64,000 nucleotides of DNA. It comes from Erysipelothrix sp. HDW6C (GTDB taxonomy: Bacteria; Bacillota_I; Bacilli_A; Erysipelotrichales; Erysipelotrichaceae). Of this stretch, positions 1 to 64,000 are shown one piece after another. The stretch covers positions 1,488,001-1,552,000 of the forward strand of contig NZ_CP049861.1 of NCBI RefSeq assembly GCF_011299615.1, given 5' to 3'. The position numbers and the translations under genes were made by a program. The notes under the pieces were generated by a model, which had not been told where the DNA came from, ran no database searches, and saw only the letters and a list, made by a program, of their open reading frames with translations. Positions within the stretch are counted from its first letter, which is position 1. Each line of letters opens with the position of its first letter.

Positions 1-2209
1 TGGTAATCGATGTTGAGGCGGAAGCAATTTTAAAGGGTTGTCCTTCATAAACCACTGTACCACCGCGACTTCCCGCTTGTGGACCCATATCAATAATATA
101 GTCTGCTTGTCTCATGACTTCTATATTGTGTTCTATAATTATAACAGTACTTCCTTGATTCACAAGTCGCTCAATAATATTCATGAACATATCGATGTCA
201 GACATGTGGAGTCCTGTTGTTGGTTCATCAAGAATGTAGATGTTACCTTTTTTATGAAGTTCACTGGCGAGTTTAATTCGTTGGCATTCACCGCCCGATA
301 AAGTATCCAAGGGTTGTCCTAAGGTGAGATAGTGAACCCCAACCTCCGCTAAAGTGGCGAATGTTTTCTGAATTACCTTATCGCTAAAGAAATCAACGGC
401 TTCTTCAACCGTCAAACTTCCGACCTCAATAATGTTCTTTCCGTTATAGCGGTAATCAGCCACCTCAGGAAGATAACGGGTTCCCATACAAACAGAACAA
501 ACTGTTTCGACACCTTCCATAAATGCCAGATCTGTAAAGGTTACACCCCGTCCCTTGCAGTTTTGACAACCACCTTTTGAGTTAAAACTAAATAGTGCTT
601 TGTCTACGTTGTTTGCCTTTGCAAAAGTGTCGCGAATTTTGTCAAAAATACCTGTATAGGTCATCAAATTCGATCGTGTGCTTGCATGAAGTTGTTTTTG
701 ATCAACAAGAATCGCTTCTGGATAACGTGTTACGAATTCATGATGAATAAGCGAAGACTTACCAGATCCTGCAACTCCGGTTACAACTGTAAGGATATTC
801 TTGGGAATACAGACAGTTATATTTTGAAGATTGTTTGTTGTGCAATTTTCGAGTTCAAAATACGATTCTGCGGGTCTTGGATTCTCTTTAAATGGCGGCA
901 GCGCAGTCAAATGAACACCAGTTAGCGTAGATGAAGTTAGCAATCCATCGTATGTCCCTTCATACATAATCTCACCACCATGCACACCTGCGAGCGGTCC
1001 TACATCGATGATGTGATCTGCGATTTGAATGACATCACGATCATGTTCCACAACAATAACTGTATTCCCTTTATCGCGAAGTTCCCGTAACATGCTGTTT
1101 AAGTTAGCAACATCTCTAGGATGCAAACCAACACTCGGCTCATCAAAGATATAAAGCATTCCATTAAGACTGCTACTCAAGTGGCGCATCATTTTGACAC
1201 GTTGTGACTCGCCTCCAGATAAAGTACTTGTTTCACGCGTGAGCGTAAGGTATTCCAAACTCATATTAATCAGTTGGTTAACACGCTTAAGTGCTTCTTC
1301 AACAATTGGTGCAACCTCAGCAACATTACCAATTTCATCCAGAAATTTCTTTGTCTGGGTGAGTTCCATATCGCTAACATCGAAAATATTATAAGTACCA
1401 ATTTTTGAAGCAAGAATGTGTTTGGCATAGCGTGTTCCGCCACAACCATGACACGGCAGCATCGCTGTATAGCCTCCAACCATATCTTGAGTCTTTTTTG
1501 AATGAGAACTTAAATCACGGCTAATGTACATGCGTTTAAACTTAACAAGAACACCTTCATATTCAAGATTGGATCCCTTTGAACCATTCGGTCCAGGAAC
1601 CAATACCTTCTTCTTGTTTCCATACAAAAGCAAATCAAGTAGGTCTGGTTCGTATTGATTAAGGGGTAGATCTAGATCAAACCACCCGCACGCTTCGTAA
1701 ATTTGAAAATACCACGAATCACGATCGTATCCAGGAAATAAAATAGCACCATCATTGAGCGAACGGTTGAAATCAATGATTCGATCAACTTGAGGTTCAA
1801 TACGACGTCCAATACCCTCACAATCTGAGCACATTCCTTCAGGGTCGTTGAATGAATACGTATGAGCAGCTCCAGCATGAGGTGTACCAATCCTTGAAAA
1901 TATGAGTCTCAAGTAAGATCCGATGTCAGTGATGGTTCCTAAAGTTGAACGCGAGTTCCCACCCATTCTTTTTTGATCAATAATGATGGCTGGGTTTAAA
2001 TTTTCAATTGCGACAACGTCTGGCTTTTCTACTTTCGGTAAGAAAGTTTGTACAAAAGTTGAATAAGTTTGATTCATTTGGCGTGTTGCTTCATTTGCGA
2101 TCGTATCAAACACAATTGAAGATTTCCCCGAACCAGAGACACCCGTGAATACTGTAATTTTATTTTTTGGAATCTCTAGGTCAACATTGCGCAGGTTGTT
2201 GGCCTGCAT
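1..2209 (-). CDS. UvrA-like ABC excinuclease paralogue (C-terminus beyond window; start region frameshifted)
   Basis: Double ABC ATPase of the UvrA family. First Walker A is TGVSGSGKSS near the N-terminus, second is GVAGSGKSSL in the second half. Signatures LSGGESQRVKM and LSGGECQRIKLA, and zinc-binding cysteine pairs CSDCEGIG, CHGCGGTR, CQNCKGRG and CSVCMGTR are visible. At roughly 740 residues to the window edge it is shorter than housekeeping UvrA (about 940), matching the short UvrA-like branch linked to resistance to DNA-binding drugs rather than general repair (family inference). The open frame begins at ATG 2209, which has only a poor ribosome site. The well-placed AGGAGG lies before ATG 2238, but from there the frame meets an A6 tract and stops at TGA after seven codons. 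Frame was checked at several points from 2218 to 4 and is intact. The 5' problem may be a recoding site, a variable homopolymer or a sequencing error. Confidence 0.85.
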   Translation of the reverse strand, partial: MQANNLRNVDLEIPKNKITVFTGVSGSGKSSIVFDTIANEATRQMNQTYSTFVQTFLPKVEKPDVVAIENLNPAIIIDQKRMGGNSRSTLGTITDIGSYLRLIFSRIGTPHAGAAHTYSFNDPEGMCSDCEGIGRRIEPQVDRIIDFNRSLNDGAILFPGYDRDSWYFQIYEACGWFDLDLPLNQYEPDLLDLLLYGNKKKVLVPGPNGSKGSNLEYEGVLVKFKRMYISRDLSSHSKKTQDMVGGYTAMLPCHGCGGTRYAKHILASKIGTYNIFDVSDMELTQTKKFLDEIGNVAEVAPIVEEALKRVNQLINMSLEYLTLTRETSTLSGGESQRVKMMRHLSSSLNGMLYIFDEPSVGLHPRDVANLNSMLRELRDKGNTVIVVEHDRDVIQIADHIIDVGPLAGVHGGEIMYEGTYDGLLTSSTLTGVHLTALPPFKENPRPAESYFELENCTTNNLQNITVCIPKNILTVVTGVAGSGKSSLIHHEFVTRYPEAILVDQKQLHASTRSNLMTYTGIFDKIRDTFAKANNVDKALFSFNSKGGCQNCKGRGVTFTDLAFMEGVETVCSVCMGTRYLPEVADYRYNGKNIIEVGSLTVEEAVDFFSDKVIQKTFATLAEVGVHYLTLGQPLDTLSGGECQRIKLASELHKKGNIYILDEPTTGLHMSDIDMFMNIIERLVNQGSTVIIIEHNIEVMRQADYIIDMGPQAGSRGGTVVYEGQPFKIASASTSIT

Positions 2210-2273
2210 ACCTATCAGTTTTAAGTTATGACTCATTCTTTGTCCTCCTGAGAATTATGATTTCAACTAAAAC

Positions 2274-2300
2274 TATAACACATTGGTGCAAGTTATAAAC
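2274..2300 (-). promoter_or_regulatory. Candidate operator/promoter of the uvrA-like gene
   Basis: A perfect 6-bp inverted repeat, TATAAC and GTTATA with a 12-base spacer, lies at 2276-2299, about 40 bases before ATG 2238. TATAGT-like bases fall within it and could be a -10. The spacing suits a MerR dimer bound between promoter elements, and the neighbouring gene is a MerR regulator. No convincing -35 was found. Confidence 0.35.
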
Positions 2301-2361
2301 TTTGTAGCCTATTGATTGTCTATTTCTATAATAAGGTTGGCTATGTAGTTCTATGTTTTTC

Positions 2362-3099
2362 TTAAAGGTTTATATTGAAAGAATAGTCCATTTGGTAATT
2401 CTCTGCAACCAAACCTTCTTGAATGCACAATTCATAGAGGGCATGAATACCTTGATGTTGATGAATATTAAGGCGATAAAGATAATTTAATGAATCCACC
2501 GCCACTTTATAAACTTCCTGTGGATTCTTTGCATCAAATTCGCGCAGGAAGTCCTTTACATGATCAAGAGACCATGTCGCTGTCTTTATTGTTCGGATAA
2601 TGAGGATCCGTGTGATTTGTTCAATGTCATATAAACGGTAGTTATTTCCCTTCCCTCGAACTGGGTAAAGAAGCCCTTCACGCTCCCAGTGTCGAATCGT
2701 TGTATCAATAACATCAGTGAGTTGAGATGCTTCTTGGATTGTTAGTAACTTCTTAATCTTAAAATCTTTGTACAAATGACCTGAAGTAAACAGTTTTACT
2801 GTTTTTTGTGCATGATCAAGTTCACGAATGAGCTTAACTTGTTTCTCAGAACACTTTAGAAGAGCATTATTGACTTGCTTATCATGAATAAGTTGAACAA
2901 TATCAATTATTTCATCACGACCAAATCCTGCCTGCATGGCAAGAACACACCGCAAATAGTTGCAATGCTTTTCTGTGTACGTTCGATATCCATTTGAAGT
3001 GCGATTGGATGCAGGAATAAGCATTGCTTCTTCGTAATTCCGTACTGTCGATGTACTGATGTTAAATTTTCTTGCGATATCAATGGGTCGATAAGTCAC
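2362..3099 (-). CDS. MerR-family regulator with two MerR DNA-binding domains (TioE-like)
   Basis: Predicted transcription regulator of 245 residues. Residues about 3-70 form one MerR helix-turn-helix (IARKFNISTSTVRNYEE, then the wing with NGYRTYTE); residues about 115-185 form a second (IQEASQLTDVIDTTIRHWE, then NNYRLYDIEQ). Tandem MerR domains in one chain are the pattern of the TioE group; TioE-like regulators occur beside UvrA-like resistance proteins, as here. There is no C-terminal cysteine pair of metal-sensing MerR proteins, so the ligand is more likely a small molecule (inference). The start is GTG at 3099, with GAGGTG seven bases upstream. A promoter with 17-base spacing precedes it. 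It is followed after 123 bases by the uvrA-like gene on the same strand. Confidence 0.85.
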   Translation of the reverse strand: MTYRPIDIARKFNISTSTVRNYEEAMLIPASNRTSNGYRTYTEKHCNYLRCVLAMQAGFGRDEIIDIVQLIHDKQVNNALLKCSEKQVKLIRELDHAQKTVKLFTSGHLYKDFKIKKLLTIQEASQLTDVIDTTIRHWEREGLLYPVRGKGNNYRLYDIEQITRILIIRTIKTATWSLDHVKDFLREFDAKNPQEVYKVAVDSLNYLYRLNIHQHQGIHALYELCIQEGLVAENYQMDYSFNINL

Positions 3100-3123
3100 G
3101 GTTACACCTCTTTTCTTGTGTTA

Positions 3124-3152
3124 ATCATAGCGTGGTATTTTAACATTTTCAA
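3124..3152 (-). promoter_or_regulatory. Promoter of the merR-like gene
   Basis: On the minus strand TTGAAA (3152-3147), a 17-base spacer, then TATGAT (3129-3124), about 25 bases before the GTG start. It is a normal sigma-A-type spacing rather than the 19-20 bases of MerR-activated promoters, so autoregulation through spacer distortion is not indicated. Confidence 0.6.
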
Positions 3153-3164
3153 GGACGCATTCCA

Positions 3165-3193
3165 TAAAAAGAAGAAGTATCCCTACTTCTTCT
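3165..3193 (-). terminator. Terminator of the PTS/dha operon
   Basis: Inverted repeat GAAGAAGTA / TACTTCTTC (3171-3179 and 3184-3192), loop of four, followed on the minus strand by a T run. The dhaL stop codon lies inside the stem. Confidence 0.8.
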
Positions 3194-3821
3194 CACTTAA
3201 GTCATTGATAACACAGTAATCTGCAAGAGTTTCGATGAGCAACTTACACGAAGTCGCCCCGGCATCATAGAAACCAACACTTCGTTCGCCGAGCCGTGAT
3301 GCGCGTCCTAAGCGTGCTTGCATATTTTTTGTTGCCTCCCAACCCCGATTCGCACCTGCTTTTAGTGCTTCCATGGATGCTGAAAACGTTAACCCATCAT
3401 CAATTCCTGCTTGAAGACTTAAAATTGCTGCACTGAGCGTATCAATGAGTGTTTTATCGCCCGGTTTAGCTCCGGCAAGATCGCAAATTGCATCATAGGA
3501 TTTAACGAGCCCATCCAAGATATCTTGTTCATTGGCGGTATCTTGTTTGAATCCCATTGACAGTTTCCGAAACAATGTACCATATATCGGCCCCATTGAA
3601 CCACCAATATCATCGATAAGAATAAGTGCTAATGTTTGTATCGCTTCACGTATTCCCATTGCTTCATTAAGATTTTCTTGAGCCATTAAGAACCCTTTTT
3701 TCATGTTGTTTCCATGATCGCCATCGCCAATATACCCATCAATTTCACTTAAGTATGCTGAGTTCGTGTCAATTGTGGCAATCATTTGCCTCACAAGTTG
3801 TGGATTTTTAGTACTAATCAT
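3183..3821 (-). CDS. dhaL: Dihydroxyacetone kinase-like subunit DhaL
   Basis: Nucleotide-binding subunit of a two-subunit ketone kinase. The family motif GDGDHG (residues 32-37), whose aspartates hold the Mg-ADP cluster, is present, as are GGSMGP and AGATSCK-like loops; 212 residues is the usual DhaL length. ATG at 3821 overlaps the end of dhaK by eight bases, so the pair is translationally coupled. No dhaM is present, so whether phosphate comes from PEP through a DhaM encoded elsewhere or from ATP (as in erythrulose kinases of this family) cannot be told from sequence. The surrounding tetrose/pentose enzymes argue that the substrate may be erythrulose or a related ketose rather than dihydroxyacetone. 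That is inference. Confidence 0.9.
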   Translation of the reverse strand: MISTKNPQLVRQMIATIDTNSAYLSEIDGYIGDGDHGNNMKKGFLMAQENLNEAMGIREAIQTLALILIDDIGGSMGPIYGTLFRKLSMGFKQDTANEQDILDGLVKSYDAICDLAGAKPGDKTLIDTLSAAILSLQAGIDDGLTFSASMEALKAGANRGWEATKNMQARLGRASRLGERSVGFYDAGATSCKLLIETLADYCVINDLSEKK

Positions 3822-4830
3822 GGTGACTGACCTTTAGACCTGGCGTATACACATCCATTGCCAACAATGGTTGCGTACGATCGTCAACTTTCATAAGCGT
3901 TAAGGTAGCACCTTGCATGTCGAGCGATGTAAAGTAGTTTCCTACCAAACTATCGAAAATTTTGAGCCCTCTTGATGTTAAGACCTTGGTAACATCATTG
4001 TAAAGAATGAATAATTCAAGCTCAGGTGTCGCACCCAGACCACTCAGCAACACGAATACTGTATCTCCAGCGATTAGACCACTGTCTGCAATCAGATAGT
4101 CAACAAGTTCCTGTGCAATTGCTGAAGAATCTTTTAAATCACTGACACGTATCCCTGGTTCTCCATGATGACCAATACCAAATTCGATTGTTCCTGGTGA
4201 AATCTCAAAATTTGCTTTCTCATTTGCAGGTAATGTACAGGGGCTCAGTCCAACACCAATACTCCATGTACGATCAATGGTATATTGCGCAATTTCAATA
4301 ACTTCATCCAATGCCCCCCCTTGATTTGCAAGAGCACCGGCAGTCTTCCACATGAGAATTTCTCCAGCCACCCCTCTTCTTTTTTCACGCTCATCGTGTG
4401 ATGCGCTGGCGACATCATCATTTGCAACGACAGTCTTAACAATAATATCATCGTCACCAGCCATATCGATGGCCATTTTCACGTTCATGTTGTCTCCAGC
4501 ATAATTTCCATACAGACACGCAACACCCATTCCCATATCTGCTTCAGTAAAGGCATCATAGAACACCTTTGCTGAGGGTGATGAAAATATTTCTCCGATT
4601 GCTACAGAATCGACCATATTTTTACCACAATACCCGATAAATGCCGGTTTATGACCACTACCGCCTCCTGTAACAACCGCAACACGTGGTTTGTCCTTGT
4701 GCATATAGTTTGAAACTGCAACACGTTTATTTCGATTACTACGTTTTAAGATATCCACGTTGGCTTGGAAATATCCATCCAACATATCTTCCACTGCTTG
4801 CAATGGATCATTAATGATTCGCTGCATCAT
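3814..4830 (-). CDS. dhaK: Dihydroxyacetone kinase-like subunit DhaK
   Basis: Substrate-binding subunit of a DhaK-type ketone kinase. VTGGGSGHKP at about residues 53-62 is the conserved loop, and His222 in GHHGEPG is the residue that binds the ketone covalently as a hemiaminal in characterised DhaK. The C-terminal SLDMQGATLTLMKVDD matches the family. Start chosen at ATG 4830 (a second ATG follows at 4827), preceded by GGAGGTGATA; an in-frame upstream extension to 4917 would overlap rpiB deeply and has no ribosome site. Overlaps the 3' end of rpiB by about 20 bases and dhaL by 8. Homologues in mycobacterial erythritol/threitol pathways phosphorylate L- or D-erythrulose, and there too they neighbour RpiB and TIM-barrel isomerases. 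Confidence 0.88.
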   Translation of the reverse strand: MMQRIINDPLQAVEDMLDGYFQANVDILKRSNRNKRVAVSNYMHKDKPRVAVVTGGGSGHKPAFIGYCGKNMVDSVAIGEIFSSPSAKVFYDAFTEADMGMGVACLYGNYAGDNMNVKMAIDMAGDDDIIVKTVVANDDVASASHDEREKRRGVAGEILMWKTAGALANQGGALDEVIEIAQYTIDRTWSIGVGLSPCTLPANEKANFEISPGTIEFGIGHHGEPGIRVSDLKDSSAIAQELVDYLIADSGLIAGDTVFVLLSGLGATPELELFILYNDVTKVLTSRGLKIFDSLVGNYFTSLDMQGATLTLMKVDDRTQPLLAMDVYTPGLKVSHHD

Positions 4831-5278
4831 TATCACCTCCGTTTTCATATGCATCAATACAGGCAATCTTCCGTGCACTGTTCTCATTACTAAACTCCAG
4901 TTCAATCCATCGGTCAATTAATGTTTTTGCATAAAGAGGCGCTATGATGCGTGCCCCAAAACATACGAACTGACAGTTGTTACTGAGTATACTTCGCTCA
5001 ATTGAAAATGAATCATGTGCTACCGCAGCACGGATACCTTTGACCTTGTTTGCACTGATTGCCATACCAATGCCTGTTCCACACATAAGGATTCCATGAT
5101 CAGCCTTACCATCGCGAACGTATTCTGCTGCAGTTATGGCCGTTTCTGGGTACATGGACGGATTTGTATCATGAACTCCCATATCAATAACTTCAATTCC
5201 TTTACTTTCTAAGTGTGCCTTAATTTCTTCTTTAAATTCAAATGCCGCTTCATCGCAGCCGAGTACAATTCGTTTCAT
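4811..5278 (-). CDS. rpiB: RpiB/LacAB-family sugar-phosphate isomerase
   Basis: Aldose-ketose isomerase of the ribose-5-phosphate isomerase B family, 155 residues. The catalytic cysteine sits in GILMCGTGIGMA (about residue 66), and the N-terminal GCDEAAFEFK corresponds to the GCDHAG region of RpiB, with Glu-Ala-Ala instead of His-Ala-Gly. Loss of that histidine suggests a substrate other than ribose 5-phosphate; family members convert erythrulose 4-phosphate to erythrose 4-phosphate, or act on allose 6-phosphate or galactose 6-phosphate. The ATG overlaps the stop of the preceding gene as ATGA. Product identity inside the operon is unproven. Confidence 0.85.
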   Translation of the reverse strand: MKRIVLGCDEAAFEFKEEIKAHLESKGIEVIDMGVHDTNPSMYPETAITAAEYVRDGKADHGILMCGTGIGMAISANKVKGIRAAVAHDSFSIERSILSNNCQFVCFGARIIAPLYAKTLIDRWIELEFSNENSARKIACIDAYENGGDNDAANH

Positions 5279-6135
5279 GACAGCTCTCCTACAATTTCTT
5301 TGAGATTATACAAACCCTCAACAGCCAATGCTTCACCTGTTTCAGCAAATTTTCGCCAAATTGCGCAATTCGCATTGAGTTCTTCGAAACTTGGATCGAA
5401 TGACTCGATTACACAAGGGCCGTCATAACCAACCTCTTCGAGTGTTATAAAAAGCTCACGCCATGGCACAAGTCCAGTTCCAGGAACACCGCGGTTGCTT
5501 TCGCAAACATGTACATAACCCAAGTACTGGTTGCCACAACTCAATATTGCATCACGAAAACTGGTTTCTTCACGAATCATATGAAAGCAATCGAGATGAA
5601 CTTTTATATTTTCAGTTCCTACATCCTTACAATACTGCACAGCATCCGTTGCGATATTTAAGAAGTGTGTTTCAAATCGGTTGACTGCCTCCACACAAAT
5701 ACGTAACTTTGGATTTATCATTTCTGCATAGTGGCAAATTTCTTGCATTGCTTCAACGGACCATTGCCATTCTTGATCCGTGCGTGGTTTGCCTGTGGTA
5801 TAGCCCCATGCTGCATAGTTGACACCACCTAAAATATGAGAACCAATTGCCTTATTAATATCGACCATCATTTTCATATGGTTAATTCCATGTTTTCTGA
5901 TTTCAGGATCGGGGGAAATTAGATTTGTTTCCCTTGACAGTGTTGTGGATGTAACAGGCGTAATGTCAATTCTTTGAAGCGCCTTCACAACCAAATCTGT
6001 TGGAAAGGTTTCTGGGTGAGAAATTGCAAAGTCAATGGCTTCAAACCCAAGTTCCTTCGCTTTATCAATAATCCATAAATCCTTCTCTAAGAAGTCTTCT
6101 GTCCATATAAATGTATCAACTCCAAATTTTATCAT
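5275..6135 (-). CDS. TIM-barrel sugar epimerase/isomerase (D-tagatose/D-psicose 3-epimerase-like)
   Basis: Single-domain TIM barrel of 286 residues. All four metal ligands of ketose 3-epimerases can be placed: Glu149 (CVEAVNRFE), Asp182 (HLDCFHM), His209 (YVHVCESNR) and Glu244 (VIESFD), with Arg215 contacting substrate in known structures. The NRFE, FHM and ESNRGVPG strings are characteristic of the tagatose/psicose 3-epimerase branch; the L-erythrulose-1-phosphate isomerase LerI belongs to the same superfamily, so a phosphorylated tetrulose is an alternative substrate. ATG at 6135 follows AGGAGG at good spacing. It lies between the AraA-like gene and rpiB and overlaps rpiB by four bases. Confidence 0.83.
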   Translation of the reverse strand: MIKFGVDTFIWTEDFLEKDLWIIDKAKELGFEAIDFAISHPETFPTDLVVKALQRIDITPVTSTTLSRETNLISPDPEIRKHGINHMKMMVDINKAIGSHILGGVNYAAWGYTTGKPRTDQEWQWSVEAMQEICHYAEMINPKLRICVEAVNRFETHFLNIATDAVQYCKDVGTENIKVHLDCFHMIREETSFRDAILSCGNQYLGYVHVCESNRGVPGTGLVPWRELFITLEEVGYDGPCVIESFDPSFEELNANCAIWRKFAETGEALAVEGLYNLKEIVGELS

Positions 6136-6143
6136 AGTGCCTC

Positions 6144-7577
6144 CTAACGAATAATTTTCGGTGTTATTTTTAATAGTCGGAATAATTCTGTAATGGAATC
6201 CAGTTCAACTGCAAATGTAACGACAGTATGATGATTACCGCCTAATTCTAACCACTGTTGAATACCATCATAGAAGTTTGGTTTTGGAATCCAAGTCACT
6301 TGAGCAACTGGAAGCTGTGGTGCTGATTGTTGGGTATCAATTGCCGTCACCTCATTAACAAGGATCTCAAAATCGTAGCGCATATCTGTCATTCCGACAA
6401 CATACCCCATACCCGTAGTACCACGAAATACCATCCGTGCTGGATCACTTTTACCACCAATACCAAGTGGATTGACCTGTATTGTGGGTTTTGTTGCACT
6501 CAATGTTGGATCAACTTCTAACATGTGAGATTGGAAAATATACTCATTGTCCACTTCAAAGTTATAGGTATAGTCTTCCATAAATCCGGTTTTCTTATTG
6601 TTTGCCATCACTTTTAGAATTCGATCAAGTGCTGCGGTCTTCCAATCTCCTTCTCCAGCGAATCCAATCCCTTTTTCATTTAAACGTTGTATGGCAAATC
6701 CTGGTAATTGATCTAAGCCTGTTAGATCTTCAAAATTTGTTGAAATCGCATTATAACCATGACGACTCATAAATGATAAAAGAGCATGCTCAATTTTTGC
6801 TTGATAACGTAATTGCTTGATAAAAAATGCTTCCGAGTTATTTCTAAAATCAAAGTCATACTTTTCCCGATATTCGGACATAAGGATATCGACATCTGCT
6901 TCACTAACGTTCGAAATTGCTTCCACAAGATCACCGACTCCATAGTAGTCAACTTCCCATCCAAAACGAATATGCGCCTCAATCTTGTCACCTTCAGTAT
7001 CAGCTACGTTTCGCATATTGTCCCCAAAACGAACAACCTTTACATTCTTTGATGCATAATAGCCAACAACACCAATCATCCAATGTTTTACACTTTTAAT
7101 AAACTGGGGCTGTTCCCAATGACCAAATACAATTCGGTTTTGCATATTCAAACGTTTCATAATATAACCATACTCTCGATCACCATGTGCAGACTGATTA
7201 AGATTCATAAAGTCCATATCAATCGTATCCCACGGTAATTTCTCATTAAATTGTGTTGCAATGTGAACAACTGGTTTTTGCAAAAGTTTCATTCCCTTAA
7301 TCCACATTTTTGCTGGTGAGAATGTATGCATCCATGACATAACACCCAAAACATTATTATCGTAGTTTGCTTCTTTCATGATGTTGACGATGTGGTCCGA
7401 TGACTTTAAAACACCTTTAAATTTTATTGTGTATGGGAGATTCTGTTTATTTAAACTATCGATAATTTCAAGTGCTTGTGTTTCGACGATTTGAATGCTT
7501 TCATCACCATAAAAAGCAACACTACCGACAACAAACCAGAATTCACCTTTGACAGTTTCTTGCATGAAATTGCTCAT
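6144..7577 (-). CDS. L-arabinose isomerase family protein
   Basis: Full-length AraA homologue of 477 residues. The catalytic residues known from E. coli AraA are conserved at Glu309 (AGEGDWKTA), Glu334 (FMEDYTY), His351 (SHMLE) and His450 (NHHTV); HTFSPAKMWI and MDFMNLNQSAHG also match closely. The enzyme class converts unphosphorylated L-arabinose to L-ribulose (or D-galactose to D-tagatose) with Mn. No araB kinase or araD epimerase is nearby; instead the gene sits in a PTS/DhaKL operon, so the true substrate may be another aldose. ATG 7577 follows AAGGAGG. An 11-bp perfect hairpin lies just upstream between it and the aldolase gene. Confidence 0.88.
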   Translation of the reverse strand: MSNFMQETVKGEFWFVVGSVAFYGDESIQIVETQALEIIDSLNKQNLPYTIKFKGVLKSSDHIVNIMKEANYDNNVLGVMSWMHTFSPAKMWIKGMKLLQKPVVHIATQFNEKLPWDTIDMDFMNLNQSAHGDREYGYIMKRLNMQNRIVFGHWEQPQFIKSVKHWMIGVVGYYASKNVKVVRFGDNMRNVADTEGDKIEAHIRFGWEVDYYGVGDLVEAISNVSEADVDILMSEYREKYDFDFRNNSEAFFIKQLRYQAKIEHALLSFMSRHGYNAISTNFEDLTGLDQLPGFAIQRLNEKGIGFAGEGDWKTAALDRILKVMANNKKTGFMEDYTYNFEVDNEYIFQSHMLEVDPTLSATKPTIQVNPLGIGGKSDPARMVFRGTTGMGYVVGMTDMRYDFEILVNEVTAIDTQQSAPQLPVAQVTWIPKPNFYDGIQQWLELGGNHHTVVTFAVELDSITELFRLLKITPKIIR

Positions 7578-7594
7578 ATTTCCTCCTTATGAAT

Positions 7595-7620
7595 ACAGCT
7601 ACTGATGGCTCAGTAGCTGT
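7595..7620 (-). repeat. Intercistronic 11-bp perfect hairpin without T-tract
   Basis: ACAGCTACTGA and its exact complement TCAGTAGCTGT flank a four-base loop, between the aldolase stop and the ribosome site of the AraA-like gene. No T run follows on either strand, so it is unlikely to be an intrinsic terminator; an mRNA processing or stabilising element is a better guess. Confidence 0.65.
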
Positions 7621-7626
7621 TGTAGT

Positions 7627-8490
7627 CTAATATTTCGATGCTTGACCTAGCGTATTGAGAACCGTCAACTTATGCTTGACAACGTTCTTTACAGCATTGT
7701 TTGCAGTTGGATATACTTGATTTGGCTCATACAATTGATGATTATCATTTAAGAATATACGCAGTTCATCAAAGAAAGCACTTTTCACATCACTCGATAT
7801 ATTGACTTTTGCAACACCATATTTTACGGACTCACTGACTTCTGAGTCGGGGTTACCCGAACCACCGTGTAATACAAATGGTAAATCAAGGGTTTGATAC
7901 AATTCCTTTAAGAGTTCCAGGTTGAGTTTAGGTGTGAAATCTTTTGGGTAAAGTCCGTGTGCGGTTCCAATTGCGACTGCAAGAGTATCGATACCTGTCT
8001 CTTCGACAAATTGCTTTGCCTTCTTTGGATCAGTGTAAATGATTTCACTGCTACCGCCTTCAAAAGATAAACCAGTATTCCCAATTGTTCCAATCTCAGC
8101 TTCGACAGAAACACCTACAGAATGCGCAATTTCAACAACACGCTTTGTGATGGCGATGTTATCACTGAAGTCTGCATGTGATGCATCAATCATTACGGAA
8201 CTATAACCATTCTTAATAGCGCGTGTCACGTCGTAAATTGAACCCCCATGATCAAGATGAATAACCACAGGCACCTTGCTGTTTCTGGCATATTCACGAA
8301 CAACAGCGACGAAATTATCCCCAATATAATCAATTTCATCTGGATGAATTTCTAAAATTACCGGAGAATTTGTTTCCTCGACAACCTCCATAATTGACTT
8401 CAAGATATCAAAACTGCAAATGTTGAAAGCAGGCACTGCGAATTTATTCTCACGGGCGACACTCAACAACTCTTTCATTGTATATAACAT
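7627..8490 (-). CDS. Class II fructose/tagatose-bisphosphate aldolase family protein
   Basis: Zinc-dependent aldolase of 287 residues that should cleave a ketose (bis)phosphate to dihydroxyacetone phosphate and an aldehyde. Zinc-site histidine in VIHLDHGG (residues 78-82), Asp in the same motif, EAEIG at about residue 130, AIGTAHGLYP (173-181) and LHGGSG (207-212) are all present. Length matches GatY/KbaY (about 285) and B. subtilis FbaA. Its place directly after a fructose-type PTS suggests a dedicated catabolic aldolase rather than the glycolytic one. ATG 8490 is preceded by AGAGGAT. Confidence 0.88.
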   Translation of the reverse strand: MLYTMKELLSVARENKFAVPAFNICSFDILKSIMEVVEETNSPVILEIHPDEIDYIGDNFVAVVREYARNSKVPVVIHLDHGGSIYDVTRAIKNGYSSVMIDASHADFSDNIAITKRVVEIAHSVGVSVEAEIGTIGNTGLSFEGGSSEIIYTDPKKAKQFVEETGIDTLAVAIGTAHGLYPKDFTPKLNLELLKELYQTLDLPFVLHGGSGNPDSEVSESVKYGVAKVNISSDVKSAFFDELRIFLNDNHQLYEPNQVYPTANNAVKNVVKHKLTVLNTLGQASKY

Positions 8491-8511
8491 GATTTATCCT
8501 CTTTTCTTATT

Positions 8512-9888
8512 CTAAGCTGTAGCGTAATTATTCTTTCTCTTTAAAAAGCTAACCATAAGTGCTGTAACAACTGTACCTGCTACAAGACTCAACAGATACA
8601 TGGGAAGATTATTCATAACATTTGGAATAAACATAACCCATATACCACCGTGTGGAGCAAGTGAAGCACATCCAAAAGCAAGTGACATTGCAGCAGCAAC
8701 TGCTGAGCCTGCCATTAAACTTGGAATGACGCGGATTGGATCGGTAACTGCAAATGGAATTGCGCCTTCAGTAATATATGAAGCACCAAGAATCCAACAT
8801 GACTTACCAGCTTCACGTTCTTCAAGTGTAAATCGTTTTGGAAACAAGACCGTTGCAAGTGCAAGACCAAGCGGCGGTGTCATCCCTGCAATCATACATG
8901 CAGCAATTGGCTCATAGACACCTGTAGACATAAGTCCAACCGCAAATGTTGAAATTGCTTTGTTAATGGGTCCACCCATATCTGATGCCATCATGACACC
9001 AATTAAAAGACCAAAGAGTATCCCACTTGTTGTACCAAGTCCGTTTAAGAAGTTGGTAAGTTGTGCGAGTAACCATGCTACGGGTTCACCAACTACAAAG
9101 ACCATAATTAAACCAGTAATTGCAACTGAGAGCAGTGGCACGATAATGAGACTTGCCAATGTTTCAAAACTCTTAGGCACTTTTAAGTATTTAACAATCA
9201 GAAGTACAAGGTATCCAGCAAGTAAACCACCCACCATACCACCAAGGAATCCTGAGCCACCATTCTTAGCCAACATCCCTGCAACCAAACCAGCAGCTAT
9301 CCCCTGTTGTCCAGCGATTGAGTAGGCAATCCCTGCTGCTAGTACGGGTACCATTAGTCCGAATGCTACCGTTCCTCCAATATTGCTGAATGCTTCAGCC
9401 AGCACATTGTAGTTATCAGCAGTCGGGTCTGATGCAGTAATACCAAATGCAAAACTAATTGCAATCAGAATACCACCGGCAATAACAAAGGGTAACATGT
9501 AGTTTACTCCGGTCATTAAGTGCTGATACAATCCAGTTTTTTGACCCGAACTATTGGATTTTTTTGCCGTCGTTGACAAGAGCTCAACATCTTTACCAGA
9601 TAATGCATCCTCGATAACCAATCGAGCATTTTTTATTGCTTTAGCAGATCCAATAGTTAATGTCTTTTTACCATTAAAGCGTGATAAATCAATTTTTTTA
9701 TCACACGCTAGAATCACGACATCAGCATCGCGAATTTCTTTCTCTGATAAGACATTTTCTGTTTTTGTTCCTTGTGTTTCAATTTTAATATCATGACCCA
9801 TTTCACGAGCAGCTTTTTCAAGTGCTTCAGCGGCCATGTATGTATGCGCAATCCCCGTTGGACATGCTGTAATTCCGACAATCTTCAT
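8512..9888 (-). CDS. PTS fructose-family transporter subunit IIBC
   Basis: Membrane permease and phosphocarrier of a phosphotransferase system, 458 residues. The IIB domain (about 1-100) carries the phosphorylated Cys9 in ITACPTGIAHTYMAAE, the hallmark of fructose-type IIB. A linker leads to the hydrophobic IIC domain (about 125-450) with eight or more membrane segments and the substrate-site strings SDMGGPINKA and PPLGLA. IIA is a separate gene 11 bases upstream. Fructose-type systems usually deliver ketose 1-phosphates, but specificity varies (mannosyl-glycerate, allose), so the imported sugar is not assigned. ATG 9888 follows AGGAGGAGACAAC. Confidence 0.92.
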   Translation of the reverse strand: MKIVGITACPTGIAHTYMAAEALEKAAREMGHDIKIETQGTKTENVLSEKEIRDADVVILACDKKIDLSRFNGKKTLTIGSAKAIKNARLVIEDALSGKDVELLSTTAKKSNSSGQKTGLYQHLMTGVNYMLPFVIAGGILIAISFAFGITASDPTADNYNVLAEAFSNIGGTVAFGLMVPVLAAGIAYSIAGQQGIAAGLVAGMLAKNGGSGFLGGMVGGLLAGYLVLLIVKYLKVPKSFETLASLIIVPLLSVAITGLIMVFVVGEPVAWLLAQLTNFLNGLGTTSGILFGLLIGVMMASDMGGPINKAISTFAVGLMSTGVYEPIAACMIAGMTPPLGLALATVLFPKRFTLEEREAGKSCWILGASYITEGAIPFAVTDPIRVIPSLMAGSAVAAAMSLAFGCASLAPHGGIWVMFIPNVMNNLPMYLLSLVAGTVVTALMVSFLKRKNNYATA

Positions 9889-9899
9889 GTTGTCTCCTC

Positions 9900-10349
9900 C
9901 TATTTTTCCTCAAGAATGATAAGAATCTCTTCCGCTGTCACTGCTTTCTTTATGCGATTACGGAATGTCTCATCCATAAAACGTCGCGCGAGTTTACTGA
10001 GAATACTCATATAATCTGCTTCTGTATTTTCAGGTATCGCAATCATAAATATATACTGAATTGGCTCTTCATCAAGGGACTCATAATCCTTAATGTTCGC
10101 TGCTTTTCCTACTGCAATAGCAGGACTCACGACATTACTGCTTCGTGCGTGAGGAATCGCAAGTCCGAACCCAATTCCCGTACTGTACTCAGATTCACGT
10201 TTGAATAAATCTTGTACATACCCATCAACATTTGATACATAACCTCCCTTCGATAACATGTCTGCCATTTCTTCAAACAATTCTTTTTTTGACGTTGCAT
10301 GCAAATGCAAGTTGATGATATCTTTTCGAATCAGTTCATGTAGTTCCAT
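9900..10349 (-). CDS. PTS fructose/mannitol-family subunit IIA
   Basis: Cytoplasmic phosphocarrier of 149 residues that takes phosphate from HPr and hands it to IIB. The active His67 lies in GLAIPHARS. Start is set at ATG 10349, preceded by AAGGAG with eight bases; the in-frame GTG at 10358 lies inside that ribosome site and is not credible. First gene of the eight-gene carbohydrate operon, divergent from the PRD regulator, which carries a related IIA-like domain. Confidence 0.9.
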   Translation of the reverse strand: MELHELIRKDIINLHLHATSKKELFEEMADMLSKGGYVSNVDGYVQDLFKRESEYSTGIGFGLAIPHARSSNVVSPAIAVGKAANIKDYESLDEEPIQYIFMIAIPENTEADYMSILSKLARRFMDETFRNRIKKAVTAEEILIILEEK

Positions 10350-10399
10350 TATCAGCACTCCTTCTACATCTAAAATTTATCATGTCTCTATTTCAACAA

Positions 10400-10429
10400 T
10401 ACATATCGAAGTTACGTAAACTCTTTCAA
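10400..10429 (-). promoter_or_regulatory. Candidate promoter of the PTS/dha operon
   Basis: On the minus strand TTGAAA (10429-10424), 18 bases, then TATGTA (10405-10400). A TTACGTAA palindrome (10412-10419) sits in the spacer, a possible operator. The repeated string TTTCAACAAYAC occurs at 10391 and 10424 on the plus strand. No good cre site was seen. Confidence 0.4.
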
Positions 10430-10442
10430 CAACACAAAGAAA

Positions 10443-10458
10443 GCAGAAATATTTCTGC
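10443..10458. promoter_or_regulatory. Perfect 16-bp palindrome, candidate regulator operator
   Basis: GCAGAAATATTTCTGC is a perfect palindrome in the 176-base divergent region between the PTS operon and its regulator, about 24 bases upstream of the regulator's -10. A symmetrical site here suits a dimeric DNA-binding regulator acting on both promoters. Confidence 0.5.
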
Positions 10459-10481
10459 ACGTTTATCAGTGAGTCAGCCGT

Positions 10482-10487
10482 TATAAT
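10482..10487 (+). promoter_or_regulatory. -10 element of the PRD regulator gene
   Basis: TATAAT 39 bases before the ATG at 10526. The -35 position holds GTTTAT-like bases only, so an activator may be required. Confidence 0.5.
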
Positions 10488-10525
10488 AGATAAGGAAGCT
10501 ATGAAGATGTTTATAAGGAGATGAA

Positions 10526-12448
10526 ATGAAGAACTTTCGCATACACCAAATTCTTACTACCCTCATCGAGTCAGATGCCTTTATTAAGACAAAGGACATT
10601 GCACGTCAACTCGATGTTTCATCACGTACTATTTTTAATGATATTGACTCACGTCAAATGGAACGGACACTCCATGGTGCAACAATCGAAAGACGTCCAA
10701 ATGTTGGCCTTCGGCTGATTGCAACTCCCGAACAAAAGCGAAAAATATCATACGAAATTTTCAATCATACCCATACGATGTCGCACCGCATTGAAACTGA
10801 TGATATAGCCATCATCATCGATGAACTTTTACGAAACCATAAACCGGTATCGATTGATGACTTAAGTCAGCGTGTTTATCGTTCTAACATCACCGCACTG
10901 TTAGATGCAACACAAGTTTACGTTGAAAAACACCACTGTAAGTTGGTGAGAAAGCCCTATCGTGGGATAACAATCGAGGGTAATGAGTCCGATAAACGCA
11001 GTGTTTTACGATCTTTGTTATTACAAAACCTTCGGTATGATGACGTGAGTGCGAACCAAAACGGACGCGTACCTTACTCATTTATGCAACTACTCGTTCA
11101 AACATACTCACAACAATGGATTGATTCTTTATTGCATATTATTGAGCGCTCGGAAACCAACATGGGATTAAAGTATACTGATTATGATGTTGCTGTATTA
11201 CTTACAAAACTAGCCATTCTTGTTGAACGCTCTGTTGGTAAGCACGCAATTCAAGAAAAAACACTAATCAATGAAAAACCGCAAGAATACTATATTGCCA
11301 TGATGATAAAAGACAGCATTTCTGACTCCTTTTATCTTGAACTTACATCCGGTGAAATCTATGAAATTATGAATTATCTTATGGTTACACGAAAAAAAGA
11401 GAATTCCGACTTAGTCATTCATAACCAAATTAGTCTAGAGGTTGTTGATAAGTTTATAAAACTAGTGGGTACATACCTAAACTTTGACCTGCACCACGAT
11501 AGTGAGTTGGCTAATAATTTGCTGAACCATTTACGACCAGCAATACGCCGTATTAAATTTGGAGTCTCCAGCGAGAATCCACTGCTTGATCGCATCAAAT
11601 TTGAATATACACATGTTTATATTGCTGTGATGACCTCGATTGAGTTTATTGAGAATACCGAACACGTTGTGTTTGATGCCAACGAGATTGGTTATATTTG
11701 CCTACATATTGCGGCTGCTTTAAATCGTGGAACCCAATCACGCTATGTAAGAGGTATTCTAATTTGTGATGACGGTTTATCAATCGAAGGTTACGTTAAA
11801 AGTAAAATAGAGCAAAAATTTACAGAAATAGACGTTCAGTCTACCATTCAGTATTCATCTTATAATCATGATTTTATTGAAGGCTTTGATTTGATAATCA
11901 ATGCCACAAATCGCGCAATCATTGGCGATAAAGTGGTCAATATTAGTGTTGCGCTAACACGAGAAGATATCACTGCCATCAATGCAGCGCTCTTTACTTT
12001 CGAACTGCGCCGAACAATGTTAATCAAAGATACGCTCAAGAATCATATTTATATTTTTAACGAGTCCCTAACAGATCGTGATGCAATACTTAAAAAATAT
12101 AGTGGTTATCTTGAGATTGATAATTATGTATCCTCACATTTCTTTGAGTCAATGATGCTTCGGGAGAAATCGTCACCTACCGCAATGGGACGGGGTGTTG
12201 CTGTTCCCCATGGCTCGCGAAGTCATGTCTACTCATCAATTGTGCTTGTCATAAAGCTGGAGAAAGAAATCATATGGAATGATCAATTGGTTGATATCAT
12301 TTTTCTTACAGCGATTAGCACTAAAACGGATGACAATTACAATCTATTCTTTAGAAAACTGTTCACGATCATTTCTGATGATGATATGATTAATAGAATA
12401 CGCATTACAAATGATCCTAATGAAATTGAGGCAATACTTCTGGATTAA
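10526..12448 (+). CDS. PRD-containing transcriptional activator of the BglG/MtlR/LicR type
   Basis: Regulator of 640 residues. N-terminal winged helix-turn-helix (DIARQLDVSSRTIFNDI, about 24-40) marks it as a DNA-binding activator of the MtlR/LicR/ManR group rather than an RNA-binding antiterminator. Two PTS regulation domains follow (about 175-290 and 300-400, with HHDSELANNLLNHL), then a IIB-like segment (ILICDDGLS, about 410-420) and a C-terminal IIA-like domain with His562 in GVAVPHGSR. Members are switched by phosphorylation from HPr and the cognate EII. Divergent from the eight-gene PTS operon, which is its likely target. ATG 10526 follows AAGGAGATGAA. A terminator shared with the convergent ABC gene follows. 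Confidence 0.88.
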   Translation: MKNFRIHQILTTLIESDAFIKTKDIARQLDVSSRTIFNDIDSRQMERTLHGATIERRPNVGLRLIATPEQKRKISYEIFNHTHTMSHRIETDDIAIIIDELLRNHKPVSIDDLSQRVYRSNITALLDATQVYVEKHHCKLVRKPYRGITIEGNESDKRSVLRSLLLQNLRYDDVSANQNGRVPYSFMQLLVQTYSQQWIDSLLHIIERSETNMGLKYTDYDVAVLLTKLAILVERSVGKHAIQEKTLINEKPQEYYIAMMIKDSISDSFYLELTSGEIYEIMNYLMVTRKKENSDLVIHNQISLEVVDKFIKLVGTYLNFDLHHDSELANNLLNHLRPAIRRIKFGVSSENPLLDRIKFEYTHVYIAVMTSIEFIENTEHVVFDANEIGYICLHIAAALNRGTQSRYVRGILICDDGLSIEGYVKSKIEQKFTEIDVQSTIQYSSYNHDFIEGFDLIINATNRAIIGDKVVNISVALTREDITAINAALFTFELRRTMLIKDTLKNHIYIFNESLTDRDAILKKYSGYLEIDNYVSSHFFESMMLREKSSPTAMGRGVAVPHGSRSHVYSSIVLVIKLEKEIIWNDQLVDIIFLTAISTKTDDNYNLFFRKLFTIISDDDMINRIRITNDPNEIEAILLD

Positions 12449-12497
12449 AAAAGCATTGTTGGACTCCTTGATGTCCTTACAATGCTTTTGTTTTTTA
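12447..12497. terminator. Bidirectional terminator between regulator and ABC gene
   Basis: AAAGCATTGT pairs with ACAATGCTTT around a roughly 20-base loop, flanked by an A run on one side and a T run on the other, so it can stop both convergent transcripts. Confidence 0.7.
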
Positions 12498-13121
12498 TAA
12501 GTGAATTACATGATCTGCGATTGCAACTAGTTCTGGATCATGCGTTACAACTATAAGTGTCTTTCCCATTTCTTGAAGTTTCTTTAATAATGAAAATATG
12601 ATATGTTTGTTGTCATCATCAAGACTTCCCGTTGGCTCATCTGCCAATACAATCTCACAAGGCTTTAATAAGAGGCGCGCAATAGCGATTCGCTGTTGTT
12701 CCCCTCCTGAACACTGATAGACCTTTTGTGTCTCAAAACCACTCATACCTACAGTCTCCAACGCAGCACGAATCGCCTCCTCCTTATCCACACCTTTCAC
12801 AGACTCCATTGCTAGTTTTAAATTGTACGCAACAGTTTTATCATCAACTAAGGCAAAATTTTGAAATAAATATCCGATTTTATTACGTAAGGCTAATGTG
12901 GCTGAACGTGAGAATGGTTTTATATCGTGTTCATCAAGGATTGTGATAGTACCACTATCTGGCGCATCCAACAAGCCCATTAAATTCAGAATCGTACTTT
13001 TTCCAGTTCCGGATGGTCCTGAAATTACTGTAAATGAATTACGCTTAATATTTAATGTCAGATTATTAAGCACCAGTTTATCTCCGAAACTTTTGCTGAC
13101 TGTATCAAATGTGATAACCAT
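12495..13121 (-). CDS. ABC transporter ATPase, lactococcin-972 export/immunity group
   Basis: Stand-alone nucleotide-binding subunit of 208 residues. Walker A GPSGTGKST, Q-loop FQN, signature CSGGEQQRIAIARL and Walker B IVLADEPTGSLD are intact. It resembles the MacB/LolD-type ATPases found beside lactococcin 972-like bacteriocins. Start is ATG 13121, fused to the stop of the upstream membrane gene as TAATG and preceded by AAAGGAG; a longer frame to 13178 lies inside that gene. With the 728-residue membrane protein it should form the exporter or the immunity pump; which of the two is not settled for this family. Confidence 0.88.
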   Translation of the reverse strand: MVITFDTVSKSFGDKLVLNNLTLNIKRNSFTVISGPSGTGKSTILNLMGLLDAPDSGTITILDEHDIKPFSRSATLALRNKIGYLFQNFALVDDKTVAYNLKLAMESVKGVDKEEAIRAALETVGMSGFETQKVYQCSGGEQQRIAIARLLLKPCEIVLADEPTGSLDDDNKHIIFSLLKKLQEMGKTLIVVTHDPELVAIADHVIHL

Positions 13122-15307
13122 TATGAATCTCCTTTGAGCACCGACTGTGCCATTTTTCTCTCTGTAGTATGGATCCAAATCAATACCAATACAGCATCAA
13201 TCAATAAGAACATAACCATAAATAGTAGTAAATATCCATTACTCGTGGGTTTAGCAAATTCGAATATCTTGAAAAAACTGTTAGTCAGCACCAGAAGAAA
13301 CGAAACTGTAGTAGATAAAAAAATAGTAGTAATGAGCCTCTCGTAGCGCTTGACTCTCGAGAATCCTAAAAGATACTGTACAGCAAGCAACTTCCGATTT
13401 CTCTGGTAGAATGCCTCTACTATCATTGATGAAAAAAGAATAATCAGAATTATAACACCCCCGAGTACTACTAGAAGCTGCGTCCAAGCTCTTCTAAACT
13501 TCAATAAGTAATCAGCCATTAAATCGCTGACAGGAAAAATACTGGGATCTACTCCGCCATCTTTCAGTGTTTCTATGAAAAAAATAAAGTTATCTTCTTC
13601 GAAGGATCTTGCATAAAGTGAGAAAGAATTTATACCGTTTAAATGGATTTCATCGTTGCTATCAACGATTACATAGAGCGGTGGATTTTCTACTATATCA
13701 TTTTCCATAAGAACACCAGTTGAAAAAATTGGTGTGTATTGAACAATTTCAATTGGGACGTTATCTGGATTACGAATTGAACCAACTTTGTCTTGAGGAA
13801 CAATAAGTGTCGAAACCTCTAAATTCTTAGTGTCAAGAAGTTTACCAGAACTTGTGTAAAAATCATACTCTTTTAGAGCACTACGATTCACGACTAAGTA
13901 ATCATACTCAAGTCCGTATTGATGAAAAGAATCATTGCTTACAAATGAAATGTCAAAACTTTCGGCGCTCTCAAAAACAAACTTATTCTTCTCAATGCTA
14001 TACTGGTAATTGGTTTGATTTCCATAATCAATGTGATCAATCAGAACATCCCCGACTCGTTGTGATTGCGAGTTGCCGGCCGCAATATACCGATTCAATA
14101 CTGAAATAAAATCTAAAGACTCGATTAGTATCGGAACCATAGTAAGAATTGTAATGACTTTGAAAACAGTGCTCATGAATTGCAATGAACGTGTCTTAAT
14201 ATTTCCCTTAACACTCTTTAAACGCATTAATGCGCTAAATAACGTAAAGCAAGCAACTGTAGTCACAAGTGTAATTGCAAGAAAGATCATACATATAATG
14301 ATCAAAATTTTAAAGAATCTCAGCGTCACATGATTGTAGAAGTTAATGCGGAAAATCGCTAATATAGCGAGAGTCGCAATAAATGCAATGCAAGATTTTA
14401 GTATTGTTGAACCATAGACAATTCTAAATGTCTTTAGTCTTCGATTTCCATGAATATCTCGAATTGCGAGTTCTTTAGCATTATCTAAACTAACTCCAAC
14501 TAGCACAGAAATCAGCGAAAACATTGTTAAATATAACATTGATCCAGGATACACTAATGGGTTTAGTGAAAAAGGCATTGTCATGCTTGGCTCAATATAT
14601 GACTGAATTACTTTATCTTCTCCATAAAACAAATTGAATGTTTCACTTTCGATTAACAGAGTTTTATCATCATATGCAGTTACAAAGTTTTCGATGTAAA
14701 ACTCCGCAAAATAGTTCTCAACAAAATTCCCAACATCTTCAGGAGGAACCAGAAAATACATCATTAGTGTCGGACTTTCGACTAGTTTAACTGGTTTATC
14801 TTTTAGTTGGTGAATAGGAACGTATGTAATACGCTCGTTGAGTATACTTGTTGTCGGTGAATCTCGCCACCTATCAAACGGCAAAACATAGGAATCATTA
14901 CTATATACATCAAAGTTAGTTATTATTCTGCGTTCACTTTCATCACTAAAACGATAATCACTCACATCACTACGAATTCTGAGATGATCAAATAATTCCA
15001 GCTTGCTTGAAGAAATATACATTGTCATCATTTGACTATTATTTGTCATTATATCACGATCGATTACATAACCGTCATATCCAATGGATTCATAGAATTC
15101 TACAACGGTTGAACTAAATTGATTATTTGGTTTAGCAAATGTATCAGCACTGAGGTTAAAGTAGACTGCAACTACTTTTTCATCCACTTGTTCTTGGTAA
15201 AGAATTGTGTATTGAGATTGGTTGTACCCACTTTCAAAGGAATCAAAAGCAATATTAAAGCTGAGAAATGCAACGAGAATAGAAAATAAAATATTCAATT
15301 TACGCAT
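13121..15307 (-). CDS. Bacteriocin-associated integral membrane protein (DUF1430-like)
   Basis: Large membrane protein of 728 residues. One N-terminal membrane segment (about 5-22) is followed by an extracellular region to about residue 240, then three to four membrane segments (about 245-400), a second extracellular region (about 400-620) and three C-terminal membrane segments (about 630-720). This FtsX/MacB-like plan, the AKELAIRDIHG string after a membrane segment and the place between bacteriocin gene and ATPase match the family found with lactococcin 972-like peptides. ATG 15307 follows AGGAGGTCCAC. A terminator hairpin separates it from the peptide gene, implying lower expression than the peptide. 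Local A+T content seems higher than in the flanking housekeeping genes, hinting at acquisition. Confidence 0.78.
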   Translation of the reverse strand: MRKLNILFSILVAFLSFNIAFDSFESGYNQSQYTILYQEQVDEKVVAVYFNLSADTFAKPNNQFSSTVVEFYESIGYDGYVIDRDIMTNNSQMMTMYISSSKLELFDHLRIRSDVSDYRFSDESERRIITNFDVYSNDSYVLPFDRWRDSPTTSILNERITYVPIHQLKDKPVKLVESPTLMMYFLVPPEDVGNFVENYFAEFYIENFVTAYDDKTLLIESETFNLFYGEDKVIQSYIEPSMTMPFSLNPLVYPGSMLYLTMFSLISVLVGVSLDNAKELAIRDIHGNRRLKTFRIVYGSTILKSCIAFIATLAILAIFRINFYNHVTLRFFKILIIICMIFLAITLVTTVACFTLFSALMRLKSVKGNIKTRSLQFMSTVFKVITILTMVPILIESLDFISVLNRYIAAGNSQSQRVGDVLIDHIDYGNQTNYQYSIEKNKFVFESAESFDISFVSNDSFHQYGLEYDYLVVNRSALKEYDFYTSSGKLLDTKNLEVSTLIVPQDKVGSIRNPDNVPIEIVQYTPIFSTGVLMENDIVENPPLYVIVDSNDEIHLNGINSFSLYARSFEEDNFIFFIETLKDGGVDPSIFPVSDLMADYLLKFRRAWTQLLVVLGGVIILIILFSSMIVEAFYQRNRKLLAVQYLLGFSRVKRYERLITTIFLSTTVSFLLVLTNSFFKIFEFAKPTSNGYLLLFMVMFLLIDAVLVLIWIHTTERKMAQSVLKGDS

Positions 15308-15320
15308 GTGGACCTCCTAC

Positions 15321-15358
15321 AAAAAAGAAGTCTGCAACACATTTGTTATGTTGCAGAC
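15321..15358 (-). terminator. Terminator/attenuator between bacteriocin gene and its transport genes
   Basis: GTCTGCAACA and TGTTGCAGAC (15330-15339, 15349-15358) form a perfect 10-bp stem followed on the minus strand by TTCTTTTTT, ten bases after the peptide gene. Partial read-through would give excess peptide over transporter. Confidence 0.85.
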
Positions 15359-15368
15359 TCGCCATTAT

Positions 15369-15716
15369 CTATACAGACGGACCACCGTAGTACCTATGGG
15401 TCTGAACCCCTGTACCGTAGCCACCAATCGTAGTGGGTCCCGATAACTGATTACCTGTATTGGACCTTAATACTCCACCATTCATTAGGATGCTTACAGT
15501 TCCACCTCCACCACGGTACCATGATGCGGACGTTGTTCCATAGTTTGTTCCAATTGTATATCGTGCGGAATAGGTCGCATAATTCCCAGCATAATTTTGT
15601 CCAGACTTTAGACTTCCAGATTCAAAACTTGCTTCCATTTCAGTTGTATTGAATCGTAAAAGTCCTCCAAATGCTAGAAGCGTCAAAACAAGTGTAATTC
15701 GTAGTTTTTTTGCCAT
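15369..15716 (-). CDS. Secreted Gly-rich peptide, candidate lactococcin-972-type bacteriocin precursor
   Basis: Precursor of 115 residues. Residues 1-33 look like a Sec signal: MAKKLR, a hydrophobic core ending GGLLRF, and a possible signal peptidase site after TTEMEA. The predicted mature part of about 80 residues is rich in Gly, Ser, Thr and Tyr, has no cysteine, and ends HRYYGGPSV; lanthionine or disulphide chemistry is therefore excluded. Sequence similarity to lactococcin 972 is weak by eye, so the assignment rests on gene order (peptide, DUF1430-like membrane protein, ABC ATPase), Sec secretion and size. ATG 15716 has a strong AAGGAGG site. It could instead be a peptide signal or an unrelated exported protein. 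Confidence 0.65.
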   Translation of the reverse strand: MAKKLRITLVLTLLAFGGLLRFNTTEMEASFESGSLKSGQNYAGNYATYSARYTIGTNYGTTSASWYRGGGGTVSILMNGGVLRSNTGNQLSGPTTIGGYGTGVQTHRYYGGPSV

Positions 15717-15934
15717 ACTATTACCTCCTTGTTGGATAGCGCTTATCCTATTAGCATATTATCATAATTTACAGGAATTTATTGTGTGTAATTTCACATT
15801 GAAGAATTCTAGGAATAACACTATGAACTGCATAGTACTGCTGAAAATATGTAGTGATTCTTATCAATTACTATACATGTGGCCATCAAACTACAACTTG
15901 ATTACTGTATTGAGTTTTTCATGACGACTCATTT
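15717..15934 (-). promoter_or_regulatory. Upstream region of the bacteriocin gene
   Basis: Gene-free, very A+T-rich. A TATGATAAT string about 45 bases before the ATG is the best -10; no clear -35. At 15785-15798 the plus strand reads TGTGTAATTTCACA, a near-palindrome like the Crp/Fnr pattern TGTGA-N6-TCACA, close upstream of the expected promoter. Confidence 0.3.
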
Positions 15935-15965
15935 CAAAAAAAACGCACCCAATTATAGGGTGCGT
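15935..15965 (-). terminator. Terminator of the rimP-nusA-infB-rbfA operon
   Basis: ACGCACCC / GGGTGCGT stem (15943-15950, 15958-15965) with a seven-base loop, followed on the minus strand by eight T. Confidence 0.9.
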
Positions 15966-15987
15966 CTTCGACTTCAGACGCGAATGA

Positions 15988-16332
15988 CTATTCGTCGTCT
16001 TTTTTAATTTTCTCTAACAAAGTTGCAATGTGATTTCCATATTCAATCGACTCATCGAGCTTAAAGATAAGCTCGGGAGTACGTCGGATGGATAACGCTT
16101 TGCTAACTTCACTGCGTAGGATTCCCTTGGCACGGTTTAATGCTTCCATACCAGGAACTTTATTCTTTTCTTCCAAGAAACTTACATAGATGGTTGCGAA
16201 TGAAAAGTCATTCGTGACTTCAACATCCGTAACACTTACAAATGAAAGGCTTGGATCATTCAAGCGATTCAGAATAATGGGTGCGAGTTCTCGCTTGATA
16301 ATGGACTCGACACGTTCTTTTTTAACTGTCAT
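15988..16332 (-). CDS. rbfA: Ribosome-binding factor A
   Basis: Cold-adaptation factor that binds the 30S precursor near helix 1 of 16S rRNA; 114 residues, a single KH-like domain. Recognisable family strings are RVESIIKRELAPII at the start, DPSLSFVSVTDVEVTNDFSFA in the middle and RRTPELIFKLDESIEYGNHI near the end. ATG 16332 is chosen because GGTGGT lies eight bases before it; a GTG at 16344 lies within that site. Last gene of the operon, 20 bases after infB and followed by a strong terminator. truB, which often follows, is absent. Confidence 0.95.
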   Translation of the reverse strand: MTVKKERVESIIKRELAPIILNRLNDPSLSFVSVTDVEVTNDFSFATIYVSFLEEKNKVPGMEALNRAKGILRSEVSKALSIRRTPELIFKLDESIEYGNHIATLLEKIKKDDE

Positions 16333-16352
16333 AGTTACTACCACCGTTTCTA

Positions 16353-18209
16353 TTATTTAGGTTCTACTTGGATTTCTCCATATGATTCAATAACATCGCC
16401 AACTTTTAAGTCGTTGAAGTTTTCGATTGTGATACCACAATCATACCCTTGGGCAACTTCTTTTGCATCATTTTGGAAACGTTTTAGACTTGCCATCTTA
16501 CCTTCGTAGATAACCACGCCATCACGCATTAAACGAATGCCTGACTCTTTGACCATTTTACCATCCGTAACCATACATCCGGCAATTGTACCGACTTTGG
16601 ATACTTTATAGATTTCGCGTACTTCTGCTTGTCCATGAATGACTTCTTCAAAGACTGGAGCTAACATACCCTTCATCGCTGCTTCCATTGCTTCAACAGC
16701 TTTATAGATGATATTGTAAAGGCGAATTTCGATTCCTTCGTCTTCAGCTTTCTTGCGAATTGCTGCAGTTGGTCGAATGTTGAATCCAATAATGATTGCA
16801 TTTGATGCTGAAGCAAGCATGATGTCATTCTCTGTAATACCGCCAACTGTTGAGCGAATAACTTTAACACTAACTTCTTTACCATCACCAACTTCAAGAC
16901 GCTCTAGAGCCGCTTTAACAGCTTCTGCTGAACCTTGAACATCGGCTTTCAAAATAACATTAATGTCTTTGATTACACCGTCTTCGATTTGTTGTGATAG
17001 ATCATCAAGGCTAAGTGCGCTTGATTGATTGCGGTCAAGTTCTACACGTGCAACATTTCGTTTTTGCGCAACTGCACGAGATTTTTTCTCATCATCAAAG
17101 GCTTTGAATAAATCACCAGCAATTGGAACTTCATTAAGACCGATAATCTCAACAGGCATTGATGGGTATGCTTCAGTTAACTCAGCACCACGGTTGTCAA
17201 CCATTTTACGAACACGTCCGTAAGTTGTACCGACAACGAGTGGATCACCTTGTTTAAGTGTTCCTTTTTGAACTAAGAGCGTTGCAACTGGACCTCTACT
17301 CTTATCGAGTTTCGCTTCAATCACAGTACCAAATGCTAAACGATTTGGATTTGCTTTTAATTCTTCAAGTTCTGTTGCAACAAGAATGGTATCCAATAAG
17401 TCTTGAATTCCTTCACCAGTTTTCGCGGAAATTTTTGCAAAAACGGTTTCTCCGCCCCACTCTTCAGGCGTAACACCCAAATCCGTGAACTCAGAGTAAA
17501 TACGTTCAATATTTTGTTCAGGTTTATCAATCTTGTTGATAGCAACGATTAATGGTGCATTGGCAGCCTTTGCGTGATCAACTGCTTCACGAGTTTGGGG
17601 CATGACACCATCATCTGCAGCAACAACAACGATTACAATATCCGTAACACTCGCACCACGTGCACGCATTGCTGTAAATGCCTCGTGACCCGGTGTATCT
17701 AAGAATGTAATTTTTTTACCTTTATGTGTAATTTGGTAGGCACCAATATGTTGTGTAATACCTCCAAATTCACCATCAACAACTTGTGCATTACGAATTG
17801 TATCAAGTGTTGTCGTTTTACCATGGTCAACGTGTCCCATAATGGTAACGATTGGTGGACGCTCTTGTAACATTGAAGGATCATCTTCAATACTATCTTC
17901 GAGTGTTAATTCATCAACAGGTTCCACTTTTGTGGGTGTTGCTTCGTATTCCATTGCAATAAGTTCAACAGTTTCATCATCCAATGATGTGTTAATGGTA
18001 ACCATTGTTCCCATCATAAAGAGTAATTTGATAATATCTGCTGGACTCTTATTGATTGCTTCTGAAAGATCTTTTACAGTAACTCCTTCAACATAGTCAA
18101 ACTCCTTTACAACAATATCTTTGGGTTTGAATGTTTCTTGGGGTGCGGGACGTTTACCGCGGTTTTTGTTATTTCTGTTATTATTACGAGTTGGTTTTTT
18201 CTTACTCAC
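16353..18209 (-). CDS. infB: Translation initiation factor IF-2
   Basis: GTPase that brings initiator tRNA to the 30S subunit. Order: a short basic Asn/Arg-rich N-terminus (1-30), the IF2-N fold (about 35-90), then the G domain with GHVDHGKT (about 125), DTPGH and NKID, followed by domains II to IV. At 618 residues it lacks the long N-terminal extension of many IF-2 proteins, as in other reduced Firmicutes. The start is GTG at 18209, with GAGGTGACG upstream. It sits 20 bases downstream of ylxQ in the nusA operon. Confidence 0.97.
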
Positions 18210-18229
18210 TTATACGTCACCTCTTTTTT

Positions 18230-18529
18230 CTATAAGTTCGTTTTCAAGAGTTTAGCCAAACCTGCGTCCGTGATGCCAATAGCAACACGATTCACCATAC
18301 CAATCGCCCATGAGATTTCATCTTTTGTGAAACCTTCAATGACGTCAACATGTGATGTTTGACTTTTATCCTTGATCTGCTTCCGTGTTCGGTCTGAAGC
18401 GTCATCTGCAAGAATCACCAGTTTTACACTGTGATTGCGTACTGCAGGCAACAATTCATCACCGTAGACTAACTTTCCGGCACGTTTGCAGAGTCCCAAA
18501 CCGTTTAGGAACTTTTCTTTATTTAACAT
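18230..18529 (-). CDS. ylxQ: L7Ae-family RNA-binding protein YlxQ
   Basis: 99-residue K-turn-binding type protein (L7Ae/L30e/S12e/Gadd45). The string GLCKRAGKLVYGDELLPAVRN and LVILADDASDRTRKQI are typical. The gene overlaps ylxR by 11 bases. Function in the nusA operon of Firmicutes is not well defined; RNA binding is inferred from fold. Confidence 0.9.
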   Translation of the reverse strand: MLNKEKFLNGLGLCKRAGKLVYGDELLPAVRNHSVKLVILADDASDRTRKQIKDKSQTSHVDVIEGFTKDEISWAIGMVNRVAIGITDAGLAKLLKTNL

Positions 18530-18773
18530 AGTGCATCAATTCCGTAAAGATTTCTTCAGGAACCTTTACTTTTAGCGCACGATCCAAGGCACGTGTCTTT
18601 TGCGCCTTTTCGACAGTCTCACTCAGACGTGATATATAAGCACCACGTCCATTCTTTCGACCCGTTTCATCAATTTCAACATTACCTTCAGGTGTTAAAA
18701 CAATACGAAGTAATTCCTGTTTCGGGAATTGTTCTTGTGTTACAACACACTTACGCATGGGTATTTTTCTCAT
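18519..18773 (-). CDS. ylxR: YlxR/RnpM RNA-binding protein
   Basis: 84-residue member of the YlxR family, reported in B. subtilis to bind and modulate RNase P RNA (renamed RnpM). PMRKCVVTQEQFPKQELLRIV and GRGAYISR are the family signature. ATG 18773 has GGAGG upstream, 14 bases after nusA. Confidence 0.93.
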   Translation of the reverse strand: MRKIPMRKCVVTQEQFPKQELLRIVLTPEGNVEIDETGRKNGRGAYISRLSETVEKAQKTRALDRALKVKVPEEIFTELMHYVK

Positions 18774-18786
18774 CGTTTACCTCCAA

Positions 18787-20385
18787 CTATTCTTGGTCGT
18801 AGTAATCGTCGAATTCATCGAAATCAATTTCTTCTTCATACCATGAATTTTCTTCAGCTTTCGCTTTTGCTTGAATTTCTTCAAGTTCTTCCGGAGTATA
18901 TTCTGGAACAATTTCGTATTCCATTTCACGGAGAAGTTCTGCAGTATTGACTGGTTTCTCTTCTTCCTTGTCTTTGTCACGCTTGTTATAGCGACGTTTA
19001 CCGGATTGCTCTTCTTGTTGACGTGAGGCTGTTGCAAGTTGTTCAAATTTCGAGACATATTCTGTACGAGGACGGAAAACATCTTTACGGTCAATCTTAA
19101 CAACTTCTTCTTCAACTGTTTCTGCTTCGACAACTGGCGCTTCTTCAATAATCTCAGCAACTGTTTCTTCGATTACTTCTGGATCCTCAGTGCCTACTTC
19201 TTCAATGACTTCAATGACCTCTTCAACAAGTTCAACAGCATCTGAAGCATCCTCAACAGGAATCGCTACTGGTGCTTTATCCGCAATCTTAGCATTGATT
19301 TCAGCTTGGTATGCTGCCATAAGTGCAACATAATCAATATTTTCAGCATCTGCTTCAGAAACTGATTTGATATCAATTCTTTGTTTTGTAAGACGAACAG
19401 CAAGACGTGCATTCTTACCACGTTTACCGATAGCAAGTGATAATTGTGAATCATCGACAATGACAACAAGACCTTTGTTATCGCCGTTTGGATAAACAGC
19501 AATGACTTCTGCTGGTGCAAGTGAATTATTGACAAGTTCAATCATGTCTTCACTCCACTCAAAGATATCAATCTTCTCGCCTTTTAGTTCTTCAATAATT
19601 GCTTGAACACGTGTTCCACGTGGTCCAATACATGCTCCAATTGGATCAATGTCTGGATCGTGTGAGTAGACTGCAACTTTAGTACGTTCTCCTGCTTCAC
19701 GCGCAATTGCTTTGATTTCAACTTGACCGTCAAAAATCTCAGGAACTTCATTTTCAAAGAGTCGACGCACAAGCATTGCATCCGCACGAGACACTAAAAT
19801 TTGCGCACCTTTTGTGTCTTTATTTACATCTGTAATAACGACCTTTAAGGTTTGACCTTCGCGGTATACTTCACCCTCAATTTGCGCAGCACGTGGCATA
19901 ACAGCCAATGACTTGCCCAGATTAACAACGACAAATTTTTCTTCGACACTTTCAACCATGGCCATAATCATTTCGCCTAGCTGATCAATGTATTCATCGT
20001 AAACACCTTGTTTTTCAGCTTCACGAATTTTTTGTTTGATGACATTTTTCGCAAGTGTTGCTGCAGCACGCCCAAGATCAACAATAGGTTGCTCTACCAT
20101 ATAGTAGTCACCAACTGCAAGACCTTTTGCATTGTCATCCAACTCATTGATACCGACTTCAAGTTCATCATCTTGAACTTCTTCGACGACAAGGAACTTA
20201 TGGAATAGTTTCATTTCTGCACTATTCTCATCGATAATGACATCTACAAGTGCATCAGGAACGCCTATCTGACGGCGATACGCTTTCACTAATGAGTCTT
20301 GTAATGCATCAATAATTATTTCTTTTGAAATATTGCGATTGTCTTCGATTTCTTGCATCGCTAATATGACATTTTTTACGTTCAT
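18787..20385 (-). CDS. nusA: Transcription factor NusA with long acidic C-terminal tail
   Basis: Elongation, pausing and termination factor bound to RNA polymerase. The N-terminal polymerase-binding domain (1-130), S1 domain (about 135-200) and two KH domains (about 200-350; GPRGTRVQAIIEEL and IGKRGKNARLA) are clear. Firmicutes NusA normally ends near residue 370-380; here about 160 more residues follow, beginning with a Glu/Val-rich stretch (380-425), then a basic patch (KRRYNKRDKDKEEE) and a very acidic end (EEIDFDEFDDYYDQE). The tail is not a known AR1/AR2 repeat by eye. ATG 20385 with AAGGAG. Second gene of the operon after rimP. Confidence 0.95.
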   Translation of the reverse strand: MNVKNVILAMQEIEDNRNISKEIIIDALQDSLVKAYRRQIGVPDALVDVIIDENSAEMKLFHKFLVVEEVQDDELEVGINELDDNAKGLAVGDYYMVEQPIVDLGRAAATLAKNVIKQKIREAEKQGVYDEYIDQLGEMIMAMVESVEEKFVVVNLGKSLAVMPRAAQIEGEVYREGQTLKVVITDVNKDTKGAQILVSRADAMLVRRLFENEVPEIFDGQVEIKAIAREAGERTKVAVYSHDPDIDPIGACIGPRGTRVQAIIEELKGEKIDIFEWSEDMIELVNNSLAPAEVIAVYPNGDNKGLVVIVDDSQLSLAIGKRGKNARLAVRLTKQRIDIKSVSEADAENIDYVALMAAYQAEINAKIADKAPVAIPVEDASDAVELVEEVIEVIEEVGTEDPEVIEETVAEIIEEAPVVEAETVEEEVVKIDRKDVFRPRTEYVSKFEQLATASRQQEEQSGKRRYNKRDKDKEEEKPVNTAELLREMEYEIVPEYTPEELEEIQAKAKAEENSWYEEEIDFDEFDDYYDQE

Positions 20386-20398
20386 TACCCAGTTCTCC

Positions 20399-20830
20399 TT
20401 ATACTTTAACTGCGAGACGCAGCATTTTAATGTTTAATCTTTCGATTGTAACTTCTCTTAATGCAGTTTTTTGTCGATAAGACACAACGACTTCATCATC
20501 AGTAACAGCTGTAACTGTACCTTCGACATAGTCTGCGTTCTTAAAGGGGTTTTTAAACTGGATGTATACATATTGATCCACAACACTCTCGTAGTCTTCA
20601 GATTCAATGATGCGTTCTGCTCCAGCCGAACCTACATCAAGACTTATTTCAAAATCAATTGCCTCACCAAAGGCTTCTGCTGCCGTCGCACAGAGATCCA
20701 AATCAACGGGTGCAAAATCTTGTCTTGCAATACTAATATCGAGTAAGTCGTTATTGACACGTTCGATATCGACAATATTCAACCCCATTTCATTGGCGAT
20801 TGGTTGTAAAACTTCTAGATACTTTTCCAT
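20399..20830 (-). CDS. rimP: Ribosome maturation factor RimP
   Basis: 30S assembly factor of 143 residues, first gene of the nusA operon. LQPIANEMGLNIVDIE, the beta strand DISLDVGSAGAER and the C-terminal SH3-like strand pattern (VEGTVTAVTDDEVVVSY) match the family, although the region is divergent. Start at ATG 20830 because AAGGAGTG precedes it; the GTG at 20836 is part of that site. A leader of about 60 bases lies between promoter and ATG and can fold in two exclusive ways. Confidence 0.9.
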   Translation of the reverse strand: MEKYLEVLQPIANEMGLNIVDIERVNNDLLDISIARQDFAPVDLDLCATAAEAFGEAIDFEISLDVGSAGAERIIESEDYESVVDQYVYIQFKNPFKNADYVEGTVTAVTDDEVVVSYRQKTALREVTIERLNIKMLRLAVKV

Positions 20831-20896
20831 ATTCACTCCTTAAGACAATATATAAGGAGTGGCGTGACCACTCCTCTTGCTTCAAAGTATACATAC
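20831..20896 (-). promoter_or_regulatory. rimP-nusA leader with two competing hairpins
   Basis: Read as RNA, GAGGAGUGG (from 20876) pairs with CCACUCCUU (20874-20866 region) in a hairpin. The same CACUCCUU is also perfectly complementary to AAGGAGUG, the rimP ribosome-binding site. The two helices exclude each other: one frees, the other hides the ribosome site. This is direct complementarity; regulation by it is inference. Confidence 0.5.
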
Positions 20897-20925
20897 ATTA
20901 TAGTACAGTTCGTGTCTTAATGCAA
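20897..20925 (-). promoter_or_regulatory. Promoter of the rimP-nusA-infB operon
   Basis: TTGCAT (20925-20920), exactly 17 bases, TATAAT (20902-20897) on the minus strand. Confidence 0.8.
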
Positions 20926-20996
20926 ATCTGTTGGACACTATTTTATGCCCTTATTTACGACATATAGTGGATTAAAAGGGTGATAAATGTGAGCCC

Positions 20997-23900
20997 TTAG
21001 AACAAACTCATTTGATTGCTTTCTTGTAGATGTGATGTAACGCCTAACTCGTCAAGTTTTTTGACAGTTGTGGATGAAATTCCACCCCGTGTCATCAAGT
21101 CTTTTTTAGAGATAAACATACGTTCTTGACGTGCTTCGATTATTTGTTTCGCGACGTTAACACCCAATCCATCTAAAACTGTGAATGGTGGTAAAATTGC
21201 TTGATCATCACGAGGGTCAAGTGTGTACTCTGTCGCTTGTGATAATTCCAAATCAATCGGACTGATTGTATAGCCACGGCTCTTGAGTTCAAGTGTTACT
21301 TCAAGTGTATCAATTAAGTTTTTCTCCTTAATCGATACATCACGTGCTGTATTGAAGTCTTTGAGCCTCATGTTGATGTTATTCAAACGTGATTGGATTG
21401 TCTCCATCGATGCTGTTTGTGTCTCAATTTCATGGGCATTAACACGTAATGAAAAGTATGAACAATAGTATGCTCGCGCTTGATGAACTTTAAACCACGC
21501 AACACGAACAGCCATCATTACATATGCAACAGCATGGGCTTTCGGGAACATGTATTTAATTTTCAGGCAGGAATCAATGTACCACTGCGGCACCTTATTA
21601 TCATGCATTGCCTGAATCCATTCATCTTTAAGCCCCTTCCCTTTACGAACACTCTCCATAATATCAAACGAAAGCTTCGCAGGAAGTCCAGCATGCATCA
21701 GGTAAACCATGATATCATCCCGACATCCAATGACGTCTTCGAGGGTCATTCCACCGTTTTTAATCAAGTCTTCCGCATTCGTACGCCAAACATCGGTTCC
21801 ATGTGATAATCCAGAAATGCGGACAAGGTCGGAAAACTTATCCGGTTTTGTTGCTTCCAACATTCCACGGACAAAGGGCGTTCCAAACTCTGGTAAACCC
21901 AATCCGCCAGTAATTTCATGATAGTTTCTCTCATCAACTTTTAAAGCTTCGGTACGATTGAAAAGTGACAGTGTTTCTGGGTCATTCATCGGCACTGTTT
22001 TCGCATCTATCCCGGTGAGTTTCTCTAAAAGTTTCATCGCAGTTGGATCTACGTGACCCAGAATATCCAGTTTAAGCACATTATCATCAATATCATGGAA
22101 TTCAAAGTGAGTCGTAAACCACGACGATTCTTTATTATTCGCTGGATACTGAATTGGCGTAAAGTCATGGACATCCATATAGTCGGGAACAACAATAATT
22201 CCACCAGGGTGTTGTCCAGTCGTACGTTTAACCCCTTCAGCCCCATACGATAAATAGGTATTCCATGCATTGCTCGACTCCGCAAGATTCATGCTCTCTT
22301 GATAACCCTTTACATAACCATAGGCTGTTTTTTGAGCAACCGTTGAAATGGTACCAGCACGGTATACATAAGCATCACCAAATATCTCTTTGGTGAAATT
22401 GTGTGCATGCTCTTGATAGTCACCCGAGAAGTTCAAGTCAATATCGGGAACCTTATCCCCTTCAAATCCAAGGAAGGTTTCAAATGGAATATCTTGCCCA
22501 TCACCAATCATGACTTCACCACATTCGGGACATGTTTTCGCTTCCAAGTCAAAACCACTTGAAACACGACCGTCATCGAAGAATTCACTATGGTGGCACT
22601 TCAAGCACACATAATGAGGCGCTAATGGATTAACCTCGGTAATTTCGGCCATGGTTGCAACCAAGGATGAACCAACAGAACCCCGCGAGCCCACCAGGTA
22701 CCCATCATCAAGGGATCGCTTAACCATAAGGTGCGAAATATAATAAATAACACCATAACCATTTCCGATAATTGAATTCAATTCACGTTCAATACGTGCA
22801 GATACAATTTCAGGAAGGGGTTCGCCATAACGGGCAACCGCATTCTTATTAACAATTTCTCTTAAAAGCTCATCTGAATTTTCAAGTTTGGGTGTAAACA
22901 AATCGTTCTGTTTTGGTGAAATGTCTTCAATTTGTTCAAGCATGGCCACAGGATTCTCAACGACATATTTATATGCCTCACGATCTCCAAGCCAAGCAAA
23001 CTCGTGTAGCATTTCTTCAGTTGAACGAAAATGTGCATTGGGTGCCACGAAGTTCAGGCGATCTTGTTCGTTATACATAAACAAGGGATGGCGCGATCCA
23101 CCAATTCCTTGAGAATGAATGTAGACATCACGAATGACCTTTTCGCGTGGGTGGTTATAATGTGCATTCCCCACAGCGAGGACTGGTTTGTTAAGGTTTT
23201 GTGCTGTTTTAATAATGCGTTCAAGAATCTCTCGAACACGCTCATCACTCGCAATCACCTTGCGATAAACCAAAGGATGATAGTAATCAAGTGGCATAAT
23301 TTCTACATAATCATAGAATACCATGGCATTTTCAAGGGCAAGTTGGCTCTTGTTCATCGCAATTTCAAAGAGTTCTGAATTTGTACAACCTGCTCCAATT
23401 AATAAGTTTTCACGTCCTTTAGCAAGTTCTGAACGAACAATACGCGGCTCATTCCCTGCTAGATTTTTAGTATGTGAGTGTGATATCAATTGATACAACC
23501 GTTTCAAACCATCTTTATTTTTCGCAATAACATTGACATGAGATCCACGCATCTTAGCATAAGCATTCTCATCACTCAGTGATTGTAAATCATTAACAGT
23601 TTCAAGAACCATGAGCCGCTCATCACGGAGCATTTCTAAGAATACAAGACTCAATACTTCAGCGTCGTAGTCGGCGCGGTGAGCCCCATCTTCGTCATAT
23701 GAAATACGAAGGAGTCGTGCTACAGCACCAAGTCGGTATGAGCGCCTGTTGTCATAGAGTGCACGTGCAAGGTCTAAAGTATCGATAACGGCATTTTCTA
23801 AGGGAGCACGTCCCAGTTTGCGTAATACTTCTTGGAAGAAATCAATATCAAACTGAGCGTTGTGGGCAACAAGTGGATAATCGCCAATGAAAGCAAGAAT

Positions 23901-25262
23901 ATCATCCATAACATTTTCAATTGTCGGTGCATTTCGGACATCGTTGTCAGAGATATTGGTAAGTTCTTGTATGTGTGCACTGATTGAGACAGGTGGTTTG
24001 ATGAAGGTTTGGTAACTATCAACAACCTTTCCTTGTTCGATGCGAACCGCACCAAACTCAATAAGATGATCATAATAGTTAGAGAGTCCTGTCGTCTCAA
24101 AGTCAAAACTAATGTAATTTCCTTGATGCAATGGTTCGCCATGGCCGCGTGTTACAATCTTTAAATCTTCATCGACCATGTTCATTTCAACACCATAACC
24201 AAGCTTAAAGTCATGATCAGGGTATTTTTTACGAAGATTCTTTAACGACCCATAGGCTTTGGGAAAAGATTGCACGGCAGTATGGTCCGTGATAATCATT
24301 CCAGGATGTCCCCATTCAAAAGCCTGTGCCATATATTCAGATGCATCAGAGATACCATCCATCTCTGAGAATTTGGTATGCAAGTGAAATTCGACACGCT
24401 TTGAATCAGCTGAGTCGTATCGTTTAAAAATATCGCCAATTTCTTCATAGCGATCCATTTTAAATACATAGTCTTTCTCAAAGCGTGGTTCAAAGATGTA
24501 GTTACCATATGCACGAATACAAATACCTTGCTTCAAAATTTCATCCTCAGTTTTCGCAAAATCCGTGATGACAACCGCAGCTTCACCATCAGAAATAAAG
24601 TATTTAACAATAAAGTTACCGGTACGTGTTTCACGAACCTCAACTTCAAAAACTTGACCTGCAATGGAAATCCCATGGGCTTCATCTTTAAGAATATCCA
24701 TCGGTACAGGATTGTAATCCTTACCGCCTCGACGGGGTTGACGTGACACAGATTTGCGTTCGATATTCTCACTTTTAGGAAGTGCTGGCATGACGACGAT
24801 ATCTTTCTCTGGCTCATCAACCATAACTTCCGTAATAACATCACACTTCAATCCAAATTGTTTAAGACCTTCAATTAAATCACCAGCATAACGGGCAGCA
24901 TCTTGGCGGTGTCCTTCATCTTGGCACATGATTGTGATATCAGTTGCCGTAAACTGACAGTTTGCTTCCTTAATTGGGGTCAAATGACGGGTGTTGGCAA
25001 CATAACCAACATATTGATTCATATCCAAGACACTTAAAGAAGATGCCTCGGTATGCACCGTTACTCTTGCCTTAGTCTTTGTATGTTTCTGAATATTCTT
25101 TACAAAGTCCTTGTATACAGCAAAAGGTAACGCACTGGTTACCGAAATTTCTACTTCAAGTTCTTTCATGGTTGCATTGTATTGTACTGAGATGACACTT
25201 GCATCTGTAAAATGATTGCGATAGTTTTTGTTGTTATTAATCTTGTCTAATAAATCGTGCAC
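20997..25262 (-). CDS. polC: DNA polymerase III alpha subunit PolC (Gram-positive type)
   Basis: Replicative polymerase of 1421 residues with built-in proofreading. Order: N-terminal OB region (about 200-290), PHP domain split by the exonuclease (HLHTKFSEMDG; SFDFETTGL at about 400 for the 3'-5' exonuclease), polymerase core with PDIDLNFSGDYQ, the zinc finger (CLKCHHSEF...CPECGEVM) and C-terminal helix-hairpin-helix. This architecture is specific to low-GC Gram-positives. Start is GTG at 25262 with GGAGAGAG upstream. A second, DnaE-type polymerase is encoded at 46649-49690, as expected for Bacillota. It lies 14 bases after rnc; a new promoter downstream serves rimP. Confidence 0.97.
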   Translation of the reverse strand: MHDLLDKINNNKNYRNHFTDASVISVQYNATMKELEVEISVTSALPFAVYKDFVKNIQKHTKTKARVTVHTEASSLSVLDMNQYVGYVANTRHLTPIKEANCQFTATDITIMCQDEGHRQDAARYAGDLIEGLKQFGLKCDVITEVMVDEPEKDIVVMPALPKSENIERKSVSRQPRRGGKDYNPVPMDILKDEAHGISIAGQVFEVEVRETRTGNFIVKYFISDGEAAVVITDFAKTEDEILKQGICIRAYGNYIFEPRFEKDYVFKMDRYEEIGDIFKRYDSADSKRVEFHLHTKFSEMDGISDASEYMAQAFEWGHPGMIITDHTAVQSFPKAYGSLKNLRKKYPDHDFKLGYGVEMNMVDEDLKIVTRGHGEPLHQGNYISFDFETTGLSNYYDHLIEFGAVRIEQGKVVDSYQTFIKPPVSISAHIQELTNISDNDVRNAPTIENVMDDILAFIGDYPLVAHNAQFDIDFFQEVLRKLGRAPLENAVIDTLDLARALYDNRRSYRLGAVARLLRISYDEDGAHRADYDAEVLSLVFLEMLRDERLMVLETVNDLQSLSDENAYAKMRGSHVNVIAKNKDGLKRLYQLISHSHTKNLAGNEPRIVRSELAKGRENLLIGAGCTNSELFEIAMNKSQLALENAMVFYDYVEIMPLDYYHPLVYRKVIASDERVREILERIIKTAQNLNKPVLAVGNAHYNHPREKVIRDVYIHSQGIGGSRHPLFMYNEQDRLNFVAPNAHFRSTEEMLHEFAWLGDREAYKYVVENPVAMLEQIEDISPKQNDLFTPKLENSDELLREIVNKNAVARYGEPLPEIVSARIERELNSIIGNGYGVIYYISHLMVKRSLDDGYLVGSRGSVGSSLVATMAEITEVNPLAPHYVCLKCHHSEFFDDGRVSSGFDLEAKTCPECGEVMIGDGQDIPFETFLGFEGDKVPDIDLNFSGDYQEHAHNFTKEIFGDAYVYRAGTISTVAQKTAYGYVKGYQESMNLAESSNAWNTYLSYGAEGVKRTTGQHPGGIIVVPDYMDVHDFTPIQYPANNKESSWFTTHFEFHDIDDNVLKLDILGHVDPTAMKLLEKLTGIDAKTVPMNDPETLSLFNRTEALKVDERNYHEITGGLGLPEFGTPFVRGMLEATKPDKFSDLVRISGLSHGTDVWRTNAEDLIKNGGMTLEDVIGCRDDIMVYLMHAGLPAKLSFDIMESVRKGKGLKDEWIQAMHDNKVPQWYIDSCLKIKYMFPKAHAVAYVMMAVRVAWFKVHQARAYYCSYFSLRVNAHEIETQTASMETIQSRLNNINMRLKDFNTARDVSIKEKNLIDTLEVTLELKSRGYTISPIDLELSQATEYTLDPRDDQAILPPFTVLDGLGVNVAKQIIEARQERMFISKKDLMTRGGISSTTVKKLDELGVTSHLQESNQMSLF

Positions 25263-25276
25263 GTATCTCTCTCCTT

Positions 25277-25957
25277 TTATTTAACGAGTTTTTGGAAGGC
25301 ATCCTTGGCAGCATTCTGTTCTGCCTTCTTTTTACTCAATCCATGTCCCGAACCAAAAATCAGTTCGTCCAATTTGACAACAACCTCAAACTCCGGTGCA
25401 TTGGAAGGCCCTGTTACACTCACAACTTCGTACGTAACCGATTTGCGAGAATCAGCTTGAATAAATTCTTGTAGTTTTGTCTTATAATCTGTAATACTTA
25501 AAGATTCCAGGTTACTGTAAGATTCTTTAAGTACGACATCAAGAATTGTATTGACACTGTCCATGCCACTATCCAGATAAACTGCACCGATAAAGCTCTC
25601 AAAGAGGTCGGCAATAATTGATGGTCGTGTGCGACCACCATTGCGCTCTTCTCCAGTTCCAAGTAAAAGGGCTTCATTCAGTTTAAGTTTCAAACTGTAT
25701 CCAGCCAATGCTTCTTCGCAAACAAGTTTCGCGCGATACAGCGTCATATCCCCTTCACTGAGTGTTTCATGATGCTTAAAAAGACGCTCTGAAACGCAGA
25801 TTTGCAACACTGCATCACCCATGAATTCCAAGCGTTCATTGTCTTCAATTTTACGCTCCGACTCATTCACATAGGATGAATGTACGAAGGCATTTGTAAT
25901 TAAATCTTTATTATTATATGGGATTCCAAGTGAATCCATTATTTCCCATTGTGTCAT
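25277..25957 (-). CDS. rnc: Ribonuclease III
   Basis: Double-strand-specific endoribonuclease, 226 residues. The catalytic signature NERLEFMGDAVLQ (about 40-52) with the second acidic site DLFESFIGAVYLD (about 117-129), and a C-terminal dsRNA-binding domain from about 155 ending KKKAEQNAAKDAF. Start at ATG 25957; the GTG at 25966 overlaps the AAGGTG ribosome site. In Firmicutes rnc usually precedes smc and ftsY; here smc-ftsY lie 30 kb away and rnc sits between recG and polC. Confidence 0.95.
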   Translation of the reverse strand: MTQWEIMDSLGIPYNNKDLITNAFVHSSYVNESERKIEDNERLEFMGDAVLQICVSERLFKHHETLSEGDMTLYRAKLVCEEALAGYSLKLKLNEALLLGTGEERNGGRTRPSIIADLFESFIGAVYLDSGMDSVNTILDVVLKESYSNLESLSITDYKTKLQEFIQADSRKSVTYEVVSVTGPSNAPEFEVVVKLDELIFGSGHGLSKKKAEQNAAKDAFQKLVK

Positions 25958-25985
25958 TGTTATCACCTTATCTCATTATACAGTA

Positions 25986-27950
25986 TTACGTTGTTTTAAA
26001 ATAGTCTTGTGAAAGCACGCGATTTATGATTGGACGGTATTCAGGATTGTTGCGATCCTCAGCGATGTGCTTGGCATCCACTTTTGCTTGTTTAAGAATC
26101 TTCTCATCTTTTTGAATGTCTCCGAGAATGAAATTGGGAATTCCCGATTGGCGAATACCCAGTACATCTCCAAATCCTCTTAAGCGCATGTCAATCATTG
26201 AAAGTTCAAATCCATCATGTGACGTTGCCAAGGCATTAAGGCGTTCTTTACTGATTTCAGTATCTGAACTACTCAACAAATAACATGTTCCAGGTTGCAA
26301 ACCACGACCGACCCGACCCCGCAGCTGATGCAATGTTGCTAAACCAAATTGTTCTGCATTGTAAACAATCATCGTATTGGCATTATGAACATCCATGCCA
26401 ACCTCTATGACCGTTGTGCTGATAAGTATATCAATCATGCCAAGGTTAAACTCTGTCATAATTGTTTCTTTTTCATCACTGCTCATTTTCCCATGAAGCA
26501 TGGCAACACGATAACCCTTAAAAACCTTTTCAAGATTTTTGTGAATGGTTACGACATTTTTTACGCCTGGCTTCTCGCCCTCTTCAATGGCTGCACAAAC
26601 TATATAGATTTGTTCGCCCCGTTCTAAAACCTTATTCAAGTTATCTTGAATGGTACGCAACGAGTTCTCTTCAACAAGCACGGTCTCAGTTAACTTGCGA
26701 TGACTTGGGTAGGATTCAATTGAACTCACATCCAGATCAAAGAAGAGACTGTTTGCAAGCGTACGCGGTATGGGCGTTGCCGAAAGCATTAATGTATCAA
26801 CTTTCTCCCCTTTGGACACTAGTTTTTGACGCTGCTTGACCCCAAAACGATGCTGTTCATCGATCATGACATAACCTAATTTATCAAAAATAACATCATC
26901 AGAGAAAAGTGAATGTGTACCAAAAACAAGTTTTGCACTCCCACTTGCAATGGAATCCAACACATTTTTCTTATCCTCAGTACTGTTCGATAAGACTGCA
27001 TAGGATACACTACCAAATAGTTTCTCAAATGTTTTGACATGCTGATACAACAATATTTCTGTAGGAACCATAAAAGCCACTTGGTATCCTGCAGCGATTG
27101 CGGCAAGTGCCGTAAGTAAAGCTACAACCGTTTTACCAGATCCGACATCTCCTTGTAATAAGCGATTCATTTGTTTCTCCGATGAGATATCAGCGAGAAT
27201 CTCTGCAATTACTTTGTGTTGGTCTTCGGTAAGTTGGTAGGGTAACGCTTGAATCGCCTGGGATACCACTGATGTATCGATATCTTTTGCAATACCCACT
27301 TCTTTTTCCTTGTTATTCAGCGCAACCGACAGATGATAACGAAGAAATTCATCATACTTTAAAGTTCGCAAAGCATTCCCAAGCGATGCTTTACTCCTTG
27401 GAACATGAATCTCTTGAAGTGCGCGTTGTCGCGAATAAAGTCGGTATTCATCAATCAGCATTCGTGGCATGGTATCGATAATAACACTCTCACTCAAGAT
27501 TTTTTTCATTAATCGCTCAATCTCAAAGTTTTTAATGCCTGCTTTTAAAGGATAGTTCGGCTTTATGCCAGTATTCTCGGCCAATGATTTATTGGAAACA
27601 GTCTTTGCAATGATCGCGTGGGGTGTCTTACCAACCGTACCAACGACTACAATACCGTTTGTGTAATGAGTGTCACGTAAAAAGGGACGATTAAAGATGG
27701 ATACCTTTACCAATTCATCGTAAGCATAAACTTGAAAGTTTGTAACACTGCGCTTACCACCAAATCGTGCAACACGAAAAGACGAACTGAGTTTCCCTTC
27801 GAAAACAACGGTATCGCCTTCTTTCCACTCTGAGAAGTCTTTGGCCTCTAAAAAGTCATATCGGTATGGATAATGCTCCAAGAATGCCTCAGGGCTGACA
27901 GCATCAAATGCGTGGATAATTTGGTTTTGTTTCTCTGTTAATTTGACCAT
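25986..27950 (-). CDS. recG: ATP-dependent DNA helicase RecG
   Basis: Branch-migrating helicase for stalled forks. Wedge OB domain about 50-150, then SF2 helicase motifs GDVGSGKTVVAL (motif I), MIDEQHRFGVKQR (motif II), LMLSATPIPRT (motif III), and QLRGRVGRG (motif VI). The start is placed at ATG 27950, which aligns with family N-termini, but it has no Shine-Dalgarno and sits directly on the T-tract of the upstream hairpin. In-frame GTG 27989 and TTG 27986 overlap the end of fakA and are alternatives. Length about 654 residues from ATG 27950, slightly short of B. subtilis RecG. Confidence 0.93.
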   Translation of the reverse strand: MVKLTEKQNQIIHAFDAVSPEAFLEHYPYRYDFLEAKDFSEWKEGDTVVFEGKLSSSFRVARFGGKRSVTNFQVYAYDELVKVSIFNRPFLRDTHYTNGIVVVGTVGKTPHAIIAKTVSNKSLAENTGIKPNYPLKAGIKNFEIERLMKKILSESVIIDTMPRMLIDEYRLYSRQRALQEIHVPRSKASLGNALRTLKYDEFLRYHLSVALNNKEKEVGIAKDIDTSVVSQAIQALPYQLTEDQHKVIAEILADISSEKQMNRLLQGDVGSGKTVVALLTALAAIAAGYQVAFMVPTEILLYQHVKTFEKLFGSVSYAVLSNSTEDKKNVLDSIASGSAKLVFGTHSLFSDDVIFDKLGYVMIDEQHRFGVKQRQKLVSKGEKVDTLMLSATPIPRTLANSLFFDLDVSSIESYPSHRKLTETVLVEENSLRTIQDNLNKVLERGEQIYIVCAAIEEGEKPGVKNVVTIHKNLEKVFKGYRVAMLHGKMSSDEKETIMTEFNLGMIDILISTTVIEVGMDVHNANTMIVYNAEQFGLATLHQLRGRVGRGLQPGTCYLLSSSDTEISKERLNALATSHDGFELSMIDMRLRGFGDVLGIRQSGIPNFILGDIQKDEKILKQAKVDAKHIAEDRNNPEYRPIINRVLSQDYFKTT

Positions 27951-27977
27951 AAAAAGAAAAGGGCGTGAAACGCCCTT
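27951..27977 (-). terminator. Intrinsic terminator abutting the recG start codon
   Basis: AAGGGCG / CGCCCTT stem (27959-27965, 27971-27977), five-base loop, then TTTTCTTTTT ending one base before the recG ATG, immediately after the fakA stop codon. Confidence 0.8.
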
Positions 27978-27978
27978 G

Positions 27979-29598
27979 TTATTCAACACCTATAATATAT
28001 GAATAAACAGGTTGTTGTCCGTTGATTGATTCAACTTCAACATCAAAGTTTGATTCGATATAGTCTGTGATTGCAGATGATTCTTCTTCAGATACACCCT
28101 CACCAATGATGAGTGTTACAAGTTCACTCTCGTCATCAATAAGTTTTGCGAGAAGTTGTTTGGTAACGTCAAGACGTTCTTTACCTGTAACAACGATGTC
28201 TTTCTCAAGAATCCCCATAAAGTCATTCGCTTTAATTTCTAATGACTCAAACATTGTATCCTTGATAGCATATGTAATTTGTCCTGTTTTTGTATTGGCA
28301 ACAGCTTCAAGCATTTCTGCCAAGTTGTCTTCAACTTCAACATCAGGATTAAACATAACACAAGCAGCAAGTCCTTGCGGAATTGTCTTTGTTTCAATAA
28401 CACGAATGTCTTTGTCTTCAAGAATCTCTTGTGCTTGCTTCGCAGCCATAATAATGTTTGAGTTATTTGGCAAGATAAAGATATGATCTGCATCAATGTC
28501 TTGAATCTTAGCAACAAAATCTTCAGTTGATGGATTCATTGTTTGCCCACCGCTGATGATGTGCTCAGCACGAAGTTCTTTAAACATATCAACAACACCT
28601 TCACCTGCAGCAACTGAAACAATTGCATACTTTGTGTGTTCTTTTTTATTTGACTTAACTTCAGCGTCAAGAATTGTGTTGTGTTGTTCAGTCATATTTT
28701 CAATTTTTAATTTAACAAATTCGCCATATTTTTGGCCAAGGTTTAATGCATTTCCTGGAGTTAGTGTATGGACATGTACTTTAACAAGGTCATCATCCGT
28801 CACAACAACCAATGAATTCCCAATTGCTTCAAGTTCAGCACGGAATTTATCTTCTGTATAGCGGCTTGGTGAGTCTTCTTCAAGTCTCACGATAAACTCT
28901 GTACAATATCCGAATTCTTCATGATCAAACTCAGTTGCTGCAGTGTGGGCTTCATCGCCAACTTCGCTTAATGCAATCGATTGACCTTTGAGTTCTGATA
29001 AGAAACCTTCAAGAACGGTAACATAACCCTTCCCACCACTATCAACAACACCGACCTCTTTTAAAACAGGTAACAGGTTTGGCGTATTATCTAGAGAAAT
29101 GTTAGCTTCTTTTACTAAGACTTCAAAAAATTCAATAACATCGATTGTTGGATTTGCATCCACATATTTACGGATTGCATCCGCACTCTCACGCAATACA
29201 GTTAAAATTGTTCCTTCAACTGGGCGCATGACAGCCTTGTAGGCAACTGTCTTTCCATTTACAAAAGCATCTGCCAATTCATCGACATTAACTTCTTTCT
29301 TTCCTTCAACGGATTGAGCGAAGCCTCGGAAGATTTGTGACAAAATAACTCCTGAGTTCCCACGCGCTCCCATAAGAAGACCACGTGATAATGTCTTTGA
29401 TAACTCACCAATATGAGAAGTCATCACTTTACGAGCATCATTAAGACCACTCGTAAATGTCAGATTCATGTTTGTACCTGTATCACCATCGGGAACAGGG
29501 AAAACGTTTAATGCGTTAATTTCATTGTGTTTGTTTGTCAGATTATGTGCACCACTTTGCAACATATTCAGAAATATATCACCATTTATTGTCTTCAT
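27979..29598 (-). CDS. fakA: DAK2-domain protein, fatty acid kinase subunit A-like
   Basis: Homologue of FakA/YloV, 539 residues, which phosphorylates exogenous fatty acids held by FakB. An N-terminal DhaL-type domain (1-200) carries FPVPDGDTGTNM, the Mg-nucleotide motif, and GARGNSGVILSQ. The middle and C-terminal FakA domains follow (HVHTLTPGNALN, then ILPNNSNIIMAA). The ATG at 29598 overlaps the stop of asp23 as TAATGA. In Firmicutes this pair (yloU-yloV) precedes recG, as here. No fakB in this window. Confidence 0.9.
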   Translation of the reverse strand: MKTINGDIFLNMLQSGAHNLTNKHNEINALNVFPVPDGDTGTNMNLTFTSGLNDARKVMTSHIGELSKTLSRGLLMGARGNSGVILSQIFRGFAQSVEGKKEVNVDELADAFVNGKTVAYKAVMRPVEGTILTVLRESADAIRKYVDANPTIDVIEFFEVLVKEANISLDNTPNLLPVLKEVGVVDSGGKGYVTVLEGFLSELKGQSIALSEVGDEAHTAATEFDHEEFGYCTEFIVRLEEDSPSRYTEDKFRAELEAIGNSLVVVTDDDLVKVHVHTLTPGNALNLGQKYGEFVKLKIENMTEQHNTILDAEVKSNKKEHTKYAIVSVAAGEGVVDMFKELRAEHIISGGQTMNPSTEDFVAKIQDIDADHIFILPNNSNIIMAAKQAQEILEDKDIRVIETKTIPQGLAACVMFNPDVEVEDNLAEMLEAVANTKTGQITYAIKDTMFESLEIKANDFMGILEKDIVVTGKERLDVTKQLLAKLIDDESELVTLIIGEGVSEEESSAITDYIESNFDVEVESINGQQPVYSYIIGVE

Positions 29599-29957
29599 TA
29601 TTTCACTACCTTAATGCCTTGCACAAAAACATTGATTGAATTAAATTCTTGTTGCAATGACTTCTCTAACATATATTTTGCTTTTTTCTGAACTTCTAAA
29701 ACAACTTCAGAAATTTTTACGTTATAACTTACGATAATAAAGACATCCAAATCGTAGCCTTTATCTGTTTTGCGAACTACAACCCCTTTTGAGTAGTTCT
29801 CACCTTTTAATAATTCTGCAAGTCCATCTTTAAATACTTGCTGAGAAGCCATACCGACAACACCATAACTTTCTGTTATGACACCGCCCGCTAGCATCGC
29901 GATCGCTTCATTTGATACTGATATTTTCCCAAATTCATTAATCTTTTCGATTGCCAT
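29598..29957 (-). CDS. Asp23/Gls24 family envelope stress protein (YloU-like)
   Basis: 119-residue Asp23-domain protein. GKISVSNEAIAMLAGGVITESYGVVGM and VSYNVKISEVVLEVQKKAKYMLE sections (quoted in part: NEAIAMLAGG, VVGMASQ) match the family. Members associate with the membrane or cell-envelope stress; the specific role of YloU beside FakA is unknown. ATG 29957 follows GAGGAGGAG. Confidence 0.9.
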   Translation of the reverse strand: MAIEKINEFGKISVSNEAIAMLAGGVITESYGVVGMASQQVFKDGLAELLKGENYSKGVVVRKTDKGYDLDVFIIVSYNVKISEVVLEVQKKAKYMLEKSLQQEFNSINVFVQGIKVVK

Positions 29958-29983
29958 TTCTTCTCCTCCTCTTCATATTTTAT

Positions 29984-30796
29984 TTATTCACAAGGTTTCG
30001 CATTCACTGCGCTTGTGCCTTCGCTCGGACCATAGTCATTCATGTAGATACATTTATTCTTAGGATCCGCTTGCTTTATAATAGTAGCATAACTCCTCAT
30101 AAGAGGTAAAGTTTCCATACCTGTATATACAAAGAAATTGTTATTCATGGTAAGTTTCATTGCCGTTGGATCGTATTTATCCGGTTGTGAGTGCACTTCT
30201 GAAATTGCAAGAATTACGGATGAATCAAGTTCACCAAAGCGCATCAACAGTTTATCAGACAATGTTTCGTCATTAAATCCAACAAATACAGGAAGTCCAG
30301 TTATGGCGTCCATAGATGCACCATTTAGATTACGGCGCTCGCCATTGGCAAATAAGACCTGTATCGTCTCCCCTTTGATATAACCAACGGGAGTTTCTTC
30401 TACAACATGGATTGTAACAATCCCTTGAGTATAATAAATCTTTGTGTCAAGAGATGCAACACCTGGAATACTTTTTGCTTTGCCATTCAAAGTAAACGGC
30501 AACTTAGTAATCATACGTGAACCGGGCTCGATTTTCAATGCCTCAAGAATTTCACCATCCGTTAGGATTGTATTTCCTTCAACTTTAATCTGCCTTACAC
30601 GTGAATACTCACTTTTATCGAGAAAGTAAATTCCCGTTAACAAGAGCACTAAGAGTGCAATTTTATAAATACGTGAGCGCAAGCGCTTGTTACGCCGCTT
30701 GCGTTCGGCACGCTTTTTTTTCGAAATTGATTCTTTGATTTTTTCGATTGAATCGGTTGCTTCAAAGTTATCAATTTCTTCAATCTTACGTCGCAT
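29984..30796 (-). CDS. divIB: Cell division protein DivIB/FtsQ
   Basis: Bitopic division protein, about 270 residues. A basic cytoplasmic N-terminus (to about 45, KKKRAERKRRNKRLRSR) leads into one membrane segment (IALLVLLLTGIYFL), then the POTRA domain (RQIKVEGNTILTDGEILEAL) and the beta domain. Start at ATG 30796, overlapping the murG end, with GGTGG six bases upstream. Order murG-divIB is the classical dcw arrangement; ftsA/ftsZ are not adjacent here. Confidence 0.9.
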   Translation of the reverse strand: MRRKIEEIDNFEATDSIEKIKESISKKKRAERKRRNKRLRSRIYKIALLVLLLTGIYFLDKSEYSRVRQIKVEGNTILTDGEILEALKIEPGSRMITKLPFTLNGKAKSIPGVASLDTKIYYTQGIVTIHVVEETPVGYIKGETIQVLFANGERRNLNGASMDAITGLPVFVGFNDETLSDKLLMRFGELDSSVILAISEVHSQPDKYDPTAMKLTMNNNFFVYTGMETLPLMRSYATIIKQADPKNKCIYMNDYGPSEGTSAVNAKPCE

Positions 30797-31868
30797 GTGC
30801 AACCACCTCAGCCACTAAATCAGCAATATTACTTACTGCATCAGGAGTTGCGAGTTTATGAGCATTCTCACCCAACACTTTTAAATGTTTTGGGTTATTC
30901 AACAATGATTGAATGCGATCATCAAGAACCGTTCCTTCAATGTCAGCCTCAACAAGCATGTCACATGCATCAACATCAAACAATGATTTCGCATTATAAT
31001 ACTGATGATTGTTTGCTACATGAGGACTGGGAATCATCAAAGATGGCAAGCCAAACGATTGAATTTCCGCAATTGTCGATGCGCCTGAACGACAAACAAT
31101 CAAGGATAACTTTGGCAATAATGCTCTTTGGTCTACAAATCCTGTGACGCGAAGATTTGGATGAATCTCACCGACTTCCGCTAGGAACGCATCGATATTC
31201 AATGGACCCGTAGTAATAATTGCTTGGTACGAATCCGAATTGAAATTCTTTGCAAATTCCATGAATTTTTTATTCATGGAGGTTGAGCCTTGAGAACCCA
31301 TAACCATCAATACAATCGGTTTGCTTACGTCAAGATTCAATCGCTTTAACTCTTCACTTGAATCGATGGTTTCATGAATCAGTGAAGCACGTGGATTGCC
31401 CAGATAGTGGACATTCTTACGATCTTTAAATGCTTCTGGGTAGCAGGTAATAATGGCTTGTGCTTTCTCAGCAACCATCTTATTTGCCTTACCAGGAAAA
31501 GCATTTTGTTCATGCACGATCAAGGGTATTTTAAGCTTTGTTGCTGCAAAAGATACCGGTGCACTTACATAACCTCCAAATGCCATAACAACATCTGGAT
31601 TGAGTGTTTTTAAATGTTTCTTCGCAGCGCGATATGCGCCAAATTGCGAAAATACAGCTTTTAACTTATCAACTTTTGAACCTTGCAATCCTTGGTTATG
31701 AATCGCATAGAATGGGTATCCGGCATCGGGTACGATCCACGATTCCATTTTATGATCATTACCAATGAATACAACGTCTTCATGACGATTTGTTTTTTCA
31801 TAGTCGGCGAATGTAATTGCTGGATAGATATGTCCGCCACTACCGCCTGTTACGATGCATATTTTCAT
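30786..31868 (-). CDS. murG: UDP-GlcNAc:lipid I N-acetylglucosaminyltransferase MurG
   Basis: Membrane-associated GT-B enzyme making lipid II. VTGGSGGHIYPA near the N-terminus (lipid/acceptor loop), HEQNAFPGKANK and the C-terminal donor site CRSGASTIAEIQ with PSPHVANNHQYYNA are diagnostic. 360 residues, the usual size. ATG 31868 follows CAGGAGTAACGT, three bases after ruvB. Confidence 0.96.
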   Translation of the reverse strand: MKICIVTGGSGGHIYPAITFADYEKTNRHEDVVFIGNDHKMESWIVPDAGYPFYAIHNQGLQGSKVDKLKAVFSQFGAYRAAKKHLKTLNPDVVMAFGGYVSAPVSFAATKLKIPLIVHEQNAFPGKANKMVAEKAQAIITCYPEAFKDRKNVHYLGNPRASLIHETIDSSEELKRLNLDVSKPIVLMVMGSQGSTSMNKKFMEFAKNFNSDSYQAIITTGPLNIDAFLAEVGEIHPNLRVTGFVDQRALLPKLSLIVCRSGASTIAEIQSFGLPSLMIPSPHVANNHQYYNAKSLFDVDACDMLVEADIEGTVLDDRIQSLLNNPKHLKVLGENAHKLATPDAVSNIADLVAEVVAHAT

Positions 31869-31871
31869 ACG

Positions 31872-32885
31872 TTACTCCTGTTCGAATAGATTTCCTTGTG
31901 TTGCTATCTTTAAATGCTCGTATGCCTTTACAGTTGCAACACGTCCACGGGGTGTACGGTTAATAAACCCCAATTGTAGAAGATATGGTTCATACACATC
32001 TTCTAAGGTCATTGTCTCTTCAGATATTGAAGCAGCTAACGCTTCGATACCAACGGGACCACCATCAAATCGTTCAATAATACCTCTTAAATAGCGAATG
32101 TCAACATCATCGAGGCCAAGACTGTCAACTTTTAGTTTATCAAGTGCATGTTGTGTTATATCCAAGTCAATTAGATTATCATTGAGAACTTGCGCGAAAT
32201 CACGTACACGTCGGAAAAGTCGGTTTGCAATACGCGGTGTTCCACGCGAACGCATGGCGACTTCACTGACTGCCACAGGTAGTATTTCTGTGTTCATAAC
32301 ACGTCCTGTTCGAGCGACAATTTTCTGCAGTTCATCTTGACTGTAATATTCTAACTTGGAGATAATACCAAATCGATCACGCAGCGGGCTTGATAAATCA
32401 CCAGCACGTGTTGTTGCGCCCACAAGCGTGAACGGTGGCAAATCGATTTGAATGCTCCGTGTGGATGAGTCTTTCCCAACCACCAAATCTAAGGTGAAAT
32501 CTTCCATTGCGGGATATAACACCTCTTCTACCGCCTTAGGCATGCGATGAATCTCATCGATGAATAAGACGTCACCTGGCTCTAAACTTGAGAGAATCGC
32601 CGCTAAATCGCCGCTCCGCTCAATACTTGGCCCACTGGTAACTTTAATTCCTGTACCCATCTCATTAGCAATGATATATGCTAACGTTGTTTTACCAAGC
32701 CCAGGTGGGCCGTAAAACAAAAGATGATCCAACGTTTCATTACGATTCTTGGCCGCCTCTATAAAGATGCGTAGATTATCTTTCAGTGCATGTTGACCAA
32801 TATATTCATTCAACGAAGCAGGTCGTAAGGATGCTTCGAAATCAGTATTGTTATCAATATCTTCTGCTGACACGACTCGTTCCAT
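31872..32885 (-). CDS. ruvB: Holliday junction helicase motor RuvB
   Basis: AAA+ motor, 337 residues. Walker [13 protein letters not shown], Walker [12 protein letters not shown], sensor 1 LVGATTRAG and the C-terminal winged helix ([15 protein letters not shown]) are present. Follows ruvA by three bases. ATG 32885 with GAGG upstream. Confidence 0.97.
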
Positions 32886-32888
32886 ACA

Positions 32889-33473
32889 CTAACCTCGTTT
32901 CCTTGCATTTAAAAGTTGTAACCCTATTTTAATGAGGTTATTTAATTCTTGGTTCTCAGCATTAACAATCTCATTTTTAATGTTATTAATCTCATTGCGT
33001 TTAAACCCAAGATCCAACAATGCTTGGATTGCTTCTTCAACAACTGCGGTATCGCTTGTTTTTGTAGTTGAAACATCCGTCGATACAAACTTCCCTTTGA
33101 GGTCAAGAAGGATCTGTGCGGCCATTTTAGGACCGACGCCTGGAAGTGTACGTAAAAACTTAACATCTTCTTGATCAACGGCACTCACAAGTTGTTCACC
33201 ACTTATCTTGCTAAGGATTGAAAGACCTGTTTTGGGTCCCACACCCTTAACACTGATAAGTTGCATGTAAATTTGCAATTCTAGTTTGCTACTAAAACCA
33301 AATAAAATGATTGCATCTTCTCTCACGTGTTGATACGTATGGAACAACCGAGACTCGTTCAAAGGAACCGTGTCCGGCTTTCCATAGAAGACTTGATACC
33401 CAATTCCTTGATTATCAACAACGACATAGTCGAGTCCTTTATCTACTACAACACCTGAAATATATGCAATCAT
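32889..33473 (-). CDS. ruvA: Holliday junction binding protein RuvA
   Basis: Tetrameric junction-binding partner of RuvB, 194 residues. OB domain (1-65, MIAYISGVVVDKGLDYVVV), two helix-hairpin-helix motifs (ISVKGVGPKTGLSIL and LRTLPGVGPKMAAQILLDLKG, quoted in part: VKGVGPKTG, PGVGPKMAAQ) and the C-terminal RuvB-contact domain (EEAIQALLDLGFKRNEI). ruvC is absent, as in other Firmicutes that use RecU. Confidence 0.96.
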   Translation of the reverse strand: MIAYISGVVVDKGLDYVVVDNQGIGYQVFYGKPDTVPLNESRLFHTYQHVREDAIILFGFSSKLELQIYMQLISVKGVGPKTGLSILSKISGEQLVSAVDQEDVKFLRTLPGVGPKMAAQILLDLKGKFVSTDVSTTKTSDTAVVEEAIQALLDLGFKRNEINNIKNEIVNAENQELNNLIKIGLQLLNARKRG

Positions 33474-33488
33474 ATTATCACCCTGTTA

Positions 33489-34772
33489 TTATTCTACCAT
33501 ACCTTCATCAAAAATGAATTGAACATCTGCAAGAATTATTATATCACCATCACGAGCACCGGCTTCACGTAAAGCTTGGTCGACACCCAATCGTTTCATT
33601 GAGATACCAAATTGAATTGCAGCCTCTTCAGTATTGAAATCAAATTGTCGGAATGCACGTTCAATTGATGAACCGCTAATTTCCCATTTCGTATCATTAA
33701 TACGTGTGATTTCAAAGCTACGTTTTGGTGCTTCATACTTATACACAACTGCTTCATTTTGTTCTTCAATGATTTCCTCGACGTGTTCGTCAAGAATATC
33801 GGCTAAGCGGTACAACAATGCGTCAATACCTTCTCCAACCATCGTAATTAACTCAAAAATCTCCAAATCTGGATATGCCGCTTTAAAACGTTCCAAATTA
33901 GCCGGCGCTACATCTAAGTCCATCTTATTTGCCACAACAACCATCGGCTTACGCATTAATTTCTCATCATACTTTTCGAGTTCTTCGTTGATGACTCGAT
34001 AATCCTCAACCGGATCACGACCATCTTCTGCTCCCATGTCCACTACGTGAACAAGTGCACGAGTACGCTCAATATGCTTTAAGAAGACATGACCAAGACC
34101 TTTACCCATGTGAGCATCTTCGATTAAACCTGGCATATCAGCAACACCAAACGAACGACCATCTGGACTTGATGCAATCCCTAAGTTCGGTACAATTGTT
34201 GTAAAGTGATAGTCTGCGACTTCAGGTTTAGCACGTGTAATTACGGATAACAAGGTTGATTTCCCAACCGATGGGTATCCAATAATGCCAACATCTGCAA
34301 GCAACTTTAATTCGATTGTAACATCAATTTCAGTACCAAGTTCACCTTTTTCAGCGTAGGTCGGTGCTGGGTTATTAGGCGTTGCGAAACGTGTGTTACC
34401 ACGACCACCACGACCACCATGAGCAATGATTTCTCGTTGTCCATGTTCGGTTAAATCGGCAATAATAATGCCTTTTTCTTCGTCCATGACCACAGTTCCA
34501 ACGGGAACGCGAAGAATATAATCTTCCGCACCGCGACCATGCATTTTTTTATTTTTTCCTGCCGTACCATGTTTTGCTTTTAAAACACGGTTGTAGCGTA
34601 AGTCTAAGAGGGTTGATTTGTGAGAATCCGCAACGAAAACAATGTCGCCTCCTTTACCCCCGTCTCCACCGTAAGGTCCTCCAAAAGGAACAAACGCTTC
34701 ACGACGGAAAGAAGCCATCCCATCGCCACCATTTCCGGCAATTAATTTAATACTAACGCGATCTACAAACAT
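33489..34772 (-). CDS. obg: Obg-family GTPase (ribosome assembly/stress)
   Basis: Essential GTPase of 427 residues. Glycine-rich Obg fold (1-158: GGDGMASFRREAFVPFGGP, GGRGGRGN), G domain (about 160-335; GYPSVGKSTLL, ADMPGL, NKMD) and the C-terminal OCT domain. Separated from rpmA upstream by a terminator, so it probably needs read-through or its own promoter. ATG 34772 with AAGGGTGATG. Confidence 0.96.
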   Translation of the reverse strand: MFVDRVSIKLIAGNGGDGMASFRREAFVPFGGPYGGDGGKGGDIVFVADSHKSTLLDLRYNRVLKAKHGTAGKNKKMHGRGAEDYILRVPVGTVVMDEEKGIIIADLTEHGQREIIAHGGRGGRGNTRFATPNNPAPTYAEKGELGTEIDVTIELKLLADVGIIGYPSVGKSTLLSVITRAKPEVADYHFTTIVPNLGIASSPDGRSFGVADMPGLIEDAHMGKGLGHVFLKHIERTRALVHVVDMGAEDGRDPVEDYRVINEELEKYDEKLMRKPMVVVANKMDLDVAPANLERFKAAYPDLEIFELITMVGEGIDALLYRLADILDEHVEEIIEEQNEAVVYKYEAPKRSFEITRINDTKWEISGSSIERAFRQFDFNTEEAAIQFGISMKRLGVDQALREAGARDGDIIILADVQFIFDEGMVE

Positions 34773-34787
34773 AACATCACCCTTTCA

Positions 34788-34814
34788 ATTAAAAATCCCC
34801 ATTTAAAGGGGATT
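34788..34814 (-). terminator. Terminator after rpmA
   Basis: AATCCCC / GGGGATT (34794-34800, 34808-34814), seven-base loop, then TTTTAATT on the minus strand; lies between rpmA and obg. Confidence 0.8.
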
Positions 34815-34818
34815 AGTT

Positions 34819-35103
34819 TTAAGCAACTGGATAAACTGATACACATTTGCGATTTTTGCTAATGCGTTCAAATTTAACGACTCCATCAACTTTAGCGAAC
34901 AATGTATCATCGCCACCACGTCCAACGTTTGTACCTGGGTGAATCTTTGTTCCGCGTTGGCGGTATAAGATTGAACCAGCAGTTACGGTTTCACCATCAG
35001 CACGTTTTGAACCAAGACGTTTTGAATGTGAATCACGACCGTTTTTTGTCGAACCTACTCCCTTTTTAGAAGCAAATAATTGGATATCTAATAAGAATTT
35101 CAT
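34819..35103 (-). CDS. rpmA: 50S ribosomal protein L27 with cleavable N-terminal leader
   Basis: 94 residues. The first nine to eleven residues, [11 protein letters not shown], are the Firmicutes leader removed by the protease Prp before the mature SKKGVGST start; the rest is canonical ([24 protein letters not shown]). The next gene upstream encodes that protease. ATG 35103 overlaps the end of prp. Confidence 0.97.
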
Positions 35104-35420
35104 GAAATAACCTCCTTTTCATCAATTTTTATGTAATTTGCATGAGCTGCTTCAATCGTTTTCAATTGAATTAATACAAACTCAAACAGTTTTTGATTTA
35201 TTTCATTACTTTGAATGATTTCGATCTCTACCAAAGGTTCCTGTGTCAAGACTAATTTCGAATCCTCATCAAGAGTATCAAAACCATTAAGAGCACCTGT
35301 CATCACAGAACTCACACCCGCACATACCAAATCAAATCCTGGTTCACCAGAACCCGAATGACCTGTAACTCGCATCTTTTGATACGAATCGCCTTTTTTT
35401 GTAATTGAGACCTTAATCAT
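35100..35420 (-). CDS. prp: Ribosomal-processing cysteine protease Prp
   Basis: 106-residue YsxB-family protease that trims L27. The catalytic pair is visible as [19 protein letters not shown]: histidine at about residue 20 and cysteine at about 32. Encoded between rplU and rpmA, its invariable place in Firmicutes. Confidence 0.95.
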
Positions 35421-35422
35421 AA

Positions 35423-35737
35423 TTAAGCTGAGATAATGTCTTCAACAACTAAACGTGTGTATGGTTGACGATGACCTTGTTTTTTTCGAGTTGAACCTTT
35501 TTTAGCTTTATATTTAAAGATTGTAATCTTCTTAGCTTTACCTTGCTTTTCAACTTTAGCAACAACAGTAGCACCCTTTACATATGGAGCACCAACTTTT
35601 AATGTGCGGTTTTTGATAGCAACAACCGTATCGAAGACGACTTCTTCACCTTCTTGAACATCCAATTTTTCTACAAAGATTGTTTGTCCTTTTTCGACAA
35701 GAATTTGCTTCCCGCCTGTTTCAATAATTGCGTACAT
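35423..35737 (-). CDS. rplU: 50S ribosomal protein L21
   Basis: 104 residues; [11 protein letters not shown] start, and the C-terminal [16 protein letters not shown] is diagnostic. First gene of rplU-prp-rpmA; preceded by a structured leader and promoter. ATG 35737 with GGAGG. Confidence 0.97.
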
Positions 35738-35749
35738 AGTACACCTCCT

Positions 35750-35859
35750 TCAATTTTGCCATAAGACTCGCCACCTAAGGTGGATTTCTCACTTGAACCT
35801 TAGTTATGAGCGGTTGTATGTCTTGAAGACATGCAACTTACGCCTCTAAATGCCTTAAC
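35750..35859 (-). ncRNA. L21 ribosomal-protein leader RNA
   Basis: Structured 5' UTR upstream of rplU. A hairpin GTTG-x-ATGTCTT / AAGACAT-x-CAAC (35813-35836) and a CCACC/GGTGG hairpin (35771-35783) are visible. CTAAGG upstream can pair alternatively with CCTTAG in the second hairpin. Position and size fit the known Firmicutes L21 leader class, which is thought to mediate autogenous control. Confidence 0.7.
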
Positions 35860-35888
35860 ATTATATCTCACATAGTCGCTAATGTCTA
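35860..35888 (-). promoter_or_regulatory. Promoter of rplU-prp-rpmA
   Basis: TAGACA (35888-35883), 17 bases, TATAAT (35865-35860) on the minus strand, just upstream of the leader. Confidence 0.75.
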
Positions 35889-35973
35889 GGTTTTTATATC
35901 AATAATCTCATATTCATGTGATTGACAGTGAACACACTAAAATACGGTCTCTCAATGCGTAATTATAATTACT

Positions 35974-35997
35974 AAAACACAATCGTTTTTGCGATTG
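35974..35997 (-). terminator. Weak terminator of the NAD cluster
   Basis: CAATCG / CGATTG six-base stem (35980-35985, 35992-35997) followed on the minus strand by TGTTTT, 20 bases after the Nudix gene. Confidence 0.5.
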
Positions 35998-36017
35998 ATA
36001 GAACTTTCATGAATCGT

Positions 36018-36785
36018 TTATTTTTTTCTTATGAACAACTCTGAATTACGATGGGCTCCTGTAGTCGTGAACAATCCAGTACTTTCGACCAAATCTTTGA
36101 TACGCCGTCTGAAATTATCGATTGGATGCCCATAAATAACTTCGTAAACCGACTGCAGTTCATTCAAGGTAAAGCGATCATTGACTAAATTAAACGCTAA
36201 GTATGAAGCATCTAAGTGTTCGCGCAGATTACGATAGGCATCTCGTATCATCAATGCATGGTCAAAAGGGATATTCCCCTCTATTATGTGGTTTTCACGA
36301 AGTCGTGCTTGGTAAGTGATTTCTGGCATCACGCTGTGCGATAAGGTAATTATATCTTCATTTATATTTGACTGTATAACCACATCAAACCACCCAACAG
36401 CTACCGCATCTTGGTTTGTCATAACTTCCAACGCTTGTGATTCATTCGCAGTAGTAAAATAACAATGTGAAATAACCCATCCACGCGAATCACGATTGGG
36501 TTCGCTATAGACGTTGGATAAATAAAGGGAATCGGATTCATATCCTGTTTCTTCGCATAGCTCACGCCGTGCTGTTTGATAACTAGTTTCACCAGGACGC
36601 ATAAATCCACCCGGAAGACACCACTCACCCAAGAAAGGCTCAACACCCCGTTTTACCAAAAGTACTGCCAACTTACGTGGAGGTAATTTCTTGTGATTGA
36701 TTTGTTGTGCATAATCACTCCGAACGGAAAAACAGACGACATCCGTTGCCACAGCTGGTTTTACATAGTCTTTAAATTCCATCAT
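36018..36785 (-). CDS. Nudix-domain protein with C-terminal winged helix, NrtR-like
   Basis: 255 residues. The Nudix domain (about 10-160) has an intact box, GGFMRPGETSYQTARREL then CEETGY, so hydrolase activity is possible; some NrtR regulators have lost it. The C-terminal part (about 185-255, FTLNELQSVYEVIYGHPIDNF and RRRIKDLVESTGL) looks like the winged helix of NrtR regulators of NAD metabolism. Last gene of an NAD cluster, which supports a role as ADP-ribose-sensing repressor or ADP-ribose pyrophosphatase. Start at ATG 36785 (overlapping the nadE stop) with GGGAG eight bases upstream. Confidence 0.8.
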   Translation of the reverse strand: MMEFKDYVKPAVATDVVCFSVRSDYAQQINHKKLPPRKLAVLLVKRGVEPFLGEWCLPGGFMRPGETSYQTARRELCEETGYESDSLYLSNVYSEPNRDSRGWVISHCYFTTANESQALEVMTNQDAVAVGWFDVVIQSNINEDIITLSHSVMPEITYQARLRENHIIEGNIPFDHALMIRDAYRNLREHLDASYLAFNLVNDRFTLNELQSVYEVIYGHPIDNFRRRIKDLVESTGLFTTTGAHRNSELFIRKK

Positions 36786-37540
36786 TGAATCGGCTCCCAA
36801 CTCGGTATGGGCTCTTCTTTGAATCGCGATTTTAAATGCATCAAATCGATGCGTTGTTTGACTTTAGCGTCATCACATAAACCAGTTCTTATGTAATGAT
36901 CTAATGCTTCATAAGTAAAACCAAACACTTCTTCATCTGTTTTAATGTGAGGTTTTTCCCCATCCGTTACGATATTAAGACCATCGATTGGCACTTTATG
37001 AATAAGATGATGTGGCAACCCTAGAGATCCAGCGACCCCTCTAATCTCCTGGGTTGTCAAATTACGTAGGGGCCCAAAATCACCTGCAGCATCTCCCCAT
37101 CGCGTCGAAAATCCAATCCAATTTTCAGATAAATTGCAATTGTTAGAAACGCGTCCTCCAACAGATTGCGAGATCGCATATAAATATGACATTCGAATTC
37201 GCGCAGGAAGATTAACAGTCGTTTGCTTTGAAGGACTCCCAATCTGTGCTTCGACCGCATTCATCATCGTATCAATTGCTGGTCCAATATTAATACAGTA
37301 CGATTGTATTCCTAGGAATTGAATCACATCGTTTGAATCCTCTATATCATGCTGTACTCCTGCAGGCAGTTGAACACCAATGACACGATCTTTACCCAAC
37401 GCCTCCACACACAGTGCCGCGACAACTGTACTGTCTTTTCCGCCAGATATCCCAATGACCGCCTTAGCATCAGGTCCATTTTCAGAAAACCACGTGCGAA
37501 TCCAAGTCACAATTTCATGGCACATTGTATCGTAATCCAT
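36782..37540 (-). CDS. nadE: NH3-dependent NAD+ synthetase
   Basis: Converts nicotinate adenine dinucleotide to NAD+ using ammonia and ATP; 252 residues, no glutaminase domain. PP-loop GISGGKDSTVVAAL near residue 30, NLPARIRMSYLYAISQ and the acceptor loop NCNLSENWIGFSTRWGD are diagnostic. ATG 37540 overlaps the nadV stop as TAATG with a GGGGG ribosome site. Confidence 0.94.
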   Translation of the reverse strand: MDYDTMCHEIVTWIRTWFSENGPDAKAVIGISGGKDSTVVAALCVEALGKDRVIGVQLPAGVQHDIEDSNDVIQFLGIQSYCINIGPAIDTMMNAVEAQIGSPSKQTTVNLPARIRMSYLYAISQSVGGRVSNNCNLSENWIGFSTRWGDAAGDFGPLRNLTTQEIRGVAGSLGLPHHLIHKVPIDGLNIVTDGEKPHIKTDEEVFGFTYEALDHYIRTGLCDDAKVKQRIDLMHLKSRFKEEPIPSWEPIQ

Positions 37541-39015
37541 TAGAAGCCCCCTTTATGAAGTCTTTGTCGAATATCATGAAGCGACTGTTCATTGTAAAGC
37601 ACACCATCTTTAAATACGTTTTTGTATGCCGAGTCTTTTTTCGGAAGGCTTGTTTCAATATAACCGTCTTTGACTTTTAGTTCGCCATTTTCTAAAAAGA
37701 CATGGCACATCCCCTTTTGTGATTTCTTAAAGTTTCCCGTATCTGTGATGGGTTTCTTTTCAATCATGATTTCACGGCCATTAACAACACCATACGTTGA
37801 TTTTACCGCAATCCCAAACGTATCTCGCGTAAAGGGTTGCATTACACCATCGGTTTCAACACATTGCATCGAGAAACTCCCAACACCAAGCGATACATTC
37901 TCACAAGAAAATCCTTGTTCAATCAAACGCTTATAAATTGCACGTGCGCGTTGCGGTGTGATGCTATCACCGTATATTGCACGGATATGTGGATCTAAGA
38001 CCTTATATCCTTTGGCATTTGTTTGACCACCGAATGTATCCCACAATCTAAAAACCGTTTCAGTAACAATTTCAACCGGATCCCCACTGTCCCCTCTAAT
38101 ATATAGAACGCCATCATGATTAAGAACATCCTGTTTGCACTTAGGGAGAATCGTGTCAATAAAATGCCAATAATCATAGCTATCGGCAACCATCGAAAAC
38201 GAATGGTGCGGATAAATTTCGTTCAGCAAACGTCTTAGCATCGTAATTTCATCACCATCAATGGAGAAATTCGAACACATAACTGAGTGTTCTGTCGAAA
38301 TTCCACCAACAGCGACATCTCCAGATTCAATGTTGCAATTATAGTATTCTTCAAGAAAGTGAATCGCAGGAACGGAAGCGGTTTTCATAAATGAAAGACA
38401 AAACGCAGCCGAACTCCGGATGGCACTTTCTAAGCTCTCTTGACCACGCATTGAGAAATCGCCCAACGCCATCGAACGCTCAACGGTTTCTTCAACCGAT
38501 TGTGCGTAGAATTCATCGACTATTTTACGATAAGTATAACCAACATTTGCGGAAATCATTGGATGCCACAACGAACAACTCATCAATGTTTCGATACTAT
38601 TGACCAACCAAGGAAATTCAGGGTGTGTATTACTGATTTCGATCATTGGAACCTGAACAGGAACACGCGTCCCTTCTGGAAGTGCGTTAATTTCTAAAGG
38701 TAAATACCCCAAAGCATGCAAGGCAACGATTTTATCTATTTTATAGGCGCCACTTCCCATGGTGTTATCAAGCATTCGAGTGTATTCTGCAACCACTTCC
38801 GCAACAGGTCGATGAAAGAAGTTTCGATTGAAAATATCAATAAGATATTCTTTCAAGAATGATTGCAATCCGAACATAATCAAATGATTTTCATCTTGAA
38901 TTCGTGACATACGAGGTGTAAAGTACGACACCAGCTTTTCTGTACCCTGTGGATACTGTTCAGAATGGGTAGTTTTATAAAAATCGCAAAGTAATAATGG
39001 TGTTAGATTTGTCAT
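37540..39015 (-). CDS. nadV: Nicotinamide phosphoribosyltransferase (NadV/NAMPT)
   Basis: Makes nicotinamide mononucleotide from nicotinamide and PRPP. 491 residues, the NAMPT size. DFYKTTHSEQYPQGT near the N-terminus, LGDFSMRGQES, the region with catalytic His GISTEHSVMCSN (about 240), YIRGDSGDPVEIV for the phosphate site, and VGSFSMQ are strongly conserved. ATG 39015 with AAAGGAG. It is placed between prs, which supplies PRPP, and nadE. NadV bypasses NadE, so the cluster serves both amidated and deamidated routes. Confidence 0.95.
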   Translation of the reverse strand: MTNLTPLLLCDFYKTTHSEQYPQGTEKLVSYFTPRMSRIQDENHLIMFGLQSFLKEYLIDIFNRNFFHRPVAEVVAEYTRMLDNTMGSGAYKIDKIVALHALGYLPLEINALPEGTRVPVQVPMIEISNTHPEFPWLVNSIETLMSCSLWHPMISANVGYTYRKIVDEFYAQSVEETVERSMALGDFSMRGQESLESAIRSSAAFCLSFMKTASVPAIHFLEEYYNCNIESGDVAVGGISTEHSVMCSNFSIDGDEITMLRRLLNEIYPHHSFSMVADSYDYWHFIDTILPKCKQDVLNHDGVLYIRGDSGDPVEIVTETVFRLWDTFGGQTNAKGYKVLDPHIRAIYGDSITPQRARAIYKRLIEQGFSCENVSLGVGSFSMQCVETDGVMQPFTRDTFGIAVKSTYGVVNGREIMIEKKPITDTGNFKKSQKGMCHVFLENGELKVKDGYIETSLPKKDSAYKNVFKDGVLYNEQSLHDIRQRLHKGGF

Positions 39016-39026
39016 GTGTTTCTCCT

Positions 39027-39887
39027 TTAAATTAATATGAATTGTTTTAAATCATTTGTGTAACATTTTTGCTCTTTCAATACTTCAACAATTGAGTCAG
39101 CAGATGCTAAAGTCTCATCGTAGAGTGTATCAAGAGTGTAGATGGTTCGAATCAAGTCATTGGTAATTTCTCCATGATCAACACTGTTCTCGCAATGCGT
39201 CACACATAAGTCAATAATACCCGCTCCTTTTTCTTTAAGAGCAAGTGCTGAATGATAAAATGTACCACCATAAGAGCAAATATCATCAATCATTAAGACG
39301 GAGAACTCTTCAGGAATCTCACCATGAATGTCCAAACCAAGAATATCTCCTGTTTGCCAATCACGTCGTTTTTCACCATAAAGTACGGGGAGGTTATAGC
39401 GCTTCACAACAGATTCATATCGTTTCTTCGCACCAGCATCTGGGAAATAAACAACCAAGTTACGCTGCTGATTCAGTATTGCAATCAGTTTTTCATGAAC
39501 ATCGAATGGGTGAAAGACAACAACACGATTTAACGATGCTTCACCAGTGATTGCCGTTAATGAATGTGGATCAACCACAGACACGGATTGGAAGTTCAGG
39601 CTATTGATGAATTCACAAAAGTATTTCAACGTAAATAGTGTATTTCCATCTTCAACACGATCCATACGGGCGTGCGGCAAATAAGGCATCTCCAGATGTA
39701 TAATTTCAGCTTTACGTTCTTGCAAACAACGGGTGATGCAAAGTAAGAGCATTAATTCATGATCACCTTGATACCACCAGCGAATTACAGCAGATTCAAG
39801 GTTATTAAGTTCTGTGGGGATTTTAGCATGAAGAGAATGGTCGGGAAACGAATGATTCTCTATAAGAACCCCATTTACTGTAATCAT
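39027..39887 (-). CDS. prs: Short, divergent ribose-phosphate pyrophosphokinase
   Basis: PRPP synthase family, 286 residues (housekeeping Prs about 315). Recognisable: MPYLPHARMDR (cf. PYARQDR), VVDPHSL metal site, VYFPDAGAKKRY and the PRPP loop LMIDDICSYGGT. Its divergence and tight pairing with nadV suggest a dedicated PRPP source for nicotinamide salvage; prs-nadV pairs of this type are also common in large phages. ATG 39887 overlaps the upstream stop as ATGA. Confidence 0.85.
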   Translation of the reverse strand: MITVNGVLIENHSFPDHSLHAKIPTELNNLESAVIRWWYQGDHELMLLLCITRCLQERKAEIIHLEMPYLPHARMDRVEDGNTLFTLKYFCEFINSLNFQSVSVVDPHSLTAITGEASLNRVVVFHPFDVHEKLIAILNQQRNLVVYFPDAGAKKRYESVVKRYNLPVLYGEKRRDWQTGDILGLDIHGEIPEEFSVLMIDDICSYGGTFYHSALALKEKGAGIIDLCVTHCENSVDHGEITNDLIRTIYTLDTLYDETLASADSIVEVLKEQKCYTNDLKQFILI

Positions 39888-40396
39888 AAGACATTGACCT
39901 GATTAGATGCCAAGACTGTCAATGCTGCTGTATGATTTTCTGGTGTCAAACCTGCACAACAAGAAGCATCTACTTGAATAAGAAGTTCGGGTCTTTGCGA
40001 TTTTAAGATTAAGGCATTTGATACCACACAGATATCTGTACAAACACCAATAATCTCAACACAATCAATATCAGATGGAACATAATCAGATAAATTCATA
40101 ATGCCGAATGTTTCCTTTTCAATTATCTTTGCATCTTCCACCGCAATGCCGTCAGCAATCTGCCATCCCCATGTGTTTTTTATACAATGTTTGATTGGCA
40201 GGTTTCGCCCTTCTTGCGTGTCAAAGTACGTATCATCATAATGCGTGTCCTGCGTGAAAATCACAGTATAATTTTCGCTTCGATAAGCAGAAATTTTCGC
40301 TTTAACTGATGAAGTAATTTCCTTTGATTCCGGTGTCCCCAATGTTCCAGAAACAAAATCATTTTGGTAGTCAACGACAAATAGCATTTTCTTCAT
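39884..40396 (-). CDS. pncA: Nicotinamidase/isochorismatase-like cysteine hydrolase
   Basis: 170 residues. Catalytic triad positions of nicotinamidases: Asp9 in VVDYQNDF, a lysine in the central region (about 94), and Cys in IIGVCTDICVVSNAL (about 119). Metal-binding pattern D-x-H (TQDTHYDD) is present. In an NAD cluster nicotinamidase (nicotinamide to nicotinate) is the likely activity. First gene of the operon, with promoter 30 bases upstream; ATG 40396 follows GAGGA. Confidence 0.88.
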   Translation of the reverse strand: MKKMLFVVDYQNDFVSGTLGTPESKEITSSVKAKISAYRSENYTVIFTQDTHYDDTYFDTQEGRNLPIKHCIKNTWGWQIADGIAVEDAKIIEKETFGIMNLSDYVPSDIDCVEIIGVCTDICVVSNALILKSQRPELLIQVDASCCAGLTPENHTAALTVLASNQVNVL

Positions 40397-40425
40397 ATGA
40401 TGTCCTCTTTTCTTTACTAATTAGA

Positions 40426-40453
40426 TAATATCACTTTGATAATAAGATGTCAA
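40426..40453 (-). promoter_or_regulatory. Promoter of the NAD cluster with GATAATA repeats
   Basis: TTGACA (40453-40448), 16 bases, TATTAT (40431-40426) on the minus strand. On the plus strand GATAATA occurs twice (from about 40425 and 40439), overlapping the -10 and spacer, a possible NrtR-type operator. Confidence 0.7.
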
Positions 40454-40458
40454 CGAAT

Positions 40459-40477
40459 AAAAAAAGCCCACAGGCTT
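40459..40477 (-). terminator. Terminator downstream of the unknown gene pair
   Basis: AAAGCC-TGT-GGGCTT hairpin followed by T7 on the minus strand, directly after the stop codon at 40478. Confidence 0.75.
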
Positions 40478-41167
40478 TCATTTAAAGTTTGATTGTAAAT
40501 CTGCGCATTCAGAATCACGATCAATAGTTAAGTCATTCACTATCAACGTGGCAACACGATGACTTGCTTCTAGGTCTTGGATATATACGCTTGCAGAAAA
40601 AGATTGTAAGAACACTGTATCGATAATCGTCGTAATCGTATCCACGCTATAATTATCATCTACCAATATACGTTCTGTGATTTCTCTACTTTCGCCATCG
40701 TATTCATCACGTGGGGCGCCTATGCACAACAATTCGATGGTATCCCAATCATCGATGTGTTTTTTTATTGTGACATAGAGTAATTCTCGCAAAAGGCCTT
40801 CCACATCTCCTGTATATCGGAAAATGCTTATTTTCTTATGGATTACACTACAGTCTATCACACAAGCGTTAAGTGTTATCAATACAATTGCATCATCCCC
40901 TACCAATCGTCGCCAACGCAAAAAAACAGCTTTCAAAAACACTTCAAATATCGGTAGGTTATCGAAGTGAAACCGATGCCATATTGATTCTAATTGTAAG
41001 TACAAATTGTCTGTTTGCAATTGTTCCGATGACGCATCATGCCAAAAGACTATCGTGAATTTCTGTAGAATTCGCTCACCATCATATTTAATCATCAGTT
41101 TCTCATCAGCAAAAGACTCAACGATAGCATTCAAAGTTTTAATAACCCTAAGGTTAGATTTACACAT
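40478..41167 (-). CDS. Hypothetical protein
   Basis: 229 residues, not recognised. No signal peptide or membrane segment; predicted alternating strands and helices with hydrophobic runs such as IFEVFLKAVFLRW and DAIVLITLNACVIDC suggest a soluble alpha/beta protein. Contains four scattered cysteines without CxxC spacing. AAGGAG lies ten bases before ATG 41167. It is the last gene before a terminator and lies 39 bases after another unknown gene on the same strand. Confidence 0.75.
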   Translation of the reverse strand: MCKSNLRVIKTLNAIVESFADEKLMIKYDGERILQKFTIVFWHDASSEQLQTDNLYLQLESIWHRFHFDNLPIFEVFLKAVFLRWRRLVGDDAIVLITLNACVIDCSVIHKKISIFRYTGDVEGLLRELLYVTIKKHIDDWDTIELLCIGAPRDEYDGESREITERILVDDNYSVDTITTIIDTVFLQSFSASVYIQDLEASHRVATLIVNDLTIDRDSECADLQSNFK

Positions 41168-41206
41168 TTTTTAACCGCTCCTTTGCACATGATACATCAA
41201 CGAACA

Positions 41207-41650
41207 TTAATGCTGTTTCAGCTGATCAAAATATTCCATTCCAAATACTGCAAATTTAGCGGCATTTGATGCACGAATCAAACCAATTAAAATGTCGTAA
41301 TCAGCTTGATACACTGCTTCCTCGTATAAAATCAAACCATGAATCGTGTTGATAAAACTCAAAATCACTTTGACATCCTTTAGAACTGACTCTTCTAGCA
41401 AACTAATGCGGCACGATATCTCACTGGTTCCACTATCGTCGCGGAAGATACTAATATGGGTCTTTTCCAAATTGCCATACACACAGAGGTCTTTATGCCA
41501 CGTCTGGCCTATACCAAAGATATTTTTTATGTTAGCTATCGCTAAATGTGTTATATCGTTGCTTTTCCAGTCTAGAATTCCTTCATCACTTTTACTCATT
41601 TCGATATTCTCTGCACGAATGATATCAAAAGAAAACTGCCAAAGCGCCAT
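41207..41650 (-). CDS. Hypothetical protein
   Basis: 147 residues, not recognised. Begins MALWQFSFDIIRAE; acidic, no export signal, one segment DVKVILSFINTIHGLILYEE that looks amphipathic. Short strand-rich proteins with this kind of opening are often immunity proteins or unknown partners of toxins, but nothing here proves that. ATG 41650 with a strong GGAGGTG site, 21 bases after the alkD-like gene, so probably cotranscribed with it. Confidence 0.75.
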   Translation of the reverse strand: MALWQFSFDIIRAENIEMSKSDEGILDWKSNDITHLAIANIKNIFGIGQTWHKDLCVYGNLEKTHISIFRDDSGTSEISCRISLLEESVLKDVKVILSFINTIHGLILYEEAVYQADYDILIGLIRASNAAKFAVFGMEYFDQLKQH

Positions 41651-41671
41651 ACTACACCTCCTGCCTAAATT

Positions 41672-42310
41672 CTATGCAATTAGATTGTTTCGATTAACAT
41701 GCTTGTATACGTGTCGAACACTTTCATCCGTTAAATCCCATGTCCGAACTTCGGAAATTATTAACTCGGCATGTTTCTTGCTAATATCGCGTAATGCATT
41801 GCCCACCGATTTTCGCACATACTCACTGGAATCACTTCGCATCTTCGACAAGTATGCAACCGCAATTTGCGGATTGTCTTTAAAATAGGGTCTAGACGTC
41901 CATACGCGAAGCCCCTCTGTTACAGCGCGGCGTACATTCGCAATATTTGAATTCAACCATTCTTCAATCGTTGGGATTGCCAATACATAGGTTCTATCCG
42001 AACAGAATTGATCAAAAGCCATGGCAAGAATCTCTTGAACACGCCAATTCACATCTTGGGAAACAACCTCTTTTAAGTACCTTAACACCGTTTCGCTTTC
42101 ATTTGCCAGGGACCCATATAAGAAAACAGCAACCATGCGAACTTGATGGTGTTCTGATGCGTAAAGTGCATCCGCAAGGAAAGCTATGAACTCATGGTTG
42201 TGTTCATCCAACAAATCTTGAGCGACATCTTTCATCGGTTTAAACCCATTGTTTACAATAACAACCGCATCACTCACTTCGCGAATTGTCGCCTCAATAT
42301 TCGCTGTCAT
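41672..42310 (-). CDS. HEAT-repeat DNA alkylation repair-like protein
   Basis: 212 residues of alpha-helical HEAT-like repeats resembling the AlkC/AlkD superfamily. NWRVQEILAMAFDQFC, ANVRRAVTEGLRVWTSRPYF and SSEYVRKSVGNALRDISKKH (each a repeat helix pair) are the recognisable parts; the WRVQE and SVGNALRD strings recur in DNA glycosylase-like relatives. The catalytic Asp/Trp of AlkD was not placed with certainty, so it may be non-enzymatic. ATG overlaps the permease stop as ATGA. Confidence 0.75.
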   Translation of the reverse strand: MTANIEATIREVSDAVVIVNNGFKPMKDVAQDLLDEHNHEFIAFLADALYASEHHQVRMVAVFLYGSLANESETVLRYLKEVVSQDVNWRVQEILAMAFDQFCSDRTYVLAIPTIEEWLNSNIANVRRAVTEGLRVWTSRPYFKDNPQIAVAYLSKMRSDSSEYVRKSVGNALRDISKKHAELIISEVRTWDLTDESVRHVYKHVNRNNLIA

Positions 42311-43671
42311 GATAATGATTTCTTTGTTTGAGAATCGTAAACAAAGACAGCAAACGGAATGACAACATAGCCGACAATCATCGCAAGAATGGCTAATACA
42401 TTAATATTTCCATCTGTGGTGAATTGCCCAGCCCAGTCAAACATCATCAGCAATACCACGGTTAGGATAATTGACAGAATCGGAAATACAAAGTCTGTAA
42501 ATTTGCTCTTTACAGCATTAAGTACCGGTTCTTTGCTCTTCCCAAGGTAAAACAGAATAACAGCTAATGGCACAATGATAAACTGAACAAACCGCGATAT
42601 TGCGGAAATTACCATAATGCTGGACATTTGATAATCAAAAGCAATTGGAACTGCAATTGCAAGCGTCGCAGTGAGCATAAAGGCAATAAGTGGAAAGCCA
42701 TTCTCTAAACGCTTGGCAAATATAGCAGGAAATTGCTTTTCCTGTGCCATTGCTTCAATAACACGTGGCGTATGAAATGATGCAGCAACATTGATCCCAA
42801 ACATGGAAACCAGTGCACCAATTATAATGAGTCCTTTAATAAGAGGTTGGTCAAAAACAGCCGCGAGTACAACGACCTCTTTTGAAAGTGCGAGCGCTTC
42901 TGGGTTTAACATCATGGAAACCAATACAATACCAATATAGAAAACAGCAATTATACCAACTCCCAGTGGAATTGCACGTGGCAAATTAACTTCTGGTTTT
43001 TCCATGTCTTGTGATCCACTCGCAATACTTTCAAATCCTGTAAAAGCATAAAACGCCGAGACAACACTCATGACAAAAAGTGATGGATTCATTTGTGGTA
43101 TTTCTCCAGAAGCAACAAGATTGTTGATTTCATTGAAATGGTTTTGACCGGTAGAAATTAAAATCCATCCGCCGGCAACAATTGTGATTCCTAAAGCAAC
43201 CATTTTTCCAATCGTCGAGAGGTTTGAAATTAATGTGAGTATTTTAGTTCCGACCATATTCACAATGAGAAGAATAAGCATCAAGACCAAAAAACCAATC
43301 GTTATCGCACCATTAGAGGGGTCAACACCAAAAATACTGAATGTCGTACGAACTACCGCAGTTGCCATGACACCCCAAGCAATTGCAGCTGAGAAAAATC
43401 GCGTGACCCCAACATAAAGGCCGACTTTGTCTCCAAAACCAGCCTTAGCATAGGCATAGGCGGCTCCCCCTTTGGAAACATATTTAGATGCCGCCGCAAA
43501 TGTTATTGCAAGACACGCGGCAAACGCAGCGGCGCAAAGATAAACAAGCGGTGCAAGTTTCCCTGATGATTTAACAACACCTCCGGGTGTAAGAAAAATC
43601 CCTGATCCAATAATCGAATTAATCGTCAGTAGAACAATTGACCAAAATCCCATTTTAACTGCTTTAGACAT
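42307..43671 (-). CDS. APC-family amino acid permease
   Basis: 454 residues with about 12 membrane segments. The first carries the APC motif NSIIGSGIFLTPGG; YVSKGGAAYAYAKAGFG and the FYAFTGFESIASGSQDMEKPE section (quoted in part: GFESIASGS) follow. Start at ATG 43671 with AGGTGA upstream; overlaps the gene before it. Its partner is a gamma-glutamyl hydrolase-like gene, pointing to uptake of an amine, GABA or gamma-glutamyl compound (inference). Confidence 0.88.
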   Translation of the reverse strand: MSKAVKMGFWSIVLLTINSIIGSGIFLTPGGVVKSSGKLAPLVYLCAAAFAACLAITFAAASKYVSKGGAAYAYAKAGFGDKVGLYVGVTRFFSAAIAWGVMATAVVRTTFSIFGVDPSNGAITIGFLVLMLILLIVNMVGTKILTLISNLSTIGKMVALGITIVAGGWILISTGQNHFNEINNLVASGEIPQMNPSLFVMSVVSAFYAFTGFESIASGSQDMEKPEVNLPRAIPLGVGIIAVFYIGIVLVSMMLNPEALALSKEVVVLAAVFDQPLIKGLIIIGALVSMFGINVAASFHTPRVIEAMAQEKQFPAIFAKRLENGFPLIAFMLTATLAIAVPIAFDYQMSSIMVISAISRFVQFIIVPLAVILFYLGKSKEPVLNAVKSKFTDFVFPILSIILTVVLLMMFDWAGQFTTDGNINVLAILAMIVGYVVIPFAVFVYDSQTKKSLS

Positions 43672-44398
43672 GACGCTCACCTGCCCATTTCACTAATTGT
43701 TTAAAAATAGCATTCATTGCCTTTTCCGTTGCACTTAGCATTTCTGGATGCCATTGCACACCATAGATCAGGAGTGATTCATGTTCAACCGCTTCAATGA
43801 CGCCATCATCAGCGTGACCTACAGCAATCAACCCATCACCAAGTTGTTTCAGTGTTTGATGATGAAATGAGTTAACCAAGAGATCATCACCCAAGAGTTT
43901 ATAAAGCATTGAGTTCTCCTTAAATCTCACCGTATGTGTCAATAGAGTTGGGCCACTGCCTTGATCGTGTTTGAGAATATTCGCAGCACCATCCATGTAT
44001 GATAAATCTTGATGAAGGCTACCACCAAAGAATACATTCATGATTTGCAACCCTCGACAAATCCCAAGGACCGGGATGTTGTAGGATACTGCATACTTCA
44101 AAAGTGTTAATTCAAACAAATCACGTTCTGGAAAAACGGTTCCCAAACGTTGTTGTGGTTGTTGTTGATAATTAAGCGGCCACACATCATGACCCCCTGA
44201 TAAAATAAGCGCGTCCACCCCTTCGAGTTGTGCTTCGATAACCGATGGGTCAGTGTTGAATGGAATCATTATTGGGATCGCTCCATTGCGAATCACTGCA
44301 TCCACATAGTCTTTATTCACATAAGTACGATCATAACCTGCAAACGCACCACTTGCATCCGTAATGACACTTGTCGAAATTCCAATTCTTGGCTTCAT
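43664..44398 (-). CDS. Class I glutamine amidotransferase-like hydrolase (PuuD-like)
   Basis: 244 residues. Nucleophile Cys in VLGICRGLQIMNVFFGG (about 112) and the His-Glu pair in YGVQWHPE (about 218-220) form the triad; LSGGHDVWP is the oxyanion region. Matches gamma-glutamyl-gamma-aminobutyrate hydrolases (PuuD/YvdE type). First gene of the puuD-permease-alkD-like-unknown run. ATG 44398 with AAGGAGG. Confidence 0.88.
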   Translation of the reverse strand: MKPRIGISTSVITDASGAFAGYDRTYVNKDYVDAVIRNGAIPIMIPFNTDPSVIEAQLEGVDALILSGGHDVWPLNYQQQPQQRLGTVFPERDLFELTLLKYAVSYNIPVLGICRGLQIMNVFFGGSLHQDLSYMDGAANILKHDQGSGPTLLTHTVRFKENSMLYKLLGDDLLVNSFHHQTLKQLGDGLIAVGHADDGVIEAVEHESLLIYGVQWHPEMLSATEKAMNAIFKQLVKWAGERHV

Positions 44399-44423
44399 AA
44401 TTACGCCTCCTTGTACTACTCCT

Positions 44424-44432
44424 ATTATAGCA
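44424..44432 (-). promoter_or_regulatory. Extended -10 promoter of the puuD-like operon
   Basis: TGCTATAAT on the minus strand (44432-44424), 26 bases before the ATG and starting where the T-tract of the previous terminator ends. No -35; the TGn extension compensates. Confidence 0.6.
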
Positions 44433-44463
44433 AAAAAGTGTCAGCAATTAGCGACTGACACTT
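44431..44463 (-). terminator. Terminator of the two-component operon
   Basis: AAGTGTCAG / CTGACACTT nine-base stem (44436-44444, 44455-44463), ten-base loop, T6 following on the minus strand. Confidence 0.85.
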
Positions 44464-44487
44464 ATCTTTAACTCTAAAAACTTGAAA

Positions 44488-45936
44488 CTATATTTTTTCA
44501 ACTTTGCGTACTGATTTCTTTGCACGCTTATTACGACCCAACGGCGTCTGTTGTTGCACTTGTTTTAAAGTATAGTAGAAACTTGAGCCACGACCAACCT
44601 TAGATTCAACCCAACAGCGTGAGCCCGTCGCATCACAAATCGCTTTAACAATTGATAACCCCAAACCCGAACTCGCTGTGTTTCGGATGTAGTTCTTATC
44701 AATTTTGTAGTAACGGTCCCAAACATGATCAACAACCGCAGCCTCAATTCCCGGTCCATGATCACTTACAGATACAATAACTTCATCATGACTTAAGGAT
44801 GCTTCAATAATGATTTTATTATCATCACCCACGTATTTTGTCGCGTTATTTATATAGTTATAGAGCACTTGCCCCATCTTTATTTCATCTGCAACCACTT
44901 CAAGATCATCCGGAACCCTAACCTCAAAGTCAATATTGAGCATTTGAAACAAATTAATCGACGCTTGCACTTGATCAACGAGCTTGAACTGAGTTTCTTT
45001 AATATCAAATACTTTTGATTCATACTTCGATAATGTGAGCATATCATTGACCAAGCGTTCTAAATGATTGACTTCGTCGACGATAACATTGAGATGTTTT
45101 TCTCGCATCTCTGGATTATCACCTGAAATATCTTGAATCATCTCCGCATACGCTTTAATCATGGTGAGTGGTGTTTTAATATCATGACTGACATTTGCAA
45201 CCAAGTCGCGACGTAACTCGTCGGTTTTTTTGAACTCTTGGGTTGCAAAGTTGAGTGTGCGTGAAAGTGCCTTGACCTCACTGTACTCTGTTTCATTAAA
45301 CTCAACAGTTAAGTCACCTTTTGCCAAACGGTCGGCATTCTCCGTGATACTTACAATAGGACGTGAGAGACGTCGTGAGAGAATGAATGTCACAAAGGTT
45401 GCGAAAGAAAACACTGCAAGAGCCACCAAGCCAAACTGACGTTTGAGCACAAATACTGTCGAATCCAACAATTCAATTGGTGTATTGATGAATATGTAAT
45501 ATTGATAATCTGAAACAGTGGCTACTTTTCCATAAAAATACATTCCCTGCTCCATGATTTCACTGTTAAAGCGAATTGAGAAATCACTTGTTGGTGATGT
45601 ATCGGCCATGTGCATATATTCTTTGACGACATCAGAGCGCAAACCCTTAATATGGCAGCTGTTCCCAATATCATCACCGATCATAATTTGAGTGCCATTT
45701 TCATTATAAATAGCACCACACATGTTTTCTTGAGCAAGCATCTTAGAAAACGATTTTTGCGCATTAGAAAAATCGTCTCGGGCTAGGAGACGTTCAATTT
45801 CTGTAACCTTATTCTGGATTGTTTGTGATCGGTTACGTTCATAATACGGTCCAATGAAAGAAATTTGAAGCATCCACAGGAATAAAAGCATTATTCCTGT
45901 GAGTACCAAAAAATAGAACCATATTCTAAAAGCCAT
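44488..45936 (-). CDS. Membrane sensor histidine kinase
   Basis: About 482 residues. Membrane segment 1 (about 5-25), extracellular sensor region (about 26-165), segment 2 (about 172-192), HAMP, HisKA with the phosphorylated His in ANVSHDIKTPLTMIKAYAEM, and HATPase with N-box YNYINNATKYV, G1 SDHGPGIE, G2 SSGLGLSIVKAI. Basic C-terminus (GRNKRAKKSVRKVEKI). The start is uncertain: ATG 45936 lies four bases after the regulator stop without an obvious ribosome site, and a GTG at 45975 is in frame but overlaps the regulator. Partner of the adjoining OmpR-type regulator; the signal is unknown. Confidence 0.92.
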   Translation of the reverse strand: MAFRIWFYFLVLTGIMLLFLWMLQISFIGPYYERNRSQTIQNKVTEIERLLARDDFSNAQKSFSKMLAQENMCGAIYNENGTQIMIGDDIGNSCHIKGLRSDVVKEYMHMADTSPTSDFSIRFNSEIMEQGMYFYGKVATVSDYQYYIFINTPIELLDSTVFVLKRQFGLVALAVFSFATFVTFILSRRLSRPIVSITENADRLAKGDLTVEFNETEYSEVKALSRTLNFATQEFKKTDELRRDLVANVSHDIKTPLTMIKAYAEMIQDISGDNPEMREKHLNVIVDEVNHLERLVNDMLTLSKYESKVFDIKETQFKLVDQVQASINLFQMLNIDFEVRVPDDLEVVADEIKMGQVLYNYINNATKYVGDDNKIIIEASLSHDEVIVSVSDHGPGIEAAVVDHVWDRYYKIDKNYIRNTASSGLGLSIVKAICDATGSRCWVESKVGRGSSFYYTLKQVQQQTPLGRNKRAKKSVRKVEKI

Positions 45937-45940
45937 GTTT

Positions 45941-46609
45941 TTAGTTGAGGACTTCAAACTTATAACCCGTTCCACGTACCGTTACAATGTAATCACGGTA
46001 AGGTCCCAAGTTTTGACGTAACATTTTGATGTGCGTATCCACGGTACGGTAATCGCCATAATAATTGTAATTCCAAACCTTATCGAGTAAAACATCACGG
46101 GATAACGCTTGATCCTTGTGTTGAATTAAGAAGACAAGCAAATCAAACTCTTTGGGTGTGACGTTGATGCGTTCACCGTCAACAACTAAATTTCGACCTG
46201 TGATATCAACTTCAAGCCCACCATAAGTGTAGACAGAGTGCTTCAACCCTTTTGCACGTTCTGCAACAGCTTTGATTCTCGCCATGAGTTCTCGTGGTGA
46301 AAACGGTTTTGTGACATAGTCGTCTATTCCCAATTCGAATCCGAGCAGTTTATCGAATTCTTCTTGGCGTGCTGAAAGCATAATAATGGGGACATCTTTT
46401 ATTTTCTTAATTTCACGACATGCTGTGAACCCATCCAAATTAGGCATCATAATATCGAGAACAACAACATCATAGTCATCTTCCTTAATCATTTCAATTG
46501 CTTCTGCACCATCTGATGCTTCATCACATACCAAACCCGAAGCTTTCGCATACTCTTTGGCAACCTCGCGGATTTTTTCTTCATCATCTACAATTAAAAA
46601 TTTTATCAT
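45941..46609 (-). CDS. OmpR-family response regulator
   Basis: 222 residues. Receiver with acidic pocket VDDEE (8-12), phospho-Asp in VVVLDIMMPNLDG (about 52), Thr/Ser in IIMLSA and Lys in YVTKPFSPREL; C-terminal winged helix (about 125-222) ending DTHIKMLRQNLG and VRGTGYKFE. Start at ATG 46609 with AGAGGTG; a GTG at 46618 overlaps that site. Promoter and palindrome are found just upstream. Confidence 0.94.
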   Translation of the reverse strand: MIKFLIVDDEEKIREVAKEYAKASGLVCDEASDGAEAIEMIKEDDYDVVVLDIMMPNLDGFTACREIKKIKDVPIIMLSARQEEFDKLLGFELGIDDYVTKPFSPRELMARIKAVAERAKGLKHSVYTYGGLEVDITGRNLVVDGERINVTPKEFDLLVFLIQHKDQALSRDVLLDKVWNYNYYGDYRTVDTHIKMLRQNLGPYRDYIVTVRGTGYKFEVLN

Positions 46610-46632
46610 TTGTATCACCTCTCGTTATGTTA

Positions 46633-46662
46633 ATAATACACGAAAACACTAGTTGTTTTCAA
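46633..46662 (-). promoter_or_regulatory. Promoter of the two-component operon with internal palindrome
   Basis: TTGAAA (46662-46657) overlapping the end of dnaE, 18 bases, TATTAT (46638-46633). The spacer and -35 contain GAAAACA / TGTTTTC separated by five bases, a possible operator. Confidence 0.6.
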
Positions 46663-49600
46663 ACTTGACAATATCTTGAACGATAATCGATTCTTTATCG
46701 CGTATATTTCCTTTTATAAGTACCAGCGAACCAACTGACAAGATATCCTTAACTTTATCATATAGGTCAGGAAATACAACTGCATCCATGGTCCCAGTGT
46801 CATCACTGATTCCTAAGAACGCCATCATTTTACCGTTTTTTGCACGATGGTTCTTCACAGTTTCAACCATAGCAATAACACGATAATATTTATCACGCGG
46901 TACGACATTCACAATCGAATCCGTATCGTGTTTTTGTTTAAGTGCAACAACTGGATGCTCTGTAAAATAGAAACCCAACATTTCTTTCTCAAAATTTAAC
47001 GATGTCCGTTGGTTATCTGTGACCTCCGTAAACAAAGGCTCGCTAATCAAACCATAATTTAAGTACTTTTCATCGCCGCGATCAACTTTAATGATGTTGG
47101 CATATCGAATTGCTTCTTCCAACGAAGCAAGCATGGCCAGACGGTTGTAACCGAAGTAATCAAACGCACCACCTTTAATTAAAGATTCGAATTGTGCTTT
47201 CTTAATACCGATTAAATTTAGCCTGCTTATCGCATCATTGAATGAAACATAACTGCCATTTTTTTCGCGTTCCGATACAATCATCGTACTTGTTGCGGTC
47301 GTAATCCCTTTAATAAGTGTGAACGGCAAACGAATCTTCACACCTTCAAGTGTATAGATGGCTTGGCTGAGTTCAAGGTTGGGACTCATTAACAATACAT
47401 TACGACGTCTGCATTCATCAATGTATTGACGTGTTTTCACATCACTTCCCAAAACACTGGTTAACAAATATGTATAGAACATATGAGAATAGTTTGCTTT
47501 TAAGTATGCAAGTTGGTAGGCAATCAAACCGTAGGCAACCGAATGCGATTTATTGAACCCATAGTTCGCAAACTTTTGTACTAAATCAAACAGTTCAACT
47601 GCAAGTTTCTCGCTATGCCCATTGTTGATGCATCCTGCAATAAAATCATCACGAAGACTGTCGAGCTCTTTTGCATTCTTTTTACCCATCGCCTTCCGTA
47701 AGATATCCGCTTTTCCAAGCGTAAATCCAGCCATGATCTGAGCAACTTGCATGATTTGTTCTTGATAGACCAAGATACCATGTGTACTCTCGGTAATTTC
47801 TTTAAGTTTCGGATGAAGGTATGTTACCTGCTCTGGATGTTCTCGCAAACTAAGGTACATGGGTATATTTTCCATTGGTCCTGGTCGATAAAGCGCGATG
47901 GTATCAACAATATCCATAAAACGATTGGGCTTCAATTTGCGAAGCAAGGCTTTCATACCATCGGACTCCAATTGAAATACACCCACAGTTTCTGCCTGAG
48001 AAAGTAGCTCAAACGTCTTGGTGTCATCCAATGGGATTTTCATAATATTGAATGGCTTCGTCTGATTGATTTGCTTCGATATGTTATCAATTATTGTCAG
48101 ATTTCGTAATCCTAAGAAGTCAATCTTTACCAGTCCGATTTCTTCAAGGTGCACCATGTCATATTGGGTAACTTGTGTTTCCTCATCCATTTTCAAAATC
48201 GGCACAACATCTTGAAGCGACGTTGATGATAGAACCACACCTGCAGCATGCACAGAGGCATGGCGCATGAGTCCCTCGACTTTAAGTGCCAATTGATAAC
48301 ACCGTTGGTGGCTTTTCTCTGCATTGATAAAGGTTCTGAATTTTGGAACATTCTCATAGTTTTCTGATAAATAACTTGCGGATATCAATTTTGCTCCCGT
48401 ATCAACACTTCGAATCGGAATTTGCAAAACACGTCCGACGTCACGAAATGCTTGCCGAGCACGCAGTGTTCCAAACGTTACAATGTTGGCTACATGATCA
48501 TCGCCATATTTGTGTTTGACATATTCAATAACAAGATGTCGCTTGTCATCGGGGAAGTCAATATCAATATCGGGCATCGAAATACGTTCCGGATTCAAGA
48601 AGCGCTCAAAGATAAGATCATAGGCAATCGGATCGATCTCAGTAATTCCCAATGAATAAGCAACAAGAGAACCCGCTGCACTACCACGCCCTGGACCCAC
48701 ATAGATTGACTCTTTCTTTGCGTAGCGAATAATATCATAAACGATAAGGAAATAGTCCGTAAAATTCATGTTGTTAATTACTGACAATTCATAGTTTAAT
48801 CGTTTGGTATAACCATCAGACAAGGCATCACCCAGTCGTTTTTTCAATCCAAATTCACTGAGCTTGCTTAAATAGGTTGCATTATCGACATCTTGATTTG
48901 TAATAAAATGAGGGAGTCGCGTTGTAATGGCAAAAACATCGACAGAGCACATGGCCGCAATGTCTTCGGTGAGTTTCAGTTGACGTTCATGATACATGTT
49001 TGCCATCGCTTCAGGGGTGTAGAAAAATCGATTGGGAGCGGACACAAGTGTTTTATCCTCTAAATATGTACCACGATCAATGGCTTGGACAACACGAAAA
49101 GCTTCTTCATCCCCTTGTTCTCGATAATAGACTTTGGGAACTGCGACAGTCTCAACATCGTTAAATCGGGCAAGTTCATCCAGTTTTGCATTGCTGGTGT
49201 GAAAGAAACTCGATTCTTGGTGCGAGATGCCAACATAAAATGATGGGAAGCGTTCCTTTAATGACCGAATATTTTCGGCGACTGCCTCAAGATTATCCTT
49301 AAGCAGATCACTTTCGAAAGGACCATCCTCAGAATATGCAATAAAAATGAGATTTCGATTGTACACCAAAATATCTTCAAGGGTAATTGATTTGCGAACA
49401 CTCAATTGATAAGCAAGATGCATCAAACCTTGATATCCTGCGTTATTCTTTGCCAAGAGGAGTGATGTATAATGACCGTCTTCAACGTCAATCGTAACCT
49501 CAAGTCCAAATATGGGCTTAATACCCTGCTTCTCGCATGCTTTTTGAAAATTTAGGGCACCAAACAAAACATGATGATCGGTAAGAGCAACCGCAGACAT

Positions 49601-49690
49601 ATTGTTTTCTTTGGCCAATCCAACAATGTCATCGATTGACATAAGTCCATTCAGCAATGAATAGGAACTTCGAACACTTAGATGTATCAC
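46649..49690 (-). CDS. dnaE: DNA polymerase III alpha subunit, DnaE type
   Basis: Second replicative polymerase, about 1013 residues. PHP domain at the N-terminus (HLSVRSSYSLLNG, TDHHVLFGALNF), polymerase core with GPGRGSAAGSLVAY and the catalytic aspartates in PDIDIDFPDDKR, fingers with MGKKNAKELDS, and a C-terminal OB fold. In Bacillota DnaE extends primers before PolC takes over and also works in error-prone repair. Start at GTG 49690, with GGGGTGAG upstream; an in-frame GTG at 49708 is an alternative. Single gene with its own -10. Confidence 0.95.
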   Translation of the reverse strand: MIHLSVRSSYSLLNGLMSIDDIVGLAKENNMSAVALTDHHVLFGALNFQKACEKQGIKPIFGLEVTIDVEDGHYTSLLLAKNNAGYQGLMHLAYQLSVRKSITLEDILVYNRNLIFIAYSEDGPFESDLLKDNLEAVAENIRSLKERFPSFYVGISHQESSFFHTSNAKLDELARFNDVETVAVPKVYYREQGDEEAFRVVQAIDRGTYLEDKTLVSAPNRFFYTPEAMANMYHERQLKLTEDIAAMCSVDVFAITTRLPHFITNQDVDNATYLSKLSEFGLKKRLGDALSDGYTKRLNYELSVINNMNFTDYFLIVYDIIRYAKKESIYVGPGRGSAAGSLVAYSLGITEIDPIAYDLIFERFLNPERISMPDIDIDFPDDKRHLVIEYVKHKYGDDHVANIVTFGTLRARQAFRDVGRVLQIPIRSVDTGAKLISASYLSENYENVPKFRTFINAEKSHQRCYQLALKVEGLMRHASVHAAGVVLSSTSLQDVVPILKMDEETQVTQYDMVHLEEIGLVKIDFLGLRNLTIIDNISKQINQTKPFNIMKIPLDDTKTFELLSQAETVGVFQLESDGMKALLRKLKPNRFMDIVDTIALYRPGPMENIPMYLSLREHPEQVTYLHPKLKEITESTHGILVYQEQIMQVAQIMAGFTLGKADILRKAMGKKNAKELDSLRDDFIAGCINNGHSEKLAVELFDLVQKFANYGFNKSHSVAYGLIAYQLAYLKANYSHMFYTYLLTSVLGSDVKTRQYIDECRRRNVLLMSPNLELSQAIYTLEGVKIRLPFTLIKGITTATSTMIVSEREKNGSYVSFNDAISRLNLIGIKKAQFESLIKGGAFDYFGYNRLAMLASLEEAIRYANIIKVDRGDEKYLNYGLISEPLFTEVTDNQRTSLNFEKEMLGFYFTEHPVVALKQKHDTDSIVNVVPRDKYYRVIAMVETVKNHRAKNGKMMAFLGISDDTGTMDAVVFPDLYDKVKDILSVGSLVLIKGNIRDKESIIVQDIVKFENN

Positions 49691-49710
49691 AGTCTCACCC
49701 CTTTTCACCT

Positions 49711-49716
49711 ATTATA
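49711..49716 (-). promoter_or_regulatory. -10 element of dnaE
   Basis: TATAAT on the minus strand 20 bases before the GTG start; no clear -35 at 17 bases. Confidence 0.5.
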
Positions 49717-49727
49717 ACCCATGTACC

Positions 49728-49756
49728 AAATTAAAAGAACGCATGGTGCGCTCTTT
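49728..49756 (-). terminator. Terminator of the nahK-galE operon
   Basis: AAGAGCGCA-CCA-TGCGTTCTT hairpin (one G-T pair) followed by TTTAATTT on the minus strand, just after the galE stop. Confidence 0.75.
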
Positions 49757-49758
49757 TG

Positions 49759-50772
49759 TTATTTTTTGTATCCGTTTGGATTTTGACTTTGCCATCGCCA
49801 TGAGTCTTCACTCATTTTTTTAAGGTCGAATTTTGCTTCCCAACCCAATTCAGTGCGTGCTTTTTCTGGATCTGCAAAACATGTTGCAATATCACCAGGA
49901 CGGCGTTCTTTAATTTCGTAAGGAATTTCAACACCAGAAACATCGCTAAACGCCTTAACCATTTCCAATACTGAATATCCAACACCAGTTCCAAGGTTGT
50001 ATACAACATACCCTGCAATTTCAGCAATTTTCTTTAATGCTGCGACATGGCCGAGCGCCAAATCAACAACATGAATATAATCACGAACACCGGTTCCATC
50101 TACTGTATCATAATCATCGCCAAACACAGCAAGTTTTTCCAGTTTCCCTACCGCAACTTGCGTAATGTATGGTACAAGGTTGTTTGGAATTCCTGCAGGG
50201 TCCTCACCAATAAGCCCACTTTCATGTGCACCCACTGGATTGAAATAACGAAGAATAACAACATTCCACTCTGGATCGGCTTTTGCAACGTCCTTAAGAA
50301 TGTCTTCAGTCATGAGTTTCGTTGCCCCATATGGATTTGTCGTTGAAAGTTCAAAGTCTTCACGAATCGGATTCGACTTTGGTGAGCCATAAACGGTTGC
50401 TGATGAACTGAAAATAATATTCTTGACATTGTGGTCACGCATCACATTAAGAAGACCGATCAGTCCGCTTATGTTATTTGTGTAATACTCAATAGGTTTC
50501 GAAACCGATTCACCGACTGCTTTAAATGCTGCGAAGTGAATGACTGCATCAATCTTTTCTTGATCAAATACAGCAGATAACTGAACAAGATCCAAAATAT
50601 TGAAATTATAAAGTGTAACTTTTTTTCCTGAAATTGATTCTATACGATCTACTGCAATTTTATTCGAATTACTAAAATCATCAACAATCACAACTTCGTG
50701 ACCTTGATTCAACAATTCAATACTTGTGTGGCTTCCAATATATCCTGCACCACCCGTTACTAATACACGCAT
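49759..50772 (-). CDS. galE: UDP-glucose 4-epimerase
   Basis: Interconverts UDP-glucose and UDP-galactose (often also the N-acetyl forms); 337 residues, short-chain dehydrogenase fold. VTGGAGYIGSHT at the N-terminus binds NAD, the catalytic Ser and Tyr-x3-Lys lie in FSSSATVYG and NPYGATKLM, and RYFNPVGAHESG is family-typical. Ten bases downstream of the hexosamine kinase, so the pair likely acts together on galactose or hexosamine units. ATG 50772 with AGGAGG. Confidence 0.95.
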   Translation of the reverse strand: MRVLVTGGAGYIGSHTSIELLNQGHEVVIVDDFSNSNKIAVDRIESISGKKVTLYNFNILDLVQLSAVFDQEKIDAVIHFAAFKAVGESVSKPIEYYTNNISGLIGLLNVMRDHNVKNIIFSSSATVYGSPKSNPIREDFELSTTNPYGATKLMTEDILKDVAKADPEWNVVILRYFNPVGAHESGLIGEDPAGIPNNLVPYITQVAVGKLEKLAVFGDDYDTVDGTGVRDYIHVVDLALGHVAALKKIAEIAGYVVYNLGTGVGYSVLEMVKAFSDVSGVEIPYEIKERRPGDIATCFADPEKARTELGWEAKFDLKKMSEDSWRWQSQNPNGYKK

Positions 50773-50781
50773 CGTTGCCTC

Positions 50782-51855
50782 CTATTTGTACTTACCAACT
50801 ATTGCATTCATCGCATCCCAGTTTGATTCCATGTCTGCGACTAATTTCATTTGCGTACGCGCACGCACAAGATTGTGGTCGTCATACGCTGTTTTGAAGT
50901 AGGTATCACCATTCAGATAATCCGTGAGGAATCGCATCCCACACTCCAATGCCATCATTTTAGCACCTACAGCGAAATTATCCAACTCAATATCTGTAAA
51001 TGTTCCGGCACCACCTTTAATAAATCCCTTTGTAAACACATCATAAAGATTCAAATCAAACGAAACTTTATCAAGGTCTTTTTCATCTTCAAGTGCTGTA
51101 CTAGCACCAAATCGAATTGCATCCCCAAAGTCATCAACTGAAAATCCAGGCATCACTGTATCCAAATCAACGACACAGATCCCTTTTCCAGTCTTATTAT
51201 CAAGCATAACATTGTTTAGCTTGGTATCATTATGCGTTACCTTGAGTGGCAACAAACCTTGCTCATGCAAATCCCATAATGAAGACATAAACGCTTCACG
51301 TTCAATGAAGAAATCGATATCCTTCTTAACAGACTCCACCCGGCCGGCTGCATCACGGGAAACAGAATCAGAAAACGCTTTAAAACGAACAGGCGTGTTG
51401 TGAAAATCATCAATCGTGAAGTTTAACGATGCTACAGGGAAATCAGCAAGTTGGGCTTGGAAGTTTCCAAACGCATACCCACTTTCGTAAAAATCATCAG
51501 GATTTTCAACCAAATCCAAAGACATTGCATCGTCAATAAACTGATAAGACCGCCAATAGTAGCCATCATTATCTTGTGTTAGTGAATTCCCTTCCTTTGT
51601 CTTAATAATTTGTAACACTTCCCTTTCAACATCGCCACCCTGTTGTGCAACGACATCGCGAATATGTGCTGTAACCAGCGCTACATTCTCCATAAGTGCA
51701 AGTGGTTTTGTAAAAATATGGTGATTAATACGTTGTGTTACATATTTATGTGTTCCACAATCTACGAGAAATGTATCATTAATGTGACCATTCCCAGTAG
51801 GTTTATAGGATTGTAATGTTCCTTCAAAGTCAAATTGTTTTATTATGTTAATCAT
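50782..51855 (-). CDS. nahK: N-acetylhexosamine 1-kinase-like phosphotransferase
   Basis: 357 residues, APH/choline-kinase fold. YVTQRINHHIFTKP, the catalytic loop VTHNDTKLNNVML (Asp at about 208) and CVVDLDTVMPG with DDFGDAIRFGA correspond to NahK of bifidobacteria, which phosphorylates GlcNAc/GalNAc at C1 in the lacto-N-biose/galacto-N-biose pathway. Cotranscription with galE supports this. No phosphorylase or galT is next to it. ATG 51855 follows GGAGG. Confidence 0.82.
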   Translation of the reverse strand: MINIIKQFDFEGTLQSYKPTGNGHINDTFLVDCGTHKYVTQRINHHIFTKPLALMENVALVTAHIRDVVAQQGGDVEREVLQIIKTKEGNSLTQDNDGYYWRSYQFIDDAMSLDLVENPDDFYESGYAFGNFQAQLADFPVASLNFTIDDFHNTPVRFKAFSDSVSRDAAGRVESVKKDIDFFIEREAFMSSLWDLHEQGLLPLKVTHNDTKLNNVMLDNKTGKGICVVDLDTVMPGFSVDDFGDAIRFGASTALEDEKDLDKVSFDLNLYDVFTKGFIKGGAGTFTDIELDNFAVGAKMMALECGMRFLTDYLNGDTYFKTAYDDHNLVRARTQMKLVADMESNWDAMNAIVGKYK

Positions 51856-51873
51856 GTTTTTTCCTCCATACCT

Positions 51874-51897
51874 ATTATACTATTGTAAGCGCTAAAG
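51874..51897 (-). promoter_or_regulatory. -10 of nahK-galE with cre-like box
   Basis: TATAAT on the minus strand (51879-51874); overlapping upstream is TTTAGCGCTTACA, whose right half matches the catabolite-response cre consensus while the left half deviates. Confidence 0.4.
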
Positions 51898-51914
51898 AGC
51901 CACCGTATCTTTCA

Positions 51915-51939
51915 TGAGAAAAGCAGCGACTCGCTGCTT
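51915..51939 (-). terminator. Terminator of the choline-kinase-like gene
   Basis: AAGCAGCG / CGCTGCTT stem with a three-base loop (51921-51928, 51932-51939), overlapping the stop codon; the T-tract is short (TTCT). Confidence 0.65.
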
Positions 51940-52834
51940 AATTTATGGATTCTTTAAATTTTCGAAGGTTTCTTTTGAGACGTGCAAATCGATCATTACC
52001 GTACATAATAAAGTCCTCAACCTCATGTTCCTCTTTTAATGTCTCTCGAACATATCCCCATAAACTCCATAACAGGTCAATGTAGAGCTTGTTCAGATTG
52101 AATTGATGCCAGTCACTTGATGTTGGCTTATGACCTAAATATGCATGTAGAAAGCGCTCATCTTGTGCAAAATCATATGCTGATTCAATCGACACATCCG
52201 CGACATCCCAATATGGTGAATTCATCCCCCCGTACTCCCAGTCAACCAGATAAAGACCCCCATCAGAACTAAGAATAAAATTCTCAGGAAGTGGATCATT
52301 GTGACTCAAAACATCAACAATCGAAGGGTCATCATAAGCTTTTTGAATTCCTACAATATCCGTTTTAGTCGTCTCATAGTCTTGAGGTAGATAGCCCGAT
52401 GCACTTTTAATCGTACGTTCGTAACGTTCAATCATCTCCAAAACATCAAATTTGACAGGAACATTTGGCGCATCCTTATGAAGTGTTTTCAGGAGATGCG
52501 CAACCTTCAATTGATAGTGTGGTTCTTGCATCATTTTTGTGTTCATAGTAATGGCACCTGGAATATGTTCGCATATCTTTAATCCCGATACATCATCAAA
52601 CATTGTAAGTGGCGCATCAATCCCCAAAGGTTCAATGGCTTTAACAATCGTCGCTTCATCTGCACGATCGATTATCTTATCCGTATCTTTGCCTGGTAAT
52701 CGAACGACAAAGTCATTCTCTAATGTTTCGACGCGATAATTCTTATTTGTTAAACCTCCAAGTTTCGAAACATTTTTTGCGACCCCTAGATTTAATGTAT
52801 CAAATATTTCCTTCATCTTCTGTGTATTTTCCAT
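51938..52834 (-). CDS. Choline/ethanolamine kinase-like phosphotransferase
   Basis: About 298 residues, APH fold. GGLTNKNYRV (ATP-binding loop), the catalytic loop LSHNDPLPENFIL and LVDWEYGGMNSPYWDVADVSIES (quoted for the metal Asp: VDWEYGG) are the choline kinase/LicA pattern. A role in phosphocholine decoration of surface polymers is plausible, but licBCD genes are not here. Start taken at ATG 52834, only seven bases after a consensus -10, so the message is probably leaderless; ATG 52813 downstream is an alternative without a ribosome site. A longer frame to 52921 crosses the promoter. Confidence 0.82.
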   Translation of the reverse strand: MENTQKMKEIFDTLNLGVAKNVSKLGGLTNKNYRVETLENDFVVRLPGKDTDKIIDRADEATIVKAIEPLGIDAPLTMFDDVSGLKICEHIPGAITMNTKMMQEPHYQLKVAHLLKTLHKDAPNVPVKFDVLEMIERYERTIKSASGYLPQDYETTKTDIVGIQKAYDDPSIVDVLSHNDPLPENFILSSDGGLYLVDWEYGGMNSPYWDVADVSIESAYDFAQDERFLHAYLGHKPTSSDWHQFNLNKLYIDLLWSLWGYVRETLKEEHEVEDFIMYGNDRFARLKRNLRKFKESIN

Positions 52835-52841
52835 ACTTAAT

Positions 52842-52870
52842 ATTATAGCAAAGAACTCTACTTTGTTCAA
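52842..52870 (-). promoter_or_regulatory. Promoter of the choline-kinase-like gene (leaderless)
   Basis: TTGAAC (52870-52865), 17 bases, TGCTATAAT ending at 52842 on the minus strand; the expected start of transcription falls on or next to the ATG. Confidence 0.75.
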
Positions 52871-52900
52871 TAATTGTTGATTCAATATTATATTGAACAA
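52864..52900. promoter_or_regulatory. Inverted repeats around the -35, candidate operator
   Basis: TTCAATATTATATTGAA (52881-52897) is a palindrome with one central base. The flanks TTGTTCAATA (from 52864) and TATTGAACAA (to 52900) form a second perfect inverted repeat over it. The first arm covers the -35 of the choline-kinase-like gene. Confidence 0.5.
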
Positions 52901-52909
52901 GATGTGGTA

Positions 52910-52935
52910 TAAAAAAGACAACGATATGTTGTCTT
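52910..52935 (-). terminator. Terminator of the smc-ftsY-ylxM-ackA-nrnA run
   Basis: AAGACAAC / GTTGTCTT (52915-52922, 52928-52935), five-base loop, followed by TTTTTAT on the minus strand. Confidence 0.8.
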
Positions 52936-52940
52936 AATTC

Positions 52941-53870
52941 TTATTCAGTACTCCGTTTTGCTAAAGCAGCAATCAGCGCATCTCTTTGTTCTAAAGTAAG
53001 ACCACTGACGCCCGATGCAAGTCGATGGCCCCCACCGCCAAATTCAGCAACAATATCATTAATTGTATTATTGCGTGAGCGGACGGAACCTTCAAACAAT
53101 CCATCTTCTTCTTGTGTGAAGATTGCCCAAATTGCGAATTCCTCAATTCCAGACATCACATTAACAAAGCCTTTAACTTCACGGCTTGTTGAGTTGATTG
53201 CTTCGAGTTGTGTTTTATCCATCACGATGTATGAGAATGCGTTCTTAACTTGAACATTTTGAACAATTTTATTTTTTAACTCAAATACTGCACGTGGCAT
53301 GGTAAACAAATCTTGATTTAACTTTGTAATATTTGCCCCTTGATCCATAAGGTACGCAGCAGACTGAAGAGTTTTTGATGATACTGCCTCAACTGAAAAT
53401 CGAATCGTATCTGTCAAAATACCACTTAGTAACGTATTAGCAATATCTTCTGTAAATTCCTTATCAAAGGAACGTAAAACATCTGTTACGATTTCACATG
53501 CACTTCCCCGCTTGGTGTCGACAATTTGTACATCACCATATGGATCGACTTCAGGATGATGATCAATCTTAACAAGTTTGTCACCAAGCAAGTAACGCTC
53601 ATCATCAATGCGAGGACGATTTGCTGTATCAATTACAACAGCTAAGAACACTCCCAAATCAGAAACATCGTCCATCATTGGGTAAATCTTGTAATTGTGT
53701 TCATTTGAACCCAGTAAATAAACTGTTTTTTCTGGATAATTGTGTTTAACCCACTTCGCAAATCCACATTGTGACCCCAATGCATCTCCGTCAGGATTCA
53801 CGTGACGGAAAACAGCAATGGTATCGTAAGATTCAATAAGTTTGAGTAATTCTTGATTATTGTTGTTCAT
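52941..53870 (-). CDS. nrnA: DHH-family phosphoesterase (NrnA-like)
   Basis: About 309 residues. DHH domain motifs RHVNPDGDALGSQ, VIDTANRPRID and KIDHHPEVD coordinate Mn; the C-terminal DHHA1 domain ends in GGGGHRLASG. Such proteins degrade nanoRNA and/or pAp, or pGpA-type linear dinucleotides. Start at ATG 53870, overlapping ackA by 14 bases with no Shine-Dalgarno, so translation is probably coupled to ackA. Confidence 0.9.
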   Translation of the reverse strand: MNNNNQELLKLIESYDTIAVFRHVNPDGDALGSQCGFAKWVKHNYPEKTVYLLGSNEHNYKIYPMMDDVSDLGVFLAVVIDTANRPRIDDERYLLGDKLVKIDHHPEVDPYGDVQIVDTKRGSACEIVTDVLRSFDKEFTEDIANTLLSGILTDTIRFSVEAVSSKTLQSAAYLMDQGANITKLNQDLFTMPRAVFELKNKIVQNVQVKNAFSYIVMDKTQLEAINSTSREVKGFVNVMSGIEEFAIWAIFTQEEDGLFEGSVRSRNNTINDIVAEFGGGGHRLASGVSGLTLEQRDALIAALAKRSTE

Positions 53871-55056
53871 TATGAATACGGTATGCGTCTTGCGCAATCA
53901 TGAGTTCTTCGTTTGTTGGTACTACCCAAACATCAACTTTTGATGCATCAGTACTTAATTTCATTTCTTTACCACGTGTTTTAAGATTTAATTCACGATC
54001 GTACTCAATTCCAAGACCTTCTTGGATAACATCAATAATGGATTCACGTGTTCCGCCATCATTTTCACCCAATCCAGCAGTAAAGACGATTGCATCAACA
54101 TGACCCAATTGCATTGCATATGCGCCCACATACTCAAGAGCACGTTGTGCATACATTTTACGTGTTAAGATTGCACGTTCGTGACCTTCTTCAATTGCAT
54201 TTTCAATATCACGAGCATCACTTGAAATACCACTGATTCCAGCCATTCCTGATTTCTTGTTGAAGATATCAAGTACTTCTTCAGCAGTTAGATTTTCTTT
54301 ACGCATGAGATACGTAACGATTGCAGGATCCAAATCACCAGTACGTGTTCCCATGATTAGTCCAGCAAGTGGTGTGAATCCCATCGATGTATTAACACAG
54401 ATTCCATCTTTAACTGCACTGACTGATGCACCGTTTCCTAAGTGTAATGTGATAACATTAAGCCCTTTGGAATCGCGTCCCATAAGTTCAGCAACACGTT
54501 TTGATACATAATCATGTGATACACCATGAGCACCGTAACGGCGAACTTGATGATCTGTGTAGTAGCTGTATGGTAAAGCATACATGTATACTTCTTCAGG
54601 CATTGTTTGGTGGAATGCAGTGTCAAATGCAAAGATGTGCGTTGCAGTTGGTAATGCTTCTTTAAATGCACGGTAACCAATTAGGTTTGCAGGATTATGC
54701 AATGGTGCAAGATCTGAAAGTTCTTCAACTTTTCCAATTGAATAGTCATCACAGATTACGGAACCTGTGAAATATTCCCCACCATGAACAACACGGTGTC
54801 CAGCTGCTTCAATATCACCCAAATCAGAAACAATATTTTTCTCTACAAGACCTTTTAATACAAGATCTGCAGCCATTTTATGGTCTGGAATATCAAGTGT
54901 GATTGTTTCTTTTTTACCATCATATTTAAATGTAAGGATTGAGTCATTCAATCCAATACGTTCTACAATACCATTTACAAGTTCTGTTGCTTCTGGCATA
55001 TCTAAGAGCTGGAATTTTAGTGAACTTGATCCAGCGTTAACTGCTAATACTTTCAT
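53857..55056 (-). CDS. ackA: Acetate kinase
   Basis: Makes ATP and acetate from acetyl phosphate; 399 residues. VNAGSSSLKFQL (start), FDTAFHQTMP, RRYGAHGVSH, HLGNGASVSAV and FTAGLGENDGGTRE are all classical. The ATG overlaps the ylxM stop as ATGA. Its place between ylxM and nrnA is unusual; pta is not adjacent. Confidence 0.97.
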   Translation of the reverse strand: MKVLAVNAGSSSLKFQLLDMPEATELVNGIVERIGLNDSILTFKYDGKKETITLDIPDHKMAADLVLKGLVEKNIVSDLGDIEAAGHRVVHGGEYFTGSVICDDYSIGKVEELSDLAPLHNPANLIGYRAFKEALPTATHIFAFDTAFHQTMPEEVYMYALPYSYYTDHQVRRYGAHGVSHDYVSKRVAELMGRDSKGLNVITLHLGNGASVSAVKDGICVNTSMGFTPLAGLIMGTRTGDLDPAIVTYLMRKENLTAEEVLDIFNKKSGMAGISGISSDARDIENAIEEGHERAILTRKMYAQRALEYVGAYAMQLGHVDAIVFTAGLGENDGGTRESIIDVIQEGLGIEYDRELNLKTRGKEMKLSTDASKVDVWVVPTNEELMIAQDAYRIHNEQQ

Positions 55057-55367
55057 AGTTTTCTCCCTTTTTCGAATGTCTCGAGTATTGTGTTTACATC
55101 ATCATTATTTAGCGCATTGAGTTGAATGAACAAGTTTTCGTAGGTCTGTGCCATCCCTAACTTTGCTTCATACTCTTCCAATAATTTCGTGGTACGATTC
55201 AAATTATCGAATACTGCCGCACGACTGATTTCTAAGATATCGGCAATTTCTTGATACGATAAATCTTCATGATAATAGTACGTGAATACTTCACGCTGAC
55301 GCTCTGTCAGCAAACTCTCATAATAATCAAACAGTTTGTTAAGAAAAACTGCTTTTTCAACACCCAT
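55053..55367 (-). CDS. ylxM: YlxM-family putative DNA-binding protein
   Basis: 104 residues, sigma-70 region-4-like helix-turn-helix: LLTERQREVFTYYYHEDLSY then QEIADILEISRAAVFDNL. YlxM proteins are encoded with ffh/ftsY and linked to the signal recognition particle pathway. Here ftsY precedes it and ffh is missing. ATG 55367 follows the ftsY stop; a GTG at 55379 is in frame. Confidence 0.92.
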   Translation of the reverse strand: MGVEKAVFLNKLFDYYESLLTERQREVFTYYYHEDLSYQEIADILEISRAAVFDNLNRTTKLLEEYEAKLGMAQTYENLFIQLNALNNDDVNTILETFEKGRKL

Positions 55368-55368
55368 C

Positions 55369-56316
55369 TTAACTACCACTCACAAGATTGTAGAGGTAGG
55401 CCTCAATGTCAAATGGACGTAAATCTTCCATTTTTTCACCCAAACCAATGTGACTCACCTTGATACCAAGTTCATCCTTGATACTGAGGAGCACACCACC
55501 TTTTGGTGAACCATCGAGTTTCGTTACAATAAGTGAGTCGACCGGCGTTACTTCGGTAAATAATTTTGCTTGCGACAACCCATTTTGTCCCGTATTCCCA
55601 TCAATGACAAGATATGTATGATCAATTGATCCGACTTCACGTTCAAGAACACGTTTCATCTTTGCAAGTTCATTCATGAGATTGACTTTATTCTGCAATC
55701 GACCTGCACTATCACAAATCATAATGTCATAGTTATTTTCTTTTGCATGGCGTGCAGCATCAACATAAACCGATGCAGCATCGCGACCTTCGTCACCACC
55801 AATAAAGTCAACACCAATTTCGTCAGCCCACACCTTTAGCTGATTACTCCCGGCTGCTCTAAATGTGTCACCACCAACAAGAAGTACTTTCTTTCCTTCT
55901 TCTTTATAATGGTACGCAAGCTTGGCACAAGTGGTAGTTTTACCCGAGCCATTTACACCAACAACTAGTATAGCATTTAGACGACCATCTGCAAGTGCGT
56001 ACGGCGTGATGTTTTCGCCATACTGACGGTACATAACGTCCGCAAGTGTCTCTAAACTCTCTTCTTGCGTCATTGAAGGCTTAATTTCTTTGCGAAATGC
56101 CTTGATTATTTTTTGTGCACTTTTGAGTGAAACGTCCGATTGAATAAGCACGGCAAGTAAATGGTCATACCACGCGTCATCAAATTTTGGTTTTCCAACG
56201 AACATTTCTTTCAATTTATTTCCAAAAGTAGCCTTCGTAGAATTCAGTCCAGTCGAATACAATTCTTTGTCTTCTTTTTTAGAAAAAGACTTCTTTAATT
56301 TATCAAAGAATCCCAT
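55369..56316 (-). CDS. ftsY: Signal recognition particle receptor FtsY
   Basis: SRP GTPase receptor, 315 residues, with a short basic N-terminus, N domain (about 25-110), and G domain: GVNGSGKTTTCAKLA, GGDTFRAAGSNQL, DSAGRLQNK and VTKLDGSPKGG. ATG overlaps the smc stop as TAATG, with AAGGAGG ten bases upstream. Confidence 0.96.
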   Translation of the reverse strand: MGFFDKLKKSFSKKEDKELYSTGLNSTKATFGNKLKEMFVGKPKFDDAWYDHLLAVLIQSDVSLKSAQKIIKAFRKEIKPSMTQEESLETLADVMYRQYGENITPYALADGRLNAILVVGVNGSGKTTTCAKLAYHYKEEGKKVLLVGGDTFRAAGSNQLKVWADEIGVDFIGGDEGRDAASVYVDAARHAKENNYDIMICDSAGRLQNKVNLMNELAKMKRVLEREVGSIDHTYLVIDGNTGQNGLSQAKLFTEVTPVDSLIVTKLDGSPKGGVLLSIKDELGIKVSHIGLGEKMEDLRPFDIEAYLYNLVSGS

Positions 56317-59240
56317 TATGCTTGTGCCTCCTTCAATTCAATCGCTTCATCTAACTTAACACGCAACATTGATGAAACACCTTTCGTTGGCATTGTGACT
56401 CCATACAGAACATCTGCTTGAGCCATTGTACCAGGACGGTGTGTAATAACAATAAACTGTGTATCATCACTAAAGTTGCGAATATAGTTCGCAAATCGTT
56501 CAACGTTTGCAGAATCAAGAGCAGCTTCTACCTCATCAAAAATACATAAAGGTACATGACGTGCTTTTAAAATCGCAAACAAAGTTGAAATTGCAATCAG
56601 TGATTTCTCACCACCAGAGAAGAGTCGAATGTTTTGAACTGATTTCCCTGGGGGTTGCACATCAATATCAACACCTGTATTAAGAAGATCATTTTCGTCT
56701 TCAAGAATCAACTTAGCCTTACCGCCTCCAAAGAGTGCACTAAAGACAATCGGTAGTTCCTTGTTAATCTTATCAAACATTTCTTTGAACTGAACGACCA
56801 TAATTTCGTCCATCTCTTCAATAACACTTAAAAGTTTATCGCGCGCTTCGACAAGATCACCGAGTTGTTTTGTATAGAACTCAAAACGCTCACTTGTTTC
56901 TGCATATTCTTCCGGCGCTTCAAGGTTTACATTACCCAATGCATTGATTTCATTGCGAAGTTTAAGGACTTCATCACGACTCATCGCTGCATCTTCATCG
57001 TAAATATTCTCTAAAGCATAGTCGAATGTCATTTGGTATTCTGAAGACAAACGTTCCAACCCAGATTCGAGCTTGGTATTATTCTTGGTTGTTTCCAAGA
57101 TTAACCCATGACGCTCTTGGGTTAATTTGTTCAAATCGGTACGGTATTGACGAATTAATACTTCTTTTCGTTGGATATCGCCACTCAATGCATGACGACG
57201 TTCTCGCAGTAATGCAAGATTTGTCGTCAACTCATCCCGTTCCATATATGCACGGTTAAGTTGAACAACAATGTCATCCCCTTGCTCTTCAGGCGCTATT
57301 TCATCGGGATTCATTTCTTCGTATTCCATTTTTAAGCGTTCGTATTTGGATCGTTTTACATCCAAGAGTGGTTCCAACTGTGCAAGCGCAATACGGCGTT
57401 GCATGAGTGTATCACCAGCATCTTTATTCTCGATATTGAGTTTATTCATCAAATTTTCTTCATTAATCAAGGCATCTTTTTTGGCAGCAATCTCTGTCTC
57501 AAGATTTTCCTTGTCACGTTTAAGGGTCAACATCGATGTATTATTTGCTCTGTTTTTACCACCGGACATGGTACCACCACGATGAATAACATCACCATCT
57601 AAAGTAACGAGTTTATAGTTGTACTGAAGACGCTTGGCGATAACATTCGCAGATTCAATCGTATCGACAACCAAGACATTGCCTAAGAGGCTGTCACGTA
57701 AATCATCGTACACTTCATCATTGATTACAAAGTCACTCGCAACACCCAAGTAACCTTGCGCATGCGTTGCAACCGTAACTGCATCATTGGCAACACTACG
57801 CGGTCTCGCAACACTTAAAGGTATAAATGTAGCCCGACCTGCACCATTTTTCTTTAGGAAATTAATGGCATTCACCGCAGCCTTATCATCATCCGTTACC
57901 AAATGCATAATTGAGCCAGCAAGCGCTGTTGTAATGGCAACTTCATAATCATCTTTCGCTGTAAACACATTTCCGATAACATCATGAATTCCAAACAGTG
58001 ACGCCTTGTTGTTCATAACTGCTTGCACACCATGATTGGATTCAAACGGTCTTTCAAGTCTTGAATTAATAATATCAAGACGATTGGACAATTGATTGAT
58101 TGCAGATTGCAATGTTCCAACGGATTGTTGTTGGTCAGCAATCTTGCGATTGCGCTCGTAGTTAGACTCAACCAAGAACTCAACTTCAGCACTCAACTCA
58201 GTATGGCGCTCTTTTCGGTCATCATACTCAAGTTTCGCGTCATTCATTAATGCATACATTTCTTGTGCTTTGGCTTTTTTATCACCAACCTCAAGTGTGT
58301 ATTTACGACGCTCATCAATTTCAACCTTACGCGTCTCTAAGAGTCCAATTTCGCGAACATACGACATCATCAGTTCTTGTGCCTTGGATATATCTTGATC
58401 CATCTTATACATTTCTTGACGCTTAGCTTCAAGTTCGTGATCATAGACCCCTTCACTTGTTTCAATCGATGCAATCTCAGCATCTACTTTAAACATCTGT
58501 TCTTTTATCTTTTCATTGGCATCGGTGAACTCTTTGATATCACGCACTAAAACAGACACCTCAACTTCTTGAAGCATCTCTTTTTTGTTCTTATAGAGTT
58601 CTGCTTTTTTTGCAGCGCGTTTCAACGAATTGACTTGGCGTTCCACCTCATCAACAATATCTTGCATACGATCCATGTTTTCTTTGGTACGTTCAAGCTT
58701 ACTAATCGACTCAATTTTACGCTTTTTGTATTTTGACACTCCGGCTGCTTCTTCGAAGATTACCCGACGTTCTAATGGTTTTGCTTCTGCAAAATATGAA
58801 ATCGTCCCTTGTGAAATGATCGATAGAGAATCACGCCCTAGACCTGTATCCATGACCAAGTCATGAATATCACGCAAGCGACATGAAACCTTATTAATTA
58901 GATATTCCGATTCACGTGTATCACGATACAAGCGACGCGTCACTTCAACTTCTTCATATTCACTGTTCAACACCTTATGCTCATTGTCAAAAACAAGTGT
59001 TACTTCGGCTAAATTTACCTTTTTACGATTCTCAGAACCATTAAAAATAACGTCAGTCATGCTTGACCCACGCATCGATTTAACGGATTGCTCTCCAAGT
59101 ACCCAGCGTATTGCATCACTGATATTACTCTTACCACAACCGTTAGGTCCAACAACACCGGTTACTGGATCGTCAAAATTTATAATTACTCTGTCCGCAA
59201 AGGATTTAAACCCTTGCATTTCAATTTTCTTGAGGAACAT
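56316..59240 (-). CDS. smc: Chromosome partition protein SMC with short coiled-coil arms
   Basis: 974 residues. Walker A GPNGCGKSNISDAIRW near the N-terminus, N-terminal arm about 180-410, hinge about 415-570 (GIHDVIGNVF to DGDVIHRGGTMSGG), C-terminal arm about 570-770, signature LFSGGEKSLIAIS, Walker B IFDEVEAALD. B. subtilis SMC has about 1186 residues, so each arm is roughly 100 residues shorter while head and hinge are complete. Start at ATG 59240 with GGGGG; GTG 59258 is in frame but unlikely. First gene of the smc-ftsY run. Confidence 0.95.
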   Translation of the reverse strand: MFLKKIEMQGFKSFADRVIINFDDPVTGVVGPNGCGKSNISDAIRWVLGEQSVKSMRGSSMTDVIFNGSENRKKVNLAEVTLVFDNEHKVLNSEYEEVEVTRRLYRDTRESEYLINKVSCRLRDIHDLVMDTGLGRDSLSIISQGTISYFAEAKPLERRVIFEEAAGVSKYKKRKIESISKLERTKENMDRMQDIVDEVERQVNSLKRAAKKAELYKNKKEMLQEVEVSVLVRDIKEFTDANEKIKEQMFKVDAEIASIETSEGVYDHELEAKRQEMYKMDQDISKAQELMMSYVREIGLLETRKVEIDERRKYTLEVGDKKAKAQEMYALMNDAKLEYDDRKERHTELSAEVEFLVESNYERNRKIADQQQSVGTLQSAINQLSNRLDIINSRLERPFESNHGVQAVMNNKASLFGIHDVIGNVFTAKDDYEVAITTALAGSIMHLVTDDDKAAVNAINFLKKNGAGRATFIPLSVARPRSVANDAVTVATHAQGYLGVASDFVINDEVYDDLRDSLLGNVLVVDTIESANVIAKRLQYNYKLVTLDGDVIHRGGTMSGGKNRANNTSMLTLKRDKENLETEIAAKKDALINEENLMNKLNIENKDAGDTLMQRRIALAQLEPLLDVKRSKYERLKMEYEEMNPDEIAPEEQGDDIVVQLNRAYMERDELTTNLALLRERRHALSGDIQRKEVLIRQYRTDLNKLTQERHGLILETTKNNTKLESGLERLSSEYQMTFDYALENIYDEDAAMSRDEVLKLRNEINALGNVNLEAPEEYAETSERFEFYTKQLGDLVEARDKLLSVIEEMDEIMVVQFKEMFDKINKELPIVFSALFGGGKAKLILEDENDLLNTGVDIDVQPPGKSVQNIRLFSGGEKSLIAISTLFAILKARHVPLCIFDEVEAALDSANVERFANYIRNFSDDTQFIVITHRPGTMAQADVLYGVTMPTKGVSSMLRVKLDEAIELKEAQA

Positions 59241-59265
59241 AGAAACCCCCATTCTCACCGTAGTT

Positions 59266-59271
59266 ATTATA
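59266..59271 (-). promoter_or_regulatory. -10 element of smc
   Basis: TATAAT on the minus strand, 26 bases before the ATG; only a weak TTCAAT at -35. Confidence 0.45.
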
Positions 59272-59311
59272 GCGTATATAGACTAAGAATTGAAGTTTTT
59301 AAACTGCATAT

Positions 59312-59340
59312 TTGATTTATTCGTATCATCGTGGTATTGT
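59312..59340 (+). promoter_or_regulatory. Promoter of the thioredoxin-like membrane protein gene
   Basis: TTGATT (59312-59317), 17 bases, TATTGT (59335-59340), 24 bases before the ATG at 59365; divergent from smc. Confidence 0.55.
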
Positions 59341-59364
59341 TATCTATATGAGTTAGGAGGAAAT

Positions 59365-59886
59365 ATGCGAAAAAGAATCTTATTTATTGCATTTACAGCT
59401 GTCGCGCTTGTCGCAACATTCGTTGTATTGTACAGACAATTCGGTAGTGAAACAGTAGCGATGTCGCGAACTGTCGATACCGTGGATTCCGTTATCACTC
59501 ACTCTATAAAATTAAGTGAAATATCAGAATTTGCTAAAGAAAATCCTGGTGAGCACGTCTTCTTACTCCGCGATGGAAACGCAGACTCCGATTATGTAAT
59601 CGATACAGTCTTGACACCCCTAGCAATGGAGCAAGCAGAACGCCCGACACCTAATATCGTATCTGTTGATATGACATCGTCACAAGAAATGACGGTGACA
59701 CGTTTAAAAAACATGTTTAGTGTTGATTCATATCCCGCATTTATTTATGCAAGTTATGATACCTCAAAGAATACGTTGGTGACAAAATCAAGTATTTCAT
59801 TTGATACCAACAAACCAATGACAAGTGATGAACTTCGTACATGGTTCTTCAACAATAAACTTTGGACCGGTCCTTATAAATCATAG
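59365..59886 (+). CDS. Membrane-anchored protein with thioredoxin-like features, unknown function
   Basis: 173 residues. MRKR then one hydrophobic segment (5-23) serves as anchor or signal, leaving the rest outside. The outside part alternates strands and helices (EHVFLLRDGN, PNIVSVDMT) and ends the core with DSYPAFIYASYD, resembling the cis-proline strand of thioredoxins. No CxxC is present, so it should not be a thiol oxidoreductase; an extracytoplasmic binding or accessory role is possible. ATG 59365 follows TTAGGAGGAA. Its stop codon lies in the loop of a terminator. Confidence 0.75.
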   Translation: MRKRILFIAFTAVALVATFVVLYRQFGSETVAMSRTVDTVDSVITHSIKLSEISEFAKENPGEHVFLLRDGNADSDYVIDTVLTPLAMEQAERPTPNIVSVDMTSSQEMTVTRLKNMFSVDSYPAFIYASYDTSKNTLVTKSSISFDTNKPMTSDELRTWFFNNKLWTGPYKS

Positions 59887-59898
59887 GACCGTTTTTTT
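59868..59898 (+). terminator. Terminator overlapping the end of the thioredoxin-like gene
   Basis: CGGTCC / GGACCG (59868-59873, 59886-59891), 12-base loop, then T7. The last codons and the stop are inside the hairpin. Confidence 0.75.
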
Positions 59899-59916
59899 AT
59901 GACAAGGAGTCACTTT

Positions 59917-60354
59917 ATGACATTTACAATTCGAGAAGCAATACAAAGCGATGCCCTATCCATCAACACCATCAATAAGGAATCCTTGGGATATGATATT
60001 TCCCTTGAACTAACAACCCAACAACTAAATGCTGCGCTGATTAATCCTGATCACACCATCTATGTCGCATTGGATGACAATACCGTCATTGGGTACATTC
60101 ACTTTTGCCTTTACACCTCATTTCTTGCACCACAAGAATACTTAATAATGGAACTTGCTGCCGATACACGGTATCAAGGTCAAGGTGTAGGACGCCAATT
60201 AATGAATAGTTTGGAGCACGAAGCACAATTGCATGGTATCTCCCTTATCCGATTGGGCTCAGGCACCCACCGCCACGGAGCCCACGCATTCTATGAAAGC
60301 ATGGGGTATTCCTCGACCAAAGAACAGCGCATTTTTAAAAAAGAACTTGACTAA
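59917..60354 (+). CDS. GNAT-family N-acetyltransferase
   Basis: 145 residues. Acetyl-CoA loop with LAADTRYQGQGVGRQLMNSL (Q/RxxGxG/A pattern) at about 85-105, and the C-terminal AHAFYESMGYS typical of GNAT enzymes. Substrate unknown. Start at ATG 59917 with AAGGAG seven bases before; an ATG at 59899 lies inside the preceding terminator. It is the second plus-strand gene of the small divergent island. Confidence 0.9.
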   Translation: MTFTIREAIQSDALSINTINKESLGYDISLELTTQQLNAALINPDHTIYVALDDNTVIGYIHFCLYTSFLAPQEYLIMELAADTRYQGQGVGRQLMNSLEHEAQLHGISLIRLGSGTHRHGAHAFYESMGYSSTKEQRIFKKELD

Positions 60355-60385
60355 AAAGGACATTCTCATTCAGAATGTCCTTTCT
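60353..60385. terminator. Bidirectional terminator
   Basis: AAAGGACATTCT / AGAATGTCCTTT 12-base stem with five-base loop, flanked by A and T runs, between convergent genes. Confidence 0.85.
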
Positions 60386-61179
60386 TATGCAGCGAAAAGT
60401 CTTGTAATAAGCTCAACTCCTAAAGATTCATAACGAAGATCACGAAGTCTTACCCCATAATCAATATAGTGCATAGCACGCAGAAACCAAAGAACACGAA
60501 ACAGTGATCGACTTGGAATTTGTAGGGGCCGTATCGCTTGGTATCCATCCACAAACGCACGTCTTGATACATCATCGACAAGTGTGTCTTGAAACATGCC
60601 AATGCAATCTGCTGCAGCAATATCATGAGCAACCATTTCAAAATCAATCAGAACGTTCTCATCATTACTGCGTTTGATATTATTGAGCAAGAAGTCACCA
60701 TGAATGACACACGTATCCAAATTGTCAAATTCTGCATCAGCTACGTGGACATCGGGCTCTATGCTGAGAAAGGCCTGTTTCAATTGGTCATAACCTGCAT
60801 GTTCCTTCATGCGCCCATGAAGTTCACGCACACGAATCGATGGAAAATCAGCAGATTTCAATCCAACAATCTTCGGTGCGGCGTTGTGAAATTTTGCGAG
60901 CATTGCTCCAAGAGCACGCGGTTCAATTGCGCCAACACTTTGATAATCAACATATGGATACGCAATAAGCAACTTCTTGGCATCAACATGAATCAGCGCA
61001 TTGGGATGGGTTGCTTGATAGTACATAAACTCATTATTAAAATAAGAAAACTCGGGATAGCATTTTACAAACAAACGCATGCCATATTTGAGGCTAAAAC
61101 CCACAAAATGTTGATTATGAGATCTGTAGGAAGTCAGTTCAAACTCACCTTGAAATAAATCATTCAGATACGATATCAT
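60385..61179 (-). CDS. Aminoglycoside phosphotransferase-fold kinase
   Basis: 264 residues. The catalytic loop CVIHGDFLLNNI (Asp about 161) and the metal-binding LIDFEMVAHD define the APH/choline kinase fold; GMRLFVKCYP holds the ATP-binding lysine. Substrate not evident; relatives include fructosamine, homoserine and antibiotic kinases. ATG 61179 with GGAGG. Single gene between two terminators. Confidence 0.82.
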   Translation of the reverse strand: MISYLNDLFQGEFELTSYRSHNQHFVGFSLKYGMRLFVKCYPEFSYFNNEFMYYQATHPNALIHVDAKKLLIAYPYVDYQSVGAIEPRALGAMLAKFHNAAPKIVGLKSADFPSIRVRELHGRMKEHAGYDQLKQAFLSIEPDVHVADAEFDNLDTCVIHGDFLLNNIKRSNDENVLIDFEMVAHDIAAADCIGMFQDTLVDDVSRRAFVDGYQAIRPLQIPSRSLFRVLWFLRAMHYIDYGVRLRDLRYESLGVELITRLFAA

Positions 61180-61193
61180 ACGATGCCTCCATA

Positions 61194-61217
61194 TAAAAAA
61201 AGAGTATTGCTACTCTT
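61194..61217 (-). terminator. Terminator of the yhbY-nadD-rsfS-mtnN operon
   Basis: AAGAGTA / TACTCTT stem with four-base loop (61200-61206, 61211-61217) followed by T6 on the minus strand. Confidence 0.8.
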
Positions 61218-61218
61218 A

Positions 61219-61896
61219 TTATAGTTTATCAACAAATAACTTACAAATTAGGGCCGAGTTCTTTGCAGCTACTGGCAAATACTCATCAAACGTAATTTCA
61301 TTTCCATCTTCAAAAGTAACATCGGAAAGACCTCTTAAAACAATGAACGGTGTTTTTGATCGTTGGCAAACTGCGGCAATGGCTGCCGCCTCCATTTCGA
61401 CACAGATGGCATCCGTGAACACTTCTTGAATACGTTTAAATTCAGGTTGATGTTTTGTAATAAATTGATCTCCCGTTACAATAAGTCCCACATGATACGG
61501 TTTATCCATTGTTTGTAAGACATCCTGGGCAAGGTTCACAAGCGTAGGATTACTTGAGAAAATGAATCGTGGGTCGGTGTGCGTATCCGGTCCAATAAAG
61601 AGGTCGTGATACTGTAATTGCGTCGCAACAACAATATCCCCGACTTTTTGGTCTAATTGCAAACCGCCAGCACTCCCAATATTCAATACCGCTTCAGGCT
61701 TGAATGCTTGAATGAGTGTTGAGGCAGTATATGCTGCATTAACCTTACCAACACCACTCAGTGCAACCACTACACTTTTACCACTCAATGTACCTTGCCA
61801 CGTCTTAACATGGTGGACATCCACTTCAATACTATCTTCCATAAGCGCCGTCAATGCTTGCACTTCTTCAATCATTGCACCAATAATAACAATCAT
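61219..61896 (-). CDS. mtnN: 5'-methylthioadenosine/S-adenosylhomocysteine nucleosidase
   Basis: 225 residues. GAMIEEVQAL start, GSAGGL in the purine site, CVEMEAAAIAAVC (catalytic Glu region, about 172) and LRGLSDV with the catalytic Asp. Recycles by-products of methylation; it follows a methyltransferase gene and overlaps it by four bases. Confidence 0.95.
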   Translation of the reverse strand: MIVIIGAMIEEVQALTALMEDSIEVDVHHVKTWQGTLSGKSVVVALSGVGKVNAAYTASTLIQAFKPEAVLNIGSAGGLQLDQKVGDIVVATQLQYHDLFIGPDTHTDPRFIFSSNPTLVNLAQDVLQTMDKPYHVGLIVTGDQFITKHQPEFKRIQEVFTDAICVEMEAAAIAAVCQRSKTPFIVLRGLSDVTFEDGNEITFDEYLPVAAKNSALICKLFVDKL

Positions 61897-62564
61897 ACAG
61901 TCTCCTTTGTAGCAACCAGGACAATTTTCTCACCTTCTGGGAGGAATCCTTCATGTTCATAATCAGTATAAACCGAAACATGATACCCTTGCGCGCTAAA
62001 ACCATCAATCAAGATATGTGGATCAAACACCCACTGATAAATGGAATCAAAGGTTCCGTCGAGAAAGTTAATGACATGCACTAAGTGTTCTCCGTTAACC
62101 TCGATTTGATAAGCATAGTCAAATGCATCTGTTGAACCTTCTTCATAGTAATCATCTGAAAATTCTCGCAAACGATAAGGATGATGGCAATCAACAATGA
62201 TGTGATCGGATACGCCGACCATCGTAGTGATAAACCGTTGCAAATCCTCAGGGGTGAGTATGTAATTGGTACTGTCACCAATGCACGCAACGGTATCAAA
62301 CTTTTGATCACTTGAATAATCTAAAAAATCGCCCACACTGACTTTATCAGCAAGATGCGGAAACTTCACCGGAACCTGTTCGATCATTTCAGGGTCAATA
62401 TCGATCCCTGTCACAGCAAATGTCGGTGCGAGCATGTTCAATACATCACCCGTTCCGCATGCAAACTCGAGCAAGGTATTGCCAACTGCATGATCTTTAA
62501 CAAAGTTAAAGTAACGACGTGCCCCTGCTTCATCGTAGAATAATGCATCATAATACGATTTCAT
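61893..62564 (-). CDS. Class I SAM-dependent methyltransferase
   Basis: 223 residues, Rossmann methyltransferase. Motif I LLEFACGTGDVLNML (about 32-46), acidic loop GIDIDPEMI binding the ribose, and VACIGDSTNY as motif IV. The gene stands where yqeM lies in the nadD-yqeK-rsfS-yqeM group of Firmicutes, so it is probably that orthologue; substrate unknown. Confidence 0.88.
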   Translation of the reverse strand: MKSYYDALFYDEAGARRYFNFVKDHAVGNTLLEFACGTGDVLNMLAPTFAVTGIDIDPEMIEQVPVKFPHLADKVSVGDFLDYSSDQKFDTVACIGDSTNYILTPEDLQRFITTMVGVSDHIIVDCHHPYRLREFSDDYYEEGSTDAFDYAYQIEVNGEHLVHVINFLDGTFDSIYQWVFDPHILIDGFSAQGYHVSVYTDYEHEGFLPEGEKIVLVATKETV

Positions 62565-62884
62565 TAGATGAGATCCTGATAGAGTTTTTCAAGGTTGTAA
62601 TGACCACGTTCTTCCGTTAAGAATAGATGTACAACAACATCAAACGCATCAATTAGAATCCATGTAGACTCACGTTCACGCTCGATATGCTTTACACCAA
62701 ATCCAGCTTTCTCAATGGCATCCACAACATCTTCAGCAACCGCATTGATTTGTCGCAAACTTGGTGCATCCGCGACCACAAAATAATCATACAATGGGTT
62801 TTCTTGTTTAAAATCAATCACAACAATATCATTTGCTTTTTTAGCATCCAATGTTGTGGTAATAATATCTAATAATTTACTCAT
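62564..62884 (-). CDS. rsfS: Ribosomal silencing factor RsfS
   Basis: 106 residues. Binds L14 and blocks subunit joining when nutrients are scarce. Family strings: KANDIVVIDF, DYFVVADAPSLRQINAVAEDV and WILIDAFDVVVHLFLTEERG (quoted in part: DVVVHLFLTEER). Start at ATG 62884 with AAGGAG; overlaps the gene upstream. Confidence 0.95.
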   Translation of the reverse strand: MSKLLDIITTTLDAKKANDIVVIDFKQENPLYDYFVVADAPSLRQINAVAEDVVDAIEKAGFGVKHIERERESTWILIDAFDVVVHLFLTEERGHYNLEKLYQDLI

Positions 62885-63899
62885 GGGTACTCCTTTTTCT
62901 CTGTTCATAGGCTGCTTGTTGTCGTTTCAATTGACGAAAAGCAGCGTTTAAATCAACTTTACTTAAAGCAATTAGTGCTTCATTATCATGAGGCCGTCCG
63001 CGCTCACACTTGTCAGCAATGTAAAGAATCATACCAAGCGGATGATGCGACGCCCCAGTAACATGACCGCGAATGGCACTCAACACCTGTTTATTTCGGA
63101 TATAATAGCGGGTTGAGAGTTCATGGGCTGCTGCAAATCCATGATAGATTGCAGGGGCAAGACTAATTTTATCCGGATACGATGCACGCATTGCACGTGT
63201 TAAATCCTCCAAAGAATCCTCTTTGCACAGATCATGACACATCGCAGCTAATGCAATTGTTTCCTTTTTCAAACCATAATGTTCGCCAATTTCGAGCGCA
63301 AGATCACGAACACGAATGACATGTTCGGCACGAAACTCTGAGAGTCGACTTCGAATCATCACTTCCAAATAAAGCCCCTTTTCCATCATATAGCGTAGAA
63401 TTGACGGCTTTGTTTGTGTTGTGTGACCGTTTCGAATGGCAGTGGAACTGACGTCCATTAATGCCCCCACAATGAGTGGATACGGGCTATCAACGATATC
63501 CTGATCGCGTGCATAGACAATGAAATTAACCTTTTCTTTTAATGTATCAAAAGACTTCCATTCATGCATTCTTGGTAATTGATCTGCGCCAATGAGCCAA
63601 TCAAAGACCGTATCAGGATGCAACTTCCGCAATGCATTAACAGTGTCTATAGAGTATGAAGGGCTTGGCAGTGAGTTCTCAATTGTTTCAACACGAAAGG
63701 AATCAAAACCATAGGTCATCATCTTTATCATTGCAACTCGATCCTCAAAGGAACTCGAACCTGTTTTAAAAGGATTCAATTTACTTGGTATAAACCATAA
63801 CTCATCTGCATGGCGCTGACGTAGGGCTTGTTTCGCCATTTCCAAATGACCGTAATGAATGGGGTCAAAACTCCCCCCAAACAAAATTACATGTCTCAA
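62877..63899 (-). CDS. nadD: NadD-YqeK fusion: nicotinate-nucleotide adenylyltransferase and HD-domain hydrolase
   Basis: 340 residues in two domains. NadD (1 to about 190): GGSFDPIHYGHLEMA nucleotidyltransferase motif and DVSSTAIRNG near its end. YqeK (about 195-340): HD motif AAMCHDLCKED plus HVIRVRDLALEIG and ADKCERGRPHD; YqeK enzymes hydrolyse Ap4A. In most Firmicutes these are two adjacent genes. The start is TTG at 63899, overlapping the stop of the yhbY-like gene. NadD links to the nadE found at 36.8 kb. Confidence 0.93.
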   Translation of the reverse strand: MRHVILFGGSFDPIHYGHLEMAKQALRQRHADELWFIPSKLNPFKTGSSSFEDRVAMIKMMTYGFDSFRVETIENSLPSPSYSIDTVNALRKLHPDTVFDWLIGADQLPRMHEWKSFDTLKEKVNFIVYARDQDIVDSPYPLIVGALMDVSSTAIRNGHTTQTKPSILRYMMEKGLYLEVMIRSRLSEFRAEHVIRVRDLALEIGEHYGLKKETIALAAMCHDLCKEDSLEDLTRAMRASYPDKISLAPAIYHGFAAAHELSTRYYIRNKQVLSAIRGHVTGASHHPLGMILYIADKCERGRPHDNEALIALSKVDLNAAFRQLKRQQAAYEQRKRSTHE

Positions 63900-64000
63900 A
63901 CTTTAATGCGACCCTTTGCGTTGTAACGATAGAAAACGACCACACGCCCTACTTTACTAATGGTATAGGCACCAAAACGATCTTCTATTTCAGCAATTAA
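63896..64000 (-). CDS. YhbY-like CRM-domain RNA-binding protein (C-terminal 34 residues only)
   Basis: Open to the window edge. The visible end includes RFGAYTISKVGRVVVFYR, which resembles the last strand of YhbY/YqeI (IGNTIVLYK). Position directly before nadD is that of yqeI in B. subtilis, supporting the call. The rest lies outside the window. Confidence 0.65.
   Translation of the reverse strand, partial: LIAEIEDRFGAYTISKVGRVVVFYRYNAKGRIKV

Follow-up and report, generated by a model that had tools for sequence, protein, structure and literature searches.

What sugar is served by an operon of eight genes whose enzymes together fit no standard pathway? This question is raised by a 64,000-nucleotide stretch of Erysipelothrix sp. 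HDW6C (the window), in which a preliminary description had recognized a sugar operon. The eight-gene set was found to be real: all genes lie within 3183–10349 on the minus strand, with short gaps or overlaps, a divergent PRD regulator and a candidate hairpin terminator, and NCBIfam and Pfam profile searches returned the families named earlier (Table 1). The gaps are 11 bp between IIA and IIBC, 21 bp between IIBC and aldolase, 49 bp between aldolase and AraA, and 8 bp between AraA and the TIM barrel, and the overlaps are 4 bp (TIM/RpiB), 17 bp (RpiB/DhaK) and 8 bp (DhaK/DhaL). The IIA start was set at the ATG at 10349, the ORF list also allowing the GTG at 10358, and the DhaK start was corrected so that the protein begins MQRIIND; a longer ORF of 367 aa arises by mechanical extension to a TTG. 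No other copy of the 16-bp palindrome occurs in the window, even when two mismatches are allowed. The hairpin extends across the stop codon of dhaL; its 10-bp inverted repeat is perfect, a minus-strand TTTTT comes next, and the RNA fold is −13.3 kcal/mol (z −3.7). It is absent from the list of a simple terminator scan. Scans for catabolite-repression elements (8 found, 7.55 expected) and promoters (30 found, 25.2 expected) were at and near chance, respectively.

Table 1. Features of the operon and its flanks (positions in the window).
Feature	Position	Strand	Evidence
PTS fructose-family EIIA	9900..10349	-	TIGR00848 116 vs cut-off 103.5 bits; PF00359
PTS fructose-family EIIBC	8512..9888	-	TIGR01427, TIGR00829 above cut-offs; 65% identity to EIIBC beside Listeria/E. 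gilvus aldolases
Class II ketose 1-phosphate aldolase (predicted)	7627..8490	-	NF006042/PRK08185 above cut-off
AraA-family isomerase, predicted aldotetrose (L-threose) isomerase	6144..7577	-	NF002795 660 vs 622 bits
Ketose 3-epimerase-like TIM barrel, predicted to convert L- to D-erythrulose	5275..6135	-	PF01261
RpiB-family isomerase, predicted D-erythrulose 4-phosphate/erythrose 4-phosphate isomerase	4811..5278	-	PF02502
DhaK, ketose-binding kinase subunit	3814..4827	-	PF02733; catalytic His and Asp motifs kept
DhaL, nucleotide-binding kinase subunit	3183..3821	-	TIGR02365 159 vs 138 bits
HTH-PRD-EIIA regulator, divergent, probably controls operon	10526..12448	+	PF08279, PF00874, PF00359
16-bp perfect palindrome, candidate operator, between operon and regulator	10443..10458	.	
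Hairpin then T run, candidate terminator	3170..3193	-	Inverted repeat and RNA fold

The operon looks like an undescribed route in which a rare ketose is imported and split into pieces of three and four carbons, both of which pass to central metabolism. Judging from the enzyme families, EIIA and EIIBC would bring the ketose in as its 1-phosphate, and the class II aldolase would cleave it to DHAP and an unphosphorylated aldotetrose. The AraA-family enzyme would convert the aldotetrose to L-erythrulose, the C2/C3 stereochemistry of AraA corresponding to L-threose. The TIM barrel and DhaKL, the predicted erythrulose kinase, may then produce D-erythrulose 4-phosphate, in either order, and the Ser99-type RpiB, on the evidence of its residues, would yield D-erythrose 4-phosphate for transketolase. 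Since cleavage would give DHAP and an aldotetrose, the sugar would be a seven-carbon ketose. We give an even chance to the operon serving the catabolism of a ketose, probably one with seven carbons, with these steps leading to erythrose 4-phosphate. In the modular reading proposed at the end, AraA together with an aldol cleavage of fructose-type stereochemistry would make the sugar L-galacto-heptulose (perseulose). Among the papers listed on heptuloses and perseulose, none gave a bacterial PTS pathway.

The likeness to mycobacterial erythrulose routes pointed out in the preliminary description is apt. The Brucella EryABC-EryH-EryI and Mycobacterium smegmatis LerK-LerI-DerI systems resemble the operon in that erythrulose phosphate is converted to erythrose 4-phosphate by an RpiB-family isomerase, and the actinobacterial erythritol/threitol route (LerK-LerI-DerI) uses a DhaK-type kinase, as present in the operon. 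Unlike these routes, however, the eight genes, all of other families, include neither a polyol dehydrogenase nor an erythritol kinase; a PTS, an aldolase and an aldose isomerase stand in front, and the TIM barrel is not EryC-like. The RpiB itself was found to carry Ser at E. coli position 99, the site of the ring-opening His of ribose 5-phosphate isomerases. So do the other operon copies (eight of eight in all) and the RpiBs of the erythritol locus, Klebsiella, Listeria, E. gilvus and the fungus C. immitis. The orphan RpiB of this genome has His there, as have an RpiB from an allose operon and one from L. pentosus. The operon RpiB therefore lacks the mark of a canonical ribose 5-phosphate isomerase B, an assignment rejected because Ser replaces the ring-opening His, and shares that of the EryI/DerI type; the window RpiB also has Glu at His10 and Lys at Arg137. 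For C. immitis RpiB, PMC3212906 describes the same replacement of the ring-opening His by Ser and a suspicion of shorter substrates. Against the proposed route, RpiB scored 131.5 bits with NF051858, the curated D-erythrulose 4-phosphate isomerase model, under the cut-off of 240 bits.

The isomerase described earlier as AraA-like does belong to the AraA family, and that wording understated the match, as its score of 660.4 bits exceeds the curated equivalog cut-off of 622. The catalytic Glu/Glu/His/His are kept in the EGDW, MEDY, SHM and HHT motifs, as aligned with 4r1o. Two points on this enzyme tell against the proposed route, namely that it scores as a true AraA and that tetrose isomerization by AraA is a prediction. 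Family and catalytic residues are common to the araBAD pathway, and the score above the equivalog cut-off would agree with ordinary L-arabinose use, AraA having come into a PTS operon by chance. The AraD family (PF00596), however, gave no match in the genome, in a search whose control gave its match, and the ordinary L-arabinose pathway was rejected on this ground. Likewise, no AraB was assigned in the genome, its FGGY kinases being one GlpK and two XylB-like enzymes. Moreover, the pocket is changed: residue 22 is Phe in the window AraA and Leu in 85 of 85 relatives, and residue 20 is Val in place of the Gln of 83 of 85. The equivalent of residue 22, L18, is listed as substrate-positioning in PMC11172353. 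The position of AraA is also an isomerase slot held by other families in sister operons, and we regard ordinary L-arabinose use as highly improbable. Because other isomerases fill this slot, AraA most likely acts after the aldolase, on the split-off piece. The change from Leu to Phe in AraA and the Ser of RpiB suggest four-carbon chemistry, and because of these two features the split-off piece is most likely of four carbons. The outline given earlier (ketose 1-phosphate, aldol cleavage, phosphorylation by DhaKL, isomerization to an intermediate of the pentose-phosphate pathway) stands as the best-supported reading, its two- to four-carbon product being narrowed to most likely four.

The aldolase keeps the metal and catalytic motifs HLDH, EAEIG, AHG and HGG. 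The Arg of the DPR motif, which presumably binds the second phosphate in class II ketose-bisphosphate aldolases, is Asn in the window aldolase and Arg in 4to8, 1gvf and 7ncc; it is present in all three bisphosphate aldolases and absent from all 15 PTS-linked aldolases compared, an argument that draws on three reference sequences only and on the role ascribed to this Arg. For the PTS, the IIA, IIB and IIC domain scores all place it in the fructose subfamily. This fructose-type PTS would also suit a hexulose, and so would DhaK, in which the residues typical of genuine dihydroxyacetone kinases are retained, catalytic His and Asp included. Cleavage of the hexulose 1-phosphate would give DHAP and glyceraldehyde, from which the isomerase would form dihydroxyacetone for phosphorylation by DhaKL, and TIM and RpiB would handle side products. 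We consider this unlikely: the TIM barrel and Ser99-type RpiB, conserved in the operon family, would be left without a role, and we know of no triose isomerization by AraA, lyxose isomerase or cupin. The predicted aldolase resembles E. coli YdjI, an octuluronate 1-phosphate aldolase, in being a class II DHAP aldolase with a long ketose 1-phosphate as substrate (PMC11194214). The acceptor of YdjI, however, is a sugar acid, L-arabinuronate, and several FBP and TBP aldolases match the window aldolase better than YdjI does.

Aldolases of Listeria and E. gilvus are 72–74% identical to the window aldolase and group with it in the tree (100/99), the one grouping used from trees with few well-supported forks. 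Both genera also have DhaMKL-Tpi-RpiB-transketolase clusters, whose Ser-type RpiB is about 8–13 kb away from these aldolases. These clusters and the nearby IIA-IIBC-aldolase modules resemble the operon in aldolase, EIIBC, DhaK (43% identity) and Ser99-type RpiB, but differ in forming two separate clusters, in having DhaM and a Tpi-like isomerase instead of the TIM barrel, and in the absence of an aldose isomerase. That these entry modules have no adjoining tetrose isomerase is an observation against the proposed route. The TIM barrel keeps the metal and substrate motifs of D-psicose/D-tagatose 3-epimerases, and differs from them in scoring 184 bits with its best NCBIfam model, D-psicose 3-epimerase, under the cut-off of 300. 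It resembles free-ketose 3-epimerases rather than EryC; an EryC-like TIM barrel was rejected, the best match covering 54 residues at E 1e-4.

Nine loci in eight genomes of one taxonomic family were found to share a fructose-type PTS, class II aldolase, psicose-3-epimerase-like TIM barrel, RpiB, DhaK and DhaL. TIM, aldolase and PTS occur in all nine loci, and RpiB, DhaK and DhaL also in eight, the ninth being incomplete where the contig end cuts it. Since the same set recurs in nine loci, the association of these genes is more than chance. The TIM barrel was detected at E 1e-50 or better (at least 66% identity) in eight of the 272 genomes of the family; in plasmids, none of the 20 matches listed was above 34%, and no record reached at least 60%. 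TIM, RpiB, DhaK and DhaL constitute the shared core, to which the PTS, the aldolase and the isomerase add entry functions that can be exchanged. AraA occurs in only one of the nine loci, which also counts against the proposed route, and AraA relatives in genome contigs (80 loci) gave no second operon of the same make-up. Across the nine loci, the isomerase slot alone switches family: AraA in one, a lyxose-isomerase-like cupin in one (a second operon of the same genome; match to 2y0o, E 3e-57) and an unassigned two-domain cupin in seven. For the two-domain cupin, a PDB sequence search returned weak cupin matches only, and an AlphaFold model from one sequence (pLDDT 30) was left unused. Identity between the window aldolase and those of the cupin operons is only about 35%, so that substrates probably differ between loci, a further point against the proposed route.

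The sister loci bear on two further readings. In one, PTS and aldolase take one ketose, and AraA, TIM, RpiB and DhaKL act on tetroses or tetruloses that are imported separately. Such a funnel is favored by the PTS-aldolase modules of Listeria and E. gilvus, which lack the core, and by the occurrence of DhaKL and RpiB elsewhere with no aldolase, but the core is accompanied by PTS and aldolase in nine of nine loci and the window operon holds no second transporter; we judge it improbable, at the level of the hexulose route. Still less probable is that an octulose is cleaved to an aldopentose, namely L-arabinose in this operon and D-lyxose in the second one, and that this aldopentose is isomerized, C3-epimerized and phosphorylated to a pentose phosphate. 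In favor of this reading, AraA and lyxose isomerase belong to families of pentose isomerases, and the second operon holds a XylB-like kinase, which would suit a pentulose and is itself an observation against the tetrose route. However, L-ribulose or L-xylulose would be a dead end, as the genome gave no AraD-family match; the operon RpiB lacks the ring-opening His that the orphan RpiB has, and the AraA pocket residue is changed.

The route through erythrulose may extend across the operon family. More tentatively, and as a possibility clearly below an even chance, we propose a modular PTS ketoheptose pathway, in which a 1-phosphate is cleaved to DHAP and an L-aldotetrose and a tetrose isomerase is recruited for each sugar. 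AraA would act on L-threose, lyxose isomerase on L-erythrose and an undescribed two-domain cupin isomerase in the other loci, all leading to L-erythrulose and erythrose 4-phosphate. To our knowledge, free seven-carbon ketoses are not among the sugars known for PTS bacteria; if the proposal is true, they would join the sugars that these bacteria use. The AraA and lyxose-isomerase families would gain a tetrose role, a cupin sugar isomerase is predicted, and the operon would be a candidate enzyme source for tetroses made inside the cell.

The preliminary description had identified an eight-gene set (IIA, IIBC, class II aldolase, AraA, TIM barrel, RpiB, DhaK and DhaL); its positions were borne out, the genes are all on the minus strand, and its gene family names match the family scans. 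Spacing between the genes ranges from -17 to +49 bases, and a hairpin with a T run lies at the operon 3' end. A divergent regulator of the PRD type, in which the family scan also shows an EIIA domain, shares with the operon an upstream region containing a 16-bp perfect palindrome, found as a single copy in the window with up to two mismatches allowed. The features located are summarized in the table.

Coordinates of the operon, its neighbors and compared loci
Feature	Sequence	Position	Strand
Eight-gene operon	window	3183-10349	-
DhaK start, corrected	window	4827	-
IIA start, corrected	window	10349	-
245-aa regulator, two MerR-type HTH domains in one protein, directly downstream of the operon	window	2362-3099	-
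UvrA-like ORF crossing the window edge (name by eye)	window	2-2236	-
Second operon (L114)	same genome	2145704-2153468	
Ser99-type RpiB and Tpi-like protein beside OiaX	L150, Rhizobium sp. N871 plasmid	3564-7447	
AraA relatives and flanking genes	L060/L061	~8.0-12.4 kb	

In RpiB, one residue suggests a four-carbon substrate. The position of E. coli His99 is occupied by Ser in all eight operon RpiBs (seven in the alignment, and the eighth, from L138, read separately). Ser is also present in the RpiB from L152, a Rhizobium locus whose gene content matches erythritol catabolism, and in the aligned RpiBs of Klebsiella, Listeria, E. gilvus and C. immitis. His was found in the genome's orphan RpiB, the allose-operon RpiB and L. 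pentosus RpiB; the E. coli row of the alignment is 2vvr, which has Asn at position 99, where 1nn4 has His. Because the usual ring cannot form from erythrose 4-phosphate, loss of the ring-opening histidine is chemically sensible. According to the C. immitis structure paper, Ser replaces the ring-opening histidine and shorter substrates are suspected by its authors (PMC3212906); a Yarrowia RpiB relative was required for normal erythritol use in a deletion experiment (PMC5992420). In L150, the protein beside the Ser99-type RpiB, OiaX, is annotated as 3-oxo-isoapionate-4-phosphate decarboxylase, and the short-substrate signature is present in an apionate-type locus too.

The second operon of the genome, L114, contains genes for an aldolase, IIA, IIB, IIC, a 177-aa cupin, TIM barrel, RpiB, DhaK, DhaL and a XylB-like kinase, with identities to the window operon of 70% (TIM), 73% (RpiB), 69% (DhaK) and 62% (DhaL). 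Its cupin is similar in sequence to D-lyxose ketol-isomerase (structure 2y0o, E 3e-57). Seven further genomes contain TIM, another aldolase, IIA, IIB, IIC, a ~304-aa two-domain cupin, RpiB, DhaK and DhaL, the last three being outside view in L139 because the contig stops inside the cupin; L116 runs on into two transketolase halves. Family and structure-sequence searches gave no informative family match for the two-domain cupin, which is inferred to be an isomerase from its occupying the place of AraA or lyxose isomerase. It is strongly conserved in L115, L116 and L135-L138 (85-93% identity to the first of five aligned; L139 incomplete), and is a candidate for a new sugar isomerase family. A tandem pair of distinct class II aldolase genes was also observed in fructose-type PTS operons (L105, L109, L117, L119, L120 and L137).

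The operon TIM barrel shares its metal and substrate motifs with D-psicose/D-tagatose 3-epimerases. It can hardly be aligned with the protein that occupies the EryC position in the Rhizobium locus. All four motif patterns are present in eight of the nine operon copies, and three in L139. Such an epimerase would interconvert L-erythrulose and D-erythrulose. Truncated to four carbons, in a derivation by hand, the C2/C3 configurations correspond to L-threose for AraA and L-erythrose for lyxose isomerase; both would yield L-erythrulose, and this would account for the place of the epimerase in the constant core.

AraA is the odd part of the operon, judging from its distribution. A search at E 1e-3 of 59 other genomes (genus, family and order) gave no relative of the operon AraA; the 392-genome phylum sample gave five others. 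None of the best 80 relatives in the species collection (at most 54-55% identity) has the operon: a distant EIIBC match was found in two, a distant aldolase in one and a distant TIM in two. In 51 of the 80, the flanking sequence analyzed, truncated in some cases, includes an AraD-like gene. The operon with AraA was seen in one genome only. The TIM barrel is the better operon marker, present in 3/392 (phylum sample), 8/272 (family) and 6/234 (order sample) genomes, all of one family, and absent from the other 12 genus members searched.

At 127 positions of the AraA alignment, at least 93% of the 85 relatives agree; the operon protein deviates at nine of these. Other divergent relatives reach 12, so the count alone is not unusual; what stands out in the alignment is the position of the changes. 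Two fall within one motif, with Val in place of Gln20 and Phe in place of Leu22 (GSVAFYG vs GSQHLYG in most relatives), and residue 22 corresponds to L. plantarum AraA Leu18, listed as substrate-positioning in one paper (PMC11172353). Val20 is shared by only two of the 85 relatives (L060, L061), whose AraA adjoins a TIM-barrel protein and, by eye, transketolase-like halves. These two AraAs also share Ile28 and Asp193 with the window protein; the TIM-barrel gene follows AraA, and the transketolase-like halves precede it together with, by eye, HpcH-like aldolase, dehydrogenase and TRAP-like transporter genes. This is perhaps another non-arabinose AraA pathway.

The operon is of mosaic origin. 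Its aldolase is 72-74% identical to Listeria and Enterococcus gilvus aldolases, with which it clusters in the tree (support 100/99), vs 51% to that of L114; EIIBC is 65% identical to its Listeria/E. gilvus counterparts. In both genomes, the IIA-IIBC-aldolase module stands alone near a DhaM-DhaK-DhaL-Tpi-RpiB-transketolase cluster, with ~13 kb (Listeria) or ~8 kb (E. gilvus) from RpiB to aldolase. This clustering, found in two other genera, supports, but does not prove, a functional link between the entry module and tetrulose-phosphate-type genes. The L. innocua genes of locus L104 presumably correspond to lmo0357-0360, judging from gene order. A pan-genome paper lists the Listeria module as lmo0357-0360, by annotation only (PMC2996996). 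The aldolase metal-binding and catalytic motifs are intact. The DPR arginine, which probably binds the second phosphate, is present in three bisphosphate aldolases and absent from all 15 PTS-linked aldolases compared.

No operon with this gene set was among the matches listed in full-text searches of an open-licence library. In the proposed route, the sugar would be imported as a 1-phosphate, judging from the PTS family, and the aldolase would yield DHAP and an aldotetrose, a step suggested by its family, by the lack of the DPR Arg and by the enzymes that follow. AraA would then act on the aldotetrose, followed by epimerization and phosphorylation, either of which may come first. The C3 and C4 pieces would sum to a ketoheptose as the imported sugar. 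With L-threose, fructose-type stereochemistry would point to L-galacto-heptulose and tagatose-type to L-gulo-heptulose (derived by hand), the sugar identity being the weakest step. The genome gave no phosphoketolase or AraD family match, and its FGGY kinases are GlpK and XylB-like proteins only. RpiB, as its residues indicate, would form erythrose 4-phosphate, which can go to transketolase, since the genome has one.

Follow-up and report, generated by a model that had tools for sequence, protein, structure and literature searches.

The window analyzed here is a stretch of 64,000 nucleotides from the single-contig, 2.36 Mb genome of an Erysipelothrix strain. On its minus strand lies a three-gene cassette in which a peptide gene is followed by a hairpin, a membrane-protein gene and an ABC ATPase gene (Table 1). 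A first-pass annotation had described this order (a Sec-secreted peptide, a 728-residue DUF1430-like protein and an ABC ATPase), and all three genes are present where it placed them. The terminator that it put after the peptide gene and the tight TAATG coupling of the last two genes were likewise recovered. The true start of the ATPase gene is the ATG at 13121 in that overlap; a listed TTG start at 13178 lies upstream of it.

Table 1. Features of the cassette and its borders, numbered from the first base of the window
Feature	Position	Strand	Description
Candidate sigma-70-like promoter, weak	15761..15790	-	TACACA-18-TATGAT, 9/12 matches; 5' of peptide gene
Ribosome-binding site GGAGG of peptide gene	15724..15728	-	Read directly as AAGGAGGTAATAGT-ATG; seven bases before ATG
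Bacteriocin-like peptide gene, 115 aa	15369..15716	-	Sec signal about 1-29; mature part about 86 aa; predicted all-beta sandwich
Terminator/attenuator hairpin between peptide and membrane-protein genes	15328..15360	-	14-bp stem, T-rich tail
DUF1430/TIGR01654-type membrane-protein gene, 728 aa	13121..15307	-	Two FtsX/MacB-like halves (TM-ectodomain-TM-TM-TM, twice)
ABC ATPase gene, 208 aa, TIGR03608-like	12495..13121	-	ATG overlaps TAA of membrane-protein gene
Hairpin with T-runs on both sides	12449..12489		Read directly as AAAAGCATTGT...ACAATGCTTTT; between ATPase gene and convergent PTS-regulator gene

The cassette is flanked on one side by rbfA, with infB behind it, and on the other by a convergent gene for a PTS transcription regulator. 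In none of 12 other Erysipelothrix genomes did rbfA adjoin this cassette, and the gene at that place differs among genomes (examples are truB, an amino-acid-type ABC transporter and a phosphoesterase). The cassette is therefore inserted at a site that varies, and it has a slightly lower GC content (34-37%) than most flanking DNA (36-41%). Promoter-like sites are no more common in the region than in shuffled sequence, so the promoter listed in Table 1 is a weak candidate. We also considered the palindrome-like GGATAAGCGCTATCC beside the ribosome-binding site of the peptide gene as an operator and rejected it, as it folds no better than shuffles. The hairpin beyond the ATPase gene is probably a bidirectional terminator.

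The hairpin after the peptide gene is considerably more stable than expected for its composition, with a folding energy of -21.3 kcal/mol (z -4.1) that none of 200 shuffles equaled. The two further Erysipelothrix cassettes with a peptide have stable hairpins of unrelated sequence at the equivalent position (z -2.0 and -5.1). Where the peptide gene is followed by a gap of 25 bases or more, such a hairpin (z < -2) was present in 11 of 14 cassettes, those with PF09683 peptides included. This recurrence implies that the hairpin belongs to the design of the cassette, where it probably sets the ratio of peptide to immunity protein. The order of Sec-dependent peptide, hairpin, membrane protein and ATPase is also found in the Lcn972-type cassettes L107 and L117 and the SPbetaL7 phage cassette L141. 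The unit as a whole is conserved in three Erysipelothrix species, and equivalent units across Bacilli carry PF09683-type or other peptides.

A peptide outside the catalogued families

The peptide is basic (pI 9.6), rich in glycine (22%), serine (13%), threonine (13%) and tyrosine (10%), and ends in GGPSV. It contains no cysteine, which had been put forward as a sign of divergence; mature lactococcin 972 (Lcn972) is likewise free of cysteine, and the feature is not divergent. Homologues with 46% and 32% identity occur in two other Erysipelothrix genomes, those of Erysipelothrix urinaevulpis and an uncultured member of the genus. Each is encoded directly upstream of the same membrane-protein and ATPase pair, an arrangement that is more than chance. 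Aligning the three homologues places the likely cleavage site after A29, which would leave a mature part of about 86 residues instead of the 80 initially predicted. All three have the signal and the proposed cleavage after alanine in common, agree at twenty positions of the mature part, and carry a tail of the form QxH[RK]Y...GGP or close variants.

Our searches recovered this peptide family from 3 of the 13 Erysipelothrix species and from no other source. A single-sequence search of genome contigs returned no match, and a search of the same contigs with the alignment returned the two Erysipelothrix loci and nothing further. There was also no match in viral contigs, Pfam, NCBIfam, PHROGs, PADLOC or PDB sequences. 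Against other Erysipelotrichaceae the alignment gave weak matches (E 0.002-0.1). The best weak match within the genus, L053, was discarded because it reads like a piece of a large region coding for secreted protein.

To place the peptide relative to Lcn972, we relied on family models and profile comparison. Neither PF09683 nor TIGR01653 matched the peptide, even at E ≤ 10, and a genome-wide search found no member in this genome. The same family model does find true members in other Bacilli, and a true member scores 44 bits. Comparing the peptide-family alignment with eight genuine Lcn972-type peptides in hhalign gave a probability of 0.1% (E 0.45). Lacking both a family match and profile similarity, the peptide is not a member of the Lcn972 family as judged by sequence.

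Structure prediction gave a different picture. The AlphaFold2 model is an eight-strand sandwich (pLDDT 85.1, pTM 0.74), obtained from an input alignment of three sequences with which three of the five models were poor (pLDDT 38-41) and two confident. When about 1000 PDB chains were re-aligned to it, the top match was Formosin D (PDB 9HKJ; Z 7.9, 2.4 Å over 71 of 85 residues), followed by Lcn972 itself (PDB 2LGN; Z 7.3, 1.8 Å over 63 of 66 residues) and then by a match of only Z 5.6, with the reservation that Z < 8 can come from a common beta-sandwich arrangement. Both top matches are bacteriocins of the Lcn972 family. Foldseek returned no match at E ≤ 0.001 for this model, nor any among viral models at the same threshold. 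The most diverged homologue (37% identical here) is also predicted as a beta-sandwich, in five consistent models (pLDDT 70-79), and there MATH/TRAF domains (Z 7.0) outrank Formosin D (Z 6.1). Overall, the evidence for an Lcn972 fold is good, not conclusive.

Similarity to the known bacteriocins is therefore a matter of predicted fold and gene content. The Erysipelothrix system shares with Lcn972 a Sec-secreted, unmodified beta-sandwich peptide (here predicted), a DUF1430 membrane protein and an ABC ATPase, for which the L_ocin_972 family (TIGR03608) is here the best match, though below its cut-off. However, the two peptides are 10% identical over the structural alignment with no detectable sequence similarity, and the Erysipelothrix peptide has extra N-terminal strands (86 versus 66 mature residues) and lacks the GGxWxxG...H..xKxH signature. 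Formosin D is similar in length but only 3% identical; it also shows weak similarity to a genuine Lcn972 peptide (E 0.13), whereas the Erysipelothrix family matches no PDB sequence. A direct precedent for kinship to Lcn972 that is clearer in fold than in sequence is mediterrocin from Mediterraneibacter gnavus, a 114-residue precursor with an 89-residue mature peptide, accompanied by a DUF1430 protein and an ABC ATPase. It has 18% identity to Lcn972, a similar AlphaFold fold and experimentally shown activity (PMC12345188). By this description, mediterrocin resembles our cassette in its two partner genes and in an Lcn972-like predicted fold despite low identity, but it is annotated by sequence as an Lcn972 family member and its activity is experimental.

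The first-pass annotation held that the peptide looked unlike Lcn972 and might differ in action. The first half stands, since no family or profile match was found, while, given the Lcn972-like predicted fold, the difference in mode of action may be smaller than proposed. The peptide probably works like Lcn972 despite falling outside its sequence family. Its sequence resembles no catalogued family, and it is recognizable only by its predicted fold and gene neighbors.

The membrane protein and its ATPase

The first-pass annotation had proposed a search with the Lcn972 and DUF1430 families as a check. While the Lcn972 models found no peptide, the C-terminal 129 residues of the membrane protein pass DUF1430 (PF07242) with 32.7 bits against a cut-off of 28.2 (E 9.6e-8); the whole protein scores 24.6 bits, under the cut-off. 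Its sole NCBIfam match is TIGR01654, the family of bacteriocin-associated (Lcn972-associated) membrane proteins, at 51 bits (E 7.8e-14) and below the cut-off of 189, which in our phylum sample was passed in only one of 39 genomes with a match. The best of 210 NCBIfam families matching the ATPase is TIGR03608, full-length at 237 bits and 18 bits under the cut-off of 254.85. With these two top families, both below cut-off, and the DUF1430 match, the reading of the locus as a cassette of the Lcn972/DUF1430 type is upheld. The ATPase motifs can be read directly: Walker A GPSGTGKS, signature CSGGEQQR and Walker B LADEP.

The hydropathy profile of the membrane protein has eight hydrophobic segments, arranged as one transmembrane segment, a large ectodomain and three transmembrane segments, all of which is then repeated. 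In a profile comparison based on 21 relatives, the halves align with a probability of 97% (E 1e-10) across 315 columns; their permease parts alone align at E 7e-8. The N-terminal permease part matches FtsX weakly (E 0.095), and DUF1430 and FtsX share one Pfam clan according to the ECOD paper (PMC6588880). Homologous halves, the weak FtsX match and the shared clan together point most probably to a double permease of the FtsX/MacB-like type, fused in one protein and derived by internal duplication. Pfam and NCBIfam searches found no peptidase domain, and no plasmid or viral copies of the membrane protein were found.

Function and the cassettes that lack a peptide

We inspected 15 DUF1430-type cassettes in Erysipelothrix, of which 3 carry the peptide and 12 carry none. 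Searching upstream of 11 of these 12 with tblastn revealed no convincing relict of a peptide gene. A maximum likelihood tree built from the membrane proteins does not group the three cassettes that have a peptide: each occupies a branch of its own with peptide-less cassettes as neighbors, and the supported branches force three changes in peptide presence. The simplest reading is one ancestral peptide that was lost repeatedly while the protective pair was kept, with repeated gain of the peptide gene as an alternative that could also produce this scatter. The peptide-less cassettes fit immunity genes retained after toxin loss, as in streptococcin B of pneumococci, where 157 of 571 genomes (27.5%) carry scbBC alone (PMC11796350). 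The scbABC locus similarly combines a peptide with presumed immunity and transport genes, with some strains having the last two only, although its peptide is of the classical Lcn972 type and competence-controlled (PMC11796350). The first-pass annotation had counted an inert peptide, with the cassette conserved in genomes lacking any peptide gene, against its reading; the second part of that scenario does occur, as cassettes without the peptide exist in the genus.

We interpret the whole as a bacteriocin-plus-immunity cassette, with a probability of about 0.74, on the basis of the gene order, the family matches and homologues, the predicted fold, the internal duplication, the hairpin and the pattern of presence and absence. 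According to this interpretation, the precursor would be exported by Sec and cut after about residue 29, and the product of about 86 residues would fold unmodified into a basic, Gly/Ser/Thr/Tyr-rich beta-sandwich with the Lcn972 fold. By analogy with Lcn972, the folded peptide probably inhibits the growth of related Gram-positive bacteria by binding lipid II or another precursor of the cell wall. The hairpin would end most transcripts after the peptide gene, so that more peptide would be made than membrane protein and ATPase. These two proteins would assemble into an ABC complex of type VII (mechanotransmission) and confer self-immunity by displacing the peptide from its target rather than exporting it, much as BceAB may act against bacitracin. 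Immunity by target protection is suggested by the FtsX/MacB-type architecture, the peptide's own Sec signal, retention of the pair without a peptide and the BceAB precedent. BceAB neither imports nor inactivates bacitracin and appears to protect its target (PMC7038271). BceAB-type transporters likewise pair an FtsX-type permease with an ATPase and are proposed to protect a target in the lipid II cycle (PMC7038271), whereas the Erysipelothrix protein comprises two fused half-permeases with two ectodomains and is encoded within a bacteriocin-type operon.

Because so many relatives lack a peptide, the transporter may have an independent role. The pair could be a general envelope-stress or antimicrobial-resistance transporter that is accompanied in some cassettes by a non-killing peptide serving as a cue, a decoy or a structural secreted protein. 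The 12 of 15 cassettes without a peptide would fit this explanation, as would the location of some beside housekeeping genes such as aspartase/fumarase. We nonetheless consider it unlikely, given three diverged homologues each directly upstream of the pair, the fold of known bacteriocins predicted for the peptide, and PF09683 bacteriocins in the same slot of related Bacilli cassettes. An inert Gly-rich secreted or surface protein in a coincidental neighborhood would account for the missing family match and for a composition that is also common among surface proteins. It would leave unexplained the same position in three diverged cassettes, a hairpin of different sequence at the same place and the Lcn972-like predicted fold, making this very improbable.

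It is also conceivable that the transporter is dedicated to exporting or maturing the peptide and plays no part in immunity, as the shared operon and the name of TIGR03608 ("putative bacteriocin export ABC transporter") might indicate. This is distinctly unlikely. The peptide carries its own Sec signal and so needs no exporter, and Sec secretion has been argued for mediterrocin and streptococcin B (PMC12345188, PMC11796350). Moreover, the pair persists without any peptide, and its FtsX/MacB-like architecture and the lack of a detectable peptidase domain speak against a role in export or maturation. If the peptide is active, it would make testable what genes B and C do in Lcn972 loci, a role for which PMC11796350 states that there is no experimental demonstration in any locus. 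The three peptide-bearing and twelve peptide-less Erysipelothrix cassettes constitute a natural experiment on these roles.

Implications for bacteriocin discovery

Bacteriocin finders based on PF09683 or TIGR01653 would miss this peptide, which comes to light as a candidate through the hairpin and the two downstream genes. We found no literature linking Erysipelothrix and lactococcin; if active, the peptide would be a bacteriocin from a genus with no such link found.

Elsewhere in Erysipelotrichales, cassettes of this type encode additional secreted peptides that match no family. Most of these have an H-x-H motif in the last ~16 residues (individually p 0.005-0.025 in shuffles), and most cassettes with such peptides are the nearest relatives of the Erysipelothrix cassettes in the tree (97/96). 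We do not claim a common origin for the two sets of peptides, as profile comparison gave no link (probability 0.04%). These observations suggest that DUF1430 cassettes work with several groups of peptides; if confirmed, this would be the more interesting result. A tentative extension, to which we give somewhat less than an even chance, is that sequence-unrelated peptides (with the Erysipelothrix QxH[RK]Y...GGP tail, a C-terminal HxH, or a PF09683 match) share one small beta-sandwich scaffold, that the DUF1430 protein is a target-protecting, fused double FtsX/MacB permease often kept after toxin loss, and that such cassettes serve a far broader range of secreted peptide antibiotics than the Lcn972 family.

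Peptide genes of related cassettes

In the E. urinaevulpis locus encoding a homologue of the window peptide (L032), GGAGGTG is followed by AAAATATC around position 4140. Neither ATG, GTG nor TTG occurs ahead of the signal sequence of this peptide gene; either ATC serves as the start or the start codon has been lost. Seven Erysipelotrichales DUF1430 cassettes (L037, L039, L040, L044, L045, L046 and L047) carry peptides or ORFs with H-x-H close to the C-terminus, with tails such as GHRHYYGIYQN, CHTHYKYVY and KHSHMYDKYLN. No convincing Pfam or NCBIfam match was found for the six of these seven that were scanned, and the H-x-H peptides possibly represent a bacteriocin group so far unrecognised.

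Peptide-less pairs and the rbfA site in Erysipelothrix

Two Erysipelothrix species (L029, L030) have a DUF1430/ABC pair without a peptide gene downstream of an aspartase/fumarase-like gene, separated from it by a 78-bp gap containing a hairpin. These pairs are candidate retained immunity genes. One Erysipelothrix genome (L028) holds two related peptide-less pairs separated by about 12.7 kb; a different ABC-transporter operon lies immediately upstream of the second pair. The region 3' of rbfA varies across the genus (window 15369-16350 and L142-L154), with truB-ribF following in some genomes and different genes in others.

A phage-borne cassette

In the SPbeta-like Bacillus phage SPbetaL7 there is a classical Lcn972-type cassette that appears to be complete.

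Phage-borne Lcn972-type cassette and its parts
Locus	Coordinates	Parts
L141, SPbetaL7	OQ921347.1 21770-25015	GGGTWYHG... peptide, hairpin, 723-aa membrane protein, ATPase

Its genes are annotated only as hypothetical proteins, and its ATPase is also present in SPbetaL6.
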